Positions 1 to 64,000 of a stretch of 64,000 nt of DNA are shown here, piece by piece. Numbering within the stretch: position 1 is the first letter of the stretch; each line of letters opens with the position of its first letter. Source of the DNA: Polychytrium aggregatum (lineage: Eukaryota; Chytridiomycota; Chytridiomycetes; Polychytriales); assembly GCF_025602895.1 (NCBI RefSeq), contig NW_026516268.1, positions 62,001 through 126,000 on the forward strand. The letters run 5' to 3'. The notes under the pieces are model-generated. The model was not told the DNA's origin, made no database searches, and worked only from the letters and a program-made list of their open reading frames with translations. A program made the position numbers and the translations under genes.

Positions 1-738
1 GTGTGACTTTATCAACATCTACCAGGATATCAACTCTCAGCACAGGGTACCATACGATCGATCTGCCAAGTGCTCCCCCATGCGCCGACATACCTGATGA
101 GTCCAGTTCCAGTCCGACCCACTGGCCTGTTGCGAACTCTGTGGCTCCCACGAACCGGATCGTCCCTGTCACCGAAGCTTGTTCCTTTGACAACGACAGC
201 TGGACACGCTGAAGTACGCTCCACTCTGACACAGGATGACTTGCTGTCATGGACTCTGTCGTCGCTGAAAGTGTTGTGGCGGATGCGGCTGATGCGGTTG
301 ATGTGATCGATGGGGCTGCAGCACTTGATCCCCGTCTTGGGACAGTTCGATCCGCTCGGGCTGCCGGTGATGCAGATGTGCTACTCAATGGATATGATCC
401 GGGCCTGCTCCTTGCTGAGACGGGAGCGGCCGGCCTCGGAGGATTGGAGCGCACTTGCTTCGATAGACTGCGCGCAGCCGGCTTTGCCGACGTTGGAGGG
501 GCCAGGGTTGTTTTGGTCCTGCTTTGCGGCAGGCCTCTCTGCTGTTCATTGCGGGGCGTTTTTGGTGTCTTGGACGAAGATGGCAAGTGCCCCCTTGGGC
601 TCTGCTGGTTCGGGCCGTCGGTCAACTCGAGCTTGATGAGCGGGTGGAGTTTGGTTCGGGTTGCTGCCGAGGATCGGACAATGCCTGAAGTAGGTCGAGC
701 GAGCATGGAGAAAAGCTCGTCGCTGCTAACGCCGACCG
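1..738 (-). CDS. CAP-Gly domain protein, partial (5' part; runs off the left edge)
   Basis: An open exon on the minus strand runs from about 738 (first Met codon at 706-704) to 94. A Ser/Pro/Ala-rich, basic low-complexity stretch is followed by the first half of a CAP-Gly domain (GTIRFVGATEFATGQWVGLE). CAP-Gly domains of CLIP, dynactin and tubulin-cofactor proteins bind EEY/F tails of tubulin and EB proteins, so a microtubule role is likely. The exon ends at a consensus donor (GTATGT starting at 93), and the rest of the domain, including the expected GKNDG loop, lies beyond the window. The frame is the same as that of the BTB gene just upstream, only 70 bases away, so this could be the second exon of that gene rather than a separate gene. 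The domain call is firm; the gene start is not. Confidence 0.7.
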
Positions 739-775
739 CTTCGGGCGAGATTCGATTGAGTCTACTCAGTGTCGG

Positions 776-2527
776 CTAGCTGGCGGCCGCCGTTCGGGTT
801 GGTGCACCTGCAATCACTTGCCTACCCACACACGGCGCATGCTCGATGTGCCCTTGATACATACCTCTTGCCACGTCGTCCAGGATCTGTTCGTTCAGAC
901 CTTGGAGAAGCGACGGCTCCGAAAGCACCATCCACTGTCGAGCCAATATGCCCGTGCATGTGCCCTTGATCTCGGCTACAAGCGCAAGCTCATCTCTGGC
1001 TTGATCGTCGACGGTATCGGGGTCGTCGGCAGCCGGCACCACCGACAGAGCGAGCAGGCACTCCTTGGCGCTGCTGTCTCGCACCAGCGTCTTGACGGTC
1101 CTCAAAAGCTCGATCCGTGTGTCTCGGGCACTAATGCCAGGGTCGTTGAGGAAACGGATATAGCCCATGCGGATGGACTCTCCGGGATGAGCTTGGATCG
1201 TCTTGATGATCTGCGTTCTAACCCGCTCGACCATGCGCTGTGCAATGGAGACCCAGCCGGCAGAACCTGAGCAGTCCAGAGTGTCGGCCGCTCGCTTGCA
1301 GTCCAGGATGTATTCGCTCAGCGTCTCGACATTGATCCGGGCGGCCACGGCCGTTTCGAGGTCCATCCCAAAGTCGTCGGGGAGCTCGGCGACCAGCTTC
1401 TGGGTATACAGTCTGGCCCAGTTCTTGACGGCCATGAGGCGACAACCTTGCAGGACCGGCTCGAGACCTCGATCGGTGGCAAACCGGGCCATCTTGGGTA
1501 CCAGCGCCAGGCATGGGCTGCAAGTGCAGGCGAATCCGCCCGTCATCATTGATAGCCAGGCCGAGCAAACGTCCATGAGCCCAGCGAGACCCAGGTATTC
1601 GGTCGCTGCATAGATGGCAAAAATGTCGGCGAGCTGCTCGGGCGGATACGCTGTCGCCGATCCATAGACATGGTCGACAACAAACCGAACGGCCTGCCAT
1701 CCAAAAACATCAGAGGGGAGCCGGGCCGTTGCCGAATTCTGCTCGCGAAATCCAGATGTCAACAGGGCACGCATGTACGGAATCCGGGCAATCAACAGGA
1801 ACCGGTGGACAGCGACGGTGGTATCGCATAGCTCGGGTGTGCTTGAGACGGCAGATGCCCCCGTCGTCTTGGGATCGCTGGGCATTGACGGTGGCTCCAG
1901 GATGATTTGAAAGTCGCAACCGACGCCGGAAGCTTGCAAATGAGCAAGGCTCTTGGCTGGATGCTCGCTCGCAAGCCTGCTGAGCAGGAGATCGAACTGA
2001 TCTTCGCGGGCCGATGCGCATGGGTCGTCCTGGTCGGCAGACTGGAGCAGAGCCTTGAGACTGTCGACAGCCGGAGGAGGCAATCCCGAGTAAAGAGCCC
2101 TTTGCAAGCGCACGAGCTTGGGCCGGTCGTGGGATGAGACGATTCTGTATGGCGGCTGCAGCGAGAAGTCGCATTCCGGCAAGGGTCCGTCTGGGCCGAC
2201 GAAATCATAGGAACGAGCAAGCGCCGAGTGGATCCAAACGGAGCTGCCGTCCGAGCCTACCACCTCGCAGTCGGCGGCATATTCCCGAGGCGAGCGCTCG
2301 ATGGTGGCCAGGACCGTCGCCAGGCTGTTCGCAGGGAGCTCGAATATCGCCTGGGCGACCGAGACATCCAAGGCGATGTGTTTGCGCCTGGATTGCGGTT
2401 GCTGCAGGCGAGGGGCTCCACGGAGCATCGTCGGCACAATGACGGTCTGATTGCGGGCAGAGCGAGCGCTTGGTCTCCTCTGGGCAGCGGGTGCATGTGG
2501 ACTGGGCATTTGGGCACTGGACCGCAT
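776..2527 (-). CDS. BTB/POZ domain protein
   Basis: Uninterrupted 583-codon frame. The N-terminal 40 residues are basic and Ser/Pro-rich. About residues 205-345 contain a BTB/POZ fold: the hallmark around residue 236 (TVAVHRFLLIARIPYMRALL, an H-x-x-L/I...Y/F-x-x-x-L/M pattern) is followed by the helical pair ending in ATEYLGLAGLMDVCSAWL. A long helical C-terminal region of BACK-like character follows. BTB proteins dimerise and often act as CUL3 adaptors; nothing here identifies the substrate. The last 29 residues may be intron translated by mistake, because a perfect GTATGT donor lies at 864-859 (see findings): splicing there would join the protein to the CAP-Gly exon. The start is the first in-frame Met; no upstream exon was recognised. 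Confidence 0.75.
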   Translation of the reverse strand: MRSSAQMPSPHAPAAQRRPSARSARNQTVIVPTMLRGAPRLQQPQSRRKHIALDVSVAQAIFELPANSLATVLATIERSPREYAADCEVVGSDGSSVWIHSALARSYDFVGPDGPLPECDFSLQPPYRIVSSHDRPKLVRLQRALYSGLPPPAVDSLKALLQSADQDDPCASAREDQFDLLLSRLASEHPAKSLAHLQASGVGCDFQIILEPPSMPSDPKTTGASAVSSTPELCDTTVAVHRFLLIARIPYMRALLTSGFREQNSATARLPSDVFGWQAVRFVVDHVYGSATAYPPEQLADIFAIYAATEYLGLAGLMDVCSAWLSMMTGGFACTCSPCLALVPKMARFATDRGLEPVLQGCRLMAVKNWARLYTQKLVAELPDDFGMDLETAVAARINVETLSEYILDCKRAADTLDCSGSAGWVSIAQRMVERVRTQIIKTIQAHPGESIRMGYIRFLNDPGISARDTRIELLRTVKTLVRDSSAKECLLALSVVPAADDPDTVDDQARDELALVAEIKGTCTGILARQWMVLSEPSLLQGLNEQILDDVARGMYQGHIEHAPCVGRQVIAGAPTRTAAAS

Positions 2528-3248
2528 CCTGGTTTCTGGACATCACGACGAACGGGACAAACGAGTCGCTTGAATGCACATGCCTTGCTCTGCTTCCTCT
2601 GCGTGCATGGACCATTGGTCTAAATTGGTATGAGTATCTATTCTCATCCACAAAACAGCACCAGGATATCCTGTTTCGATTTGCGAACGATACGTAACCC
2701 AACAACAACAGCAACAACAAAAACAACAACCATCGAAGCGACCGTCAACACCAGGCCACGAGACCAACCTCGGAACACTTCTGGACAAGCATTCAGACAA
2801 GCATTCAGGCCAAAAATAAAAGGCACTATAATCTAGGAACGTGAGAAAAGGGTAAAGTAAAGAAGAAGAAGAAGGAAGGAAGGGGAAGGGAAGAGGAGAA
2901 GGCGTCTAAAGTAGCAAAAAGAGCGATTAGGGGAGGGGAGTGGGAATGAGCGACGGGAAGCGGACGACACGGTGCAGGGCGAGACAGGGAACGAGGACGC
3001 GAGAATCTGTGTATGGGAGAGGGGAAACCAAGAACGGGAAATGACGGCGGTCTCGCAAGCTCTGAGATGCCAGGAAACTGCCGGGGAAGGGAAACAGAGA
3101 AGCCAGCTCGGGTGAAGGAAAATGGTGATGATGGCGATGGCGGGAAGGTGGAGGAGTCATCTGAGGCAGGGTGAATCGAGCGCAGAGGCACCACTGGGAC
3201 GATGGAGGGAGACTGGATGAGGGAGAGGGCACGATAGCAACACACGGC
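2528..3248. other. Spacer between BTB gene 5' end and cyclin B 3' end
   Basis: No conserved frame. It holds a CAA/AAC-rich stretch at about 2700-2731 and a purine-rich tract (GAAGAA/GGAAGG) at about 2858-2900, which would be pyrimidine-rich on the minus strand where both genes are read. It probably contains the BTB promoter and the cyclin B 3' untranslated region. Confidence 0.5.
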
Positions 3249-5815
3249 TCACGCCGATGAGAACGGAGTGAACTGGATGTGCTTGAAGTAGGCCGTTAGG
3301 AACGTAGAAGCGCACATGAGGGAGTCGTCGGCCCACTTCCGGTAGATGGGGCTGCTGGTGCTGAGGTTGTAAGCCGTGTCGAGCAGCAGGCGGCCGCCGT
3401 AGACGACCTCGGACTCTTGGTAGCCCGAATAGTGGATGTGTGCGTCGCTCTGGAACACACAGGCGAGGGTCAGATAGCTATAGAGTGGTGGTCGTCGCCG
3501 TCAAAGTTCAGACGAGCAAAAGGCAGCCGCATTCGCGAACCGAACCGAGCTCGAGATCCGCTCCCGAGACCCATAGTGACACGCGGAGCGGAGATGGGCA
3601 AGGAAAGCAGTCCATCAAGGACACATGCTCGTTGTGCGTACATACCCATTCGCCGTTCTTGAGCACCTTCATGGCCACGTACATGGCACTGGCAGCCAGG
3701 AGCGAGGCCGGGCACTCCAGAAACTTCTCGTTGGTAAGACTGCACTCCATGAGGTACTTTGCGACGGTCCGGATCTTGGTGTCGAGCCCGTCTGCCACCG
3801 AAATGCGGCGGAGGAAAGTGAACGGACCCGGGTGGCCAACGTCGTATCCGAGCCGGCTCAGGATGTATCTCTCGGCCTTGATGATCTCCTCGCGGCCGTA
3901 GGTGTTGTCGGTCAGGAAAACGAGCTCTTGGATCTTGGGCACGCGGATCTCCTCGACCTTGGACGCAATCAGAAGCGACACCACGGCGACCAGCTGGAAC
4001 TTGTGGAGGTGCACCGAGTTGGAGGACAGGTATCGATCCATGATGTTGATGGTCAGGAAGAGCGTCTCGGGGAGGAGCCGCAGATACGTGTGTACGTCCA
4101 CGATCCACTCGACCAGCTGGGATCGCATGAGGGCGGTGATCTGGGGCTGTCTGGTGAGATAGTCGCCTGAGGGCATCGTTTGTTGCTGGAAGTGCGGCAG
4201 TGCGAGACGGGGGCGGGCGGCATAAAGCGAGGCAGGGTGCCATGGATTGAGAATGATCATGACGCGTGAGATGGGCGATATCGCATGCAATAGGGTGGAG
4301 CGAATTGCGCGACTCTGTACCGAGCATTGTCAAGCACGATGGGAATCAACGACAGACCCCTATCCTCCATGTTCCAGCCACGTCGGACCGCCGATGGCAT
4401 ACTGACCTCAATGAGCCGCAGGTGGTCGATGATCTCCTTCTCGTACTCGAGCAAAATGACCGGGTCGCGGTCGTGCAGGATAAAAAGGTTGTTCAGGCGC
4501 GACTCGGAGCTCGAGGTGGGTTTCTTTTGCGGACGGATGGGCTCCTTATCGACTTGCATCGGTGAGCTTTGCAGGTCAGGCAAGCCGCTGATCGACGAGA
4601 CGTCCGAGGTGCGCCCAATGTCGGGCACGGCAGGCGCGGAGCTACTGGAGATACGGCGCCGGGCGGGTGAGTGGTGCTGAACTGGTTGTGCATCTGGCTG
4701 CGAGCTGCTTAGGGACCGTCGCAGCGACGACGAAGACGACTGAGACTGAGACCGTGGAAGGGACGAGCGCTTCTGGGCCGAGGTGAATGTCGAAGTTGGG
4801 TGCACTGGGACGGGTATCGACGACGGTACCAGGGCAGCGGCGGTGGCGCTGGATGCCGCTGGGACTGCAGAGACGCCTGTTGGCCTGGATGGGCGGGAGA
4901 CGGCACCGGGCTTGGGGCCGAGCTTGACCCGGCCGTTGTTGATGAGGGCATGCCGCTGTTGCAGGGACGACGATGCTGTGCGTTGCTGGATAGACGAGGC
5001 CGATGCTGGTGGCCGCCGCATCCGCGACTCGGCGGACGCTGACGATGCAGAGTGGGGGATGTCCTACATTCCAAAGGACATGGCATGGCATGGCATGGCG
5101 GAGGGGAGGGGCATCGATGCGAAAGTGTCGGTGAGCCCGTCCAACAGACCGCAATTCAGCCGAGGGCGGCCAAGGACGAGTGCTTTCCACCGCCGTCGGT
5201 CTGCTCAGTGGGCCTGTCTGCGCTGAGGTGAAGTACTCGGAAAGCAGTGACATCCGCGCCTGAGCCCGAGCCCGAGCCCAGCTGCAGAGCCATCGCCCCC
5301 ATTGCCTCTTGCGTTTCTGCGCGTCCCCTTATATCCAGGAGATCACCCGAGGCTGCTCGGGTCTCTGGGCCAGGGTAAAGGATCCAAAACACGCCGCTGC
5401 CCCGTCTGCACACAGCCGCCAACGACATCGCCAAGGATGAGGCTTCGTGGGCTCCCCAACCTCCTCCCCAGCTCCTTTCTCTTGGTCGGCGACATTGCTG
5501 GTGCCTTCCCGCCGCGCAGCCTCCTACCTTCCTATTGGCGGTCCCGGCTGTGGGGCCGAGGGCTGAGCGCTTGGTCGGGCGTGGATCTTCGGGCTCCGAG
5601 AGCATGCGCCGCAGTTTTGGTGCGGGCTTTGCCGGCTCGACACTGGACTTGAGGGCCATGTCGGCCGCGCTGGAGGGGCCGGACGAGGTTCTGAGGGCAT
5701 TGGTGTGCGACTGGAGCCGCGTCGACAGCGAACCGGCGCCATAGGTCGTCGTCGCTGTGGGCTTGGACAGCATCTGCGAAGTGGGGTGATGGTGGTGGCT
5801 CGGATGCACATCCAT
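3249..5815 (-). CDS. Mitotic B-type cyclin (4 exons)
   Basis: Exons 5815-5528, 5063-4407, 4185-3646 and 3449-3249 join in phase to 561 residues. The first half is Ser/Pro/Gln-rich and contains a destruction-box-like RSALGPTAG at about residue 85-95, the APC/C degron region of B cyclins. The cyclin N box begins in exon 2 (EYEKEIIDHLRLIE) and continues in exon 3 with the classic MRSQLVEWIVDVH, LLPETLFLTINIMDRYLS and KFQLVAVVSLLIASKVEEI motifs; the C box ends with KWADDSLM...LTAYFKHIQF. The protein would activate CDK1 for entry into mitosis and be destroyed at anaphase. All borders are GT..AG; intron 1 (464 bp) has a CATGG pentamer array and a donor GTAGGA. The start at 5815 is the first Met before the conserved basic region; a further 5' exon cannot be excluded. 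Confidence 0.92.
5079..5099. repeat. Pentamer array (TGGCA)n in cyclin B intron 1
   Basis: Four perfect copies of a 5-base unit, 15 bases from the acceptor of intron 1. One of the many short intronic arrays in the window. Confidence 0.85.
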
Positions 5816-6613
5816 ATTTTCGGATGAGGGCTTGCGCTTGACGTGGGCTGCTCCTGGCAGCGCCGACGCCGACGCCAGCGGCCGTCTGGATAGAGGACGG
5901 GCAATCTGGGAGAGCAGTTGGCGAGTCGAGCGACAAACACGCCGCGGACACACGCGGGGAGGAAGGGGTGAATCGACAAGAGTGTCAGTGCCTTGGGGTC
6001 GCTGGTATCCGATGGATGCGAGAGAAAGGCAAAAAGCGGTGGAGGAGGATCTCAAGAGCCGGCCGATGCAGTCAACACGGCCTCGCAGGTACGCAGTGTC
6101 TGGGACGGCAAGCACGCATGTCGAGCGGATGAATTACCACTCGCGGGTCCATGATGGCGATGGCGGGATCGACAGGACGTTAAAGATGGCAGACGGATGG
6201 AGAGAAAAAAACAGCGGCCGCACAATGGAAATGGAAATGCAAGTGGGGGTGGACATGGGCGCCTCGGGCGGGCGAAAGCGCGAGAGTCGCTTCTCGCCGA
6301 GGACATCGACATTGGGGCAACGCTCTCGGCGAGAAGGCTGGTCTGGCGCGCAGCAACATGACCAGCTGGGTCCAACTGGCGGGAAACGAGACCGCTGGTC
6401 GGATTGCATGAAGGCATGCAGGCATGCAGGACAAGAGGTGGTATTTGGCAATCGACAAGGCCATGTGTGGCGAGACTATCACAACGAGGTGGTCGCCGGG
6501 GGGCGGCTGCGACAATAACCAGAGGGTGGGTGTGTGGATGGCGTTGCGAGCCAGCCAGCGTCCCAAGCCAAGCCAGCTGGGCCAGCATGGCCATAACGCC
6601 GGCATCACGGCCT
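5816..6613. other. Spacer between cyclin B 5' end and rhomboid 3' end
   Basis: No coding signature in either direction. It should contain the cyclin B promoter and 5' untranslated region and the rhomboid gene's 3' end. Several stretches stay open in more than one frame because of the high GC content. Confidence 0.5.
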
Positions 6614-8249
6614 TCATCCGAGGGACTGGTAGCGGGGCTGGTTGGGCCACAGCCCGAATCCGGTTCGAGCACGCTGGAGCCACGACGGCTGGGCAGCAGG
6701 CTCGGCGGCCAGTTCGTCAAGGTCGTCGAGATCGTCGTAGAAGGTGGGCAGGACGATCTTGCCGGGGAGCTGGACGTAGGACTCCAGGGAGCACAGAGGC
6801 GACATGATCCACAGAGACTCGATCCAAGTGATAACCCAGAACGGGAAGTGCAGAGGATTCAGATATCCCAGCGAATCTGGACGGGCAATCCGCGTGCCGT
6901 TGGAGTCGACCAGGACGCAGACGACGGAGCATCGATTCGGATATGGGGATTCGGGCAGGAATGTCGCGAGGACGAGATCGCCGATGATATTTCCGATGAG
7001 ATCGCCGATGCGATTGCCGATGCGATTGCCGATGCGATTGCCGATGAGGTAGGGGGAAGCAGCGCCAAACGGTCAGGAGGCGGTTCTGTTTCAGGAATAT
7101 TTCGGCAATGCTTTGGCAATGTTCCATCATCAAGTCAACACGCACGAGCGGCCGGGACTGAATCGCAGGTCAGACATAAAAGTCTTCTGCCCACCACTGC
7201 ACACATTCGCGGACCGATGGGGGAGGAGGAGGATTTCGGCTCAGCCCACTTGCTTACATATGATTCCAACGAGGATTCCAGAGAGATTGCCAAAGAAGGC
7301 AGACTGCGGGAAGATGATCTGGGTGGCGATGAGGAGGAACCAGGGATAGATGGCACCAGGGACGGGAACACCAAACCATCTGCGGCATTGGTGGGGGGAA
7401 CGTGAGCAATGTTAGCCTCCAGCGACCCTGGCCCGGCTGGACGTTATCAAGGGGGAAGAGACACGCCTATACCCACCTCCGAGCCTGAAAGACGCCCGAC
7501 TTGCGGTTGGCCTCGAGAGAGATATAGATCATCACCAGGCTCGACAGTCCCGAGAAGCATGCCTCGGACCACTTGGGCACAATGAGCATGAAGGGCACCA
7601 TCAACAACGTATAGCACACGCCATTGACGGCCGCCATGACGACGGATAGATGCACAAACTGAACGGTGCCGACCTGCCGCTCAAACAGGCTTCCAAGCGG
7701 GATGAACCCAACAAGGTTCATCAGCAGCGGCAGGATTCCGGAGTGGAAGAAGCTGTAGGTGAACAGCCTGTAGGAGTTGATGAGCTGTGTGGCATCGATG
7801 GCGAGGAGATCCGGCCGGAGGTTCGAAGTGGGAGGAGAGCCAGGACAAGCGATACCCCCGAAAGACCCAGCCATTGACAGCGAGGAAACATTGGCGTTAG
7901 AACAACACATAAGACAAGACACTTGCAGCGCAAAGCCGAGCCAGGCGCAGGTCAAAACCCGGCAAGAGCGATGGAGACTCGGGAGAATGGGTCGAATCGC
8001 AGGCCACGCCGTCGATCCAGCAGGAGAATAAAAATCAAGGAAACCTACACCGTCTGTGAAGGACTCTGAGTGCAGCAGCCACTTTTGCGGGCTGAGACAC
8101 ACTCGCTCGAACAGCGGCGGGTCGAGCGGCAGGACCATGGCCAGGACATGCAGGATGCAGACGACGAGGGCGAGGACGGAGGTGGCCAGCGGCAGCGAAA
8201 AGTACCATCGGCGGATGAATGCGACGACGGCGTCTCGATATGAGGTCAT
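6614..8249 (-). CDS. Rhomboid-family membrane protein, likely inactive (4 exons)
   Basis: Exons 8249-8049, 7784-7477, 7379-7258 and 6876-6614 join in phase to 297 residues. The order of segments is that of the small eukaryotic rhomboids (RHBDD1/Rbd2 type): an N-terminal membrane helix (LATSVLALVVCILHVLAMVL), the LFTYSFFHSGILPLLMNLVGF segment, SLFERQVGTVQF, the serine segment SEACFSGLSSLVMIY, and PGAIYPWFLLIATQI followed by FFGNLSGILVG and GYLNPL. Active rhomboids carry GxSG and a His in the (G)H-x-x-G segment; here the serine motif reads GLSS and the histidine position is Asn (GGC AAT at about 7283-7288). Read literally, the catalytic dyad is broken, which would make this a pseudoprotease like derlins or iRhoms. 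The C terminus is acidic (YDDLDDLDEL) and soluble. Confidence 0.85.
6972..7058. repeat. 12-bp tandem array in rhomboid intron 3
   Basis: Four perfect copies of GATGCGATTGCC at 7007-7054, with degenerate copies before them. The array lies inside intron 3 (7257-6877). Confidence 0.9.
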
Positions 8250-10711
8250 GGCGGCGGCGTGCAAGCTCGAGCGGGGATAGGATGCGATAGATGTGGATGA
8301 TGGTGTGGATGGATTCGGTGTGGATGATGGTGTGGATGGATGTGGTTGTGGAGGCGGGCCGCTGTGGCGCAGGCGCTCGGATTTCTGTGGATGGCGGGCT
8401 TTCTGTGGATGCTCCAATTTCCACCAAAGCAAAATGCCTTGCACCATGAGTCGATTGCCGTTGCAGCAACGACATACATGTCTGGCGACACTGACAAACG
8501 CACCCTGGGGCGGCATCGGCAAGCACCCCCGATACGACGACAGCAGCGGATTCTGCCGGCGGATTCTGCTAGCAGATGCTGCCAGCGAACCGCTCGCACC
8601 AACGATCCTGGATGAGCGCCGTATCATACTACTATTGCTTCAGGCCGGCGCTGCATACCGCCTCAGTCGGGCTCCGTCGTCCTGGGATGCTTTCTGCTTC
8701 TGCTGGTGCCGCTGCTGCCGCCTATCGGTGCAGTGGCGGATGGCTTGGCTTTCTCTGCCAGCACACGCATGCAGACAGACAGGTGCCGCCCGCCTCCTGC
8801 TCTCCCGCTCCTCCACGAAATAGAGTTTTGGTTTCTCCCGTGTGGGGCGGTGTCGAAAGAGTCCAGATCCATGCAGCATCCGCTTCCGAGAATCCGAAGC
8901 CTACGGTTCGGGGGAGGCGGGAAATCCATTCCAGGATCGTTCTGCAAAGCTTGGAGCTGTCTGTTTTGCAGTCTTTCCTGTCGGTCCGCGTTCTGTCTCG
9001 ATCGAGAAGACCAAAACCTTAGCTGGACGGCCTCGGGGGCTGCGTGCAGAAGCCGGTCCGAGACGTTTGTTGTCACTGGCTGGCTGCCGACAAGAGCGTC
9101 GGGGGAGCTGGGGCAGGAGTGGTTCTGGATCAGAGAGTAGTTTGCGGTTGGATCTGAAGGGGAGATCTGAGGCTGAGGCTGAGGTGCCAGGAGCAAGGAA
9201 GGCCATGAAAGCCGGTGCTCGATCCGAAGGCGCTGGGGAACCTGTGCAGGCCGCGGAGAACAACATGCAGCCGGGCCATGAAGGCGAGGGACGCTTCGAG
9301 TTTTGTCTTGTCTTGGGCCGCACGCGCTGGGTGTCTTGGAAGGCCGACAGCCAGATCGCAGCCCCGTGCCTGGCGAATGTTTGGGTGCGTGCATTTGAGG
9401 CCACAAGGCGGCAGGCAGCCTTTCCAGCGCACGCGGCCTCCACCGGGCTCTGCGGCTCCACGGGGCCATACTCTGAGCCAGAGCCAGGGGGGATGAGGAG
9501 AGCAAGAGAAGGGGGTGTTCGACTGTTCGCTTGCCTGCTTGCTTGTGGGAGAACGGGGCCGAGGCGTGTGTGAATGCACATCGGCCATGGCGGATGCAGA
9601 CGGGGACAGCCCGATGGCAGAGAGCTGCTGCTGTGGCCCAGCAAAAGGAAGATGTCATCCGCGAGGACATGCACGAGCTGGTGGGTGCATTAGTGGGTGG
9701 CACGACCCGGGCGACCGCGGATATGGCAGCATGGGTTGAATCGCATGGGTTGTGTTGCCAGGCCATGTCGAATGCAACAGGATGCTGGTGCAATCGCCGA
9801 TGTGTCTGCTCTGCTCTGTTCTGCTCCGTTTGTTGCAATCGAGGTCGGCTCTGGCGAAGAGCACGCTGTCGGAGAGGAGTTTGGTGGGAGACTGTCGGTG
9901 GCCTGCCGTGGCCCTGCTGTGGCCCTGCTGTGGCCAACCCACCCATGCGCGCTGGTGGTGGTGGAGGAGGAGGAGCCGGCGCACATTTTTGCGCGAACTC
10001 GACTGGCAAGCCCGGCAGCAAGCTTGGTTCCCGCCGGCTTGGACAACCCAGTGCAACCGCTGCTATCTCTCGCTCTCGCTCTCACTCTCTCCGTATCTCT
10101 TGTGGATGGCCGCCTGGGCAAAAGACCGAGTCAGGCCGACGAGCCCGGTGGGACACCCGGCCGCTGGTGCCCGGCACCAGATCGGGTGCAAGAAACGTGC
10201 GAGGGGCTCGCCGCGGGCCTGGCCACAATCTGTGGCAGATCCTGAGCATCATGGCGACCTCAAGCCGGGCAAAAAAACGAGGTCAGACTCAGCGAGCGGC
10301 GAGCGGCCAAGCGGTCCATCCGCGGGACCTCGTTGTTGGAGCCGAGCCGCAGATCGCGAGGTCTCGCGGATGAGCCGCAGGACGATTCGCAGACCAGTCG
10401 CCGTCGCAGGGGGGCCGACCAGCGTGCCAGGCGGGCATGTGGGGGCCAGAGAACGGGCGCTGGTTGGCCAGCAGCTGGGGTTGCACGGCTGGTTCTGGAT
10501 CGCGCCTGGGCCCGAGGGAACGCGGCGCGTGCAAGCAGAGTGGGCCGAGTCGATGCTCCGATGGACGCACGTGCGGGCCGATGCCGCAACGGCGCTGTAC
10601 AGCACGGCGACACAGCGGACGCGACGGTGGTGTCGCTGCAGTGGGTGCTGTTGCTGCTGTGGGTGCCCTGGGTGGTGGTGGTGTAGACGCAAGTTGGGGT
10701 GGGGTTGGGTG

Positions 10712-10775
10712 TCGCTGCTGCTGCTGCTGCTGCTCCTGCTGCTCCTGCGCTTGCTGATGCTCCTGCTGATGCCGC
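10712..10775. repeat. CTG/CTC trinucleotide-rich tract
   Basis: Begins with about six CTG units, then mixed CTC/CTG/CGC/TTG units. Intergenic; in other frames it would give poly-Ala or poly-Gln, but no gene supports that. Confidence 0.8.
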
Positions 10776-11454
10776 TGCCGAAATGCATCGGCTTCGGCCC
10801 GGGACGCATATCGGCCAACATGCCCTTTTGGCGACGCAACCAACATTCGTGCTGTTCCTGCTATTCCTGCTGACGAATTCCAACAGCACGCAGCATGCTG
10901 TGATTCCAACAGCACGCAGAGACTCAAGCAGCATGCTCTTGTTCTGGATGCAAGCACATTCTCGCTCTGTCGCCCTTGTCCGCCACCCACCCAATCGACG
11001 CGTCGGCACCGACCGCCACCCGCGCCCCGGCCACCGCGATGATTCGCCGGCAGATGCACGTGCAAGCGCGCAACGCGCTCTCTTCGTCACACATCGTCGC
11101 GCATTGTCGCACGCCGTCACACACTGTCATCCCAGCTCGCCACAGTCTCTGTGAGCCCACCCGCGCCTGCCCACAAGCCCGCCGGGGCACGAAGGAAAAA
11201 AACATGCCGCCCTTGCCGCCCGCCCCTCGCCCGCCTGCCGCCCGCCCCGCCCGCCTCTCGCCCCCCCGGCGCGTGCTTTCCCGCCCCAGCGAATCACCGC
11301 TGTCCATTCCTTCGCCCAGCCAGTCGCGCTTGTTGGTCTCCGCCCATGTTCTCCTTCTCGTCGTGTCCCGTCGGTCCATGCGCGGGCCTGGCGTTCCGTC
11401 GCCAACGTTCCCTCTCGCCCACGAGGCGGCCTTCGGCGGCCTTCCGAACCCAGC

Positions 11455-11460
11455 ATATAA
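11455..11460 (+). promoter_or_regulatory. TATA box of the phosphate transporter gene
   Basis: ATATAA about 75 bases before the start codon, the only such element near this start, followed by a pyrimidine-rich leader typical of highly expressed fungal genes. Confidence 0.5.
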
Positions 11461-11532
11461 GCCGCTCCCGCTCCCGCCTCCCCTTCCCACTTCTTCACCA
11501 CCTCACACCAGCTTCCCGCACACTGTCCGGAA

Positions 11533-13077
11533 ATGTCTGCCGTCGAAGCCGTCAAGCAAAAGCGTGCCAAGGCCTACGCCCATCTCGATGAGGCCAAGCT
11601 CGGCTGGTTCCACTTGAGAGCCGTCCTCGTCTCTGGTGCCGGTTTCTTCACCGACCAGTATGACAACTTCATCATCAGCTTGGCCCTGCCCATGATCTAC
11701 CAGGTCTACTACCCCTCGGACCCCTCCATGCTCAAGGCCTCCAACTTCACCAAGCAGTACCCCGACTACGACGCCTGGATGAAGGCCGCCACCCCCTGGG
11801 GTAACTTTGTCGGCCAGGTCGGCTTCGGTTACCTCGGTGACAAGCTCGGCCGCAAGAACATGTACGGTATCGAGCTGATCGTCATCATCGTCTCGACCAT
11901 CGGTTCCGCCTTCTCTGCCAGCTCTGTCCGTGGTGCCAACATCCTCCAGGTCCTTGCCGTCTGGCGTTTCTTCCTCGGTATCGGTATCGGTGGTGACTAC
12001 CCTCTCTCTGCCATCATCACCTCCGAGTTCGCCAACGTCAAGTGGCGTGGTATGCTCATGGCCGCCGTCTTCTCCATGCAAGGTGTTGGTATCCTCGTCG
12101 GTGCCCTCGTCACCCTCGCCACCCTCGCCGCCCTCCAGTCCTACATTGTTGCCGACCCCGCCTACCTCGACCTTGTCTGGCGTATCATGATCGGTTTCGG
12201 TGTCATCCCCGCCATGTCTGCCATCTACTTCCGTCTCACCATCCCCGAGACTCCCCGTTACACCGTTGATGTCATTGGTGCCGTCGACCAGGCCGCCGCC
12301 GATGTCGAGAAGGTCCTCGCCCTCAACTCCACCGCCGATGTCTCCTCCAACTGGAAGGGTGAGGAGGTCGCCGAGACCCGCGCCAACGTCAAGAAGGGTG
12401 GCTTCTGGGCCCACTTTGGCCAGTGGAAGCACGGCAAGGTCCTCATCGGTACCTCCGTCGCCTGGTTCTGTCTCGATGTCGCCTGGTACGGTCTTACCCT
12501 CAACCAGGGCACTGTCCTTACCCTCATCAACTGGAACGGCTCCAACTCGCTCGCCCCCTACGACAACTACTTCCAGAAGACCATTGGCCAGATCATCATT
12601 GTCTCCATGGGTACCCTCCCCGGTTTCATTGTCGTTGTTGCCCTGATCGAGAAGCTCGGCCGCAAGCCCATCCAGCTCCTTGGCTTCGGTGTCATTGCCG
12701 TCTGCCTGTTCATCATCGCCGGTGCCTGGAACACCATCAAGACCAACACCGTCTTCTTCACCATCGTCTACACCATTGCCCAGTTCTTCTTCCAGTTTGG
12801 CCCCAACACCACCACCTTCGTTGTTCCCGGTGAGGTCTTCCCCACCCGCTTCCGTTCCACTGCCCACGGTATCTCTGCCGGTCTCGGCAAGCTCGGTGCC
12901 ATCGTCGGTACCCAGGCCATCAGTGGTCTCTGGAACAGCAGCCCCACCGCTGTCATCTACATCTTTGCTGGTGTTATGGTTGTTGGTGGTGCCTCCACCT
13001 TCCTGATCCCCGAGACCAAGGGCAAGACTCTTGAGGAGCTCTCTGGTGACGACGAGGTCTTCCACACTGATGCTTAA
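11533..13077 (+). CDS. Inorganic phosphate:H+ symporter, Pho84 type (MFS)
   Basis: Intronless, 514 residues, the usual length for the family. A major-facilitator protein of the plasma membrane with two six-helix halves: the first half carries the MFS A motif (GYLGDKLGRKNMYGIE) and the phosphate:H+ symporter signature GGDYPLSAIITSEFA at about residue 153; the second half has EKLGRKPIQLLG, FGPNTTTFVVPGEVFPTRFRS and the terminal PETKGKTLEEL. It would import phosphate with protons. Codon use is extremely biased to C-ending codons, unlike its neighbours, indicating very high expression; the same bias leaves the opposite strand open for 575 codons. The start fits the family N terminus. An AATAAA at 13389-13394 could end the transcript. 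Confidence 0.96.
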   Translation: MSAVEAVKQKRAKAYAHLDEAKLGWFHLRAVLVSGAGFFTDQYDNFIISLALPMIYQVYYPSDPSMLKASNFTKQYPDYDAWMKAATPWGNFVGQVGFGYLGDKLGRKNMYGIELIVIIVSTIGSAFSASSVRGANILQVLAVWRFFLGIGIGGDYPLSAIITSEFANVKWRGMLMAAVFSMQGVGILVGALVTLATLAALQSYIVADPAYLDLVWRIMIGFGVIPAMSAIYFRLTIPETPRYTVDVIGAVDQAAADVEKVLALNSTADVSSNWKGEEVAETRANVKKGGFWAHFGQWKHGKVLIGTSVAWFCLDVAWYGLTLNQGTVLTLINWNGSNSLAPYDNYFQKTIGQIIIVSMGTLPGFIVVVALIEKLGRKPIQLLGFGVIAVCLFIIAGAWNTIKTNTVFFTIVYTIAQFFFQFGPNTTTFVVPGEVFPTRFRSTAHGISAGLGKLGAIVGTQAISGLWNSSPTAVIYIFAGVMVVGGASTFLIPETKGKTLEELSGDDEVFHTDA

Positions 13078-14427
13078 ACGACCACCCCCCCATCTCCTGG
13101 ATACTTCTGTCTTCACCGTTTGTCCGGCCCTCGCCCTCTCCTCGCTTGTCCCAGAGTCCTTTTTTCCTGAAATTCTAGAGTTTTTCCTTTCCTCCTTCCT
13201 GCCAATCGACATGTCCAAAATCCACCACACACGCTCACAACTCCACGCTCCAGCTCGGCTTGATCTGTTCAGTTCTCTCTTTTTTTGTTGAATTCACAAC
13301 CCGACCACATCTCTTGTCTCTCTCTCCACAAAGTGTTTATAGAGTGCAATCCGCAAGTTTTGTACTATAGTTTGATGCCGAATGAATGAATAAACCACTC
13401 TGGGCTCTGAACTTTCTCTCGCTTCCCTGACAATATCGGTGCTTGCTTTTGCTTGCTTGCTCGGGGATGGGATGGTCATTCCTTGCACTTGCTTTGCGAT
13501 GCTGGCTGGCTGGCTGTCTTTCAGTCACGGCGGATGATACCATTCGACCTGGCGGCTTTTCCACCAGGCCGACTCGGCAATCCTCCACCACCCCTCAGAA
13601 CCAGCACGCGCCTCCGTGGGTATTCGTCGCTGCAGCGCTCTGACCCCCCCCCGCCGTCCCATAGTGTTTTCTTGGAGGCGATGACCTTCCACATGGCCTC
13701 CGCCTCCCGCCGTGGCCTGCGATGAGCACATCCCCCTCCCATGTGGCAGTCGAGCGGGGGATGGGGAGGACGGGGTGACTCGGATCGCGCAAGAGTGTCC
13801 GGCCACGCCATGCCATCGCGCCAACGGGTCCTGTTTGTCCGGGAGTGCCGACATCAGGACAAGCACTCCTCATCCACAGGGCACTCCTTTGCAGGGGATC
13901 GAGATCGATGAATATGAAATATGAAATATTCCCGCTGGCTTGCCGGCGTATTTTCTTTCGTTCAACACAAGATGCGGATTGAACAGCGGCCAACTACAAA
14001 CAGCGCAGGCGCAAGAAAGGTAGAGCAGAATCAAATGGGGGGGGGCGGGACGAGATCAAAGCAGTCAAACATGGTGGCTAGTTGCACGGAGAGTCAAGGC
14101 AGAGGCGTGAGAGGAACAAGAGGGTCGAAGGGATCGGGAAGGGCAGGAGCGATGCGGAAATGGGAGGTAGTGGTAGTAGCGATAGAGAGGAAAGGGAGGA
14201 GGAAGGAGAAGAAAGCGCCCAAAGAGAGATATAACATCATCCGAATGAGGGGCCGCAGGTACAAAAGAGGGGTGGCCCGGGGATATGCACTGGATACAAA
14301 CGACATCATGGATGGGTGAGATGCGATGGGGGGCGGAAGGAGCCAGCAGCAGAGGACAAGACTTGGGAGACATGAGGAGGCAACCAGCCGCGATACACCC
14401 GCTCGCAGTCCGCCCTTCTCCTCATCT
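13078..14427. other. Convergent spacer: 3' ends of phosphate transporter and CK2 beta
   Basis: No conserved frame. The left part is pyrimidine-rich 3' untranslated sequence with AATAAA at 13389-13394; the right part (14040-14400) is purine-rich on the plus strand, that is, pyrimidine-rich 3' sequence for the minus-strand CK2 beta gene. Confidence 0.5.
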
Positions 14428-16282
14428 CTACTCGTCATCAAGATACAAATCCCTCACAGGAGGCGGCCTCTTCTTCAGCGGGTCGGGGCGGAATGCCCCC
14501 GTAACGACCTCGCCACGGGGCGTGGGCATGCCCTCTTTCCATCGCAGCCACGTCATTTTCGGGCCGTTGACGGCTCCTTCGTTCAGTCTGAATCCAAAGA
14601 CCTTCGGAACGTAGTAGGCATAGTCCGGGTACGTGACCTTGTCCTTTGGCGAGTGCTCGTCGTCGTCGTCATCATCATCATCATCGTCGTCGTCATCGTC
14701 GTCGTCTTTGTAAAAGTCGTCCACTTCCGAGTCGCCATCGTGGTGGTGGCGATCGTCGGCGCTTTCGGAGCCATCGGAATGATCTGAATCGGATTGGAAC
14801 GGAGACTCGATCGTCAGCTGCTCGATCGGAGGGTCATGCAGCCGCTTGTGGGGCGAATAGAGCGGTGGTATCAGCTCCGGGAACGTGAGAAACAACATAT
14901 GAGGGAAGGTCGTTCCGAAGAAGGCGCCGTCAAAGTTTTGATGCGTGGGCTAGGAGCGGCCCAGGGAGTCGACGGTATGGGGTCGAGTCAAAGGAATCGT
15001 GTAAGGTGGCATGGCACGGAAACGGGGTGGAGCCGTCACATTTTTGAAGCGTCGGCCATGATGGCGTCCGTGCAGTATCATCAATCGCAATACCAGCCAA
15101 GGAAACCCCGATCGGCCAAGAAGCGAGTGCAAGCGGTGAGTGAGTGACGATGCGAGTCATTGCGTGTAAGACAGAAGCTCGAATGTTGCCTCGTCCAACC
15201 CACCAACACACCGACACACCAACACACCGACACACCGACACACCGACACACCGACACACCGACACACCGACACACCGACACCCACAGATACAATTCACCG
15301 CGCGCTCTGGACCGAGCCATCACACCGAGCCGTCTTACCTGTGACGGGAAATACAAGTCCCCACACCGTGGGCAAAACATCTTGACGGTATCGACCCCGA
15401 GCTGGTCCGACGTGCCGCAAGGCACAAGTCCCGAGCCGCCACAGAGCACCCGCGGACAGACCCCAAAGAGCCGGGCCTGGAACTTTTCGCCCATCTGCTG
15501 CAGGCCCTGTTTCGTGAGGATGTAGCGCTGGTGAATCAGACCGTAGAGGGTGTAGGCCGAGTTCTTTGCCAGCTTTTCTTCATGCGCCGACAACGGCGTC
15601 TCTTGTTCCAGGTCCAGGATGATATCCATCGCCTCGCGGTAGTGTGGTACGAGCCACTGCAGACCCGTCAGATTGAAGTCGTCGTAGGCGAACTCTTCCG
15701 CCACTTCGACAAAGATCTCGTGGCCTTGCAGAGCCAAAGCCAAAGCCAAAGCCAAAGCCAAAGCCAAAGCCAAAGCCAAAGCCAAAGCCAGAATCGAGGC
15801 CATGATTAGAGCAGAACATGATAGTAGAGCGTTCGCAGAATAGATCCTTCGCAGATCCGGCCATCCGATCGTCCGAGCAGGCACGTGAAACTGGAGGACG
15901 ACGGCATAGCCAGCAAGCCACGGCGAGGATCCCGACAAAGGGCATACAGCAATCCAACTCGATTGAACCACCAAAGAGCGAGGCATCGCCCAGACTACTA
16001 GCGACTAGGGGGGGGGATAAAAAGCGCCGCGGCAGGAGGCCTACCTTGAAGCGAGCAATACCAGTGGATCCAGCTAATGAACGAGGACCCGTCGCTCGAA
16101 GCATCGTAGATTGACTCGGATTGATCTGGGAGCAGTTTCCACAGTTTCCACAGTTTTCGCAGGTCCAGGTTAGGTCGTTGGCGAGGCAGGGGTTGGACGC
16201 CCAAGATCGTAGGCATCACAGAGGCAGATCGTAGTGATGGCCGACCGGGAGCCGCAGAGACAATCCGGAAAGCGTTAGTCAC
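14428..16282 (-). CDS. Casein kinase 2 regulatory (beta) subunit (3 or more exons)
   Basis: Exon 1 ends at 16045, exon 2 is 15724-15339 and exon 3 is 14949-14428; phases match. CK2 beta hallmarks in order: SWIHWYCSLQ|GHEIFVEV, DDFNLTGL, LYGLIHQRYILT, the zinc ribbon CPRVLC...FCPRCGDLYFPS, then DGAFFGTTFPHMLF and YYVPKVFGFRL. The subunit dimerises, bridges the catalytic CK2 alpha chains and directs substrate choice. Odd point: between TFPHMLF and YVPKVFGF lies an inserted acidic tail with 16 consecutive Asp codons (about 14656-14709), absent from usual family members. Intron 2 holds an 8-bp array and intron 1 a 6-bp array touching the acceptor. The N terminus is uncertain: a branch-like CCTAAC and acceptor TGCTCCCAG just before DQSESIYD suggest that the true exon 1 is shorter and a small 5' exon is missed. 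Confidence 0.92.
15202..15291. repeat. 8-bp tandem array (CACCGACA)n in CK2 beta intron 2
   Basis: About ten copies, a few with CACCAACA, inside intron 2 (15338-14950). Confidence 0.92.
15733..15790. repeat. 6-bp tandem array (GCCAAA)n against the CK2 beta intron 1 acceptor
   Basis: About 9.5 perfect copies. On the gene's strand it reads (TTTGGC)n and stops within 10 bases of the 3' splice site at 15725. Confidence 0.95.
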
Positions 16283-16549
16283 TCTGTTCGACGCACCATT
16301 TCGGAGGAGCCTGCATCCGCAGCAGCTCCGGCTTGGAGCAAACCCAGCAAGAAGATCGATCCCGCCAGCAATTTGTCGCAGCAGAGCCCATCGCCCCCAT
16401 ATTCCGTAGATCGTATCAGCTTCGATCTCGATCTGCTCCGGTACGCTTCGGTGTGCTCCGGCTGTGGCTCATTGCCTTGTCCAAAGTGCCTTCTGCCGCT
16501 TGCTTCTTGCCCTCCGCATCTCAGATTCTGCGTCCTGCGTCCTGTTTGT

Positions 16550-16801
16550 TCATCTCCCCTCCCCTCGACCGAAAGCCCCATCGTTACCATCATCGCTGTG
16601 AGCATCGCCCTCACCGTGGTGGTTGGCAACTTCATGGCTAGCGTGGGCGTGTCCTTGGTTGGCGTGCCCAGAGGCGGTTTGGCGAGCGTATGAGTAAGCC
16701 TGGTTGAATTGTCCGCTCGGCAAGCTGCCCGTCACGACCGTTGGAAGTGAGTAGGCCGGCTGGCCGCGGAATTGCTTGGCGAGCTGGCTGGGATCGGCCA
16801 T
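16550..16801 (-). CDS. Small hypothetical protein, N-terminal exon
   Basis: Frame beginning MADPSQLAKQFRGQPAYSLP with a good start context, rich in Gly, Ser, Gln and His. Open for 83 codons, but a plausible donor (G|GTGAGG after the codons for Asn-His-His) suggests that only about 62 codons are coding; a possible second exon with a basic tail (RRARSKRQKALW) can be reached through an acceptor near 16523. No family was recognised. It lies between CK2 beta and a gene-free stretch, on the same strand as CK2 beta. Confidence 0.3.
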   Translation of the reverse strand: MADPSQLAKQFRGQPAYSLPTVVTGSLPSGQFNQAYSYARQTASGHANQGHAHASHEVANHHGEGDAHSDDGNDGAFGRGEGR

Positions 16802-18227
16802 GGCTGAAGCGGTCGTTTGGTGGTGGAGTTGGGCGGTTGGCTAAAAGAAGACTCTCCCGACGCAACGGTGGAGAGAAGGGGCGATGAAGCAAGGCCCCGA
16901 TTGGATGGACTGGACGGCGATGGGACAAACGTTGGTAGTATCGGCCATGTTCGAGCGGAGTCGGGAACGAACGAATAGAGCCACCGTCAAGCCGATGAAT
17001 GGCCGGCGAGATAGAGCAGGCCGATCCGTATCAGTATCCCCGAATGGTTTGGGCCAGAGCGTATGGGGTTTGCAGAAAGAGGAGGAGGGAAAAGATTAGG
17101 ATGCTGAAGGGATCAACAAAAGGCACCTCCTGAACTGGCAGCAGAAGCAGAGCGCTAGGGATGCAGACGCAGATGCACACAGAGAGCGAGCTGCGGCGAG
17201 TGTGCCTCCAGTGCCTGGTGTTGGACGAGAGGAAGACGGCGAGCGATCGAGTGACGGATGACGAGCGCCAAGGCCACCACAACTGACCAGAAAAGCGGTT
17301 GGGCAAACGGGCGCGACGGCCGAACAGGCGGGGACTTGTGAGCAGGAGGGAGTCTCGGAGGTTGGCGAAGTTCCTGAGCTGGTTCCGGCGACAGCGCCGA
17401 CGGGTGGCCGCTACAGAGGGAGGCGACCGGCGGGGGGCAGGCTTCGGGTTGGCAGCGGCGGGAGGAAATCTACGGCGCAGACAAGATGCAAGAGAGGAGG
17501 AGGAGGCCTGCGACGACGCAACGGGGCACGGCTTTTGAGACCGGGCGTGTTGCTGGCTGGCCAGCGCAGTTTCGGGGTCTGCGGTTTGAGCGATCACCGG
17601 GCCGCCTGTGCAGGATACTTGCTGATGCTGCGTGGGGGCCTCGCCATGCAGCCGGCCACCGACAGCGGACAGGGTCTGCATCGACAGATACTGCATGTCG
17701 ATGGACAGTGCATGTCGATGGGGAATGCATGTCGATGGAGAATGCATATGTCGGTAGTGCTGTGTGGGAACGATGCTGCCGGCAACGAGCTGCATTCCCC
17801 CGACACATCCCACACCCCACTCTGTCGGCACATGTCTCGGCACTAATGTGCTTATTCTCCGACCGAATAGCTGAATGCAGTGGGCATTTGCTGTGCTGGT
17901 ATCTCCAGCATCACAAGTGTATTGCGGCGCTCGGAGGCCCGGCCGCCTGTTTGCCCGATCGGAATAGCATCCCGGCGGCTCGTCCAGCCAAAGGATGAGG
18001 GGAGGACACGCAGCAGTCTATCGGATGCAGGTGAATATGGATTTGGCAGAAATATCAAAAGTGCGCATGGCCACGGCCGGCCGAGGAGATGAATGGGCAA
18101 GGGCTCTCGGGTTCACGTTCACGGCCGTAAGTATGCGCATTCCCGAGTCGGCGGACTGCAATGCCAGTCGGCACGACAAGCATCGCCCGGCGACCCCCGG
18201 ACGCCAATACTGGCCACGGCGGCGGCA
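16802..18227. other. Spacer with tandem repeats, no supported gene
   Basis: One minus-strand frame (about 17843-17031) is open and ends in a hydrophobic stretch but has no conserved motif and reads through a tandem array, so it was not called. The array at 17692-17755 repeats TGCATGTCGATGG. Confidence 0.5.
17692..17755. repeat. Tandem array of TGCATGTCGATGG-type units
   Basis: About four copies of a 16-18 bp unit differing at a few positions, intergenic. Confidence 0.85.
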
Positions 18228-18767
18228 TTACTTTCGCTTGGTAATCTTGCCCGACTTGCGGCCTGCCTTGCTGATGGCCTTGGCCTTCATCTTGCGCTTG
18301 AACTGGTTCTTGTTCATGAACAGTCGCTCCTTCTCCAGCTTGCTCGTCTGGCCGAGCGACTTTGCCTGGCCATCGGTCTGCATGCTCTCGGATGACTCTT
18401 GTTCTCGGTTCGATCGCCGGCCTACCCGCTCGTCCTGCTCTGGCTCTGCGGCCTCGGTCTCCATGGTGGTGTTGGCATCGATGTGGGCAGGCGACTTGAG
18501 TGCCGCCTCGGCCTGCTTTTGAGCCAGCCGCTTCAGTCTCTCGGACTCGACGGGAGCAAACACCTGCAGTACCACGCAGAGCCGGGTTAGCGTCCGCTCC
18601 AGCAACAGCGACGGGGTGGTAATAGCCAACTGGGTCGCGATGATGCCCAAGTTGCCAGTGGATTGCCAGTGCATTGCCAGTGAATTGCCAGTGCATTCGA
18701 CGCTTACGGCAGTTCGCTTGATGGCGCGGAACTTGCGCTTGATTTTCGAGTGGGTGGACTTGGCCAT
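18228..18767 (-). CDS. LLP / DUF2423-type nucleolar ribosome-biogenesis protein (2 exons)
   Basis: Exons 18767-18708 and 18563-18228 give 131 residues. The N terminus MAKSTHSKIKRKFRAIKRTA is the family signature (yeast YBL028C, animal LLPH): a short basic start MAKS-x-RSK-x-KR. The middle is acidic with METEAAEPEQDE and the C terminus is strongly basic (KNQFKRKMKAKAISKAGRKSGKITKRK), including MNKNQFKRKMKAK, which fits nucleolar localisation and association with pre-60S particles. The intron (18707-18564, GTAAGC..CAG) is a multiple of three and has no stop codon, so an unspliced message would still read through and insert 48 residues; the splice is preferred because the intron is repetitive and the family lacks such an insert. 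Confidence 0.85.
   Translation of the reverse strand: MAKSTHSKIKRKFRAIKRTAVSVECTGNSLAMHWQSTGNLGIIATQLAITTPSLLLERTLTRLCVVLQVFAPVESERLKRLAQKQAEAALKSPAHIDANTTMETEAAEPEQDERVGRRSNREQESSESMQTDGQAKSLGQTSKLEKERLFMNKNQFKRKMKAKAISKAGRKSGKITKRK
18648..18698. repeat. 11-bp tandem array (ATTGCCAGTGN) in LLP intron
   Basis: About four copies of ATTGCCAGTG plus one variable base, inside the intron of the LLP gene. Confidence 0.9.
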
Positions 18768-19232
18768 GGCTGCGCCGTTGATCAGATGAGTCGGGCTGGG
18801 GTCGCTCGGGGCTGTGGATTGATGCGGAACGATGCAGTGTCGGGCAAGCAGGACCCGGCAGTCGCTCTGGGGTTATTGGAATCGGAGGTGTCCCAGACCA
18901 GAAACCCGCTGGGCAACAACAAAAAAAAAGTGATTGCGCCACAGCACCGACAGCCTCGCGATCGGCACGACCACTCCAGCTCAGACGCAAGAATCACCCC
19001 GACGATCTCGATGCGAATGCTGCTTCTGAGGACGAGTCTGGCCCGCAAGCGGCTCGCCAGCCAGGCCATCGGCCGCTCCTGTGAGCGATTCTCTGCACGA
19101 GTGGGTCGGTGTGTGCTGGACGCTCATGGCCTTCACTTGGCACACCACAATCATATCCGCTCTGCACCCACACCCACACACCCACACACCAACCCGCATA
19201 CCGCTGCCCGCACTCGTCCGTCGTAAGTAGCC

Positions 19233-19400
19233 ATGGCCACCACCGTTGCCATCGAGGCGCCAGAGTGTGTGTCGGCAGCGCGGCTCGGCTTTCCCATTGT
19301 CCGGGAGGCCGAGATTGACGATGCCACCGACGCGAATTGCTATAACATGGATCCGTTCTTCAACTGCAACGGAGATGGCTCTCCAGGGCGAATCGAAGGC
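19233..19400 (+). CDS. Possible first exon of an unrecognised gene
   Basis: A strong start context (GCCATGGCC) opens a frame MATTVAIEAPECVSAARLGF... divergent from the LLP gene (start 18767). The first 50 residues look protein-like and include YNMDPFFNCNGDG. Beyond about 19400 the frame becomes unlike coding sequence, and from 19794 it runs antisense to the last exon of tubulin cofactor B, so only the beginning is listed. The rest of 18768-19793 has no other supported feature apart from an ACACCCACACAC-type stretch at about 19166-19190. Confidence 0.2.
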
Positions 19401-19793
19401 AGACGCAGTGTCTGCATTCCATGTACTGCTTTGTGCATTGCACTCTCGGCTGTGCTCGCATCGGAGCGAAGAACGCAGCAGCAGTCATCTCGTGAACTTG
19501 CGGCATGCTCGGCTGGCCTGTCCGCAGGACGTGTGCAGCCCAGGATGCTGCGCCAAGTATCAGAGTGTGCTACAGCCGTCGCTCCTGCGAGGCAGGCGGA
19601 AGACGGCTGCGATCAGGAACAAAGTCGGCGAGCACATCCAGATCGGAGAGACAACAATTTTTTTCATCCAAAGAAACCGACTGGATCGAGCCGATTGGCC
19701 AAGCCACAACCTTGCTGCGCACCACGCCGACACTGCCACACATATGCACTGCCACACACTTCCAACAGCATGACATCGATGTCGCTGCCGGTC

Positions 19794-21470
19794 TCACAGC
19801 TCATCGCCAAACAGATCCTCCTCAGGGTAATCGCCAACTTGGACCTTGTTGGGTCTGAGGAAGGCACCGTACTTGTCGGGGCAGGAAAAGTACTGCACAC
19901 CCTTGACGCTAATGGCGCAAGCGAGCGGGAGAATCCACAGTTCGCGGGAAAGACAGGGATCAACGAGGTTGTCAAGATCGGTGGGATCGCAGCGGCTGGT
20001 TCAGTTCGACCAGCCAAAAGGTTCCCCATAGAGTGTCCGAGCGAGCAGCTCAGTCACCCCGACCACTGAAGCGTAACTCGACAAGATGCACTGGAGTGAC
20101 CCTGCTCCTACTCACGTTCCGTTGTGCTTTCCCAAAGGCTCGTCGTACTGAATGCCGACCCAGTACCCGGGCTTGAATTGGGTCTTGCCTGAGTGCAGCC
20201 ATAACAGGGAAGTGGATTCAGCACAACGTGCGGCCCCGTCCAATGTGCGAGATGGGGTGGGATCAAATCGTCGGCTGGAGAGTCCAGAGAGATTGGGGCA
20301 GTACTCACCGACGAATTGGACAGACCCACGCTTTGTCAGCCCTTCCTCGGTAACGACCTCGCAGCGGTCGCCAACAGAGATTCCAGCGGCCTCGTGTTCG
20401 AACTCGTTCTCAGCACCGGCTTCATCGGGCTGAGAGGCCGTCTCGGCGTATTGTCGCAGCTTGTTGCGCTTGAGGTAGTCGCGGAGAGTGTCTGGGTGCA
20501 GGACCATCAATTGTCAAGTCGCAAGCATTGCAAGCATTGCAAGCATTGCAAGCATTGCAAACATTGCAAGGCTGGCGAGGCTGGCAAGACTGGCTCGAAT
20601 CGCATGGCCAGCATGTCACGGATTGCCTGTTGTCGGTCCAGTTCACACGGCGAGCTGCGCGATCTTTCAGCATCTGCGCTGGGAGGGAGGAGATTGCAGG
20701 ATGTCTCTGCACACACCCATGCCTTCGTCTTACCCGATCGCTTGTTGTATTCGTCCTCGGTCAGCTCGAACTTTTTCACCGCAGAGAGATCGGTGTACTC
20801 GCCGCGGACGCGGTGGGGATTCAGGTCTGTGATCTGCCACCGAGGGCAAACGAAACGCAGCCAGAGAGTGCGTTAGCTCCCAAGGCTCTTCAGAACCCGA
20901 TACGGAGCACTGGCCCAGAGGGGGACAACGGCATCTTGGGCAAGCTACCAGCAACGGCCAAATGCACACACCTGCAGACGGGCATAGTCCACGACTGGGA
21001 AGAAGCCCAGCATCTTGGAATCGTCGTCGAGCACACCCATAAACTCGTCGCTCTTGGAGTACAGCGAGACCTTCATGGTGGAGGCAGGCACTCCTGTGAT
21101 GGGCTCCAGCCGTTCCTGGAGCGCCGGGGAGGACAGCGTTAGGGCATGAACGCATGCAATCCTGTCGAGACCCTGGGCCTTCATATGTGCCCTTGGGGCC
21201 GACCTCCAGACATCCGATTCCACTTCGATGGCATTGCATCGCTCGATACAGTGTCGTCTCTGCCGACTCCCCCCCCCAAATGGCTGATCCAGCAGCCCAA
21301 TGTGCCTCGAGCCGGCAGCACGTAGAGACCTTTAGGCTGGCGATGGTGATGGATTTGCTGAAGCGGCGCTCAGAAGTCGCTGCTTCCGACGAGATGAACA
21401 GGGTGACGACCGCGGGACCCAGGCCCGAGATCGACATGTTTCCGGCAAGATCGGTGCTGATGGTGGCCAT
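19794..21470 (-). CDS. TBCB: Tubulin-folding cofactor B (6 exons)
   Basis: Exons 21470-21330, 21115-20972, 20834 or 20833-20734, 20491-20309, 20188-20116 and 19908-19794 (using 20833) join in phase to 251 residues. Residues about 15-95 form the ubiquitin-like domain ([34 protein letters not shown]...), followed by [29 protein letters not shown], and then the C-terminal CAP-Gly domain ([10 protein letters not shown]...[31 protein letters not shown]) and the family's acidic end [13 protein letters not shown] works with TBCE to bind and dissociate alpha-tubulin. The GKHNG loop replaces the usual GKNDG. Intron 3 contains a 9-bp array. The first donor (GTCTCT) is weak but the phase and the protein match support it. 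Confidence 0.95.
20521..20570. repeat. 9-bp tandem array (GCAAGCATT)n in TBCB intron 3
   Basis: Five copies, last one GCAAACATT, between exons 3 and 4 of TBCB. Confidence 0.92.
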
Positions 21471-21979
21471 GACGGCAGGTGTGCTGAGGCAGGTGTGCTG
21501 AGGCAGGTGGGATTGGAGCAGACTTGATCGGCGGCGGCTGGGATGATCAAGACAACGGGGCGGGGAGCGAGGAGCAAGCCGGGCGGCGCTGATCTGGGGC
21601 TGCGGCGACGGCCCATGAGCCCACCAACCCAATCGACGGCCGCCTCCTTCCCATCCAGGCCGCCTCCTTCCCATCCAGGCCGCCTCCTTCCCATCCAGGC
21701 CGCATCCAGCATCTATGTCGCATCCAGCATCTATGTCGCAGCAGCCTCTGGCATCCTGAGCCGCATTGCCAAGAACGAGTCTTTGCTCTCGGTCGGCAGA
21801 TTCGGGGGCGAAGCACCACAGCCCAAAGCCAGCACCCCTCGCCTCCTCGCGTTCGTTCGCTCCTTCGCTCGCTCATTTGCTAGCTTGCTCCATCGCATCA
21901 GCATCGACGACATCTGCCACCAGCAGCACTCTGGCATCGCCCATCTCGCCCCTGAACATTTCCCTCGGCTGCGTTCCGC
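21471..21979. other. Divergent promoter region TBCB / LRR gene
   Basis: 509 bp shared by two divergent genes. It contains an 11-bp AGGTGTGCTG-type duplication at 21476-21510, three perfect 20-bp copies at 21641-21700 and two 18-bp copies at 21702-21737. Confidence 0.6.
21641..21737. repeat. 20-bp and 18-bp tandem arrays in the TBCB/LRR promoter region
   Basis: CGCCTCCTTCCCATCCAGGC three times without mismatch (21641-21700), followed by GCATCCAGCATCTATGTC twice (21702-21737). Confidence 0.95.
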
Positions 21980-24736
21980 ATGTCAGCCAAACGCCCCCTT
22001 GAAGAACATCCTTCGGACAGCAGCTCGTCCTCTGACAAGATGGCCAGACTTGGCGATCCTGGTCCGCACTCAGACGCTGCGACCGATCGGCAGGACAGCG
22101 CCATATCGACCTCTACCGGCCGTATCTGTGCTGCCCTCGCCAGCCATGACATCCTCACGATCCTTGTCTGCAACGAATCCTTCCTGACAGCCCTCGATGC
22201 GACGACCCTGGTCAAGCTCCCGGAGCTGGCTCCTCAATACAAGGACATCCTCTCGCTTCTTTCCAAGGATGGATGGGTCCGCTTTATCTGCTCCAAAGCC
22301 GCCGCCGCGCCTGACTGCGGCATGCATGCCGTGCTCCAGAATCTCGGCGAATCTATTGATCCCATGGACGTCCTCCGAGGGATCGTCTACTTTCTCACTC
22401 GTGTGAAAGGATACCCCCGCAGCTTCGAGGCATACCAGAATGAACTGCCGCTGTGGTGGGCAGCAGCATCCTCGTCTTCGCTGTGCGATGTACTCGTTGA
22501 CGGGCTCAGGCTCAAATGCCCCTACAACAAGGATCTTAGCGACGAACAGCTCTGCGGCAACAGCTCCGCCCACCCAGTGTGGCAGTTCCGGGCGCTTGAC
22601 AGCTCCCGCATACTCTACTACCATGTCTCCACCCCGTGCTCAGGCGACTACGATTGCGAGGGAGGTTGCGATGTGCTATGCGTCGCCCGATTTGCTCATC
22701 ATCCATTCCATACTGCCGAGCAGGTATCCAACCTCCTTCCGCACGAGAAGTACGCCCTCTACACGCGGCCGCTGGGCTATCTTTCTCTCTTCAACTGCTC
22801 ATTTATGACGATATCCGGCTGGCCTGATTGGCTCGACCATGTGTCGCATCTCTCCTTCGACTGCGACTCGAATTTCTTCGACACAATCACAAGCCTGGAT
22901 GGGTTCCCGTTGATGTCGCAGCTAGAAAACCTGACTGTGTCAAGGAACGTCCCCACCCTCAAAGGCCTCCCAAGCGAGCTGAACTCGTTGAGCGAGCTGG
23001 ATTTGTCCCAGTGCCGGAGCCTTGCCAATCTCGAAGGACTTGGCAGTGTCCGCGACCTCACCAAGCTGACGCTACCCGAATCCATCCTCACTCTGGAAGG
23101 GCTGCCTCCATATCTGTCGAACCTTTCCCAGTTGGATTTGACCCGCTGCGAAAATCTGGTTCACCTCAAGGGATTTACAGAACCGCGCTACTTGCAGGTC
23201 CTGCAGCTTCCCAAGGGCCTTCGCAGCCTCGAGGGAATGCCACCGTGCATCAAACCCCTGCAAGACCTCGACCTCTCTGCATGCGTTGCCCTCCGTACTT
23301 TGGATGGTCTGTCGCAGCTGCCGTATATCCGAAAACTGCTCCTCCCTCCACTCCTCGAAAGCCTTGATATCGTCTACCGGTACATTGATCGCTTATCGAC
23401 GCTGGATATGCGCCCTTGCAAACTGATTACGTCGCTCGGGCAGTGTCCGTCCATGAAGAGCATGTACACGTTGCACCTCCCTCCCTCTATCGAGTCCCTG
23501 GAGGGGCTGCCCACCCAACTCGGGTCCCTCAGCAACCTCGATATGTGGACATGCGACCGCTTGAACTCTCTCAAGGGACTGCCACCAACTCCGAGGCTGT
23601 CGCGTCTCAAGCTGCCCCGGCCAAACGGCACTGCAAGAAGTCTATCGGACTGGATTGCCTGGCTGCGAGAGTCGCCTCAGTGGCAACATCATGTCGACCC
23701 GGATGGTCACTTGGTTTCGGTCCTACCAAAGGTGAATGAGTTGTGGACACCGCTCTCCTTGGGGGCAATCGAAGCTCTCTCGGAAACCTTCCTGTCGGTC
23801 CGGCGTCTCCACTTGGCCCTGGATGAGTCTACAAGCCGCCTGGCGCTTCTGCCGCCGATGCCTTTGGCGAGCTGTGTTTTTCTCCATGGTCCAATGCGCA
23901 ATCTCATGCAGCTGGCAAGGGGCGCCAGGGCCCTCAACATGATCGAACTTCGCTGCTGGTATCGTGGAACATTCGTCGGTTTCGAGCACGAGCTGCTCCA
24001 GCTGCCGTGGCCCATTCTCTATCTCTGCAAAGAACTGATGAACAACGGTCGAGTTCCGGTCGTTGCGGTCGCCTCCATGGCCGATCCGGGCCAGAGCAGC
24101 CAGCTCGATGAGCCGCAGCAATTCCCAGCCGACGATCAAATCCTGGACCTTGCTGATGACACAGAACCGATCAACATCCTCATGCCCCCAAACATTGATT
24201 CGCTTGAGGGCATGCCTCCCACGATCGACTTCATCCGGTGCTTGAACCTTCAAAACGCTCAAGTCAAGTCGCTCCAAGGCATGCCAGCCATGGAATCGCT
24301 TGAGACGCTACAGCTTGAAGTGGGCGCCACGGATTTGCAAGGAATGCCTCCAGTGCTGCCGTCCCTCACGACATTCAACATACGCAACTGTGAGCAACTG
24401 ACCGCACTCAGAGGGATGTCTGCGATGCCCAAGCTGACTCGGCTGTCGCTGCCCAAGTCGATCTCCACCTTGGACGGAATACCCAGGGACATGGAGAGCC
24501 TCGAGGAGATCGATATGAGCGTCTGTGGCAAGTTGAAGACACTCGAGGGCCTCCCAATCCTACCCCGGCTCAAGAAGCTGGTCTTGCCGTCCAGCCTCAA
24601 AATTCTGGGCATTCCAGATGCCCACATCCGCTCCATCACCGAGCTGGATGCGTCCAGATGTCCGAAGCTTGAGGTTCCCACCTTGGCCCATGAGGATGTC
24701 CCCAATCCTGCCATCGACAATGCCGTTACTGTTTGA
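21980..24736 (+). CDS. Leucine-rich-repeat protein with 45-residue double repeats
   Basis: Intronless, 918 residues. A charged Ser-rich start is followed by about 270 residues that I do not recognise (Cys- and Trp-containing, no F-box or signal peptide seen). From about residue 310 come LRRs in pairs: one 22-residue repeat of the form LxxLxLPxSIxxLEGLPxxL followed by a 23-residue repeat LxxLDLxxCxxLxxLxGLxxxxx. About five such 45-residue units occur (residues about 310-545), then a non-repeat insert with SLSDWIAWLRESPQW and a Trp-rich stretch, then about four more units to the C terminus. LRRs form a curved protein-binding surface; no enzymatic domain or transmembrane helix is visible, so it is probably an intracellular binding protein. 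Partner unknown. Confidence 0.85.
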   Translation: MSAKRPLEEHPSDSSSSSDKMARLGDPGPHSDAATDRQDSAISTSTGRICAALASHDILTILVCNESFLTALDATTLVKLPELAPQYKDILSLLSKDGWVRFICSKAAAAPDCGMHAVLQNLGESIDPMDVLRGIVYFLTRVKGYPRSFEAYQNELPLWWAAASSSSLCDVLVDGLRLKCPYNKDLSDEQLCGNSSAHPVWQFRALDSSRILYYHVSTPCSGDYDCEGGCDVLCVARFAHHPFHTAEQVSNLLPHEKYALYTRPLGYLSLFNCSFMTISGWPDWLDHVSHLSFDCDSNFFDTITSLDGFPLMSQLENLTVSRNVPTLKGLPSELNSLSELDLSQCRSLANLEGLGSVRDLTKLTLPESILTLEGLPPYLSNLSQLDLTRCENLVHLKGFTEPRYLQVLQLPKGLRSLEGMPPCIKPLQDLDLSACVALRTLDGLSQLPYIRKLLLPPLLESLDIVYRYIDRLSTLDMRPCKLITSLGQCPSMKSMYTLHLPPSIESLEGLPTQLGSLSNLDMWTCDRLNSLKGLPPTPRLSRLKLPRPNGTARSLSDWIAWLRESPQWQHHVDPDGHLVSVLPKVNELWTPLSLGAIEALSETFLSVRRLHLALDESTSRLALLPPMPLASCVFLHGPMRNLMQLARGARALNMIELRCWYRGTFVGFEHELLQLPWPILYLCKELMNNGRVPVVAVASMADPGQSSQLDEPQQFPADDQILDLADDTEPINILMPPNIDSLEGMPPTIDFIRCLNLQNAQVKSLQGMPAMESLETLQLEVGATDLQGMPPVLPSLTTFNIRNCEQLTALRGMSAMPKLTRLSLPKSISTLDGIPRDMESLEEIDMSVCGKLKTLEGLPILPRLKKLVLPSSLKILGIPDAHIRSITELDASRCPKLEVPTLAHEDVPNPAIDNAVTV

Positions 24737-25339
24737 TGAGCACCGGGACTTGGCTCGACAGTTAAAATGCGATTCTCGCAGCCATGGCTACCACCGCCCA
24801 TCGACGCAACCGCCACTTTCCTCCCTCATAAGAGTGAGGTCAAGACTACTGTTGTAAAGCACTTTGTATATGTAGGCGTCGTGGTCTCACAAGAGAAAGC
24901 AAAGGAAAGAGAAAATAGAGAAAAACCATGCAGTAGTATGTATGACCCAGAGACTCGAGAGATGCAAAAGCACACAGGGCAATCTTCACAGGAGGGCGAA
25001 GGCGGGTGTGTGGGGGGGGGAGAGAAGGAATCAACCTCGTGCACCCACCCTCGAGACCAGAATAGCGGCGGAACAGGGCGTTTGCGTCCCTGGAGCCAAA
25101 CTCGGGCTAGAATTCAGTGAACATGAAAGAAGAAAAGTTGGAGTGGATGTGTGTTTTTCTTTTGAGGGGGGGGGGAGAAAGCTAGTTTCTTGGGGACGAG
25201 ATGAAGATGGGTTGAAATGGGTGGGCGAAGGGATAGGAGCGACATGAACACGGCAGCGTGACTGGGCTGTGGGTCGCAGAAAGAGAGCAGCGGGGCCCCC
25301 GGCTTGCATCTTGGAATACAATGCGCGTCGGCCTTCATA
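24737..25339. other. Convergent spacer: 3' ends of LRR gene and P4-ATPase
   Basis: No coding signature. G-runs at 25012-25020 and 25166-25175 and A/G-rich sequence; these are pyrimidine-rich on the minus strand and probably belong to the flippase 3' untranslated region. Confidence 0.5.
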
Positions 25340-28300
25340 TTATACATCGGAAGGAGGATCCTCGGACCGCTCTAGCTTTTCTTCTTCCATAATAATGTCG
25401 GGATCTGAAGGCCAAATCATCCGCTTCGTGCTGTGAGGCGAGGGAAGAGGGAAAGACAACGTATCACCACCACCGGTGTCAGCAAAGCGGCAACAGTAAC
25501 CGAGCGGTTGCCGTGGCTTGCAAGCATCCATACAGCCGGACGACCCGACAGGAGAGCAAACCTGGATGCCACCCGAAGCACGGCCGATACCCCTTTTGAT
25601 GCGCCACTCGCACTGATACTTACTAGATGCAGATCAAATCCGGAAGAACACAGCACACGGGCATGAGCAGACATGTGAGCCAGTAGGCCGGCAGGACGTG
25701 CTGGATCTCAGAGGTGCCGTACTCGACCATGTTGAAGACAAAGTCGATAATAAACATCACCGCCACGTTGCTGAGGAGTGAGAACGCAATCGTAGACAGG
25801 GTCAACCACGTCCATCGTTTCGTCTGTAGCGAATGCTTCAGAAGCACCGTCAGCAGTACGGGTGTTCCAAAGAGGTAGCATTGGATCCAGTAGCCGGTGC
25901 TGTGCCCATTCGGCGCCAGCGTGCCGTCGTAGTTGATCATGTAGACTGAGCCAAAGATAGCTGGAGCCAAGATCCGGAGCAAAAGAGCGTCAGGACGTTA
26001 CATGCAACAGCCAGACCGACAGCCAGACCGACAGCCAGACCGACAGCCAGACCGACAGCCAGACCGACAGCCAGACCAACTCATCGCCGCTGGTGAGGCA
26101 GCGCAGCAGTGCCGCCCCAGATCCAAGCCTGGAAGAAAAGCTTACCAAAGGCGTGCCAGGCCATACTGGTGCCGACTGTGGCGAACCACGTCCAGTTCCA
26201 GTACAAGCCCGCTCTGAGCTGCGTATACAGCTCGGGGTACTTGAGGATGCCCTTTTCGGAGACATCCTTTTCGTAGAGCGACAGGACCAGCGGCGGGAAG
26301 AACGTGAAGACAATGTTGAAGAGGGTGAAGAATACCTCCTCATACGCCGTCTGGTTCAGCAGCAGTAGTAGCGTTGGCCAGATATGGGGCACAGACGTCG
26401 GAGCAGCGACGGAGAGCAAAAGTATGTGTGAGGTTCATATACACGGTCGGCAACGGGAGCGATTGACTATGCCATGGATGAATGCGGCGCGGCGCGGCAC
26501 GGGGGCAGATGCATAGACAGAGCGACCTTTCGCTGGAGCGATGGCCAAGAACAGTTGCCGATTCGACACAGATTCCACATAGATGCCACACAGATTCGAC
26601 ACAGGTTCCACACGGATGCGCGAATGACTGTTCGACAACTCACCATCGCCGACCAGCTGCTTTCAAAGCCGTACCACCACTGCACCGTGATGAAGGCCAG
26701 GTTCTTGTAGAAGCTGTAAAAGATCAGGGCCGCGAAGCGCATATACGAATATCGGCCATGAACCGCCATCAATCGCTTCAGGAACCGGAACTCGCCAATG
26801 GCATAGTCGGCCGCTCGTACGGCCTGGGTTCCTTCTCGACCCATGATGCCGACACCAACGTTGGCGCACTGGATCATCGAGACGTCGTTCGCGCCGTCGC
26901 CGATCGAGAGCGTGACCTTCTTGAGCTGAGACCGAACCAATTTGACCACAAGGGCCTTCTGAAGCGGCGTCACCCGACAGCAGATAACACTGTCGCACCG
27001 CACGCCAATGCTGAGGAAGAGACTCGGTAGGCTCGCGCCGCTGTTGAATATGTGTGTCAGGGATTCACCGCTCACGACCAAGCTAAACTTGTCATTCTAG
27101 GAAAAACAAAGGAGCCGGTTAGCCCACATCGCAAGGATCGAGCTGGCCCTTGGCTACAAAGTATGGCATCGACACCATTGGCAGCATCGACACCATCGGC
27201 AGCGTCGACACCATCGGCAGCGTCGTCGTGAAAGGCCACCCCTACCGGTGACTGGTTGATGGACTGCATCATTTCCTCCATCGCTGACTTGCATGTCTTC
27301 TCATTTGCTGCGTTGAGTTTCAGGATATGGGCATCACGATCCAGCAGCGAGCTGGAGTGGCCAATGTTGATTGCTGTCTCCTGTTTGTCGCCGGTCAACA
27401 GCCAAATCTTGATGCCAGCCTTCATTCGGATTTCCAGTCGGAGGAAGAGAGGAGCGGACAATGAAAGCAAACAGTTAGACATTCGAGGCGCGGTCTATAT
27501 CCGTTGGCGAATGGTCCCCCGGTTCGGGCCGGATGGCCAAAGCCTTCAAACCAAGCTCAATCGCGCAGCATTATCAAAGGTCGAGAGGGGAGGAGAAAGG
27601 CCACGGGTATTACCTTCAGCAAGTACGCGATGGTCTCGGGAACTTCGTCCTGGAGCTTGTCCTCAATGGCGGTACATCCCAAGAACTGCATGTCGGTCTC
27701 GATGCTCTCGCACACGGCTGCGATTTTCTGCTCGCGGGCCGTCAGCGACTGCTCGGCCTCATCGTATTTGATCTTGAAGGTGGCGTACTCCTGCTCAGAT
27801 AGCTCCTTCCATGCGACCATGAGTGTCCGCAGTCCAGACTCGGAAAAGAGCTGGAGTGCCCGCTCGGCCTGTGCGATCCGCGCCGGCGGGTTGACCGATT
27901 GATCCGGCGACAGACGCGCGAGGATGATGTTGTCTGCGCCTTTGGTATATAGCCGGATGGCTCCGTCGGGCATGCGGGTGATGATGGACATGCGCTTGCG
28001 GTCGCTCGAGAACTCGAGGATCTGCAGAATCGGATACTCTTCCCGGACACCACAAAAGGTGATGCTGGTGTCGGACTTTGACCGCTTTGTCATGATGACT
28101 TCGTTTTGGTTGATGGCCTGCAGCAAGGCAGTTTCGTCTGGAGACTGCGATTCGTACATCAGCTCGCCAGTGAATTCGTTGACAGACGGGATGGCAGTGT
28201 GGCATAGAACCATTGTGTGGCAGAACTTGATCAGGGTGTCTTTGTGTGCGGGTGAGATGCTGGGGTCCTGTGAAAGTGTGCACAGTTGACCAGGCCAAGC

Positions 28301-31171
28301 ACAGGTGTGGTCGAGTGGGTGAATGAGGCGATCGGAGAGCGCCAACCGCCGCCGTCGGCATTGGGAGAGTCGACAGTCCAGCGTGTTCGGGTGGGAGTAG
28401 TTCCAGTCGAGAGACCGGGTGGGTTTGTTGGGGTCAGCGCATGCATAAAACCGACCATGCCGTTGAATGGGTGGCAAGTGTCGCGACGAGCCCATTGGAC
28501 AGTCAGATCGCCACGATTGACGCGGCGATCAGGTCCGGGTCAAGTTCAGAAAGGCAAATGTGACCCACATAACCAAGAGGAAAGTTGGTGTTCACAGTCA
28601 GTTTGCGGCTATCGAGTCTATATCACAAGATGGCGTGCACTCGACAGGTCGCTATAGCGGATACGGCTCTAACTTCCAGTGTCGACACTATCCCATCAGC
28701 GTCGACCTTATACCGTCATCGCCAACGGACCGCTTACCCTCAGAGCGCGCCCAAGCTGGCCTGGTGACTCCATCTCATCGTACACCGAGCCGTTAACAAG
28801 CCATTTGGAGAGCTTCATGCGGTTCTGTGTCAATGTCCCGGTCTTGTCCGAGAATATGTACTCGATAGCGCCCAGATCCTCATTCAAGTTGGAGTTGTTG
28901 ACTTTCATGCTGCACTTTTCGGTCGTGCCGTCAATCTTCTCTTTGTCGTACTTCATGTTGTCGTCCCACATGATGAACTGTGCCTGGGCAAGCCGAGCCA
29001 GCTCGATCGTGACAAAGAGGGATATCGGAATGACGTAGGTGTATATCGAGAAGAAGCCAACGGTGACTCCGAAAACGTGAGTGCTGATGGATGTCTCCAC
29101 AGGGCCGAGATACCACTCAATGGCATAGTCGTTGGGCTGGGTCTGCATGAACGCCGTCTCTTCTTGGAGGATGGAGATGTAGCCGGAATACTCGAGCATC
29201 ACACTAGAGACAAGCAGCACTGCATTGTAGGCGAACGCAACGAGCACCAGATAGTTTAGCTTGCGCTCCATAGTGGAGGTCTTGCCACCGGTCTGCTTCA
29301 GGTTCTTCATGATCTTGGTGTCGTTTCCCGTATAGACAACGACAGCGTAGACCCAGTCGGTGTTGCGGATAACAGCACCGCGCAGCACCGCATTGGCAGC
29401 AGATAGCGAAGTCACAGAGGGCGTTTGGGTTTCTGCATCAGGAAGGATGATCCGGCCCTCGAATGTTGTGAGATGCTCGTTGGGGTGCTCGCATTCTATC
29501 CGTCCCCTGAAACTAACAAAAGACTGTTTCGGGGACCGAGAAACAGTGCGAATTAGCCGCTGCTGCGTGTGCAGGATGGCCGCTGTGGCAAGCAGGGACA
29601 GACAAGACGAGCTCCCCGCGAACGCAGTCTCACCAACCGCAGACAGACGGGTGCGAGCAACGAAGCAAATGGTCACCTGAGGGGTATTCCAGTGATTCAG
29701 TTTGGTCGGAGCGGATTTTCGCTTCAGATTTGTCTCACTGTGGACGGCAGCGGCGAGTGCAACAAAAGCGGAGCGGGGGTGTTAGGTGAGTAGGGTCCGG
29801 CAAGGTCCGGCAGGGTCCCGAAGGATCCGGCAAGGTCCGAGATCAAGTCCGAGAGCGCGCATTGCCCTGGGCGGAAGCGCTGCGAAGCGGGCCGCGTTGG
29901 AGTGTGCAGGTCGATGGTCACAGGCCAGGGATTCTTGCGGGGTCGCTTACCCGTCGAGCTCGGCCGTCTCGATGAAGCAGGTTCCGTCCTCGAAGCTCGT
30001 GCTGACGAGGATGCAGTCAACAGGAACCTTGGAGCCTTTCTCCATGAATATAACGTCGCCGCGCTGAACATTCATGCTTGATATGCTCAGCTTTTGTCCA
30101 TCTCGGATGACGAAGACTTGCTGGTTGTTGGCCTCCTTATCGGCCTTGTATCTCGACTGTTGCGGCGGGCCGCCAAGCGACGCGGAAGCGAGGGAACCGC
30201 AAGATCAGAAGAGGGGGATATGGGCAACAGGCGGCGCCGCGATATGATCAGCAACGGATCCACAACAGATCCGCAGCATCGGGATTGTGGTGGGCATGTG
30301 ACGCTTACATAGTCTTCGATGGCCTCCTTGGCAGCGGTAAAGCCCAGCACAAAGATGAGCGGCGAGATTTGCGTGATCGGCGACAGACTCGATACTTTGG
30401 AGATGACCGAGAGTGCACCGAGCAGAAAGTAGATGTTGTAGAATCGATGAAACTGCAAAGAGCCAAGTCCGACGTTGGCGTTGGCGATCGGCATCGGCAT
30501 CGGCAATCGGCGCGGCAGAAGGGATCAAGAGCGCATTAGACACTGGCGACAGGGCATCCAAAGCCATTCATCACGAGCTCGAGCTCGAGCCAGAGTTGAG
30601 AGATGCGCCATCGATTTGAAACGCGAGGCGGATATATGGTGCACAGATGGTACAAGCACACTCTCGACTGGGTCAGGGAGGTGAACTGGCAATCTAATCG
30701 AAGCGCTTGAGAAGATGCAGGAAAAGAGCCGGCAACGAGGGATGGAGCGCCAATGCTAGAATGGCGGTGGATGCATGCAACCCCAGCAACACCCAGCAAC
30801 CTCCAGCAACACCCAGCAACCTCCAACCAAGACGGCAGCGATCGGTATACCTGGTAGTAGAGCGTGAGCGGCAGGAACGACAGCAGGGTGTATTTGGTTG
30901 TGCGGATGTAGTTGGAGGCCTTTGACCACGAGCCAGGCACCGAGGGCAGCTGGACCACATACGGATTGTCGTCGAGCGTGCTATTTGCTATTTCGTGTAC
31001 CGACGGGCTGCCTGGCAGGAACAGCTTCGACATGAGCGACCGCCGCGGGGTGGTGGTTCCGGGAGTTATTACGCCGTCGGCCGTCGAAACGCGCCTCGAA
31101 ACATGGGTGATGGAGGGAGACCGATGTCTGCTTTGGCTGTCGACGACGACGCCGTCCTTTTCCGCCTCCAT
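25340..31171 (-). CDS. P4-ATPase, phospholipid flippase (11 exons)
   Basis: Exons 31171-30851, 30452-30309, 30156-29951, 29737-29677, 29523-28738, 28267-27614, 27419-27246, 27096-26644, 26350-26146, 25960-25624 and 25430-25340 join in phase to 1143 residues. P4 landmarks in order: NYIRTTKYTLLSFLPLTLYYQ, the actuator-domain DGETNLK, the TM4 motif PISLFVTIELARLAQ, the phosphorylation site DKTGTLTQN (Asp about 470), KGADNIILARL, WLLTGDKQETAINI, GDGANDVSMIQ (about 848) and the TM7-10 block ending YTKRMIWPSD. P4-ATPases move lipids to the cytosolic leaflet of Golgi, endosome or plasma membrane, usually with a CDC50 partner (none seen here). After DKTGTLTQN the sequence reads RMKLSKWLVNG, not the VMEFKKC of Dnf or the EMEFKCC of Drs2, so it belongs to neither yeast group clearly. 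Six introns contain tandem arrays. Confidence 0.96.
26008..26080. repeat. 12-bp tandem array in P4-ATPase intron 9
   Basis: Six copies of CAGCCAGACCGA, nearly perfect, in the intron 26145-25961. Confidence 0.93.
26560..26622. repeat. Degenerate CACAGATTCGACA-type repeats in P4-ATPase intron 8
   Basis: Repeated ATTCGACACAG / GATTCCACA units with drift, inside the intron 26643-26351. Confidence 0.7.
27166..27230. repeat. 18-bp tandem array in P4-ATPase intron 7
   Basis: GCATCGACACCATCGGCA-type unit, about 3.5 copies, in the intron 27245-27097. Confidence 0.88.
29796..29845. repeat. GGTCCGGCAA-type tandem array in P4-ATPase intron 3
   Basis: About five copies of a 9-10 bp unit with variation, in the intron 29950-29738. 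Confidence 0.8.
30473..30507. repeat. GGCATC / GGCGTT hexamer array in P4-ATPase intron 1
   Basis: Five to six hexamer units close to the acceptor of intron 1 (30850-30453). Confidence 0.8.
30776..30830. repeat. CCCAGCAACACC / CTCCAGCAAC tandem array in P4-ATPase intron 1
   Basis: About five copies of a 10-11 bp unit; a second array in the same intron as the hexamer array. Confidence 0.88.
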
Positions 31172-33006
31172 GGTCTGGATGTCTATCTGCAGGTCGGGAA
31201 AGGGCGTGTGCGGAAGGACGGGGCTGGCAGGGAACTGGTCCAGAGGAAAGGTGGTGGGTGTTGAGGGAGGAATGGCTGGGGAAGTAGCAGAGAGGGAAAG
31301 CGGAGGGCGATTGGGAGGCCGAGGACGTGCTCCAGGAAGAAATCAAGGCCGGCGAGGGGACGGAAGCGTGGGGATAAAAACGTGCAAGCGACCAGGGCGA
31401 GCGTGCAGGCAGCCAGACGAGCGAGCGAGCGAGCAAGCAAGCAAGCGGGCGCCGGCGGTGCTGGCTTTTGCAAGGGAACGTTGAGACAGCCGGAGGATTC
31501 GCGAGCCGAGCAAGAGTCCGGCGACGACCCGCGGGGACGATTTCGTGTTATTTGAGCGAGCGTGCAAAGGATCAGCAGCGGCCCAGGCGCCTTGGCGGCT
31601 CGGGGATGCGCGAACGGGGGTCGGTGCCTTCCACGCCAAGAGAGTGGCCAAGAGAGCGACCAAGAGAGTGACTGCGAGCCGGCGAAAGGGATCTTGGCGG
31701 TCCCGAAAGCAGCAACACGATGGGGAGGAGGAGCAGCAGGTCCAATGGGAGGCCTGTCCCGAGGCAGTCGACAAAGGGTCCTGGCCACGCCCGAGTCGAG
31801 TAAAGTCGCCCTTATTGAACCGCGACACTCCAACGGGCAGCTGGACTGTGTGGCTTGTGTGGCTTGTGTGCCCTGGGCGATGTTGATCGGCCGCCTGGCT
31901 GGACGACGTCGGCCGGCGCTCGCACTGTTGTGATGGACTGGCCGGTGAGATCTTGTTGGGACAGACGTCCAGGGAAACGATATGACCAGCTTGGCTGCTT
32001 GGCCGGGTGCTCAGTATGATCTGATACAACATTGGTATGGTATGGCATGATATTCAGCACGGTGTATTGCAGAAACCAACGACCAGAAGCACGAGCCGAA
32101 CAGCGCCCATGTCTGTTCTGTGTCTGTGTCTGTGGCGTGTGTGCTTGAGTTGAGCAGAGGGGATTACAAACTGAGTTGAGCATTACAAACTGAGCTGAGC
32201 ATTACGAACTGAACGGCGGCTGTGTCTTGGCTGATCCCAGTGCAGCGAGCTCGATCAGACCCGGTGCCGCCAAGACCCTCCGACGGCGCTGGATAGGTCC
32301 ATATGTATGGCCTGGCTGGCTGGCCTTGGATCGGGATTGCAGAGCTGCGTCTGCGTTGTCGAGCTGCGTCTGCACTGTCGAGCTGCGTCTGCGTTGTCGA
32401 GCTGCGTCTGCGCTGTCGAGCCCAACCAGCCGGGAGATTTCCAGACACGCTGCCGCTGGCTCAATCGGCGAGATCGTGCTGCTGAATCGCGCTGCCGAAT
32501 CGGGCACCCGAAGCCACGGGGCCTGCCACCCTTGAGTTGGCTGCGCGTCAAACAGCGCCACGCAGCCAGTGTTTGCGCAGCACCCAGAACCCGTTCTGTG
32601 CCAGCTTGCACAAGACCGCGTCGTGGCGCGCCCTGTCCTTGCCATTGTTCTCCAGCTCCCCGAAGGTTCTTCCTGGTCCGCAGGCCCCGTGCGCCTTGTC
32701 GCTCTCTTCGGACGAGCACAGCCACCGGCCTGTTTTCCCGGCTCTGGTGTCCTGCCCTGGCAAGGGTCGGCAATCGGGGGTGATTCCCACGCTACTTCCT
32801 CGTCCTCGGTGTCGAGCAAGCCGCTCGATGACGATCTGCTCGGACTACTGGAATGTACCCCCAGACCAGCGCTGCCTAGATTGGTGGCCTCTCTCTCTCT
32901 TTCTCTCTGCCCAGCCCGGCACTTGAGCGTGCGCAACCCTGGCGAACATCCACAACTTTTCCCGATCTGTCGTGTCCTGAATCTGCCCCATCACTCGGCT
33001 GCGGCC
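31172..33006. other. 1.8-kb divergent spacer between P4-ATPase and IQANK1-like gene
   Basis: No conserved coding frame found on either strand. It contains GAGCGAGCGAGC/AAGCAAGC tracts at about 31420-31446, the 19-bp array at 32342-32420 and TTGAGCATTACAAACTGAG duplications at about 32172-32212. Confidence 0.5.
32342..32420. repeat. 19-bp tandem array upstream of the IQANK1-like gene
   Basis: GAGCTGCGTCTGCGTTGTC repeated four times with one- or two-base differences. Confidence 0.93.
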
Positions 33007-35595
33007 ATGCGCGAGAAGAAAGCCAAAGCCCCTGCGGTGGCTCCGTCAAAGCCCACCCCGGCCGTCACCAAGCCGGCCCCCGCGGCTGCAAAGAAACCGG
33101 TCGCTGAAAAGAAGGATGCTGCAAAGAAGCCAAAGGGCAAACCCGGATCAAAAAAGGATACTACTGCTGCTGCCAGTCCTGCTCCAAATGCCTTGCCCTC
33201 GGTCGCCGCCCTTCAGGAGACCGAGGCCAAGAGGAAGGACGCCGCTCGCAAGATCCTCACGTTCATGCAGCGGGTACATGCACGTAAGCTGGAGCAGAAG
33301 CGGGTCGAGTACGAGAAACAAGTCAGGGAAATGGAAAAGAAGGCCTATGCCGAACAGGTGGCCTTTGAGCGCCGGATGCTGGAAAAGGAACGCCAGCGCG
33401 AGGAAGAGCTGGTCCGCGCCCGCAAAGAAAAGATTAAACGTGAGCATGATCTGATGGAAGGCGCCTTTGACGGCCAAACCGACCTGCTCAAGAAGCTGCT
33501 TGAGGAAGGAAAGATCTTTTATGACTTTTGCGACAAGAGCGGAAATACCCCCATCAGCGAGGCCGCTGCAGGCGGGCAATGCGACTGCATCAGGCTTCTC
33601 TATGACTATGGCGCCGACATCAACCGCCAGTGCCAGTTCAAGCGGACACCGCTGTATCGCGCCATCTTTGGTGGGCACATCGACGCCGTCAGGCTTATCC
33701 TTGACCTCGGCGGCGACCCCCGAATTCCAGACGAAGAGGGCCAGGCGTGTCTCAAGATGCCGTGTCTTCCCGAGATCGGCAAGATTGTCCAGGAATGGGA
33801 CCTTTCCAAGACCGATGCCCTTCTTCAAAAACTCGAAGGTGTCAAGCAGCTCAAGCAGAAAGAATTGATCGAGAAGCGCGCAACTCAAATGTCCCAATTG
33901 AACCAGGCGCTGGAGGACGCTCAAAAGGCACATGCCATGGCCCAACAAGAGCTGTCCTATGTATACTGCCAGCTCAATATCCGCATCAACGAGCACGATC
34001 TGCTCATGAGCGAAGGCAAGGATCTCTCCATCATCAAAACCGCCATCCACGAATACGAAGACAAGCTTGACCATGCCCGGGCTGCTGCCAAAAAGGCCGG
34101 AGATGCCCTTAGTGCATGCAAAGAAAAGATCGAGCTGCAGCAACAAACCGATGCCGAGCAGACCGGAGCCCCGCCGGGCCAAGCTGCCCCCGAAAAGGGT
34201 ATCAAATGCAACATCAAGCAGCTCGAAGGGTTGCTGCTGAAGCCCGATCCGAGAGGCGAGGTCCTGAAGAGCAACGGACAATGGCCCCTGGTCGTTGATC
34301 CCTCGGGACGGTCCGCCGTATTTCTTAGATATGCAGACAGGTCGGTGTGGGCCCTCGCCTCTGTCGGACTCGCTCGGCATCCTGAAGACGATGTGTGCCC
34401 AAGAGCTAACGAGGACGGCGCGACGTTCTCAGCAATATCTTGCAGGTATTGAATCCACAGCACATGGATGCCGAAAAGATCCGGTAAGCACCGATTCTAC
34501 GGGCGATATTATCGACATCGAATGCGAGTGTCTGGCGTCACCCAGCACCATAACGCTGCATCCGATAGTTCATAGCATTGTGCAGCACGGGATGGTGTTT
34601 GCTTGTGCTCAATGGCGCCGGATAATATCGTGCGAATGAGGATGGCTCACCCAAACCCATCACCACTGGCCAAACGCGGCACCCCACCGGTGCTGATTCT
34701 GGGTGCGAACGTCCTGGGTCCCACGAAACCTCGCCAGCATCGCAGTCATTGGATCCATTCGATACGGCAAGCCTCTGGTGATCGACATTTGCGAGGTAGT
34801 GTTATCGGCTCGACAGACCTTTCGCATCGGAAAAGTTGCTCCGATCTCATGCTGGCCTCTGGTTCTCGACTGACTTTTGGCGCGGGTGTGCCCCAAGGTC
34901 GATGTCTCCAAGTCCATCCCAGAGTACTTCAACCGGGTTGAGAAGGATCTGTACGCCTCCATTGTGTCCCGCAGCATCCTGCAGAACGAAAAGTACCTCA
35001 GTTTGTGTCGCAAGGGAGACGGGGTGAGTCGTCGAAAATGGTCTGACACTCTCCTTTCCATCCAATCAAGTAGTCCTGCTGCCTGGTTGTCTGTCGCTTT
35101 ATCTTGGTTGTGTGTTTCCCATCCATTATCCCGCTTGGTTGTGCGCTTCCCATCCAGTATCCCCTTGGGTTATTCGATCCGCTTCCGTTCCCCCAACGAT
35201 ATCTCGAAGACTACCTCCCTCTGCATTTCGTTGCCATGGAAGTTCTCGGATCAGTGTCAGTGCTGCGGGGGCTGTTGATGGGGGCTCGTCCCCTGAATTG
35301 AATCCACTAATGCCATTGTCTCTGCTTGATGCACCAGGATCAGTACAAGCGCGAGTGCTTCCATCAGCGATACGTCGAGAACTTCAAGTTCATCATCCTG
35401 ACCACCAACCGGTTCCCCTCGGAGGTATGTTGTGGGACTTTTGGCGAGCGGTCGAGCAGACATCATATCCACGAGCTCTGAGGTTCTGGAGACTCTTCTG
35501 TGGACATACGATCCGCACCGCCGCTGATCCCTAGTGCTGAACTGCAATGCTAGGACCTCGTCCAGGCCTTTTTCCCGGTTCGGGTGGTGTGTTGA
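33007..35595 (+). CDS. IQANK1-like ankyrin repeat protein with P-loop-like C-terminal domain (6 exons)
   Basis: Exons 33007-34340, 34433-34483, 34738-34795, 34898-35023, 35338-35424 and 35554-35595 join in phase to 565 residues. A Lys/Ala/Pro-rich start (residues 1-75) is followed by a long charged coiled coil (about 75-150), two to three ankyrin repeats (about 155-255: FCDKSGNTPISEAAAGGQCDCIRLLYDYGADINRQ...), a second coiled coil (about 265-350), and a C-terminal domain beginning LLLKPDPRGEVLKSNGQWPLVVDPSG with IGSIRYGKPLVIDICE and ending FIILTTNRFPSE|DLVQAFFPVRVV. This order is that of IQANK1 (IQ motif and ankyrin repeat protein 1), whose C terminus resembles the AAA/dynein-like P-loop modules. 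The molecular role is unknown; occurrence mainly in flagellated organisms suggests a ciliary function (inference). No clear IQ motif was seen. The first donor (GTCGGT) is weak but its phase fits. Confidence 0.85.
35100..35165. repeat. Two-copy 33-bp repeat in intron 4 of the IQANK1-like gene
   Basis: GGTTGTGTGTTTCCCATCCA... and GGTTGTGCGCTTCCCATCCA... in direct tandem. Confidence 0.8.
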
Positions 35596-36070
35596 GTGTC
35601 TGTCGTCGGGCTGGGCAGACCACGCTGATGTCGCAACCTGGAAATCCGTCGTTGATTCACCGGCTGTGCCGATCCATTCGGCGGAGTGGGATATCTACAG
35701 CCGATTCAGAAGAATGCGTGTACCGACATCAAGATACTCGGCCTTCTCGAATCACTTGGCTTCCCGGCACTGTGAGCACACCTGGAGATCGAGTCGCTTG
35801 AATCGCTGTCGCCTGGGTGGTGCCATTCGCTTGCAGGGAGCCATCTGTGCGAGAAAGCGTCCTTGATTTACATGCAGAACTCCGTCACTGAATAGTCATA
35901 CCCGGCGCGATAACGTATTTGTCCAACGACCAAAACCTGCTTTTTATTGGATTGGCTGTAGCGATCCGCCACTCTGCTGCAATCAGCAGCTCCATTTCCT
36001 CCTTCTGGGCTGAGTGGCTCGCTCCCTCAATCAAACCAGCATCGCTTCTCCCAACCATTCCCCAATTCCG
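35596..36070. other. Spacer between IQANK1-like gene and dioxygenase gene
   Basis: Half of it is copy 1 of the dispersed repeat (35721-35945); the rest is 3' untranslated sequence and the dioxygenase promoter. Confidence 0.6.
35721..35945 (-). repeat. Dispersed repeat family, copy 1 (inverted)
   Basis: Its reverse complement aligns with 59938-60185 over nearly its whole length at about 80% by eye, sharing blocks such as CCTGCAAGCGAATGGCACCA and GGTGTGCTCACAGT. The end nearest 35945 (TTTTGGTCGTTGG in the opposite sense) is also shared with the partial copy at 38541. Confidence 0.85.
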
Positions 36071-37141
36071 ATGTTGCTGCGTTCGAGGGCAGTCCCGGCC
36101 CAGCTCGCCCTGCGAGTCCTTGCGCATCGCCTGCTCTCCACATCGACGTCGTCCGGCTCCCTCCAATGGAACTTACCGCCCACAGTCGGTCGCAGATTGC
36201 GGACGCACGGCTATGCCGTTGTCGACGACGCCCTCCCCAGCCAGGATTTGCTGACGTTTCGAGATGAACTCGTCAACGCCGCCATCGACAACACTGCTCT
36301 ACTGACGGCCAACTCGACCATCCTGGTGAAGAAGGACGGATCCTCGACCCTGATCCCCAAGCACGGCATCGGCGAGTTCGATCTGTCCAATGCTGCCGTT
36401 GCCCACAAGCTGCCGCAACTGGCCCGGTTCTCGGACTCGGGCGATCTGATCCGGGTGCTGCAGCCCCTGCTGTTCCCCGACAACGAGCGACGCCTGGCAC
36501 GGCAGACCGTCAAGGCCCAGATCAACTTTGGACGAGGAGCATGCTTTCCGCTCCATTTCGACACCGACGCCTCGATCGACCATCGCGCCGTGACGGCAAT
36601 CATGTACCTCAACGAGGACTACCAGAGCCCCGACGGCGGCTCGATCCGAGTGTATCCCTTTCCTGGTGCAGTTGTCGATATCGAGCCAAGGCTGGGCCGG
36701 CTTGTGTTGTTCTCGTCGGCATGGTGCCTGCATCGGGTGCTCCCGTCGACAGCCAACTCCAGGCTGTGCTTCACCACCTGGATCACCACAGACGAGCCCA
36801 GCCCATATCCAAAAGATCCCCCGTCCGAGCCCACCGATCCCGATGGCGACGAAGCGTGGGAGTATCTCATGTATCCGACACACCGCAATCACATCCTCAA
36901 GCTCGTCTACGCCGATGAATGGGCTCGGTCCATTGTCGAAAGCCATCCGGCCGGGCACCTGCACGATCTGCTGCTCGAGCAACACTTTCGAGATGCCGAG
37001 ATCATCGCCAGGGCGTATGGACGGTATTTGCCGCTACTGGACCGATATCTCGCCAGTGGATCGCTCGCTCCACGGGTTTATGGATCCGAGCCCCGGGATG
37101 AGGCCGATGTCGATCCCGAGCGCAAGGTGGCGTGGTTCTGA
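36071..37141 (+). CDS. 2-oxoglutarate/Fe(II) dioxygenase, prolyl-4-hydroxylase-like, probably mitochondrial
   Basis: Intronless. The start at 36071 gives 356 residues with an N terminus rich in Arg, Leu, Ala and Ser and no acids (MLLRSRAVPAQLALRVLAHR), a good mitochondrial presequence; a start at 36014 would add 19 residues. The double-stranded beta-helix core carries the iron ligands H162-x-D164 (PLHFDTDAS) and H221 (CLHRVLP) and the 2-oxoglutarate-binding Arg231 (SRLCFTTW). Such enzymes couple 2-oxoglutarate decarboxylation to hydroxylation of a protein or small-molecule substrate; the substrate cannot be told from sequence. The conserved MYLNEDY...DGGSIRVYPFPG strand is typical of the P4Hc group. 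The C-terminal 130 residues are family-specific and helical. Confidence 0.85.
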   Translation: MLLRSRAVPAQLALRVLAHRLLSTSTSSGSLQWNLPPTVGRRLRTHGYAVVDDALPSQDLLTFRDELVNAAIDNTALLTANSTILVKKDGSSTLIPKHGIGEFDLSNAAVAHKLPQLARFSDSGDLIRVLQPLLFPDNERRLARQTVKAQINFGRGACFPLHFDTDASIDHRAVTAIMYLNEDYQSPDGGSIRVYPFPGAVVDIEPRLGRLVLFSSAWCLHRVLPSTANSRLCFTTWITTDEPSPYPKDPPSEPTDPDGDEAWEYLMYPTHRNHILKLVYADEWARSIVESHPAGHLHDLLLEQHFRDAEIIARAYGRYLPLLDRYLASGSLAPRVYGSEPRDEADVDPERKVAWF

Positions 37142-37489
37142 AGCGCCGATGCTGACCGGATGCGATCGAGTGCGTGCAATAGATTGATCCCATTCCCAAG
37201 CACGCTGCTCGAGCCGACCCCAATTGCGCTTTGCAAAGAACTTGGCCGTCGTCGCTGCTGGCATGGTCATCTGCATGGACAGGCGCCCTCGACCAGCCCT
37301 CGGGACCCGGCCCAGTGTCGCCACGCCCCCGTGGTCATGCGGATCGCTTGTCTGCCTGCCCGGCCTGTCCAGGCCCTTGGCGGCGCTCTATTTCTTGGCC
37401 AGAGGCCATCCGGCTTCTCTCCCATCCATCTTGCCTGCTGTCCATCGCACCCATCGCATCGCATCCCACCCTCCGTAATTGCCTATCCA
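37142..37489. other. Short spacer between dioxygenase and four-exon small gene
   Basis: No feature beyond the promoter/3' end expected; C-rich, with no TATA element recognised. Confidence 0.5.
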
Positions 37490-38379
37490 ATGTCCCGAAT
37501 CACTCTCACCGAAGGTGTCGTCGGCGGCTTCGTCGCCCCCACCCCGCGCCGGCTCGTCATCATCGACCTCGATGAAAGCGGCGGCGTCCAGATCCAACAT
37601 CACATCAAGACCGGCGGCAGCGGGCCCAATGCCGAATACAAGGTCCTCCAAAGCCCTCCCGAGATCTCGGTGTAAGTCCGAACTATCGTCACCGTCTTCA
37701 CCACCGTCGTCACCACCGTCGTGGTCCCGCTCTCGCACTCGCTTGATGCCTTGCTTGAATGGTCTCCAGACACATTCGGCTTGCTCGTCCGTCTGTACTG
37801 ATTGCTGCCTTGCCTCTTCCACTTCCAGCCTGGAGGTGACTAGCCTCACCAACAGCATTGTCCAGAACTTCAGAGCTCTCCCTCGCGAAGAGCCCGTCGG
37901 CGGCGAAGATATTTACCATTTGTACGTGTTGATTGCTGTGGTGCTTCTGGGTGCTGAGTACAGTGGATACTTGCTCGATGCTGTACCGATCCTCATCTCT
38001 GGCGTATATGCCAACAGGGATACCCAAATTGCGATCGAAACCCCTGACTTTTCGTGGTGCAATGGTAAGCAGCAATCCGATAGCACAATGACCGGGCCTC
38101 GGCTGCGTGCAGATGGCAGTCCAGTCGCTGTGGATCTGTTGTTTGAGCAACACCTGCAGCCGCTCACATCGGCCTTTGCCAATTGCTGACCCGTTCACTC
38201 AATGCCACCCATGCTCCGTCCTCCGTCTATCTGTCCAAACTCTAGTGGCCAACCAGGGCTGCAACATCGTTCCCTCCAGCGTCAAGCCCACGGACTCTCA
38301 GAAGCAGCAATTCAAGGCTGCGGCTGCCAGTCTCATCAGCCTGGCCGAAAAGTACGCCACTGTCACTGCCGATATCTGA
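37490..38379 (+). CDS. Unrecognised small protein (4 exons)
   Basis: Exons 37490-37671, 37829-37921, 38018-38064 and 38246-38379 have phase-compatible GT..AG borders (GTAAGT, GTACGT, GTAAGC donors) and total 456 bases, 151 residues. The protein starts MSRITLTEGVVGGFVAPTPR, continues with beta-strand-like segments (LVIIDLDESGGVQIQHHI, DTQIAIETPDFSW) and ends in a predicted helix (KQQFKAAAASLISLAEKYAT). No signal peptide, membrane helix or known motif was seen. The tidy exon chain and the absence of low complexity argue for a real gene; I do not recognise the family. Confidence 0.6.
37685..37723. repeat. GTCGTCACCACC-type array in intron 1 of the small four-exon gene
   Basis: Three to four copies of a 12-15 bp unit in the intron 37672-37828. 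Confidence 0.8.
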
Positions 38380-38540
38380 GCCGCCGATATGCCTGCTTTC
38401 CTGAAACGATCGATAGTCCGCAATCGCTCCGAAGGTCCGAATCCAAAACAAAAAAAAGAAAAAAGTTGTGTTCGATGGGCTCCAGCTGCGTGGGTGGATT
38501 GTACTGGAAGAAAGTTGATTATTAAAGTCAATCCAGAAAA

Positions 38541-38630
38541 AAAACGAGGGACTCCTTGGTTTTTGGTCATTGACCGAACAATTTGCAGCCAAATACCATC
38601 GCACCCTGGAAATGACTATTCTGTGATGCG
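38541..38630 (+). repeat. Dispersed repeat family, copy 2 (partial)
   Basis: Matches the first 90 bases of copy 3 in the same orientation: GGGACTCCTTGG-TTTTTGGTCATTG against GGGACACCACGGATTTTGGTCGTTG, then CATCGCACCCTGGAAATGACTATTCTGTG against CATCGCGCGCTGGCCATGACCATTCAGTG. Similarity fades after about 38640. Confidence 0.65.
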
Positions 38631-38998
38631 GCGATACGTCCTCATCCAGTGTGTCTAACAGCACCATTCACCGCTGACACTCCGAGACCAGTGTGCATGT
38701 CGACTGTGGATACCGGAGAGCGACCGGCGGTCTTCACTCAGAGGCTGCCAGGTGATTTGATTTATTCTTATGGCTTCGCTTGACGCAAGCCATCACATAC
38801 TACATGTTCATGGAATGGGTAGCGTCCCGTTTCTTTTGAAAAAGCAAGTCGCTGCTTGCCCAGGGGATTCAACAGCACACGCAGTCGAATGCGATATGTC
38901 AACCGGCGCCGCGTAGTGCCATTGTGTGTCCCATGTATCTGGGCTGCGAGCCGGACGAGGGAGGAGGAGGAGGGCTGCTGGATCGACGGCTCATCGCC

Positions 38999-39076
38999 GG
39001 TCTGGTCTGGTCTGGTCTGGTCTGGTCTGGTCTGGTCTGGTCTGGTCTGGTCTGGTCTGGTCTGGTCTGGTCTGGT
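38999..39076. repeat. Pentanucleotide microsatellite (GGTCT)n
   Basis: About 15.5 perfect copies without interruption, 155 bases upstream of the COP1 start codon. Confidence 0.98.
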
Positions 39077-39231
39077 CGAGTTCAGAGCGTCCGACCGCGA
39101 CCACAGGCGCTATGTGGCTCCTGGCAAAGCCAAAAGGGAAAGCGTGCCCGCTCTCCAGCCTGGCCTGGCCCTGACCTCCGTCTCTGCGGCCCTCTGCTTG
39201 CCCGACCTCCTTTTCTTCCACAGGCCATACC

Positions 39232-42200
39232 ATGGAGCCCTCGATCGCCCCACCTGAAGAGAGCATCTCGCAGTGGTAATAGCCGTCGTTACCACCTCCT
39301 GCTGTAAACAGCCTCGGCTCGTAAAGGCTCGATGAGCCGGCAGCATCGTTCCGATGGTCTTGCAGGATCATTGCCTTTGCTTCGGCAACCACCCTCCCTG
39401 CTCGTCGACGACACTTGCCTCCTCTGCTCCCGTCCGTTGGATCGCTGTTGCCTTGGAAACAATCAGGCCCCTGCCATCAGCCGGCGGTCTGGATGGGCCT
39501 ATGGTTCGTGGCTCGCGCTTGCCCACTTTGGATAACTGACCGTGGACACTCTGCCGCCGGCCTTCAATCTCCCTCCCCTATCGTCGCCACAGCAAAATAT
39601 GCCTGGGGACAATCAGCGAAGCCTACATGACAAAATGCGGACACAGCTTCTGGTTAGTCGGGGGGTGCGGCTTTAGTGACTCACCCAACCCCGCGATGTC
39701 GGTGAGGGATGGGCGATCGATGGGCGATCGACGAGCGACTTGATCCGTCGCCGGCAAGACGAAGATGAAGTCGGGGCGATCGGTATCGCTCAGGTCGGAT
39801 GCGTCCCGACTCCCCCGCCTCCGGGCAATCGAGCCATCGAGTCATCGAGTCATCGAGTCATTCGGCTCCTCCGGCTCGGTAGTTGTTGCCTTTGGTGCTT
39901 TTTCTTGTGTGGCTGCTCTGGGCCTTCCCTGGCGATACCAATGTCCAGCTCGATTGCTCTCTGGCTGCCTTGCGTCCTCGGCTCGCCACTGGCTCGCCAT
40001 CCGCTCGTCGGTCTGTCCGCATGGTCTCTGCCAGCGGCTCTCGTTCCCCCCCGTCCTCCGCGGAGCCCTTGATCATCCAGACTCATTTCGTCCCTGTCTC
40101 GACAACCTCAGTCATCGCTGCATCCGGTCGCAACTCGATTACCGTCTCGAATGTCCCATCTGCAAACAGCCGGTCGGCGTCGAAGAGATATATCCCAACT
40201 TTTCATGTAAGTCGGCGGCGAGGTGATGTTGCCGGCACTGCGCCAAGCCGGAGCCCCTCATCCATGCAGCAGCGCCTCGAGCCCACAGTGCCCGGCAGTC
40301 AGGATCGGCCTGTGTGCACTATGAATCGAATATCAGCTTCCTTACCAGATCTCCCGTGTCGGCCATGGCACCTGGGATCGTTTCTGATGCCGCATTCTCG
40401 CTCTGGCTGGGCTGGGTGTGCATGCCACCTCGCCCCATCCTGCCTGTACCGTGCCTTGCCTCCGTACGAAACGACTATCGCTGGATTGCATCGGGCCCAC
40501 ATCGATCCAGTAAACAAGCTCATCACGGAATCGCAAGCCCCATCAACGACCGCCTCTCCGTCAAAGTTGATTGATCCCTCGGCGCTTTCGCTACAGGGTA
40601 TGTGCGTTATCGACGCTGTGGATGGGGCAGAGCCATGTAGTGGCAAAGGACAGCAACCCGGTGCCCCAACGAGCCAGCACCACACTCATCCCAATCTATG
40701 CGGCGTTCTACAGGAATCACCGACCTGATGACTAGCTTGGTCGACCGCCGGGCAAAGATCGTCCAGAACAGCAAAGAAGTCGCCCTGGCTCTTACTCGAG
40801 ACTTTCTGAAGCGAACGATTGTTGTCAAAGAGCAGGTTAGAGCGGCTACCGCAGACTTGCAACCCCTGGCCATGGGCACAGCCTCGAAGTCTTGGCTCTG
40901 TGCAGTCGCCGGCATTGCGGATCTGTGCTGCGCTGGAAGGATCGATGGCTACTGACTGCGGCGGCGATCGTGGTGCGTCATACAGGAGCTCAAGAGGCTG
41001 CAGCAGCAAATTGGCTGTCTCACCGACGACCTGTCGTATGTCGAGTCCCAGTCAAGCGAGCTGAGCAAGCGCCTGCATGGTGCTGCGCCTACAACAGCAA
41101 CGGCCCAGCCAGCAACTCCAGCGCGAGTCCCGACGAACGTCCCCGAGAGCGACGCTGCTGCGACATCGTCGTCGACACGGCCGTCCGACGCACATGAACG
41201 AACAAAGAAGCGTAAAATAGAGGAGACGGAGGAGCCGCCTTCCAAGGAAATCGACAAGCAAACCGCAGTCAGTCTGCCAGCAAGCATCGAGCGGATGGCA
41301 GAGAAGCAGGGCATGAAGGTGCAGTACCACTTTGAGGATCTGCAAGAATACTACTTTGGCCATCGGAACGAGCCCCCGCCAGGCTCCCAGCCGGCTGCGA
41401 CCGACCTGACAACTCGAGTGGATCGGTTTGTGGACTCGTTTGCCAACACCCTCAACAGCTTCTCGCGAGTCTCTCGATTCCGGCTGTTGTATCTCCTGAA
41501 CTACGCCGACTCGAGCATCACCACGACATCGATTGTGTCGTCGATCGAGTTTGATAAAGATGACGAATTCTTTGCGACGGCCGGGGTTACCAAGAAGCTC
41601 AAGATATACGACTATGAAGACGTCATCAAGACCTATACGTACCAGCGCCGGGACAACTTTATTACCCGACCGTACTCAGTTTCTGCTCCGTACCTTGATT
41701 TGGATGTGATGGATGGACTGCCGCGGCACCGAGAGGTGGCCATCCCGACCGAGCCAACGTACATCAGCCGACGGGATGACATTGAGTATATCCCAAAATA
41801 CCCGATACGAGATATTGGCTGCAAGTCCAAGATCAGGTGAGGGCTCCCTGGGCAAGCAGGGGTGTGCATTGGACGTGGTTGGCTGTGGGGAAGGGTGGAG
41901 CCGCGACGACGTAGGCCCGCCCGCGCTGGCTCACACTTACCGTGCTGCTTGTTCGCTGGTCCGCTGGTCTGCTGGTCTGCTGGTCCGCCCTATGAAGCTG
42001 CCTTTCGTGGAACTCGTATTTCAAGTCGTCGCTAGCAGCATCCGACTATGATGGTGTCATTACCATCTGGGATACCGCCACAGGCCAGTCGGTCCACTCC
42101 CTTGACGAACACGAGAAGCGCGCTTGGACGGTCGACTTTAGCTCCATGGATCCGCTGCGGATCGCCAGTGGCGGAGACGACACTCGAGGTAAGTCTACAG

Positions 42201-43389
42201 TCTGCGGTCGAGTGTCGTGTCTGAGCGATATAAAGTTCCCCCCTGGATGCAGTTGAATCAGGCCTGCGAGATGTCGCGCAGGCAACTAATCGCGCTACTA
42301 TCGAATCTTTCATGCCAGTGAAAATCTGGTCCATGAATGAGCGCTCCTCAGTCTTGACGCTCGAGGCCAAGGCCAATGTTTGCTCAGTCAAGTTCAACCC
42401 CGGAGCTTCACATGAAATCGCCTTTGGCTCAGCGGGTAGGGTTGCAACTGGGCTTGCACTGGTGCCGTCAGGAGAGTGCGTGCGTCGATACTGGGACAGA
42501 CATGGCTCGATGGGTGTAGCAGTAGAGTGGAGCCTTTCAGCATCAGATTCGGCGATGGGACGACACATCTTGGTTGCCTCGTCCTGACGCTGTCGCCTGC
42601 ATCGGTGCTGCCCGAAACGTCCTGTGCAGATCATCACGTCCACTACTATGATCTGCGCAAGTCCGATCGAGCCCTCCACATCTTCCGGGGGCATCGCAAG
42701 GCTGTGTCCTATGTCAAGTACTTGAACAAAAACGAATTGGTATCAGCCTCGACGGATTGCACGCTACGGATGTGGAATATTCGAGACTCTGTCAACTCGG
42801 GCGCATCCAAGTGCATCCGGACGTTCTCGGGCCATCTCAACGAAAAGAACTTTGTCGGTCTCAGTATCAACTCAACGGGCGAGTTTATCTCGTGTGGCAG
42901 CGAGGCAAACTGCGTCTACACCTACTTCCACTCGCTGCCGAAGCCTGTGATTGTGCACAAATTCGGAAACTCGATCGATTCTATATCCGTAAGTGACCCA
43001 TCAACCCCGTGTTTGTGCACTCGATGAATGGACTGGACTGGAGTGGACTGGATTGGGCTGGAGTGGCTGCTCTGACGCACCAGTTGTTGAGCATCGATGT
43101 GGATATCCGTCCCGCAGCCGCCTTGCAGCATTGGCATCATGAGTTTTGGATATCTGCGATTCTGACCTGCCCGTTCTTCCTGGGCTCGATCGCTCCCTGG
43201 GCTTGTCCGATTGGGGGGTGATGGGATTCCGTTCCGCACCCAAACATGCTGGGCCAGCCACAGGGCGAGGAGGTGCCTGAGGAAGACCCCAACCAGTTTG
43301 TCAGCTCCGTCTGCTGGAAACGAAACTCGCCCGATATTCTGCTGTCGGCCAACTCTCGCGGAATCATCAAGGTCATGGAGATGACGTGA
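39232..43389 (+). CDS. COP1: COP1/RFWD2-type RING-WD40 E3 ubiquitin ligase (10 exons)
   Basis: Exons 39232-39275, 39593-39652, 40112-40206, 40511-40597, 40714-40835, 40986-41836, 41998-42188, 42319-42435, 42630-42988 and 43264-43389 total 2052 bases, 683 residues. RING finger split over exons 1-3: C(KI)C-x11-C-G-H-S-F-C-HRC...ECPICKQP followed by the COP1 mark EEIYPNF. Then a coiled coil (about 100-165), a basic KKRK stretch (possible nuclear signal), and EEYYFGHR-like EYYFGHRNE. From about residue 320 seven WD repeats follow human and plant COP1 closely: SSLAASDYDGVITIWD, EHEKRAWTVDFSSMDP, EAKANVCSVKFNP, DHHVHYYDLR, GHRKAVSYVKYL, HLNEKNFVGLSI, VSSVCWKRNSPDILLSANSRG. COP1 is the substrate receptor and ligase that, with CUL4-DDB1, targets VP-motif transcription factors. 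Family identity is certain; targets here are unknown. Confidence 0.96.
39828..39862. repeat. CATCGAGT tandem array in COP1 intron 2
   Basis: About four copies of ATCGAGTC-type units in the intron 39653-40111; a GATGGGCGATC duplication lies upstream at about 39708-39735. Confidence 0.85.
41951..41990. repeat. 10-bp array (GCTGGTCTGN) in COP1 intron 6
   Basis: Four copies of a 10-bp unit just before the acceptor of intron 6 (41837-41997). Confidence 0.88.
43029..43070. repeat. GGACTGGACTGGAGT-type array in COP1 intron 9
   Basis: TGGACTGG/TGGAGTGG units repeated about six times in the intron 42989-43263. Confidence 0.85.
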
Positions 43390-43812
43390 AACCACCACCC
43401 TGCTCCTCAACAGCCAAAAATCGTCGCCTTGACAACCCCACACATGCCATTTCACAATTCCCTTGCCCCACCCGCGGCCAGCTGTGTGTCCCCCTCCCCG
43501 TTGCTGAGTGCGCTCTGCTTCCACCATCATGTTCCTCCAGCCCATCGAAATACGATTTGTAACCAGGACGGCTGGTCAGTGCGGCCGGCTCGAGCCGGCT
43601 CGAGTGTCCATTTGCGTGTGTGTGTGTGCGGCTGCTCTCGCCCGCGTCTCGCCCTCGTCTCGCCCTCGTCCTGGAAACGATCAGTGCAGCAAGCGACCGA
43701 CCGACGACGAAGGCAGCACCGACTTGCCTCTGCGCATCCATCTATCCAGCCAGCCTGCCTGCCTGCCTGCCTGCCAGCAAGCCGGCCAGCCAGCCCACTG
43801 CCGCAGACCGAC
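43390..43812. other. Spacer between COP1 and SWI3 gene
   Basis: Contains a GT run at 43613-43628, a CTCGCCCTCGTCT duplication at about 43645-43672 and a GCCT run at 43757-43784 just upstream of the SWI3 start. No gene. Confidence 0.6.
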
Positions 43813-46709
43813 ATGAGCCCACGCGAAGATACAAACCCCTCGTCTCCAGCCGAGGACGATCCCATGGAGGACGTATCACCCACCCACGACGACGGCGGCG
43901 ACGATCCAGTCCACCCGCCATCCAGTCGCCGAGCCACCCGTTCGCACCGTCGCAGTGACGGTGACGCCGATGGTGACGATGCCTACGGGGGCGACAATGG
44001 AGACGAGCACACCGGAAAGAACGGGCCCAACGGCGCCAGCCATCCCGACGGGAAGCAAGGCGATATCGAAGGCGACGAGGATGGCGACGGCGTCGATGCC
44101 GACAATGCCATGACCGGGGACGTGAACGGGGCAGATCCATCCTCCAAAGATGCCGATCCGTCTGGTAAGACGCCCTACTCTCCGTCCTCTCTATTCTGCC
44201 GCGATCTGTGCTTGATCAGGTCGGATCAGATCGGATCAGAAAGGCGCTCGTCAGATCAATGCGACTGCATTCGGAGCCAAAGGGGAGGCGAGATCTGGGT
44301 GCGATCCAGGGCTTTCGCTTTGGTTTGGCTCTGTTTTAAGCCGTAGTTTAGGCTCTGGTCTGGACCTATGCCTTTGATCTACGAGGCCGATCCATCAGAT
44401 CGATCTCGCCGGTCCGGCGGGAGGTGGAAGCGGTCGTTCGACGATCTGCCTGGCTCCGCTCTGTACATGTCTCGTGTTTGAAGCTGTCCAGGGGCTGCTC
44501 TGAGCGAGGCCAGCATGTTCCCCCCCCCGGATGTTTGATTCTCTGGATCCAATCGTGCATCGCTCGGGTTGCCCCCGATCGCCCCGAATGATGAACTCAA
44601 CTCTCGCCCTCCAAAGCTCGGCTAACCCGCTTCGCCAACTACTCTGCCTCCTTTTCCATCTATCCATCTGTCCATCTATCCATCTGTCCATCCATCCCAA
44701 CCGTAGCCAACGGCAGCTTCAAAGTCAGACTGGTGGATCCAAGCGAGGCAGCAACTTCAGCCCCCAAGGCAGCCCTGGTCCCGCAGCTCCACGAAATCAT
44801 CATCCCCAGCTACGCCGCCTGGTTCTCGCTCTCGAGGATCGACGACATTGAGCGAAAGGCCCTGCCCGAGTTCTTCAACGGCCGGAATAAGAGCAAAACC
44901 CCGATGATCTACAAGGACTATCGCGACTTTATGGTCAACGCCTCTCGTCTAAACCCGACCGAGTACCTGACCGTCACAGCCTGCCGCCGCAACTTGGCCG
45001 GCGATGTCTGTGCCATCATCCGGGTGCATGCCTTCCTGGAGCAGTGGGGCTTGATCAACTACCAGGTAGGTCGATCCGATCGGCGATATCATCCAGCCAG
45101 CTCGTCAGACTCTTGTACGGCTGTACTGATCATGCCCTTCCGAACCGACACATCTCCATGCACATGCCGACTTGTTGGTCGGCTCTAGGCCGATCCTGAA
45201 TCTCGCCCCGTCAACCTGGCGCCGAGCTTCACCGGACATTTCCGAGTGACGGCCGAAACGCCGCGCGGCCTGCAGCCGTTTGCTCCATATGCACCGATAT
45301 CCAAGGCCGTGCCGGAGGGCGCCAACAAGCCCAAGGCCGCGGCCGAGGAAAGCCTGCGAACAGCCGGACTGGCCAAAAACTCGTTCGAGTCGATTCCGGC
45401 AAAGCGAAAGTCCGAGACCGGCGATGAGTCGGCCACGCCCGGCGCCGGTGCTGGCAGCGCAGGCGAAGCCAAGCGATCCAAGCATTCATGCACAACGTGC
45501 GGCTCGGACTGCACTCGGGTCAGGTACCACAACACCAAGACGCCGTCGCTGGACGTGTGCTCGAGCTGCTATCTGGAGGGCCGGTTCACATCCACGGCTG
45601 TCTCGAGCGAGTTTGTCAAGCTCGAGGATCGACGCAGCGACGGCGAGCCGTTGGATGAATGGACGGATCAGGAAGTGCTTTTGCTGCTGGAAGGTCTTGA
45701 GCTCTACGACGAAGACTGGAACAAGATTGCCGAGCACGTCGGCACCAAGACCCGCAGCCAGTGTGTCCTCAAGTTCATCGGGCTGCCCATCGAGGATCCT
45801 TACAACAATGTCAAAATGAGCGAGCTGGGTCCGCTGCAGTACCAGCGCGTCCCCGTCGGGCCGGCCGACAACCCGGTTCTGTCCCTGACAGCCTTCCTGG
45901 CCAGCACTGTCAACCCCCAGGTTGTGGCTGCGGCTGCACAGCGGTCGCTCAAGGAGCTGAAGCAAATCAAAGCCTCGGTCGAAAGCCAAGCGGAGGTCAA
46001 GCCTGCCCCGGCCGATGAGATGGAGACCGACGGCGATGGCGGCAAGGCCCCGACACAGACCCAATCTGAGACGCCAGCTCCCGCAGCACCAGTTCCGTCG
46101 GAGGCACCCACAGCCAGCGCCAGTGTCACCGCTACCGCTTCCGCTGCAAGCGGCAAGGAGAACCTTGAAAAGGCAGCCACGGTGGCTCTCAGCGCTGCCG
46201 CCGTCAAGGCCAAGATGCTCTCGGAACAGCAGGAGCGGGAAGCCACGCGCTCGATCATCCAGCTCATCGAACTCCAAGCCAAGAAGATGGAGCAGAAGCT
46301 CAAGCACTTTGAAGAGCTCGAGGCGATCCTCGAGCAGGAGCGTCGCGAGATCGAGAAGGAGCGACATCAGCTCTTCATCGACCGCCTGGCTCTCAAGCGA
46401 GCCCAGCTACAGCACGAAGCCCAAGTCCAGGCACACGCACGATCAGCCAGCCACCACCACCAAAGCAGCGCGGGGGTTGCGACTGCAGGACATGCTTCTG
46501 TCAGCGCAGGTGCTGTCGCCGGCTCAGGCGCAAATGTCGAAGCTGACCACGATGCCAGCGCGCCGGCCAAGGATGCTGGAGCGGCGGCAAATGGACCCGA
46601 GACCTTTGTTCCCGAGTATGTGGCTGGCTCGGCAACGTCTGCAGATGCAATCGACCAGCAGCCGATCGAGGTCCCCAGTCCGTCCAAGAGTACCCTCATT
46701 AGTCTTTGA
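43813..46709 (+). CDS. SWI/SNF chromatin-remodelling subunit, SWI3/SMARCC type (3 exons)
   Basis: Exons 43813-44164, 44707-45065 and 45189-46709 join in phase to 743 residues. The N-terminal 117 residues are extremely acidic and Gly/Asp-rich. SWIRM domain at about 150-237 ([18 protein letters not shown]...[20 protein letters not shown]...[33 protein letters not shown]). ZZ-type zinc finger at about 338-375 (CTTCGSDC...[10 protein letters not shown]). SANT domain at about 394-440 ([41 protein letters not shown]). A leucine-zipper-like coiled coil at about 570-660 ends the conserved part, followed by an Ala/Ser/His-rich tail. This order is diagnostic for the SWI3/Rsc8/SMARCC scaffold of SWI/SNF or RSC, which dimerises in the core of the remodeller. 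Confidence 0.95.
44656..44696. repeat. 8-bp array (TCCATCTR)n in SWI3 intron 1
   Basis: About five copies of TCCATCTA/TCCATCTG ending 10 bases before the acceptor of intron 1 (44165-44706); a GATCGGATCA duplication is at 44218-44240. Confidence 0.9.
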
Positions 46710-47279
46710 GGCAAGGTAATGGACATTCACACGTGAAGTGGGCAGACGGCTTGAAACCCATGTCAAGCGAACAGCTTGCCAACCAGAACCACTGGCGCAG
46801 GCCGGGCTTGTCGGAGGAGAGGCGCAGAGGGAGGGCAAGGGAGAAAGCCCCTCAGCCACTCAATACAGATTCGCAATTCTGCAGAACATTGAGCGCAAGG
46901 GTGTGGGGCGACATCTGTCGTTCATGGCGGCTGCTCCATGAGCAAGGCGAGATGTTTGTTGGATGTTCCTGGGGGCTGTCTGGGCTCGCGTAGCTTGGCT
47001 TGTAGAGATATTGGAGTCTCGGGTTGACTGTATGGGACGAATACCCAAGAACTTGGTCACTCTTGGCCGAGTGCTTTGTCTGGATGAGACGATGCGCCCA
47101 TTGTTTTTCAACTTGCATTATGATCGAATTCAGTACGCTCTGCAATCCGAGCAATCGCAGGACGGAACACAAAGCGACCGCCCTGCCCAACCGCCAAACG
47201 GCCTGAGTGTCTTCCCCGATCGCCCTCCCTTGTCCGTCCTCCGTCCCGCGGCCTCCAAACTGATCCCAATCTCCTCCCC
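46710..47279. other. Spacer between SWI3 and kinase-WD40 gene
   Basis: Nothing beyond the expected 3' end and promoter was seen. Confidence 0.5.
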
Positions 47280-50200
47280 ATGGCCGAGAAGCAGTGGTAC
47301 ATCCCCGAGGATGCCATCACCGACCGGTCGGCCAACCCCTTGGCAGTCGGTGGCTTTGGCGAGGTTTTCACTGCCTCATACTATGGCGCCCCTGTCGCCG
47401 TCAAGCAGCTCTATCGAGGCTACAACCAGAATGAACTCGCCGACTTTGGTCGTGAGATTGGCATCTGGCACAGACTCAGTCACCCTCATGTCCTTCCACT
47501 CCTCGGTGCTTGCGATACCGCAACCAAGCCCTTCATGGTCTCGCCGTTCATGCCCAACGGCACTCTCCATCGCCACATCTCGACAGCAACCCCTCCACGC
47601 CCCCTTGGCGAGAAGATCCGGCTCCTCTACGAAATCGCCTCTGGCATGGCATATCTCCACGGCAACAACATTGTCCACGGCGACCTCAAGTCTCTCAATG
47701 TGCTGCTCGATCGATCTTTCAGTGCCGTTGTGAATGACTTTGGCTTGTCCAAGACGAAACACACATCGGCCACCGCCAACCGAACCCGCCGCGACCAGCC
47801 GACGGGCGGCACTCTCGAGTATATGGCACCGGAAATGCTCGATGACGATAATCCAGTTGGATCGTCAAAGGCCACCGATGTCTATGCCTTTGGCATCACC
47901 ATATACGAGGTCCTCAACGACTGCAGGCCCATCTGGGTCACCGCCGATGGCCAGCCGATGAGGGAGAGGGTTATTGAGTCTCAAGTTCTTCGAAATCACC
48001 GGCCCAAGCAGCTCGAAGGAATCCCTGACGATATTCGTGCCCTCATCGAGCGCTGCTGGCACCAGGACCCCGCCGAGCGACCCAAGTTTTCCGAGATCCT
48101 TGCCATTCTCCATCGTTCCGATCGTTATCTACAGCAAGTCGAGGGGCAATTTGCTACTGTGCTCGTTGATGCCCGGCATTCTGATTCATCCCAGCACAAC
48201 CGAGAGATACACGTCTCCAGATCGACTCTGTCCCATCCGTTAACATCGGATCACCGTCCATCGGCCACACGAGAGCTCGATCCTGCCCCTGCCAAGGATC
48301 AAACCATTGCGCTCTCGTTGTTGAACCTTGACGGCGAAGATAACTTTGATTCGGACGAAGAAATCGATGACGAATACGAGCTCTGGTTTGCGATTGCGGG
48401 TGGTGGCGATCGAGAACAGTATCGAAATGCCTTCACCCGTGTCTATACCTCGTCCCGCCACCAGCCGCAAATCACGGTTCTAATCTCGGCGATAGCTACG
48501 TCCCAGCCTCCCCTGACCATCCGTCTGATCGCTGAGCTCTTTGGGGTTGACATTCGAGTCGTCCGCCGGTGCATCAGGGAGCTCGGGCCCGTCCTCAATG
48601 TCGGCAACCTGGGCAACGACATGGAGGGCAACTCGGCGGATATGGCCCAGAAACACAAGCCAATAGCTGCCTATTTGATAGGGGAAGAGTCCGTCAATGA
48701 ACCGTACCATGTTTCCGCAAAGTTTCACATGGCATTCGCCTCACAGTGCCTGCTGTCGATCCTCTCGCACGAGCCAGTGATCAACATCTGCGATATCTAC
48801 GACTTTCATGACAAGATATCCGACCTCAAGGACCGAGTCAAGGCCAAGATCACACCATCGCTTCGATACAGCGTCGCGCATTGGATCACACACTTTGTGT
48901 GGTGCTTGATGGACGGCGCGCAAGACCGTCATGCCTGGAGACAGTATCGCTCCTCCGGCTTGGCAGATTCCCTGACCCGCTTCTTATCGAGTCATATATT
49001 TTTCTGGCTCGAAGTTGGTTCGCTCATCGGCACCATCCCGGAGCTGTCCAAGCAGGCTGGCTTGCTTGAGGATGCAGTCGTGAAGTCACCGGGCCAAATG
49101 TTTGATGATGCCACGAAAGAACTGGTCAGGGATATCCATCGATTCATCCGAGAGTTTGCCGATCCAATTAGCAAGAGCGCACCGCAAGTGTATAACACAG
49201 GATATGCATTCACACCAAAGGAAACGGCGATATACAAGGCGTTTTCGACCCGACTGGAGGACAAGATCCCGTTCCTGGTCACGTTTGGCTTCAGGAAGAC
49301 CTGGGACTGTCCGGATACATCAATCGAGGGACATGTCGGTGCGGTGACCTCTGTCGCTGTTTCACCCGATGGAACCTGGTTTGCCTCGAGAGGTAGCGAC
49401 GGCACCATCAAGCTGTGGGATATCGCCAAAGGGAAGGCGAGGAAAACATTGACGGGACACTCAAATGTGACCGCGATAACCATTTCGGCCGATGGCAGAA
49501 CGATCGTGGCCATCCAGGCTGACTGTGCCATCAAGCATCTGGACGCCAACACCGGAGAATTCAAGGATATCTTTGCGTATCACAGCAAGGAAGTCTATCG
49601 ATCAGCGACTGCGCCAGACGGCACGTTTGTTGCAATTGTCAATAACGATGATGGCAATAGGATCAAGATTTGGGACACGGTCACCTGCAGCTTGAGGCAA
49701 ACGCTGGAGGGGCACACGAGATGGGTGAGCTCCTTGGCGATCTCGCCCGACGGCAAATGGGTTGTCTCTGGCTCTCGTGACAATACCGTCAAGGTCTGGG
49801 ACGCCGCCACGGGGCAGCTGAAATCAAGTCTCGAGGGGCACTTGGGGTGGGTCAACTCGGTCGCCATCTCACCTGACGGCACTTCGATCCTGTCGCGAGA
49901 CGATACCCACAAGCACATTGTCTGGGCCGGTCAAGGCGGTAAATTTGCTCACACCTCCAAAGGCCCATCTGACTTTGTTGCAGCACCCGGTTCCAGTCTC
50001 TCTCCCGAGTGGAGCGTAATCGATTGGCGCAATTCATACCAGTGGGCTCGTCATTGCCATCAACTCATCAAGCTGCCCCAGTACCTTGGTCGTTGCGACT
50101 TGGGCTCTCGATTTGCAGTCTTGTGGACGTCCGAGTCCCCGTACCGCCCAATGGTGGTCCTGGTAAGCCCGCATCGCTTTCTCACCACTCTCGCATCAAC

Positions 50201-50538
50201 TTTGACTGACCTTCCGTACGTACCATCCTCAGCCTATCTACCTCAACACCCCCGAGACCCAAATCGCCTTTGCCACTTACCTCAGCAACTCACCTGTTCC
50301 CGAGAGCCAAGCGCGTGCTGCCGACTTCATGGCAAGTCCCGAGGTTATGAACTTCAACGAGGAAAGTGCCATACTTGCCCAAGAACAGGCCATGCTCATC
50401 AAGGAAGCAAGAAGGACTGAGGATGCAGCCAGAAGGGCAGAAGCAGCTCGCAAGACAGAGGCAGCAAGGATAGCCGAGGAAGCAAGGAAGGCCGAAGAGG
50501 CTGCCAAATCAAAAGGGTGGCTCGGGTTCTTTGGCTGA
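47280..50538 (+). CDS. Tyrosine-kinase-like domain fused to an NLR-type arm and WD40 repeats (2 exons)
   Basis: Exons 47280-50162 and 50233-50538 give 1062 residues. Residues about 18-285 are a protein kinase of the TKL group: G-loop VGGFGEVF (23-30), Lys42, Glu59, H133-G-D135-LKSLN, D153-F-G155, A183-P-E185, DVYAFGITIYEVL and RCWHQDPAERPKF. All catalytic residues are present, with HGD for HRD as is common in TKL kinases. Residues about 385-650 match the winged-helix and helical arm that follows the NACHT ATPase in mushroom NLRs: PQITVLISAIATSQPPLTIR, LFGVDIRVVRRCIRELGPVL, a HFVWCL/HIFFWLEVGSLIGTI segment and SAPQVYNTGYAFTPKETAIYK. Residues about 682-885 contain five visible WD40 repeats (EGHTRWVSSLAISPDGKWVV). 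No P-loop ATPase is present. The C terminus is an Ala/Glu-rich coiled coil ending GWLGFFG. Likely a cytoplasmic sensor/signalling protein; ligand unknown. Confidence 0.9.
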
Positions 50539-51572
50539 GCCAAAGCATCACCTCCGTCGTCAAATTTCAGGAGACACCTTGGAAATCAGGAATGATCTGA
50601 CCCACTTGCACACTCGAAACAGGATCTCGATGTCCATATGGTCGAGTGCAAACTGGGAGTTGCCGCTATAGCACACAATGGTCAAAGTGTCCGAGTAGAG
50701 TGGGTCCCTGACCCATACAGGAAGCCGACGTGGTGTCCCTCATTCGATGGCGTCCAGAGAAGCCCTCCTTTGCACAGAAGGCAATCAATTGGCAGTGATA
50801 TGGTGGTAAAGAATACGAGCGCCAGAATCCCAGTCAAGTATCGATTTGCACCCGACAAAAGGCCCACTCCAGTTTGCTGCGTGAGGAGAATGCCCCACGG
50901 TAAAGATTCAGGGATCCAGGAGCAGTACCACCACACAACCACAGCGAATGTCGAGAGTGTGCTGGATAGGCGATGTGGGGGGAGGCGGCGGCGATCGGAT
51001 GGATAAATAGATGAGAAGTCGGTATCGATCCGCAAACACAGGATTCCACACATCAAGGTCACACATGCGGCTATTGCGAGCTTTCACGAGAGAGTTTATG
51101 TATATATAGCGTAGCACTGAAGTAGAGGGAGGAGGGAGGAGGAGGAGGAGGAGGAGAAGGATCCAAAGCGAGGCGCACTGCCTAAAGATGCAAAATTCAG
51201 ACTCCGCAAGTGTCATGAGGACATGGCCAATAGATTAGGTGAGCTTCTCTGCTCCCAAAACGAGACGACAAACGAAACACGGGCAGGCAAGACAACTTGA
51301 CAGCAGGACAGCATGACACGGTAACTTGGCAGCACGACGGCTTTGACAACACGGCGGCAGGGCATGGAGGGGAGGACGGGAAGGCGAAACAGGAAGGCGA
51401 GGCTGTGCCAGCAGATATACAAGCAGGAGGGATGGCTGGACACACACAAATTCACCACATGGTATTTGCTCCCGTCAAATCTCGCATCCTCCCTCGCTCC
51501 GGGGTGGCCCCTCGGCCGACCTTCCTGCTTCCTTTCTTGCGCCTGCTTGTGTGCCCGCTTGCGAGCGACACA
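50539..51572. other. Convergent spacer: kinase-WD40 gene and PH-domain gene 3' ends
   Basis: No coding frame supported. A GGA-rich purine tract is at about 51121-51160 and a TATATATAG stretch at about 51101-51110. Confidence 0.5.
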
Positions 51573-54018
51573 TCAGATACGACCCATCGGCACGGCAATC
51601 GGCATGAGCGACTCGATCTGGATCTTGGTCTGCATGGCTTGCTTCTTTTTCTTGTTGTTGGCGTTGGTCGCAAAGATGTTGTTCTCGAGCCGGGGCAGGG
51701 GTGCGGCCGGCGGCAGCGCAGGGGTCGGGAAACTGCCGGACGGCGTGATGGGAGTCGCGGGAGTCGCAAAATCGTCATGCAGCGGGCTCGCAAAGGGCAG
51801 CCGGACAGAGCCCGCGGCACCGGTGCCGGCGGAGGAGGACGTGTAGACCGAGAGGCGGGACACTTGGGTATTAGAGATGGAGGTGGCGATGCTGCTCGGC
51901 GACGAGCCCTCGGTGGCGGCGGCGGCAGCCGCGCGCTTCTGCGAAGGAGGGACGGGGATGTAAAACTCTTGATACTGGCTGCTGGCCGACGACAGAGACT
52001 TTGAGCGAGTCGCAGGCGGGAACTGAGACGAGCTGACAGAGTTGGATCGCGCCAGGGCCGCACCGACGCCGGCACCGGCACCAGCACCGGCGGGCATTGC
52101 AGAGGGCCGTGTGTACGAGGACGAGAACTGCGGCGGCGAGATTGGGGCCGAGTCGGCAGCCGAGGTCGCGTAGACGCTTGGCGACGGGCTTGGGATAGCT
52201 CTGGCGTAGGCCGACTGGATCGGGACGGCGGCACTTGGTGGATACGACGGACCCGCCGGGATCGACGCGAAGCTGCTGGGAGTGCCGCGGCCAGCAGAGG
52301 CATCAGCCAGGGAGTACGGGACGGGATTGGTGGCATAGGCGGTGCTGGAAAAGCTGCTGACCGAGGCGTTGGCTTGTTGGTAGAGCGACGCCGAGGGCTG
52401 CGGGGTCACCGTTTGTGGGGTGGATGGGCCATAGTACTGGGCAAGAGCCGCGCCAGCACTTCGGGAGCGCTCCAGAGGGAGGGCAGAGGTCGGGGTGATG
52501 CCGGCCGAGTAAGGCGCTACCGAGTAGGGTGCAGCCGAATAGGGTGCAGCCGAGACCGAGGAGGGCACAACGATGGACAGGGCCGGCGGGATCGCAGCGA
52601 CAGAGACTGGTGCCGGGACCGAGTCGGCCGCTCGCGGGGCCACCTCGGAAAAGTCCGGGGACGGATAGGTCTGCGCTAGCGACCGCAGAATCTCGAGCCA
52701 GATCACATATTCGTCGCGCTCGGTGAACTGCAACGTCCAAAGACGCTCAGCACGCTCGGACGCTGTGGCTGGTCGCTGGCCGTCGTGGCCCATGCGGGGA
52801 GCTTCGGTCTGGACGTTGAGACACATGGAGCTGTCGCCCATACACGGGTAGACCGAAGTGTTGTTGTTGATCTGGATAAAGCTGATGGCCGTCTCGGAAG
52901 CCTGGTGCGAGCGGAAGACGTAGACCCGGTAGTTGTGGATGACAAAGAACCGGCGCTTCCAGACGCTGGAGCCGGACGACTGGGTCCGGGCATTCGAGAG
53001 CTTGCCCATGTAGGCCGAGCGAATGGCGGCAGGCATCAGCGACGCCAATGTCGGACCGACGTAGGTGAGGCCTGAGCGGCTTGCAGACGACGAATTGGCA
53101 TTGACGGAGCTGATGCGAGTAGGTGTCTCTGGCCGGGGCGGCGAGGGCTCTGAGGGTGCCGCAGGAGACATGCCCTGCTGGCTGCTGGTTTCGAGGATGT
53201 CGAGCTCGGCGAGCATCGAGTTGATGGCCATGCCCTGCGGGGTTACTCGACCGCTGGGAGGGGTGGCGGGCCGTTGCGATGCCGCTGCAGACGACAAAAT
53301 CAGGATCAGAATGAGAAGCACCCGGTGCCAGCGAACGATACGAGCGCGCGATCTGGGCCTGGACCAGACGCTGGTGGCCATCGGTGGCGAGCGGGTCCAG
53401 CCCACACCATATGGACCACCAGGGTCTTGTCTTGCTCCTTTGCAGTGGCTTGCAGCCGCACTAGCAGCCACAGCAAGCGAAGCACGCCAACGCAGCATCT
53501 CCCATGTATGCGCAAGAGAAAAAAAGGCGACAAGCCAAAGCCACCTTCCCCGCACGAGACCCGAACCCAAACCCAGATCCGGGCCCATATCCGGACCCAT
53601 ATCCGGACCCAACCCAAGCGAGCCATTTGCATGTGCCCTCACCTCGGCTGGCTTTTGACGGGACGCGCTTGACATTGGCCGAGATCCGGCTGCTGGTGCT
53701 GTTGGATCGGGCCAGGACCGGGGCGGACTGCTGCGACTGTTGTTGGTAAGGGGCAGGATACTGCGTAGGCTGCTGCTGATACGGATTGGATAACGCCGAG
53801 GTGCCGAGGTCGCCGGTGTTTTGCGGGTATCCCTGGTACTGGCCCTGCAACGGCGCCAGCTTGGACGGGTTGCTGAGGATTTCATTGACATAGACCGAGT
53901 GCGAGTCGGTGTTGGGCGACATGTAATCGTCCAGCGGGAAGAGCGAGTCGCTTGACCGATTGGAGGACACGGAGTTGGTTCGCTGGACGGCCGGCGGGCG
54001 TTGAGTGGAGGCATCCAT
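51573..54018 (-). CDS. PH-domain protein with long Ser/Pro/Ala-rich tail (2 exons)
   Basis: Exons 54018-53643 and 53284-51573 join in phase 1 to 695 residues. The N-terminal 200 residues are Ser/Gln/Pro-rich and disordered. A pleckstrin-homology domain lies at about 205-335 (WKRRFFVIHNYRVYVFRSHQ ... CLNVQTEA ... RLWTLQFTERDEYVIWLEILRSL): the Trp near the end of the final helix is in place. The remaining 350 residues are low complexity with repeats of APYSAAPYSVAPYSA and end in a Lys-rich patch (NNKKKKQAMQTKIQIESLMP). PH domains bind phosphoinositides or proteins at membranes; a role in cell cortex or signalling is possible but not shown. The intron contains a GGACCCATATCC array. Confidence 0.8.
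53583..53612. repeat. 12-bp array (GGACCCATATCC) in PH-gene intron
   Basis: About 2.5 copies inside the intron 53642-53285. Confidence 0.8.
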
Positions 54019-57000
54019 CGCTGGGGCTGTGAAGTTGCTGGGAGGAGACTTGGTGAACGGAGCAAGACCGCGAGGGCGGGAGTCAAGACCACAGGAACAG
54101 ACAGGAACTGGCGACGGCGGCGGCGACGGGGAGGGGGCGGGAGCGAAGCCACAAATAAATAGAAGCAGAGCCGGGAAAGGGAGAGTGATCCCCTCGAGTC
54201 GAAGCCGGCCAAGGACAATGAAGGGGATGCGAAAAAGGGCAAAGCGGCCCAGTCCAGAGAGCAGGCCGTTAATGGGCGTGGGTTCGTGCGTTCTGGGCAG
54301 GTGCAACCGAGGCGACGAGCGGACGGGCGAGCGGCAGGAGAGCGCCTTCTGCGATGGCGGAAGCGGCGCTGAGGGCGAGCGAGGCGAAGGGGGGAGTAGC
54401 CAGGAGCAGGAGGAGCACCACTCGAGGCCGATCGGATTCCAGATGTTGGACGAGCGAGAATCCAGCGGCCGATTTGGACTGTCGAGCGGGTGCGCATGGA
54501 CAGCCGGCCTGTGGTTTCAGCAGAAGCGGCCGAGCAAGTTTTGTCGGTGCCGCTCCTGTGCTGCGACGAAGGGGACAAGGCGGGTGTACCATGAGCGAGC
54601 TGAAGGCCAAGTGTTTGGCGAACTGCGAACTGCGGGAGAAGTGTTGGCGAACTGTTGGCAAACTGTGGGCGACTGAATCGCATTGCGGCTGTCGCTTGCA
54701 CCTTGGCGATAGTGGCTCGCGGATGTGTTCCTGCAGCCCAGCCGATCAAGGCAATCGACATGTCCTCCACCATCGCGCCGGCTTTGGAAACTCAATTGGG
54801 ACTGCGCCGAGCGCCGAGGGGGGTGGGCGACTGGACGGGCCGCGCACAGTCCTTGGCTGAGCGCGTTGCTGCGCGCCCTTGGGCTGGGGTCATGTGTGCT
54901 GGCTGGGCGCCTTGGATCGTCCAGCTGCCCAGGGCGGCCGTGTGTCCGAGACTGTGCCAGGCGCCTTGCTGTGTTTGAGATGGCTGGTTGTGCTGAAGCT
55001 GCATGCAGATGCAGATCCAGATCCAGATGCAGATGCAGATGTGAAACGCCCATCCACCACCGCACCAGACGCAGCACCAGAGGCAGCGCCAGAGACAGGC
55101 TCTGCAGACATCGGTCGCTGTCGCAGACGCAAATCGCCTAAACCAACAAAGGGCCTCCCCCTGCCACGCACAGCGTCATGTGGTGCAGGGCCGCCGCCGG
55201 AATACCAACCAGCGATCGGCCACGGGGCAGCGTTAAGGGGAGAGGGCGGTCTGTACTCGGCCTGCTGAACCGGTGCGGTGGTGGCGGGGGAGGGACAGAC
55301 AAGCAAGGGGGGACCGCCTTGGCCAGGCCGCGGCAGCCCTGGCGGTCGTCATGGGAGCGGCCCCAGGCCATGCGCTTGCTGGGCTGTGGAGTGTATGGAC
55401 GAGGCCATGTGCAGAGAAGACTTGGGAAATCAAATGTGGGGAACGGTCCTATCGCGAGCGATGGAGATGGAGATGATGCTGGGCAAGACATGGCCGAGGC
55501 ATAGTCAAGGCATAGTCAAGGCACGGCGAAGCACGGCCGAGGCATGGCCAAGTAACCAGCGAGGCATGGCCGAGACATGCGAGTACCATCAAGACGCAGC
55601 GGCCCGTTGGTCAAGCCAAAGGTCAAAGGTCATCCGGGCGCACACCCGTTGTGCACATGGCAAACGAGAAAGGTCCCCGACACATGGGATCGGCTGCGGT
55701 CTTGCCTGGCTCGCCAGCGTCGCCCGCCTGTCCCCTTGGCCAGCAAGGGAGATGATCATGACGGCGGGCCTCGGAACAAAAAGGGTCCTGGGCGAATCAC
55801 ACAATCAGGCGATATCTAACGACGAGACGAGGATCAAGAGATGTGCCTGCGAGATAGGGCGTCCGCGCTGCATTGGCCGCGCTCGCATGGAACTGCACCA
55901 AGCAAAATCGTCATGGCCGGACCCGATCCGCACGGCCATGGCCTCTGTGTTTGGCCGGGACTGTTCTGGCGGGCTTGCCTGCATCGCTGTCCGTGGGAGC
56001 CTGGACATTTCATTTGGTGGCAGAGACAGCTCGAGGCCAAGGACAGTGCCATCGGCGCGAAACAGGCGAGAGCGACCGCGGCCTCGATGTTGGTGTGGTG
56101 TGGTGTTGGTGTTGGTGTGGTATCGATGTTGATGTTGATGGAAAGCGAGTCGGAAGTGTTCAGCAGCACAAAGCACCACACAAGCAGCACCAGCAGGACA
56201 TGCAGCACATGCAGCGCAACTCGACAACTCGGCCCGGCTCGAGACAAGATCGCCACGGATCCCCAGGACATCGTTTTGGCGCCGGCTCGCTCGGCTCCAC
56301 TGCGGTCGCGACGCACCAACCGCCTGTGCATCCCTTTTTTCTGCCGGGCTGCTGCGTGGACATGTCTCTTGCTCTCGTGGGAGGGGGTCGGGCTTGCCCT
56401 GCTGGCGATGCCCGATGATGCCCGACGATGCTCGGCGATGCTTGGAAATGCTCGGCCTTGGCTGACATGGATGGGCCAGGCTCGGGACCACACCAATCGG
56501 CGCGGACGAGCGGCGGGTCTGCTGAGTGGTGGGAGAGCGCCATGCAACGGCACTGCGGCCCGGGGACTGCCTGGCTGGCCAGAGACCATGGCAGGACGAC
56601 AGGGCAGCCGGGCCGATACCCCCCAGGGCAGAGCATCTCGTCGCCCCGAGACGGCATTCAGCACCGATGTGATATCTGGCGCTTGCCACCGCACCGGCGT
56701 GATATATCTGGCGCTTGCCGTTGCCCAAGATGCCCTCGCGGCTGCTTGTGGGTCCGAGTCCCACCTCGGCTCGTCTGTCCAGCCACACAGCTGATCCTGC
56801 CAGCCAGCCACCGAGGCACTTGCAGCGCAGTGGCAACACCAAGCCGTACCTGAGATTGGTACGACCGTGCAAACGGGAAAGGCGGCTGCTGCGCTTTCGA
56901 TGAGGGCGAGCCCATGGCCAGCGACAGGAGGTGGCAACACAGGCGCGAGGCGGAATGGACATGCCCTGCCCCCTCCTGTTCGAGGGGACGGGCGAGTGAT

Positions 57001-58451
57001 ACCCTCCGCGCATATGCCCTGCACGAACGGGTGGCCATGGAGATTCGCATGAGGCGGATCGAGGCGGATCGAGGCCGGTCGAGGCCGGTCGAGTTGCATG
57101 CGCATCTGTCTGCGGGTCTGCTGGTCTGGCCATATGCCGACGATCGCACCAGCGACGGCCTGCATGCCCACCACGAATGCCGCCTGACAATCGCGCGTGG
57201 CACCTCGCTGTTGCATGTGGTTGCGTTCCAGCCGCCTGTTCTCCCTGGCCGCCTGCACCGCCGGCTCATCAGCACGAAAGGCCCCACCAACACAATCACC
57301 AGGTCGTCTGGGCAGTGTCTTTCTCGTTTGCCCGCCTCATATGGGTTGTGTGCAGCCCCACACGGGCCTTGCGTCTTGCGACAACGCCGATACCGCTCGG
57401 CAGTCTCCAGAGCATGTCGATCCACCCCCAGGCCCACTGTCGCCGTTGGCGGTGTTGTTGCGAACGAGGGCAGGCCGTGGACGACGAAGCCAACGGCGAC
57501 CAGCACGGACCACGCAGACAACGACATGCTGGACATGCATGACATGCAACACGCAGGACATGGATGGTATGCCTTGGCACATTCGCCAATGGCTCCGGCA
57601 ACTCGCCAGCGCCGCCAAAGACGGACTGAACCAGTCGCGGCTGAGCCAGTGACACCAACGGCACCAAAAGCGCCGTCGACCGCCGCGATTGGTGTGCTGG
57701 CGACCCTGCAATCGCCGCTGTGCTACGGCCCCGGCACTGCTCCGCTGCTTGGCCGTCGCTTGTTCTGGCGGTGACGGCTCTGTGGGCTGCGTGCGGGCTG
57801 CGTGCCGGCTGTGGCTGTGAGCGGCCGCGGGGACTGCATTAGCGTGGGCGGCCCACGCGGGACGCCCACGCGACGGCGCACCACTCGCCGCCTTCCCCTC
57901 CCTGGCCGCAGATGCAGTGGCAGTCCAAGCTGCACATTCAACTGGTGCAGCCCCGTCCGGTCCCGTCCACTCCGGTTCAGTCTCGTCCACTCCAGTCTTC
58001 TCCAGTCTTCTCTTGTCCAGCCAGCCGACAACATCACTTCCAACAACAGCGGCTCCAACAGATTCAACGGCCGATCCAGCCGCAGATCCATCGAGTGCCC
58101 ACCCCACCCAAAAGAAAGAAAGGCATTTGCGGGTGGTGCACCGCTCGCCGCTATGTCTTCCCGTCGCCCACCCGCGCTTCCCCTGCCGACCACCCAAATA
58201 AATTCTCCTGCTCCTCCTGGGGGTCGGGAGGAAAGCAAGTTGCCGTCTACCCGCCTGTCTGTCCACACGGTCTTCCGTCTTGGTCCTGGCCCTCTTCCTC
58301 ACCGATTGTCTCCCAGCCAACCCAAGCACCCGGCTCCGTTGACAGCTGCAGCCCCGTTCTGTCCTGCTCTGTCATATCTATATCCATATCTATCCATATC
58401 CATATCTATACCTATATCTATACCTATATCTATACCTATATCCAGCCCGCC
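54019..58451. other. 4.4-kb block without a recognisable gene
   Basis: Divergent promoters (PH gene, minus; Ser/Thr/Pro-rich gene, plus) bound it. Long frames stay open on both strands but overlap, are Arg/Gly/Ser/His-rich and have no motif. Local repeats: CAGATGCAGATC hexamers at about 55005-55040, GGCATAGTCAAGGCA / GGCACGGC / GAGGCATGGCC units at 55497-55572, GTGTTGGTGTTGGTG at about 56093-56140, CCCGATGATGCCCGACGATGCTCGG at about 56408-56455, and the pyrimidine array 58373-58445. Confidence 0.5.
58373..58445. repeat. 12-bp array (ATATCTATACCT)n just upstream of a start codon
   Basis: Mixed ATATCC/ATATCT hexamers then three perfect 12-bp copies, ending 7 bases before the start codon at 58452; it would lie in the 5' leader of that message. 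Confidence 0.93.
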
Positions 58452-59348
58452 ATGAGTCTGCCGGGAAACAAAGCCATGCTCGACGATGATTTCGGCCAGC
58501 TTTACTCGCTCATCGGCAATCCAAAGCCCAAGGTGCCCTTGGATCTGGACCTCCTCCAGATCACAAAGACCCCGACCGCCGAATCCATCCGCTCTGTGCA
58601 CACCGATCTTTCGACTTCCACCAGCTGCTCGACCGAAGCCACTTCGCCGACGCACACCATCCCGCCGACGCACCCCACCATCTCGATCGTCATCCCTACA
58701 AGCACCACGTCCTCGGGTCCGTCCACCCCCTTCACCTTTGTCATGCGAACTCTCCCTTTAAAGACCCCGGTCGAAGCCGAAACGCCCAACCCCTTTAGTG
58801 GCCCCATACCTTCAACACCCGTCGCTCCCGTCAATAGCGCAGGAGCCTCACCCGCCATCGCCTCGACAACTTTCGAGACCAAAACCGCCTTGCTGCCATC
58901 GTCCGCCAGCGTTCGTAGCAGCATGCGTCCGGTGGATGGCTTTATGGAGCCCTCGGCGTCGCTCGGGTCGACAGTGCGGTCGCCTCCAGCGCAGGCCTCC
59001 TTGCCTATTGCCCCTCCGCGCAAGTCCCTCGATATCCCGCCTCCGCGCAAGTCCTTTGATGTCTCGGGCTCGTATCAGCCTGACGGCTTTGGCTCGCGCA
59101 CCATCTACCGACGCCATCCGACCCCCAGCATCGTCAGCATTGACCACGGCCCCGCCTCGGCGCCAATCTTGGCTCCGCAAACGTCCCAGCCGTCACCGTA
59201 TACCCGAGTTGGTGTTTCGCTTGATCTGCCACGAAACGCTCCCGAGAACACGGAGGCCGCCGCCGCCAACGTCAAGCACGATCCCACGCGAGTTCCTCTC
59301 AAGAATGTCTTGGGAACCATGAGCGTCCGGCTCCTCCAAGGCCGTTGA
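58452..59348 (+). CDS. Ser/Thr/Pro-rich hypothetical protein
   Basis: Intronless, 298 residues starting MSLPGNKAMLDDDFGQLYSL. The first 35 residues look ordered (LDDDFGQLYSLIGNPKPKVPLDLDLLQI); the rest is Ser/Thr/Pro-rich and probably disordered, with two APPRKS/PPPRKS repeats at about 197-210 (PPRKSLDIPPPRKSFDV), candidate phosphorylation or SH3-binding sites. Codon use is clean and C-ending, unlike the open frames of the preceding block, which supports a real gene. No family recognised. The start follows directly on a pyrimidine repeat leader. Confidence 0.6.
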   Translation: MSLPGNKAMLDDDFGQLYSLIGNPKPKVPLDLDLLQITKTPTAESIRSVHTDLSTSTSCSTEATSPTHTIPPTHPTISIVIPTSTTSSGPSTPFTFVMRTLPLKTPVEAETPNPFSGPIPSTPVAPVNSAGASPAIASTTFETKTALLPSSASVRSSMRPVDGFMEPSASLGSTVRSPPAQASLPIAPPRKSLDIPPPRKSFDVSGSYQPDGFGSRTIYRRHPTPSIVSIDHGPASAPILAPQTSQPSPYTRVGVSLDLPRNAPENTEAAAANVKHDPTRVPLKNVLGTMSVRLLQGR

Positions 59349-59937
59349 TTGCCCGCTGCGCTTCCTCGCTGGCACCGGCACTGGCACAGGTACTGGCATT
59401 GCGTCGGCTCTGTGCCCCTGCGCCTCCTGCCTCCTGCCTCTTTCCACCTATTCCGCCCGCCACCGGTCGCAGTGCACACCTTGCGCTGCCCAAAAACCTA
59501 TTTATTCGACTCGGCCATCAGAAGCAAAGCAAAGTAAACCCAATCCCAAGCATGCCATCCCCTCGCTTCGGATGACTGTGGGCGGCTCTGCAACCTCGTC
59601 GAGGCTCTCCGGCAACACTGCTGCCTATCTTATCCTATCCTCCGCTCTGATGTCGCCGTCTTCTGTTGTCGCAACGCCGCGGGCCTCATTGTCCTCTTGC
59701 TCTCTCGCTCCCTCTCCCTTCCGACTTTGGTTGTGGCTCGGCCCACCCTCCTCCGGATAGATCCCGCCTCTTGGAATACTCCGTTTTGGCTCTAGTTTTC
59801 GTCCATGCTTTCCCTCTCTCTTCCCCCCCCCTCTCCTTTCATGTACATATCTATCTCTGATTGAATGGATCTGCGGATCCCTATTTTTTTCTTGCCTTCT
59901 TTCTATTTTTTTTGTTGATTCCCCGCTTACAGGCGTT

Positions 59938-60185
59938 CCAATAAAAACGGGACACCACGGATTTTGGTCGTTGGTGAATGTTATCACTCAATACATCGCG
60001 CGCTGGCCATGACCATTCAGTGGTGTGTTTCTGGATCTGAATCAAGGGCACTATCTCGTTCAGATGGATCCCTGCAAGCGAATGGCACCACCCAGGCGAT
60101 TCAAGCCACTCGATCTCCGGGTGTGCTCACAGTTCCGGGAAGCCAAGCGACTCGAGAAGGTCGAGCATCTTGATATTGATACACC
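59938..60185 (+). repeat. Dispersed repeat family, copy 3 (longest)
   Basis: Aligns along its length with the reverse complement of 35721-35945 and over its first 90 bases with 38541-38630. No terminal inverted repeat, target duplication or clear pol III boxes were identified by eye. Confidence 0.85.
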
Positions 60186-60356
60186 ATGGAGCAGTCCAGA
60201 GGGCGAGGGAATACACCACACAAAGAGATTGCCAGCCAGGACGGGAAACAATCGCATGACTTGCCCACTGGAGCCTATGGAAGTTCAGTAGGCAGCGGGC
60301 CTCTGATGCCAGAAAGTGACTGCCCCGTTTCTTTCCGGATTGACAGTATCGTGCCC

Positions 60357-60402
60357 ACACCAGACCAGACCAGACCAGGCCAGGCCAGGCCAGGCCAGAC
60401 CG
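60357..60402. repeat. Pentamer array (CCAGA/CCAGG)n
   Basis: Nine copies of a 5-bp unit, CCAGA then CCAGG, just downstream of the small PH-like gene; complementary in type to the (GGTCT)n array at 38999. Confidence 0.95.
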
Positions 60403-60429
60403 GGAGACTTCATCGAAGAAACATCAGTG

Positions 60430-61313
60430 TCACTCTGCCTTGGTGCGGGCCGATCGAGGCAGATGCAGCACATCGCGGACAACATGCATGAATTCCTCGG
60501 GGCGGCTCACGGAGAATCCCTTGCCGACGGTGCCGGTGTCGGTGCGGATGACAATCTGCCGCTCGGGAACGCTGCCCATCATTCGGCCCGAGTCCAGCGA
60601 CAGGGCCCACCAAACGTCCGTCAGGGCCATGCCTGTGGGGATGGCCGATGGAAACCGCCAAGATCGATGCAATAAAGGAGAGTGCGAGCAGATCCACCGA
60701 GATGAGGCTGTCAGCATATCATATCCGCCAGCACCGCAGAAAGCAGGCAGGGTCCGCCTTTGCCATTCCGCGGACAGTTTGTTCCTCGGAACAACGCCGT
60801 ACGATTTAACTTTCCGTCTGGCACGGCAATATCCTTGAGAGTCGACGTCAAACTCACCCCAGGTTTTGAAGCAAAAGTTGCCATAGCCGAGCTCGGCGGC
60901 ATTGTCGAGCGAAGTGATGCTGGACAGCTTGACGACCTGTAAAATGAGCGAGCCGGCGAGGACTTTCTTTAGCCATCCACACCAGACCATCCATATCAGA
61001 CCATCCGCACCAGGCCATCCGCACCAGACTATCCAGCCTGTCACAATTCGATGCACCCTACCTTCGCGATGCCCAGGGGAAAGTAGTACACAAAGATCTT
61101 GATGTGCTCCCTTGTTACGACGCAGTAGCTATCCGAATACAAGATTTCCTTCAAGTCCTTGTCCTTGGAGTCCGCGGCAGTTCGGTGCCCAGACTCGTCG
61201 GAGGTCGACGGACGGGCTGCTGCTGTCGGATCGACCGACTGGAGGACGTCGGTGTGGTCCTTGCACTGTTTGTAGTCTGGGAGGGCCTCGAATTCCTTGG
61301 GGTTGCTGGACAT
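60430..61313 (-). CDS. Small protein with PH-like fold, function unknown (3 exons)
   Basis: Exons 61313-61062, 60936-60858 and 60632-60430 join in phase to 177 residues. After an acidic, disordered start (MSSNPKEFEALPDYKQ...) comes a beta-rich domain: LYSDSYCVVTREHIKIFVYYF, KVVKLSSITSL, FCFKTWG, DVWWALSLDSGR, RQIVIRTDTG and the terminal helix PEEFMHVVRDVLH. The strand-strand-...-RP-E-x-F helix pattern resembles small bacterial-type PH domains that occur as stand-alone proteins in eukaryotes; this is a fold-level guess. No catalytic residues, signal or membrane helix. Intron 1 has a 14-bp array. Confidence 0.7.
60973..61036. repeat. 14-bp array (CATCCRCACCAGRC) in intron 1 of the PH-like gene
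   Basis: About 4.5 copies, filling half of the intron 61061-60937. Confidence 0.92.
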
Positions 61314-62181
61314 GAGGTGCAGAGACGAAGGAATGGGACGGAGGCTGTCTTGGAATGAGGGTGTTGGTGGGTTTGTTCGGTTTAGCTTGCCTTGGCTTGG
61401 GTTGGCTGGTGTCGGTGGACCCGTTCGCAAACGGACGGTTGTTATGCGGTGGTTCTTGGATGCAGGCTCCGAGAGCAAGACGGCTGAATCGGTGACGAAT
61501 GCAGCGAGATGCAGTGAGATGCAGTGAGGTGGGATGAGGTGGAATGCGATGGGATGGGCAGATGGCGGGGCACCGGACCCTCGCTTTGGGGAGTCCCAAA
61601 CGGGGCACTTGCGGATTGGCCGGTATTCCGAGATTCGGGCTTGCTTCGGGGAGCTCACCAGGTCTGCTTACAAGAACATTCTGGCCGGGGCCTGAATCAG
61701 CTCGGCCGATCGAACTCTTGCCGAAATCCGCCAAGAAAACCAGCCATCTCAGTTCGGAGATGCGGGAAAGGAAGGGCAAAAGCGCAAGTGCGGCTGTTGT
61801 TGAGGTCAACCAGGGACCACAATGAACAAGCACTTGAACGGTGTTTGCCTGCCCTCCTCCATATATCCGGCCACGATGCATTGCGATCAGCCCCGCTTTC
61901 GACCGCCTGATCGAATGTGCCGACGGATGTTGTCCGGAACCCACCTCTCCTCTCGCCGTCACGAGCGGCGACAACGTGCAGGGGGGACACACCAATGAGA
62001 CAACACAATATTCTGGGCTGCAGCGACTGTATTCACATAGATGTCGCAGCACCGGGAGCACGAGCGATATGATGGAGCACGACGAGGACCAAAGCGCGGA
62101 TACAAGACAGAAGAAGCGGGTCGAGGCAATCAAAGACCTCGACTCCGAACACAAAGGGAAGGAAGGTATCTGTCATTTCCC
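61314..62181. other. Spacer between PH-like gene 5' end and PRL phosphatase 3' end
   Basis: A minus-strand frame stays open through much of it, but it has no motif and reads into the PH-like gene out of frame. A GCAGTGAGATGCAGTGAG repeat at about 61500-61560 (GGGATGAGGTGGAATGCGATGGGATGG) lies in the likely promoter. Confidence 0.5.
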
Positions 62182-62950
62182 TCAGGCAACCACAACAGGC
62201 GACTTCTTCTGGAAGACCTTGTTGGTGGGAAGGGCTGCCTTCCACTTGCCAAAGAGAGCCTTGACGCCGACGCTCTTCTTGGCGCAACGGACAACATAGT
62301 CGTCGGTCAGATAGCGGCACTGCACCGAGTTGAGGGCGCCGCGACGAGCCTTGCGGACAGCCTCGACGGCCTCGATGCGGTCCATGCCGGCCTCGATCAA
62401 GGCAATGCAGACCATGACGGGGGCACGGCCGAGGCCGGCGATGCAGTGGACGGCAACGGAGTGATTGGGCTCGCCGAGGGTGTCGTCGCCAAGGGCGCCA
62501 AACTGGGCAGTGCAGAGGCCCAGGAACGAGCCGATGATTTCATCCGAGGGGATGCCACCATCGGGGACAAACAGATCGTGGACGGCGATGCCATGCGCGG
62601 CGACAGCCTCGTCGCTGTACGTCGATTCGCAGAGTCGCACAACGGCCTTGACGTTGCGAGCCTGGAGCTCCTGGAAAACGGCAGACACGAGCCGGGATAA
62701 GCATCGAGAGCATCGGGAGCATCGAGAGCATCGAGAGCAAGACAGTTCCTGTCTGGCGGGGCGCACTCCTCGCTGATGCGGCAGCAGGAGCAACAGAACC
62801 ACCTCCAGACCAAACTCTCACGAGGGTAGAAGCAGTTCCAAGGCTCACCGTGATATAGGCATCGCAGTTGCGGCTGGTGGGGCAGTCCATGATGATGAAG
62901 CTCAGGTTCTTGTACTTGACAACCGAGAAGATTCCGACAGAGCGGGTCAT
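62182..62950 (-). CDS. PRL-type (PTP4A) dual-specificity phosphatase (2 exons)
   Basis: Exons 62950-62849 and 62670-62182 give 196 residues. PRL features: the N-terminal strand VVKYKNLSFIIMDCPTSRN, the general-acid loop VHDLFVPDGGIPS (Asp before GG) and the signature loop VHCIAGLGRAPVMVCIALIE, with nucleophile Cys110 and Arg116 in CX5R; the Ala after Arg is the PRL mark. PRLs dephosphorylate phosphotyrosine slowly and bind CNNM magnesium transporters. Animal PRLs end in a farnesylated CAAX box after a basic stretch; here the end is KKSPVVVA with no Cys, so membrane anchoring by prenylation is not predicted. Intron (62848-62671) has a 9-bp array. Confidence 0.92.
62701..62738. repeat. 9-bp array (GCATCGAGA)n in PRL intron
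   Basis: Four copies, the second with G for A, adjacent to exon 2. Confidence 0.92.
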
Positions 62951-63974
62951 TTTCGCCGTTTGATGAGACGAGATGGGCCAAGGGAAAGGAGGGGTTGTGT
63001 GTCGTTGGGCCGGACGGAGGCGTGCCTTGCGGGAAGGAGGGAGAGGCGAGAGCTTCGAAGACGAAGAGATTCAATATCGAGTGTTGCTTGCGAGGAAGGC
63101 CGATTCACCCAGGGTCAAGATCCGTTCCAAAGGACAGAAGAACAGTGGCCATCTAACGGAGCGCGGGTGTTGGGGATGCGGGCAGAGGTCGAGCCTGGAG
63201 AGGGTCGAGGGCAGAGGCAGAAGATGCGATGGAGACGAAGCAGCCCAGCGACGACCAACGCCCGAATTTATAGACGGATCGAGAACGAAGAAGAAAAAAA
63301 ATCGGAAGGCGATGCAGACGCCAGAGTGGTTTCGCCTTGCCGACTCGTGCGACAGAGAAGTGGTTCGCCCCCCAATCGGGAAGGATTGAGGCGGCTCGGG
63401 GCCCCAAGCCACGCCTAAAAATGGAAGCTTTTTTTTTCTCTCTCTTCACGGGGGCGGTCATGGGTGCCGCCACGCGCGCCAACAGCGGCCGCACGAACCA
63501 GTTCTGGCAAGGCGGGTTGGGCACGCGGCTGCCCCGCCGCAGGTCATGGGGCCCGCAGAGTGGTTCTGGAATGCGCCAGGGCCACCAGCGGGATACCCTG
63601 GCTGCGGCTGTGCTCTGGGTACCCCGATGCACATCCACGCCGCTGCACGACGATGCTGCTGGCGAGGCAGCTCCTCTCCATTGACACCGCGCATATAGGA
63701 TGAGTCCGCAGTCTCGCGGCGCAGCGTTGCCGGTATCCAGAGTGCCGTCGGTTGCTGGTGTTCTGACACATTTGTGTATTGAGAGACAAGAAACGGCCAT
63801 CCGGCTCGCATCTTCACTGGGATGCACGATCTCGGGCCGCTTTCTCTGCAAGTTCAGCGGCCATATGGAATTGTCAGCAACCCCGTGCAAAGGAGGGTCC
63901 CCCGAGGCAGATCCATCCGAGGCAGATCCATCCGAGGCAGATCCACCCGAGGCTGCGGTGACGGGTCACTCACC
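62951..63974. other. Right-hand spacer/intron region
   Basis: The left part is the PRL promoter region. From 63974 leftwards it is probably intron of the gene whose exon touches the right edge; its next exon could not be identified. A poly-T run is at 63429-63437 and a 15-bp array at 63902-63951. Confidence 0.4.
63902..63951. repeat. 15-bp array (CCGAGGCAGATCCAT)n
   Basis: Three copies plus a partial one, just inside a putative donor site, again intronic. Confidence 0.93.
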
Positions 63975-64000
63975 CTGGAATGCCTTGAGCAACGCTTCGA
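63975..64000 (-). CDS. Partial exon at the right edge
   Basis: On the minus strand the last 26 bases can be read EALLKAFQ followed by a strong donor (CAGG|GTGAGT; intron begins at 63974 or 63973). The adjoining sequence holds a tandem array like other introns of this genome. Too short to name. Confidence 0.35.

Follow-up and report, generated by a model that had tools for sequence, protein, structure and literature searches.

NLR proteins are held to switch through their NTPase. The joining of a kinase and WD40 repeats in one protein is known from the bacterial PkwA, and MLKL carries neither WD40 repeats nor an NLR arm. In the Podospora NWD genes, diversifying selection acts on WD40 codons 7, 9, 25 and 27, according to the accessible parts of two papers (PMC1805685, PMC2873952), and the accessible text of a fungal survey places the kinase at the C-terminus in 9 of 12 Sordariales NLRs with a PKinase domain (PMC12258605). 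As far as the available portions of the sources go, one survey lists no NLR in chytrids (PMC4986451), another gives NLR numbers from one upward for Chytridiomycota species (PMC12258605), and Chytridiomycota TIR-NLRs are mentioned elsewhere (PMC9815663). We found no described example of a kinase standing in place of the NLR NTPase in the open-access literature, which was mostly accessible as titles and the starts of abstracts.

The gene examined here lies on the forward strand between positions 47280 and 50538 of the window, i.e. the entire stretch of 64,000 nucleotides of Polychytrium aggregatum DNA that was analysed (contig C382), and encodes a protein of 1062 aa if its one predicted intron is removed. 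The stop-free frame starting at ATG 47280 extends to 50420 and joins kinase, arm and WD40 repeats, as had been claimed in the original prediction, whose coordinates and motif residue positions also proved right upon frame translation, Pfam searching and motif inspection. The intron (50163-50232) is one of 12 possible site pairs and was picked because its donor reads GTAAGC and its acceptor CAG. Further upstream, a SWIRM/Myb/ZZ chromatin protein is encoded at 45246-46706, and inspection of the ca. 570 bp between this neighbour and the gene revealed no extra domain. Elsewhere in the window, leucine-rich repeats were observed in a 918-aa frame (21980-24736, forward strand). A copy of the kinase-arm-WD40 gene on contig C35 is 99.8% identical across 3960 bp. 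The assembly also encodes radial spoke protein 3 and gave 47 matches to Chitin_synth_2, which together point to a flagellated, chytrid-like fungus.

The kinase carries all of the motifs expected of an active enzyme, namely a G-loop (residues 24-29), K42, E59, HGD (133-135), DFG (153-155) and APE (183-185), so that the earlier description of its motifs as intact was confirmed, at the level of sequence. Its best Pfam match is PF07714, and it is a putative TKL kinase, as in the original prediction. As was also anticipated, a P-loop NTPase is missing: the pattern [AG]x4GK[ST] occurs zero times in all 1062 aa, and no NTPase family was detected in the middle region. Because the NTPase is absent, the protein is by definition not an NLR (STAND); it does possess the C-terminal repeats (WD40, E 4.1e-36). 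A match of PF25174 to residues 679-895 falls below the cut-off of that family. By eye, motifs resembling the ELWFAIAG of the linker are also present in other kinase-type genes.

Table 1. Features of the kinase-arm-WD40 gene (window positions) and of the N-terminal region in diverged loci (positions within each locus).
Feature	Position	Strand	Basis or remark
Exon 1 of kinase-arm-WD40 gene	47280..50162	+	ATG frame; predicted donor GTAAGC at 50163
Predicted intron, 70 nt	50163..50232	+	GTAAGC...CAG; carries frame to stop at 50538
Exon 2, C-terminal tail, Ala/Lys/Glu-rich stretch, terminal GWLGFFG	50233..50538	+	Translation
Protein kinase domain, aa 20-276	47337..48107	+	PF07714 E 1.3e-51; catalytic residues present
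Linker, aa 277-378: acidic stretch, then ELWFAIAG strand-like motif	48108..48413	+	Sequence
Arm N-half, aa 379-495, NLR winged-helix position	48414..48764	+	Alignment A1
Arm C-half, aa 496-680, common to NACHT-WD40 genes, contains SAPQVYN.GYAFTPK	48765..49319	+	Alignment
WD40 repeats, aa 679-895	49314..49964	+	PF00400 E 4.1e-36, 5 stretches
Probably degenerate C-terminal blades	49965..50162	+	Inferred from sequence
Helical-looking region of ca. 200 aa	L047 1228-1899; L048 44-775 (-); L049 1037-1699; L041 1694-2428		Ahead of kinase

The middle region had been proposed, from motif order, to be the part that follows the NACHT in NACHT-WD40 proteins, and this assignment held. Within this genome, the arm of the window gene shares 47-56% identity with 10 NACHT-type arms; the motif SAPQVY is invariant in all 27 arm rows of alignment A1, and 34 columns are invariant among these 27 arms. 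In the seven NACHT-type loci checked (L033-L039), AVAGVGKS or AIAGVGKS and an LDEC Walker B were found in frame with the arm (L040 was omitted from this check because its NACHT is split across two frames), and L038 matched PF24883 with an E of 2.6e-27. The P-loop and LDEC were absent from all 12 kinase-type loci checked. Even in a distant NACHT gene (L061, whose NACHT is 34% identical), the arm region could be aligned, at 24% identity over 256 aa. Because of the identity to NACHT arms, the in-frame P-loop and LDEC, the alignment of L061 and the genome census described below, we conclude on sequence grounds that the arm of the window gene is an NLR arm by homology, i.e. the piece after the NTPase in NACHT-WD40 proteins.

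The middle region alone matched no Pfam family above the cut-off (only HTH_11, at E 0.34), and neither Pfam, NCBIfam, a PDB profile nor a PDB search with a NACHT-arm protein returned anything usable for the arm; AlphaFold run on it as a single sequence gave no usable model (pLDDT 39.4). From its position and sequence pattern, the arm may nevertheless be envisaged as a winged helix with a helical domain behind it. Searches of collections of viral contigs and of genome contigs confirmed no relatives of the arm.

Running arm residues 361-680 against the 64.7-Mb, 418-contig genome yielded at least 130 matches, which corresponded to at least 125 places after merging of pieces. Paired near-identical matches on two contigs, which presumably represent two haplotypes, were counted apart, and the census totals are lower bounds. 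Directly upstream of these arms, a NACHT was located at 85 places, a related kinase at 30, neither at 10 and both at none, with the upstream domain and the arm on the same strand in each class. The gap to the arm ranged from -17 to 286 bp for NACHT and from 227 to 576 bp for the kinase. The counts did not change between distance limits of 1.5 kb and 3 kb, and the lists used (149 kinase places, 138 plus 11 picked by eye, and 118 NACHT places, 113 plus 5) gave the same counts as smaller ones comprising 53 of the 138 kinase and 98 of the 113 NACHT places. With a same-strand kinase ahead of 30 of the at least 125 arms, and with the C35 copy, the architecture goes beyond chance.

At 23 of the 30 kinase-type places listed, kinase and arm are contained within one open frame (equal frame lengths), the exceptions being C101:71470, C111, C5, C179, C17, C236 and C37; in the locus on C179 (L044), an intron might separate kinase and arm. 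A pair of separate genes was ruled out by the single open frame in these 23 places, and an assembly chimera by the occurrence of 30 kinase-arm places. Among the 10 places with neither domain, C68:270168 (L041) in fact carries a diverged pseudokinase that is 46% identical to the window kinase, and C68:630832 (L028) keeps a kinase remnant. L032, L051, L052 and L053 are arm-WD40 genes with no NACHT or kinase in the upstream stretch examined; the other places are C363:253126, the partner of L041, and C37:30099, C359 and C407.

Comparison of the window gene with nine paralogs yielded pairwise dN/dS values of 0.149-0.201 for the kinase and 0.152-0.250 for the arm, and both parts therefore look to be under purifying selection. 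At synonymous sites, the window gene and its paralogs differ less across the kinase (0.43-0.78) than across the arm (1.00-1.63), a pattern suggestive of an exchange of kinase segments among paralogs. The kinase motifs are complete in 21 of 23 arm-linked kinases (counting haplotype copies and leaving out the L028 remnant). L041 is a clear pseudokinase, with EEYAET at the G-loop, R at the Glu position, and HGN and NLA for HGD and DFG; its segment 1190-4600 (C68:266600-271200) encodes a helical-looking N-terminal region, the pseudokinase and then the same arm as in the window gene. L026 shows HGN in the kinase and a stop in the arm. Because of the L041 pseudokinase, the HGN and stop of L026 and the L028 remnant, catalysis is not needed everywhere, and some copies have decayed. 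As a separate observation, tandem kinases were seen in this genome, a single 1201-aa frame encoding three domains and frames of 1409 and 1304 aa encoding two each (C123:30764-33337, C114:23753-26188, C40:23539-25974 and C13:224525-226957).

In an arm tree of 38 rows, the kinase label takes three changes, of which at least two are forced by starred branches. The arms of three kinase-type loci (L045, L046 and L060) form a group with that of L044 next to the main NACHT arms (support 92/98, unstarred), and the kinases of L045 and L046 sit in the kinase clade of the window gene (100/97; the L060 kinase is not in the tree). This suggests repeated fusion or swapping but does not prove it, since three alternatives were not rejected: a single clade of kinase arms gave an AU p of 0.466, constraining the arms of L045, L046 and L060 into the main kinase clade gave p 0.218, and a single clade of arm-linked kinases gave p 0.137 with only four other kinases in the comparison.

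Across the arm C-half, the DNA identity between certain kinase-type and NACHT-type genes lies at 88-93.5%. Specifically, L060 (1-573) is 93.5% identical to NACHT-type L039 over 573 bp, and L046 (13-718) is 88.8% identical to NACHT-type L036 over 706 bp. These long DNA matches, judged by identity and length, suggest that L060 and L046 are possibly mosaic between the classes, and would imply that the helical half and the sensor accompany both switches. In steps of 30 aa, identity between the arm N-half of L060 and five NACHT arms ranges over 13-55%; the arm N-half of L046 is mostly absent from the alignment. The edge of the match near L039:4973 may, however, reflect a drop in conservation instead of a breakpoint, because matches of the unmixed kinase-type L002, L021 and L025 end there as well. 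Between the main kinase class and the NACHT arms, mean identity is 43% in the N-half versus 60% in the C-half; mean identities within the classes are alike for the two halves (69 and 70; 71 and 76). These values would fit an N-half adapted to its switch, and a C-half that may be exchangeable together with the sensor.

In a scan of 31-aa WD40 cores from 11 kinase-type and eight NACHT-type loci, variability was highest at positions 5, 7, 23, 4 and 25, in that order, among the 27 kinase-class cores, and at 23, 5, 4, 7 and 25 among the 59 cores of the NACHT class. Positions 5, 7, 23 and 25 are the HET-E/HET-D positions numbered 7, 9, 25 and 27 in the accessible part of PMC1805685, shifted by an offset of 2, and position 4 adjoins them. 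Under a stricter pattern, 73 distinct four-residue combinations were counted in 79 repeats of 18 genes, and the pooled repeats thus display HET-E-type diversity at four surface sites of each repeat. In plain codon counts on the 79 cores, pN exceeded pS for both classes at position 5 and for the kinase class at position 7 (barely in the pool), slightly so at 19 (kinase class) and 27, neither of which is a recognition position, and not at 23 or 25. The repeats of the window gene itself are few and diverged (four cores by pattern, five by Pfam), and it has no near-identical repeats, its two comparable cores being 52% identical versus 100% in some other members. By analogy, the variability pattern of these WD40 repeats fits a recognition role.

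We consider it fairly probable that the window gene encodes a receptor kinase of the cytosol built on an NLR chassis, with the kinase under the control of an NLR-type sensor and arm. The original prediction had interpreted the gene along these lines; this stood as regards the homology of the arm, the lack of an NTPase, the single frame and the kinase motifs, and analogy is what speaks for recognition. In such a receptor, the WD40 propeller would bind a ligand, be it self, non-self or a guarded protein, and the arm, with its winged-helix position and helical half, would couple the propeller to the kinase, in the place where the arm of the sister genes sits between propeller and NACHT switch. 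Ligand binding would most likely relieve inhibition or pair two kinase domains, and the output would be phosphorylation of downstream proteins instead of nucleotide-driven oligomerisation. We infer ligand recognition, relay via the arm and activation of the kinase, as well as an involvement in allorecognition or defence. A bolder proposal, to which we give somewhat less than an even chance, is that of a separate receptor class, in which a kinase replaces the NTPase switch on the arm-WD40 chassis of NLRs, the class forming a multigene family alongside the NACHT genes and trading arm and sensor segments with them by recombination. On the same sensor, its diverged members would carry a kinase or pseudokinase together with an MLKL-like bundle, and act as ligand-gated, necroptosis-like executioners in one protein.

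Alternatively, the kinase might be an integrated decoy or guardee that serves as effector bait, with the arm and WD40 repeats signalling by joining NACHT-type partners via the shared arm. The accessible text of a survey interprets the PKinase domains of Sordariales NLRs as potential decoys (PMC12258605), and both the pseudokinase of paralog L041 and the arm C-half common to the NACHT genes would suit such a role. However, the intact catalytic residues of 21 of the 23 kinases and the low dN/dS of the kinase are at odds with mere bait, and divergence is greater in the arm N-half, the part that would contact a NACHT partner, than in the C-half. In our judgement, this reading is unlikely. The lack of sensing altogether, with an arm shared only by descent as a spacer in a scaffolded, constitutive kinase-WD40 protein, seems very improbable: the bacterial PkwA offers a precedent for such a chain, but the 34 invariant columns, the purifying selection on the arm and the hypervariable WD40 positions all argue against it.

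The kinase and an N-terminal helical bundle might also be ancestral and form an MLKL-like executioner regulated by the arm and WD40 repeats, in which case the clade of the window gene would have lost the bundle and would phosphorylate executioners in trans. Four diverged kinase-arm loci (L041, L042/L047, L043/L048 and L044/L049) indeed have a helical-looking region of ca. 200 aa ahead of the kinase, one of the four regions matched MLKL_N with an E of 0.042, and fungal HELL domains are joined to a kinase or pseudokinase according to the accessible part of PMC12881547. This MLKL_N match is nonetheless at chance level, as unrelated families scored E 0.058-0.16 in the same search; a PDB search with the helical-looking region returned no usable match, and inspection of the window gene revealed no such region up to the neighbouring gene. 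We hence regard this history as decidedly unlikely, and an MLKL-like bundle in the L041-L044 genes as a lead, not a result.

If the receptor kinase on an NLR chassis is real, a family that substituted a kinase for the switch while keeping sensor and arm would make the arm a portable coupling device. The kinase-type and NACHT-type genes would then allow two outputs governed by one sensor to be compared as they occur in nature. Moreover, the 85 NACHT-arm places (of at least 125, haplotypes counted apart) add a chytrid case beside surveys whose available portions give no NLRs, or numbers from one upward (PMC4986451, PMC12258605).

Among known systems, PkwA-type proteins likewise unite kinase and WD40 in one chain, but are bacterial. 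MLKL/RIPK3 tie a kinase fold to cell death, and some paralogs of the window gene, unlike that gene itself, have a helical-looking region at the N-terminus. Fungal proteases fused directly to WD40, TPR or ANK also place an effector enzyme on NLR-type repeats, but the enzyme is a protease, and the accessible part of the source mentions no retained NLR arm (PMC12881547). Fungal NLRs with a PKinase similarly link a kinase to NLR parts, but retain NACHT or NB-ARC as far as the available text of the surveys goes (PMC4986451, PMC12258605), whereas the window gene lacks an NTPase. The NWD/HNWD proteins of Podospora anserina (HET-E, HET-D and HET-R), compared here via the published WD40 positions, share with the window family a WD40 sensor that varies at the same four positions, yet contain a NACHT NTPase where the window family has a kinase. 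As for fungal NACHT-WD40 NLRs in general, the arm of the window gene is homologous to the arms that NACHT-WD40 genes carry in this genome.
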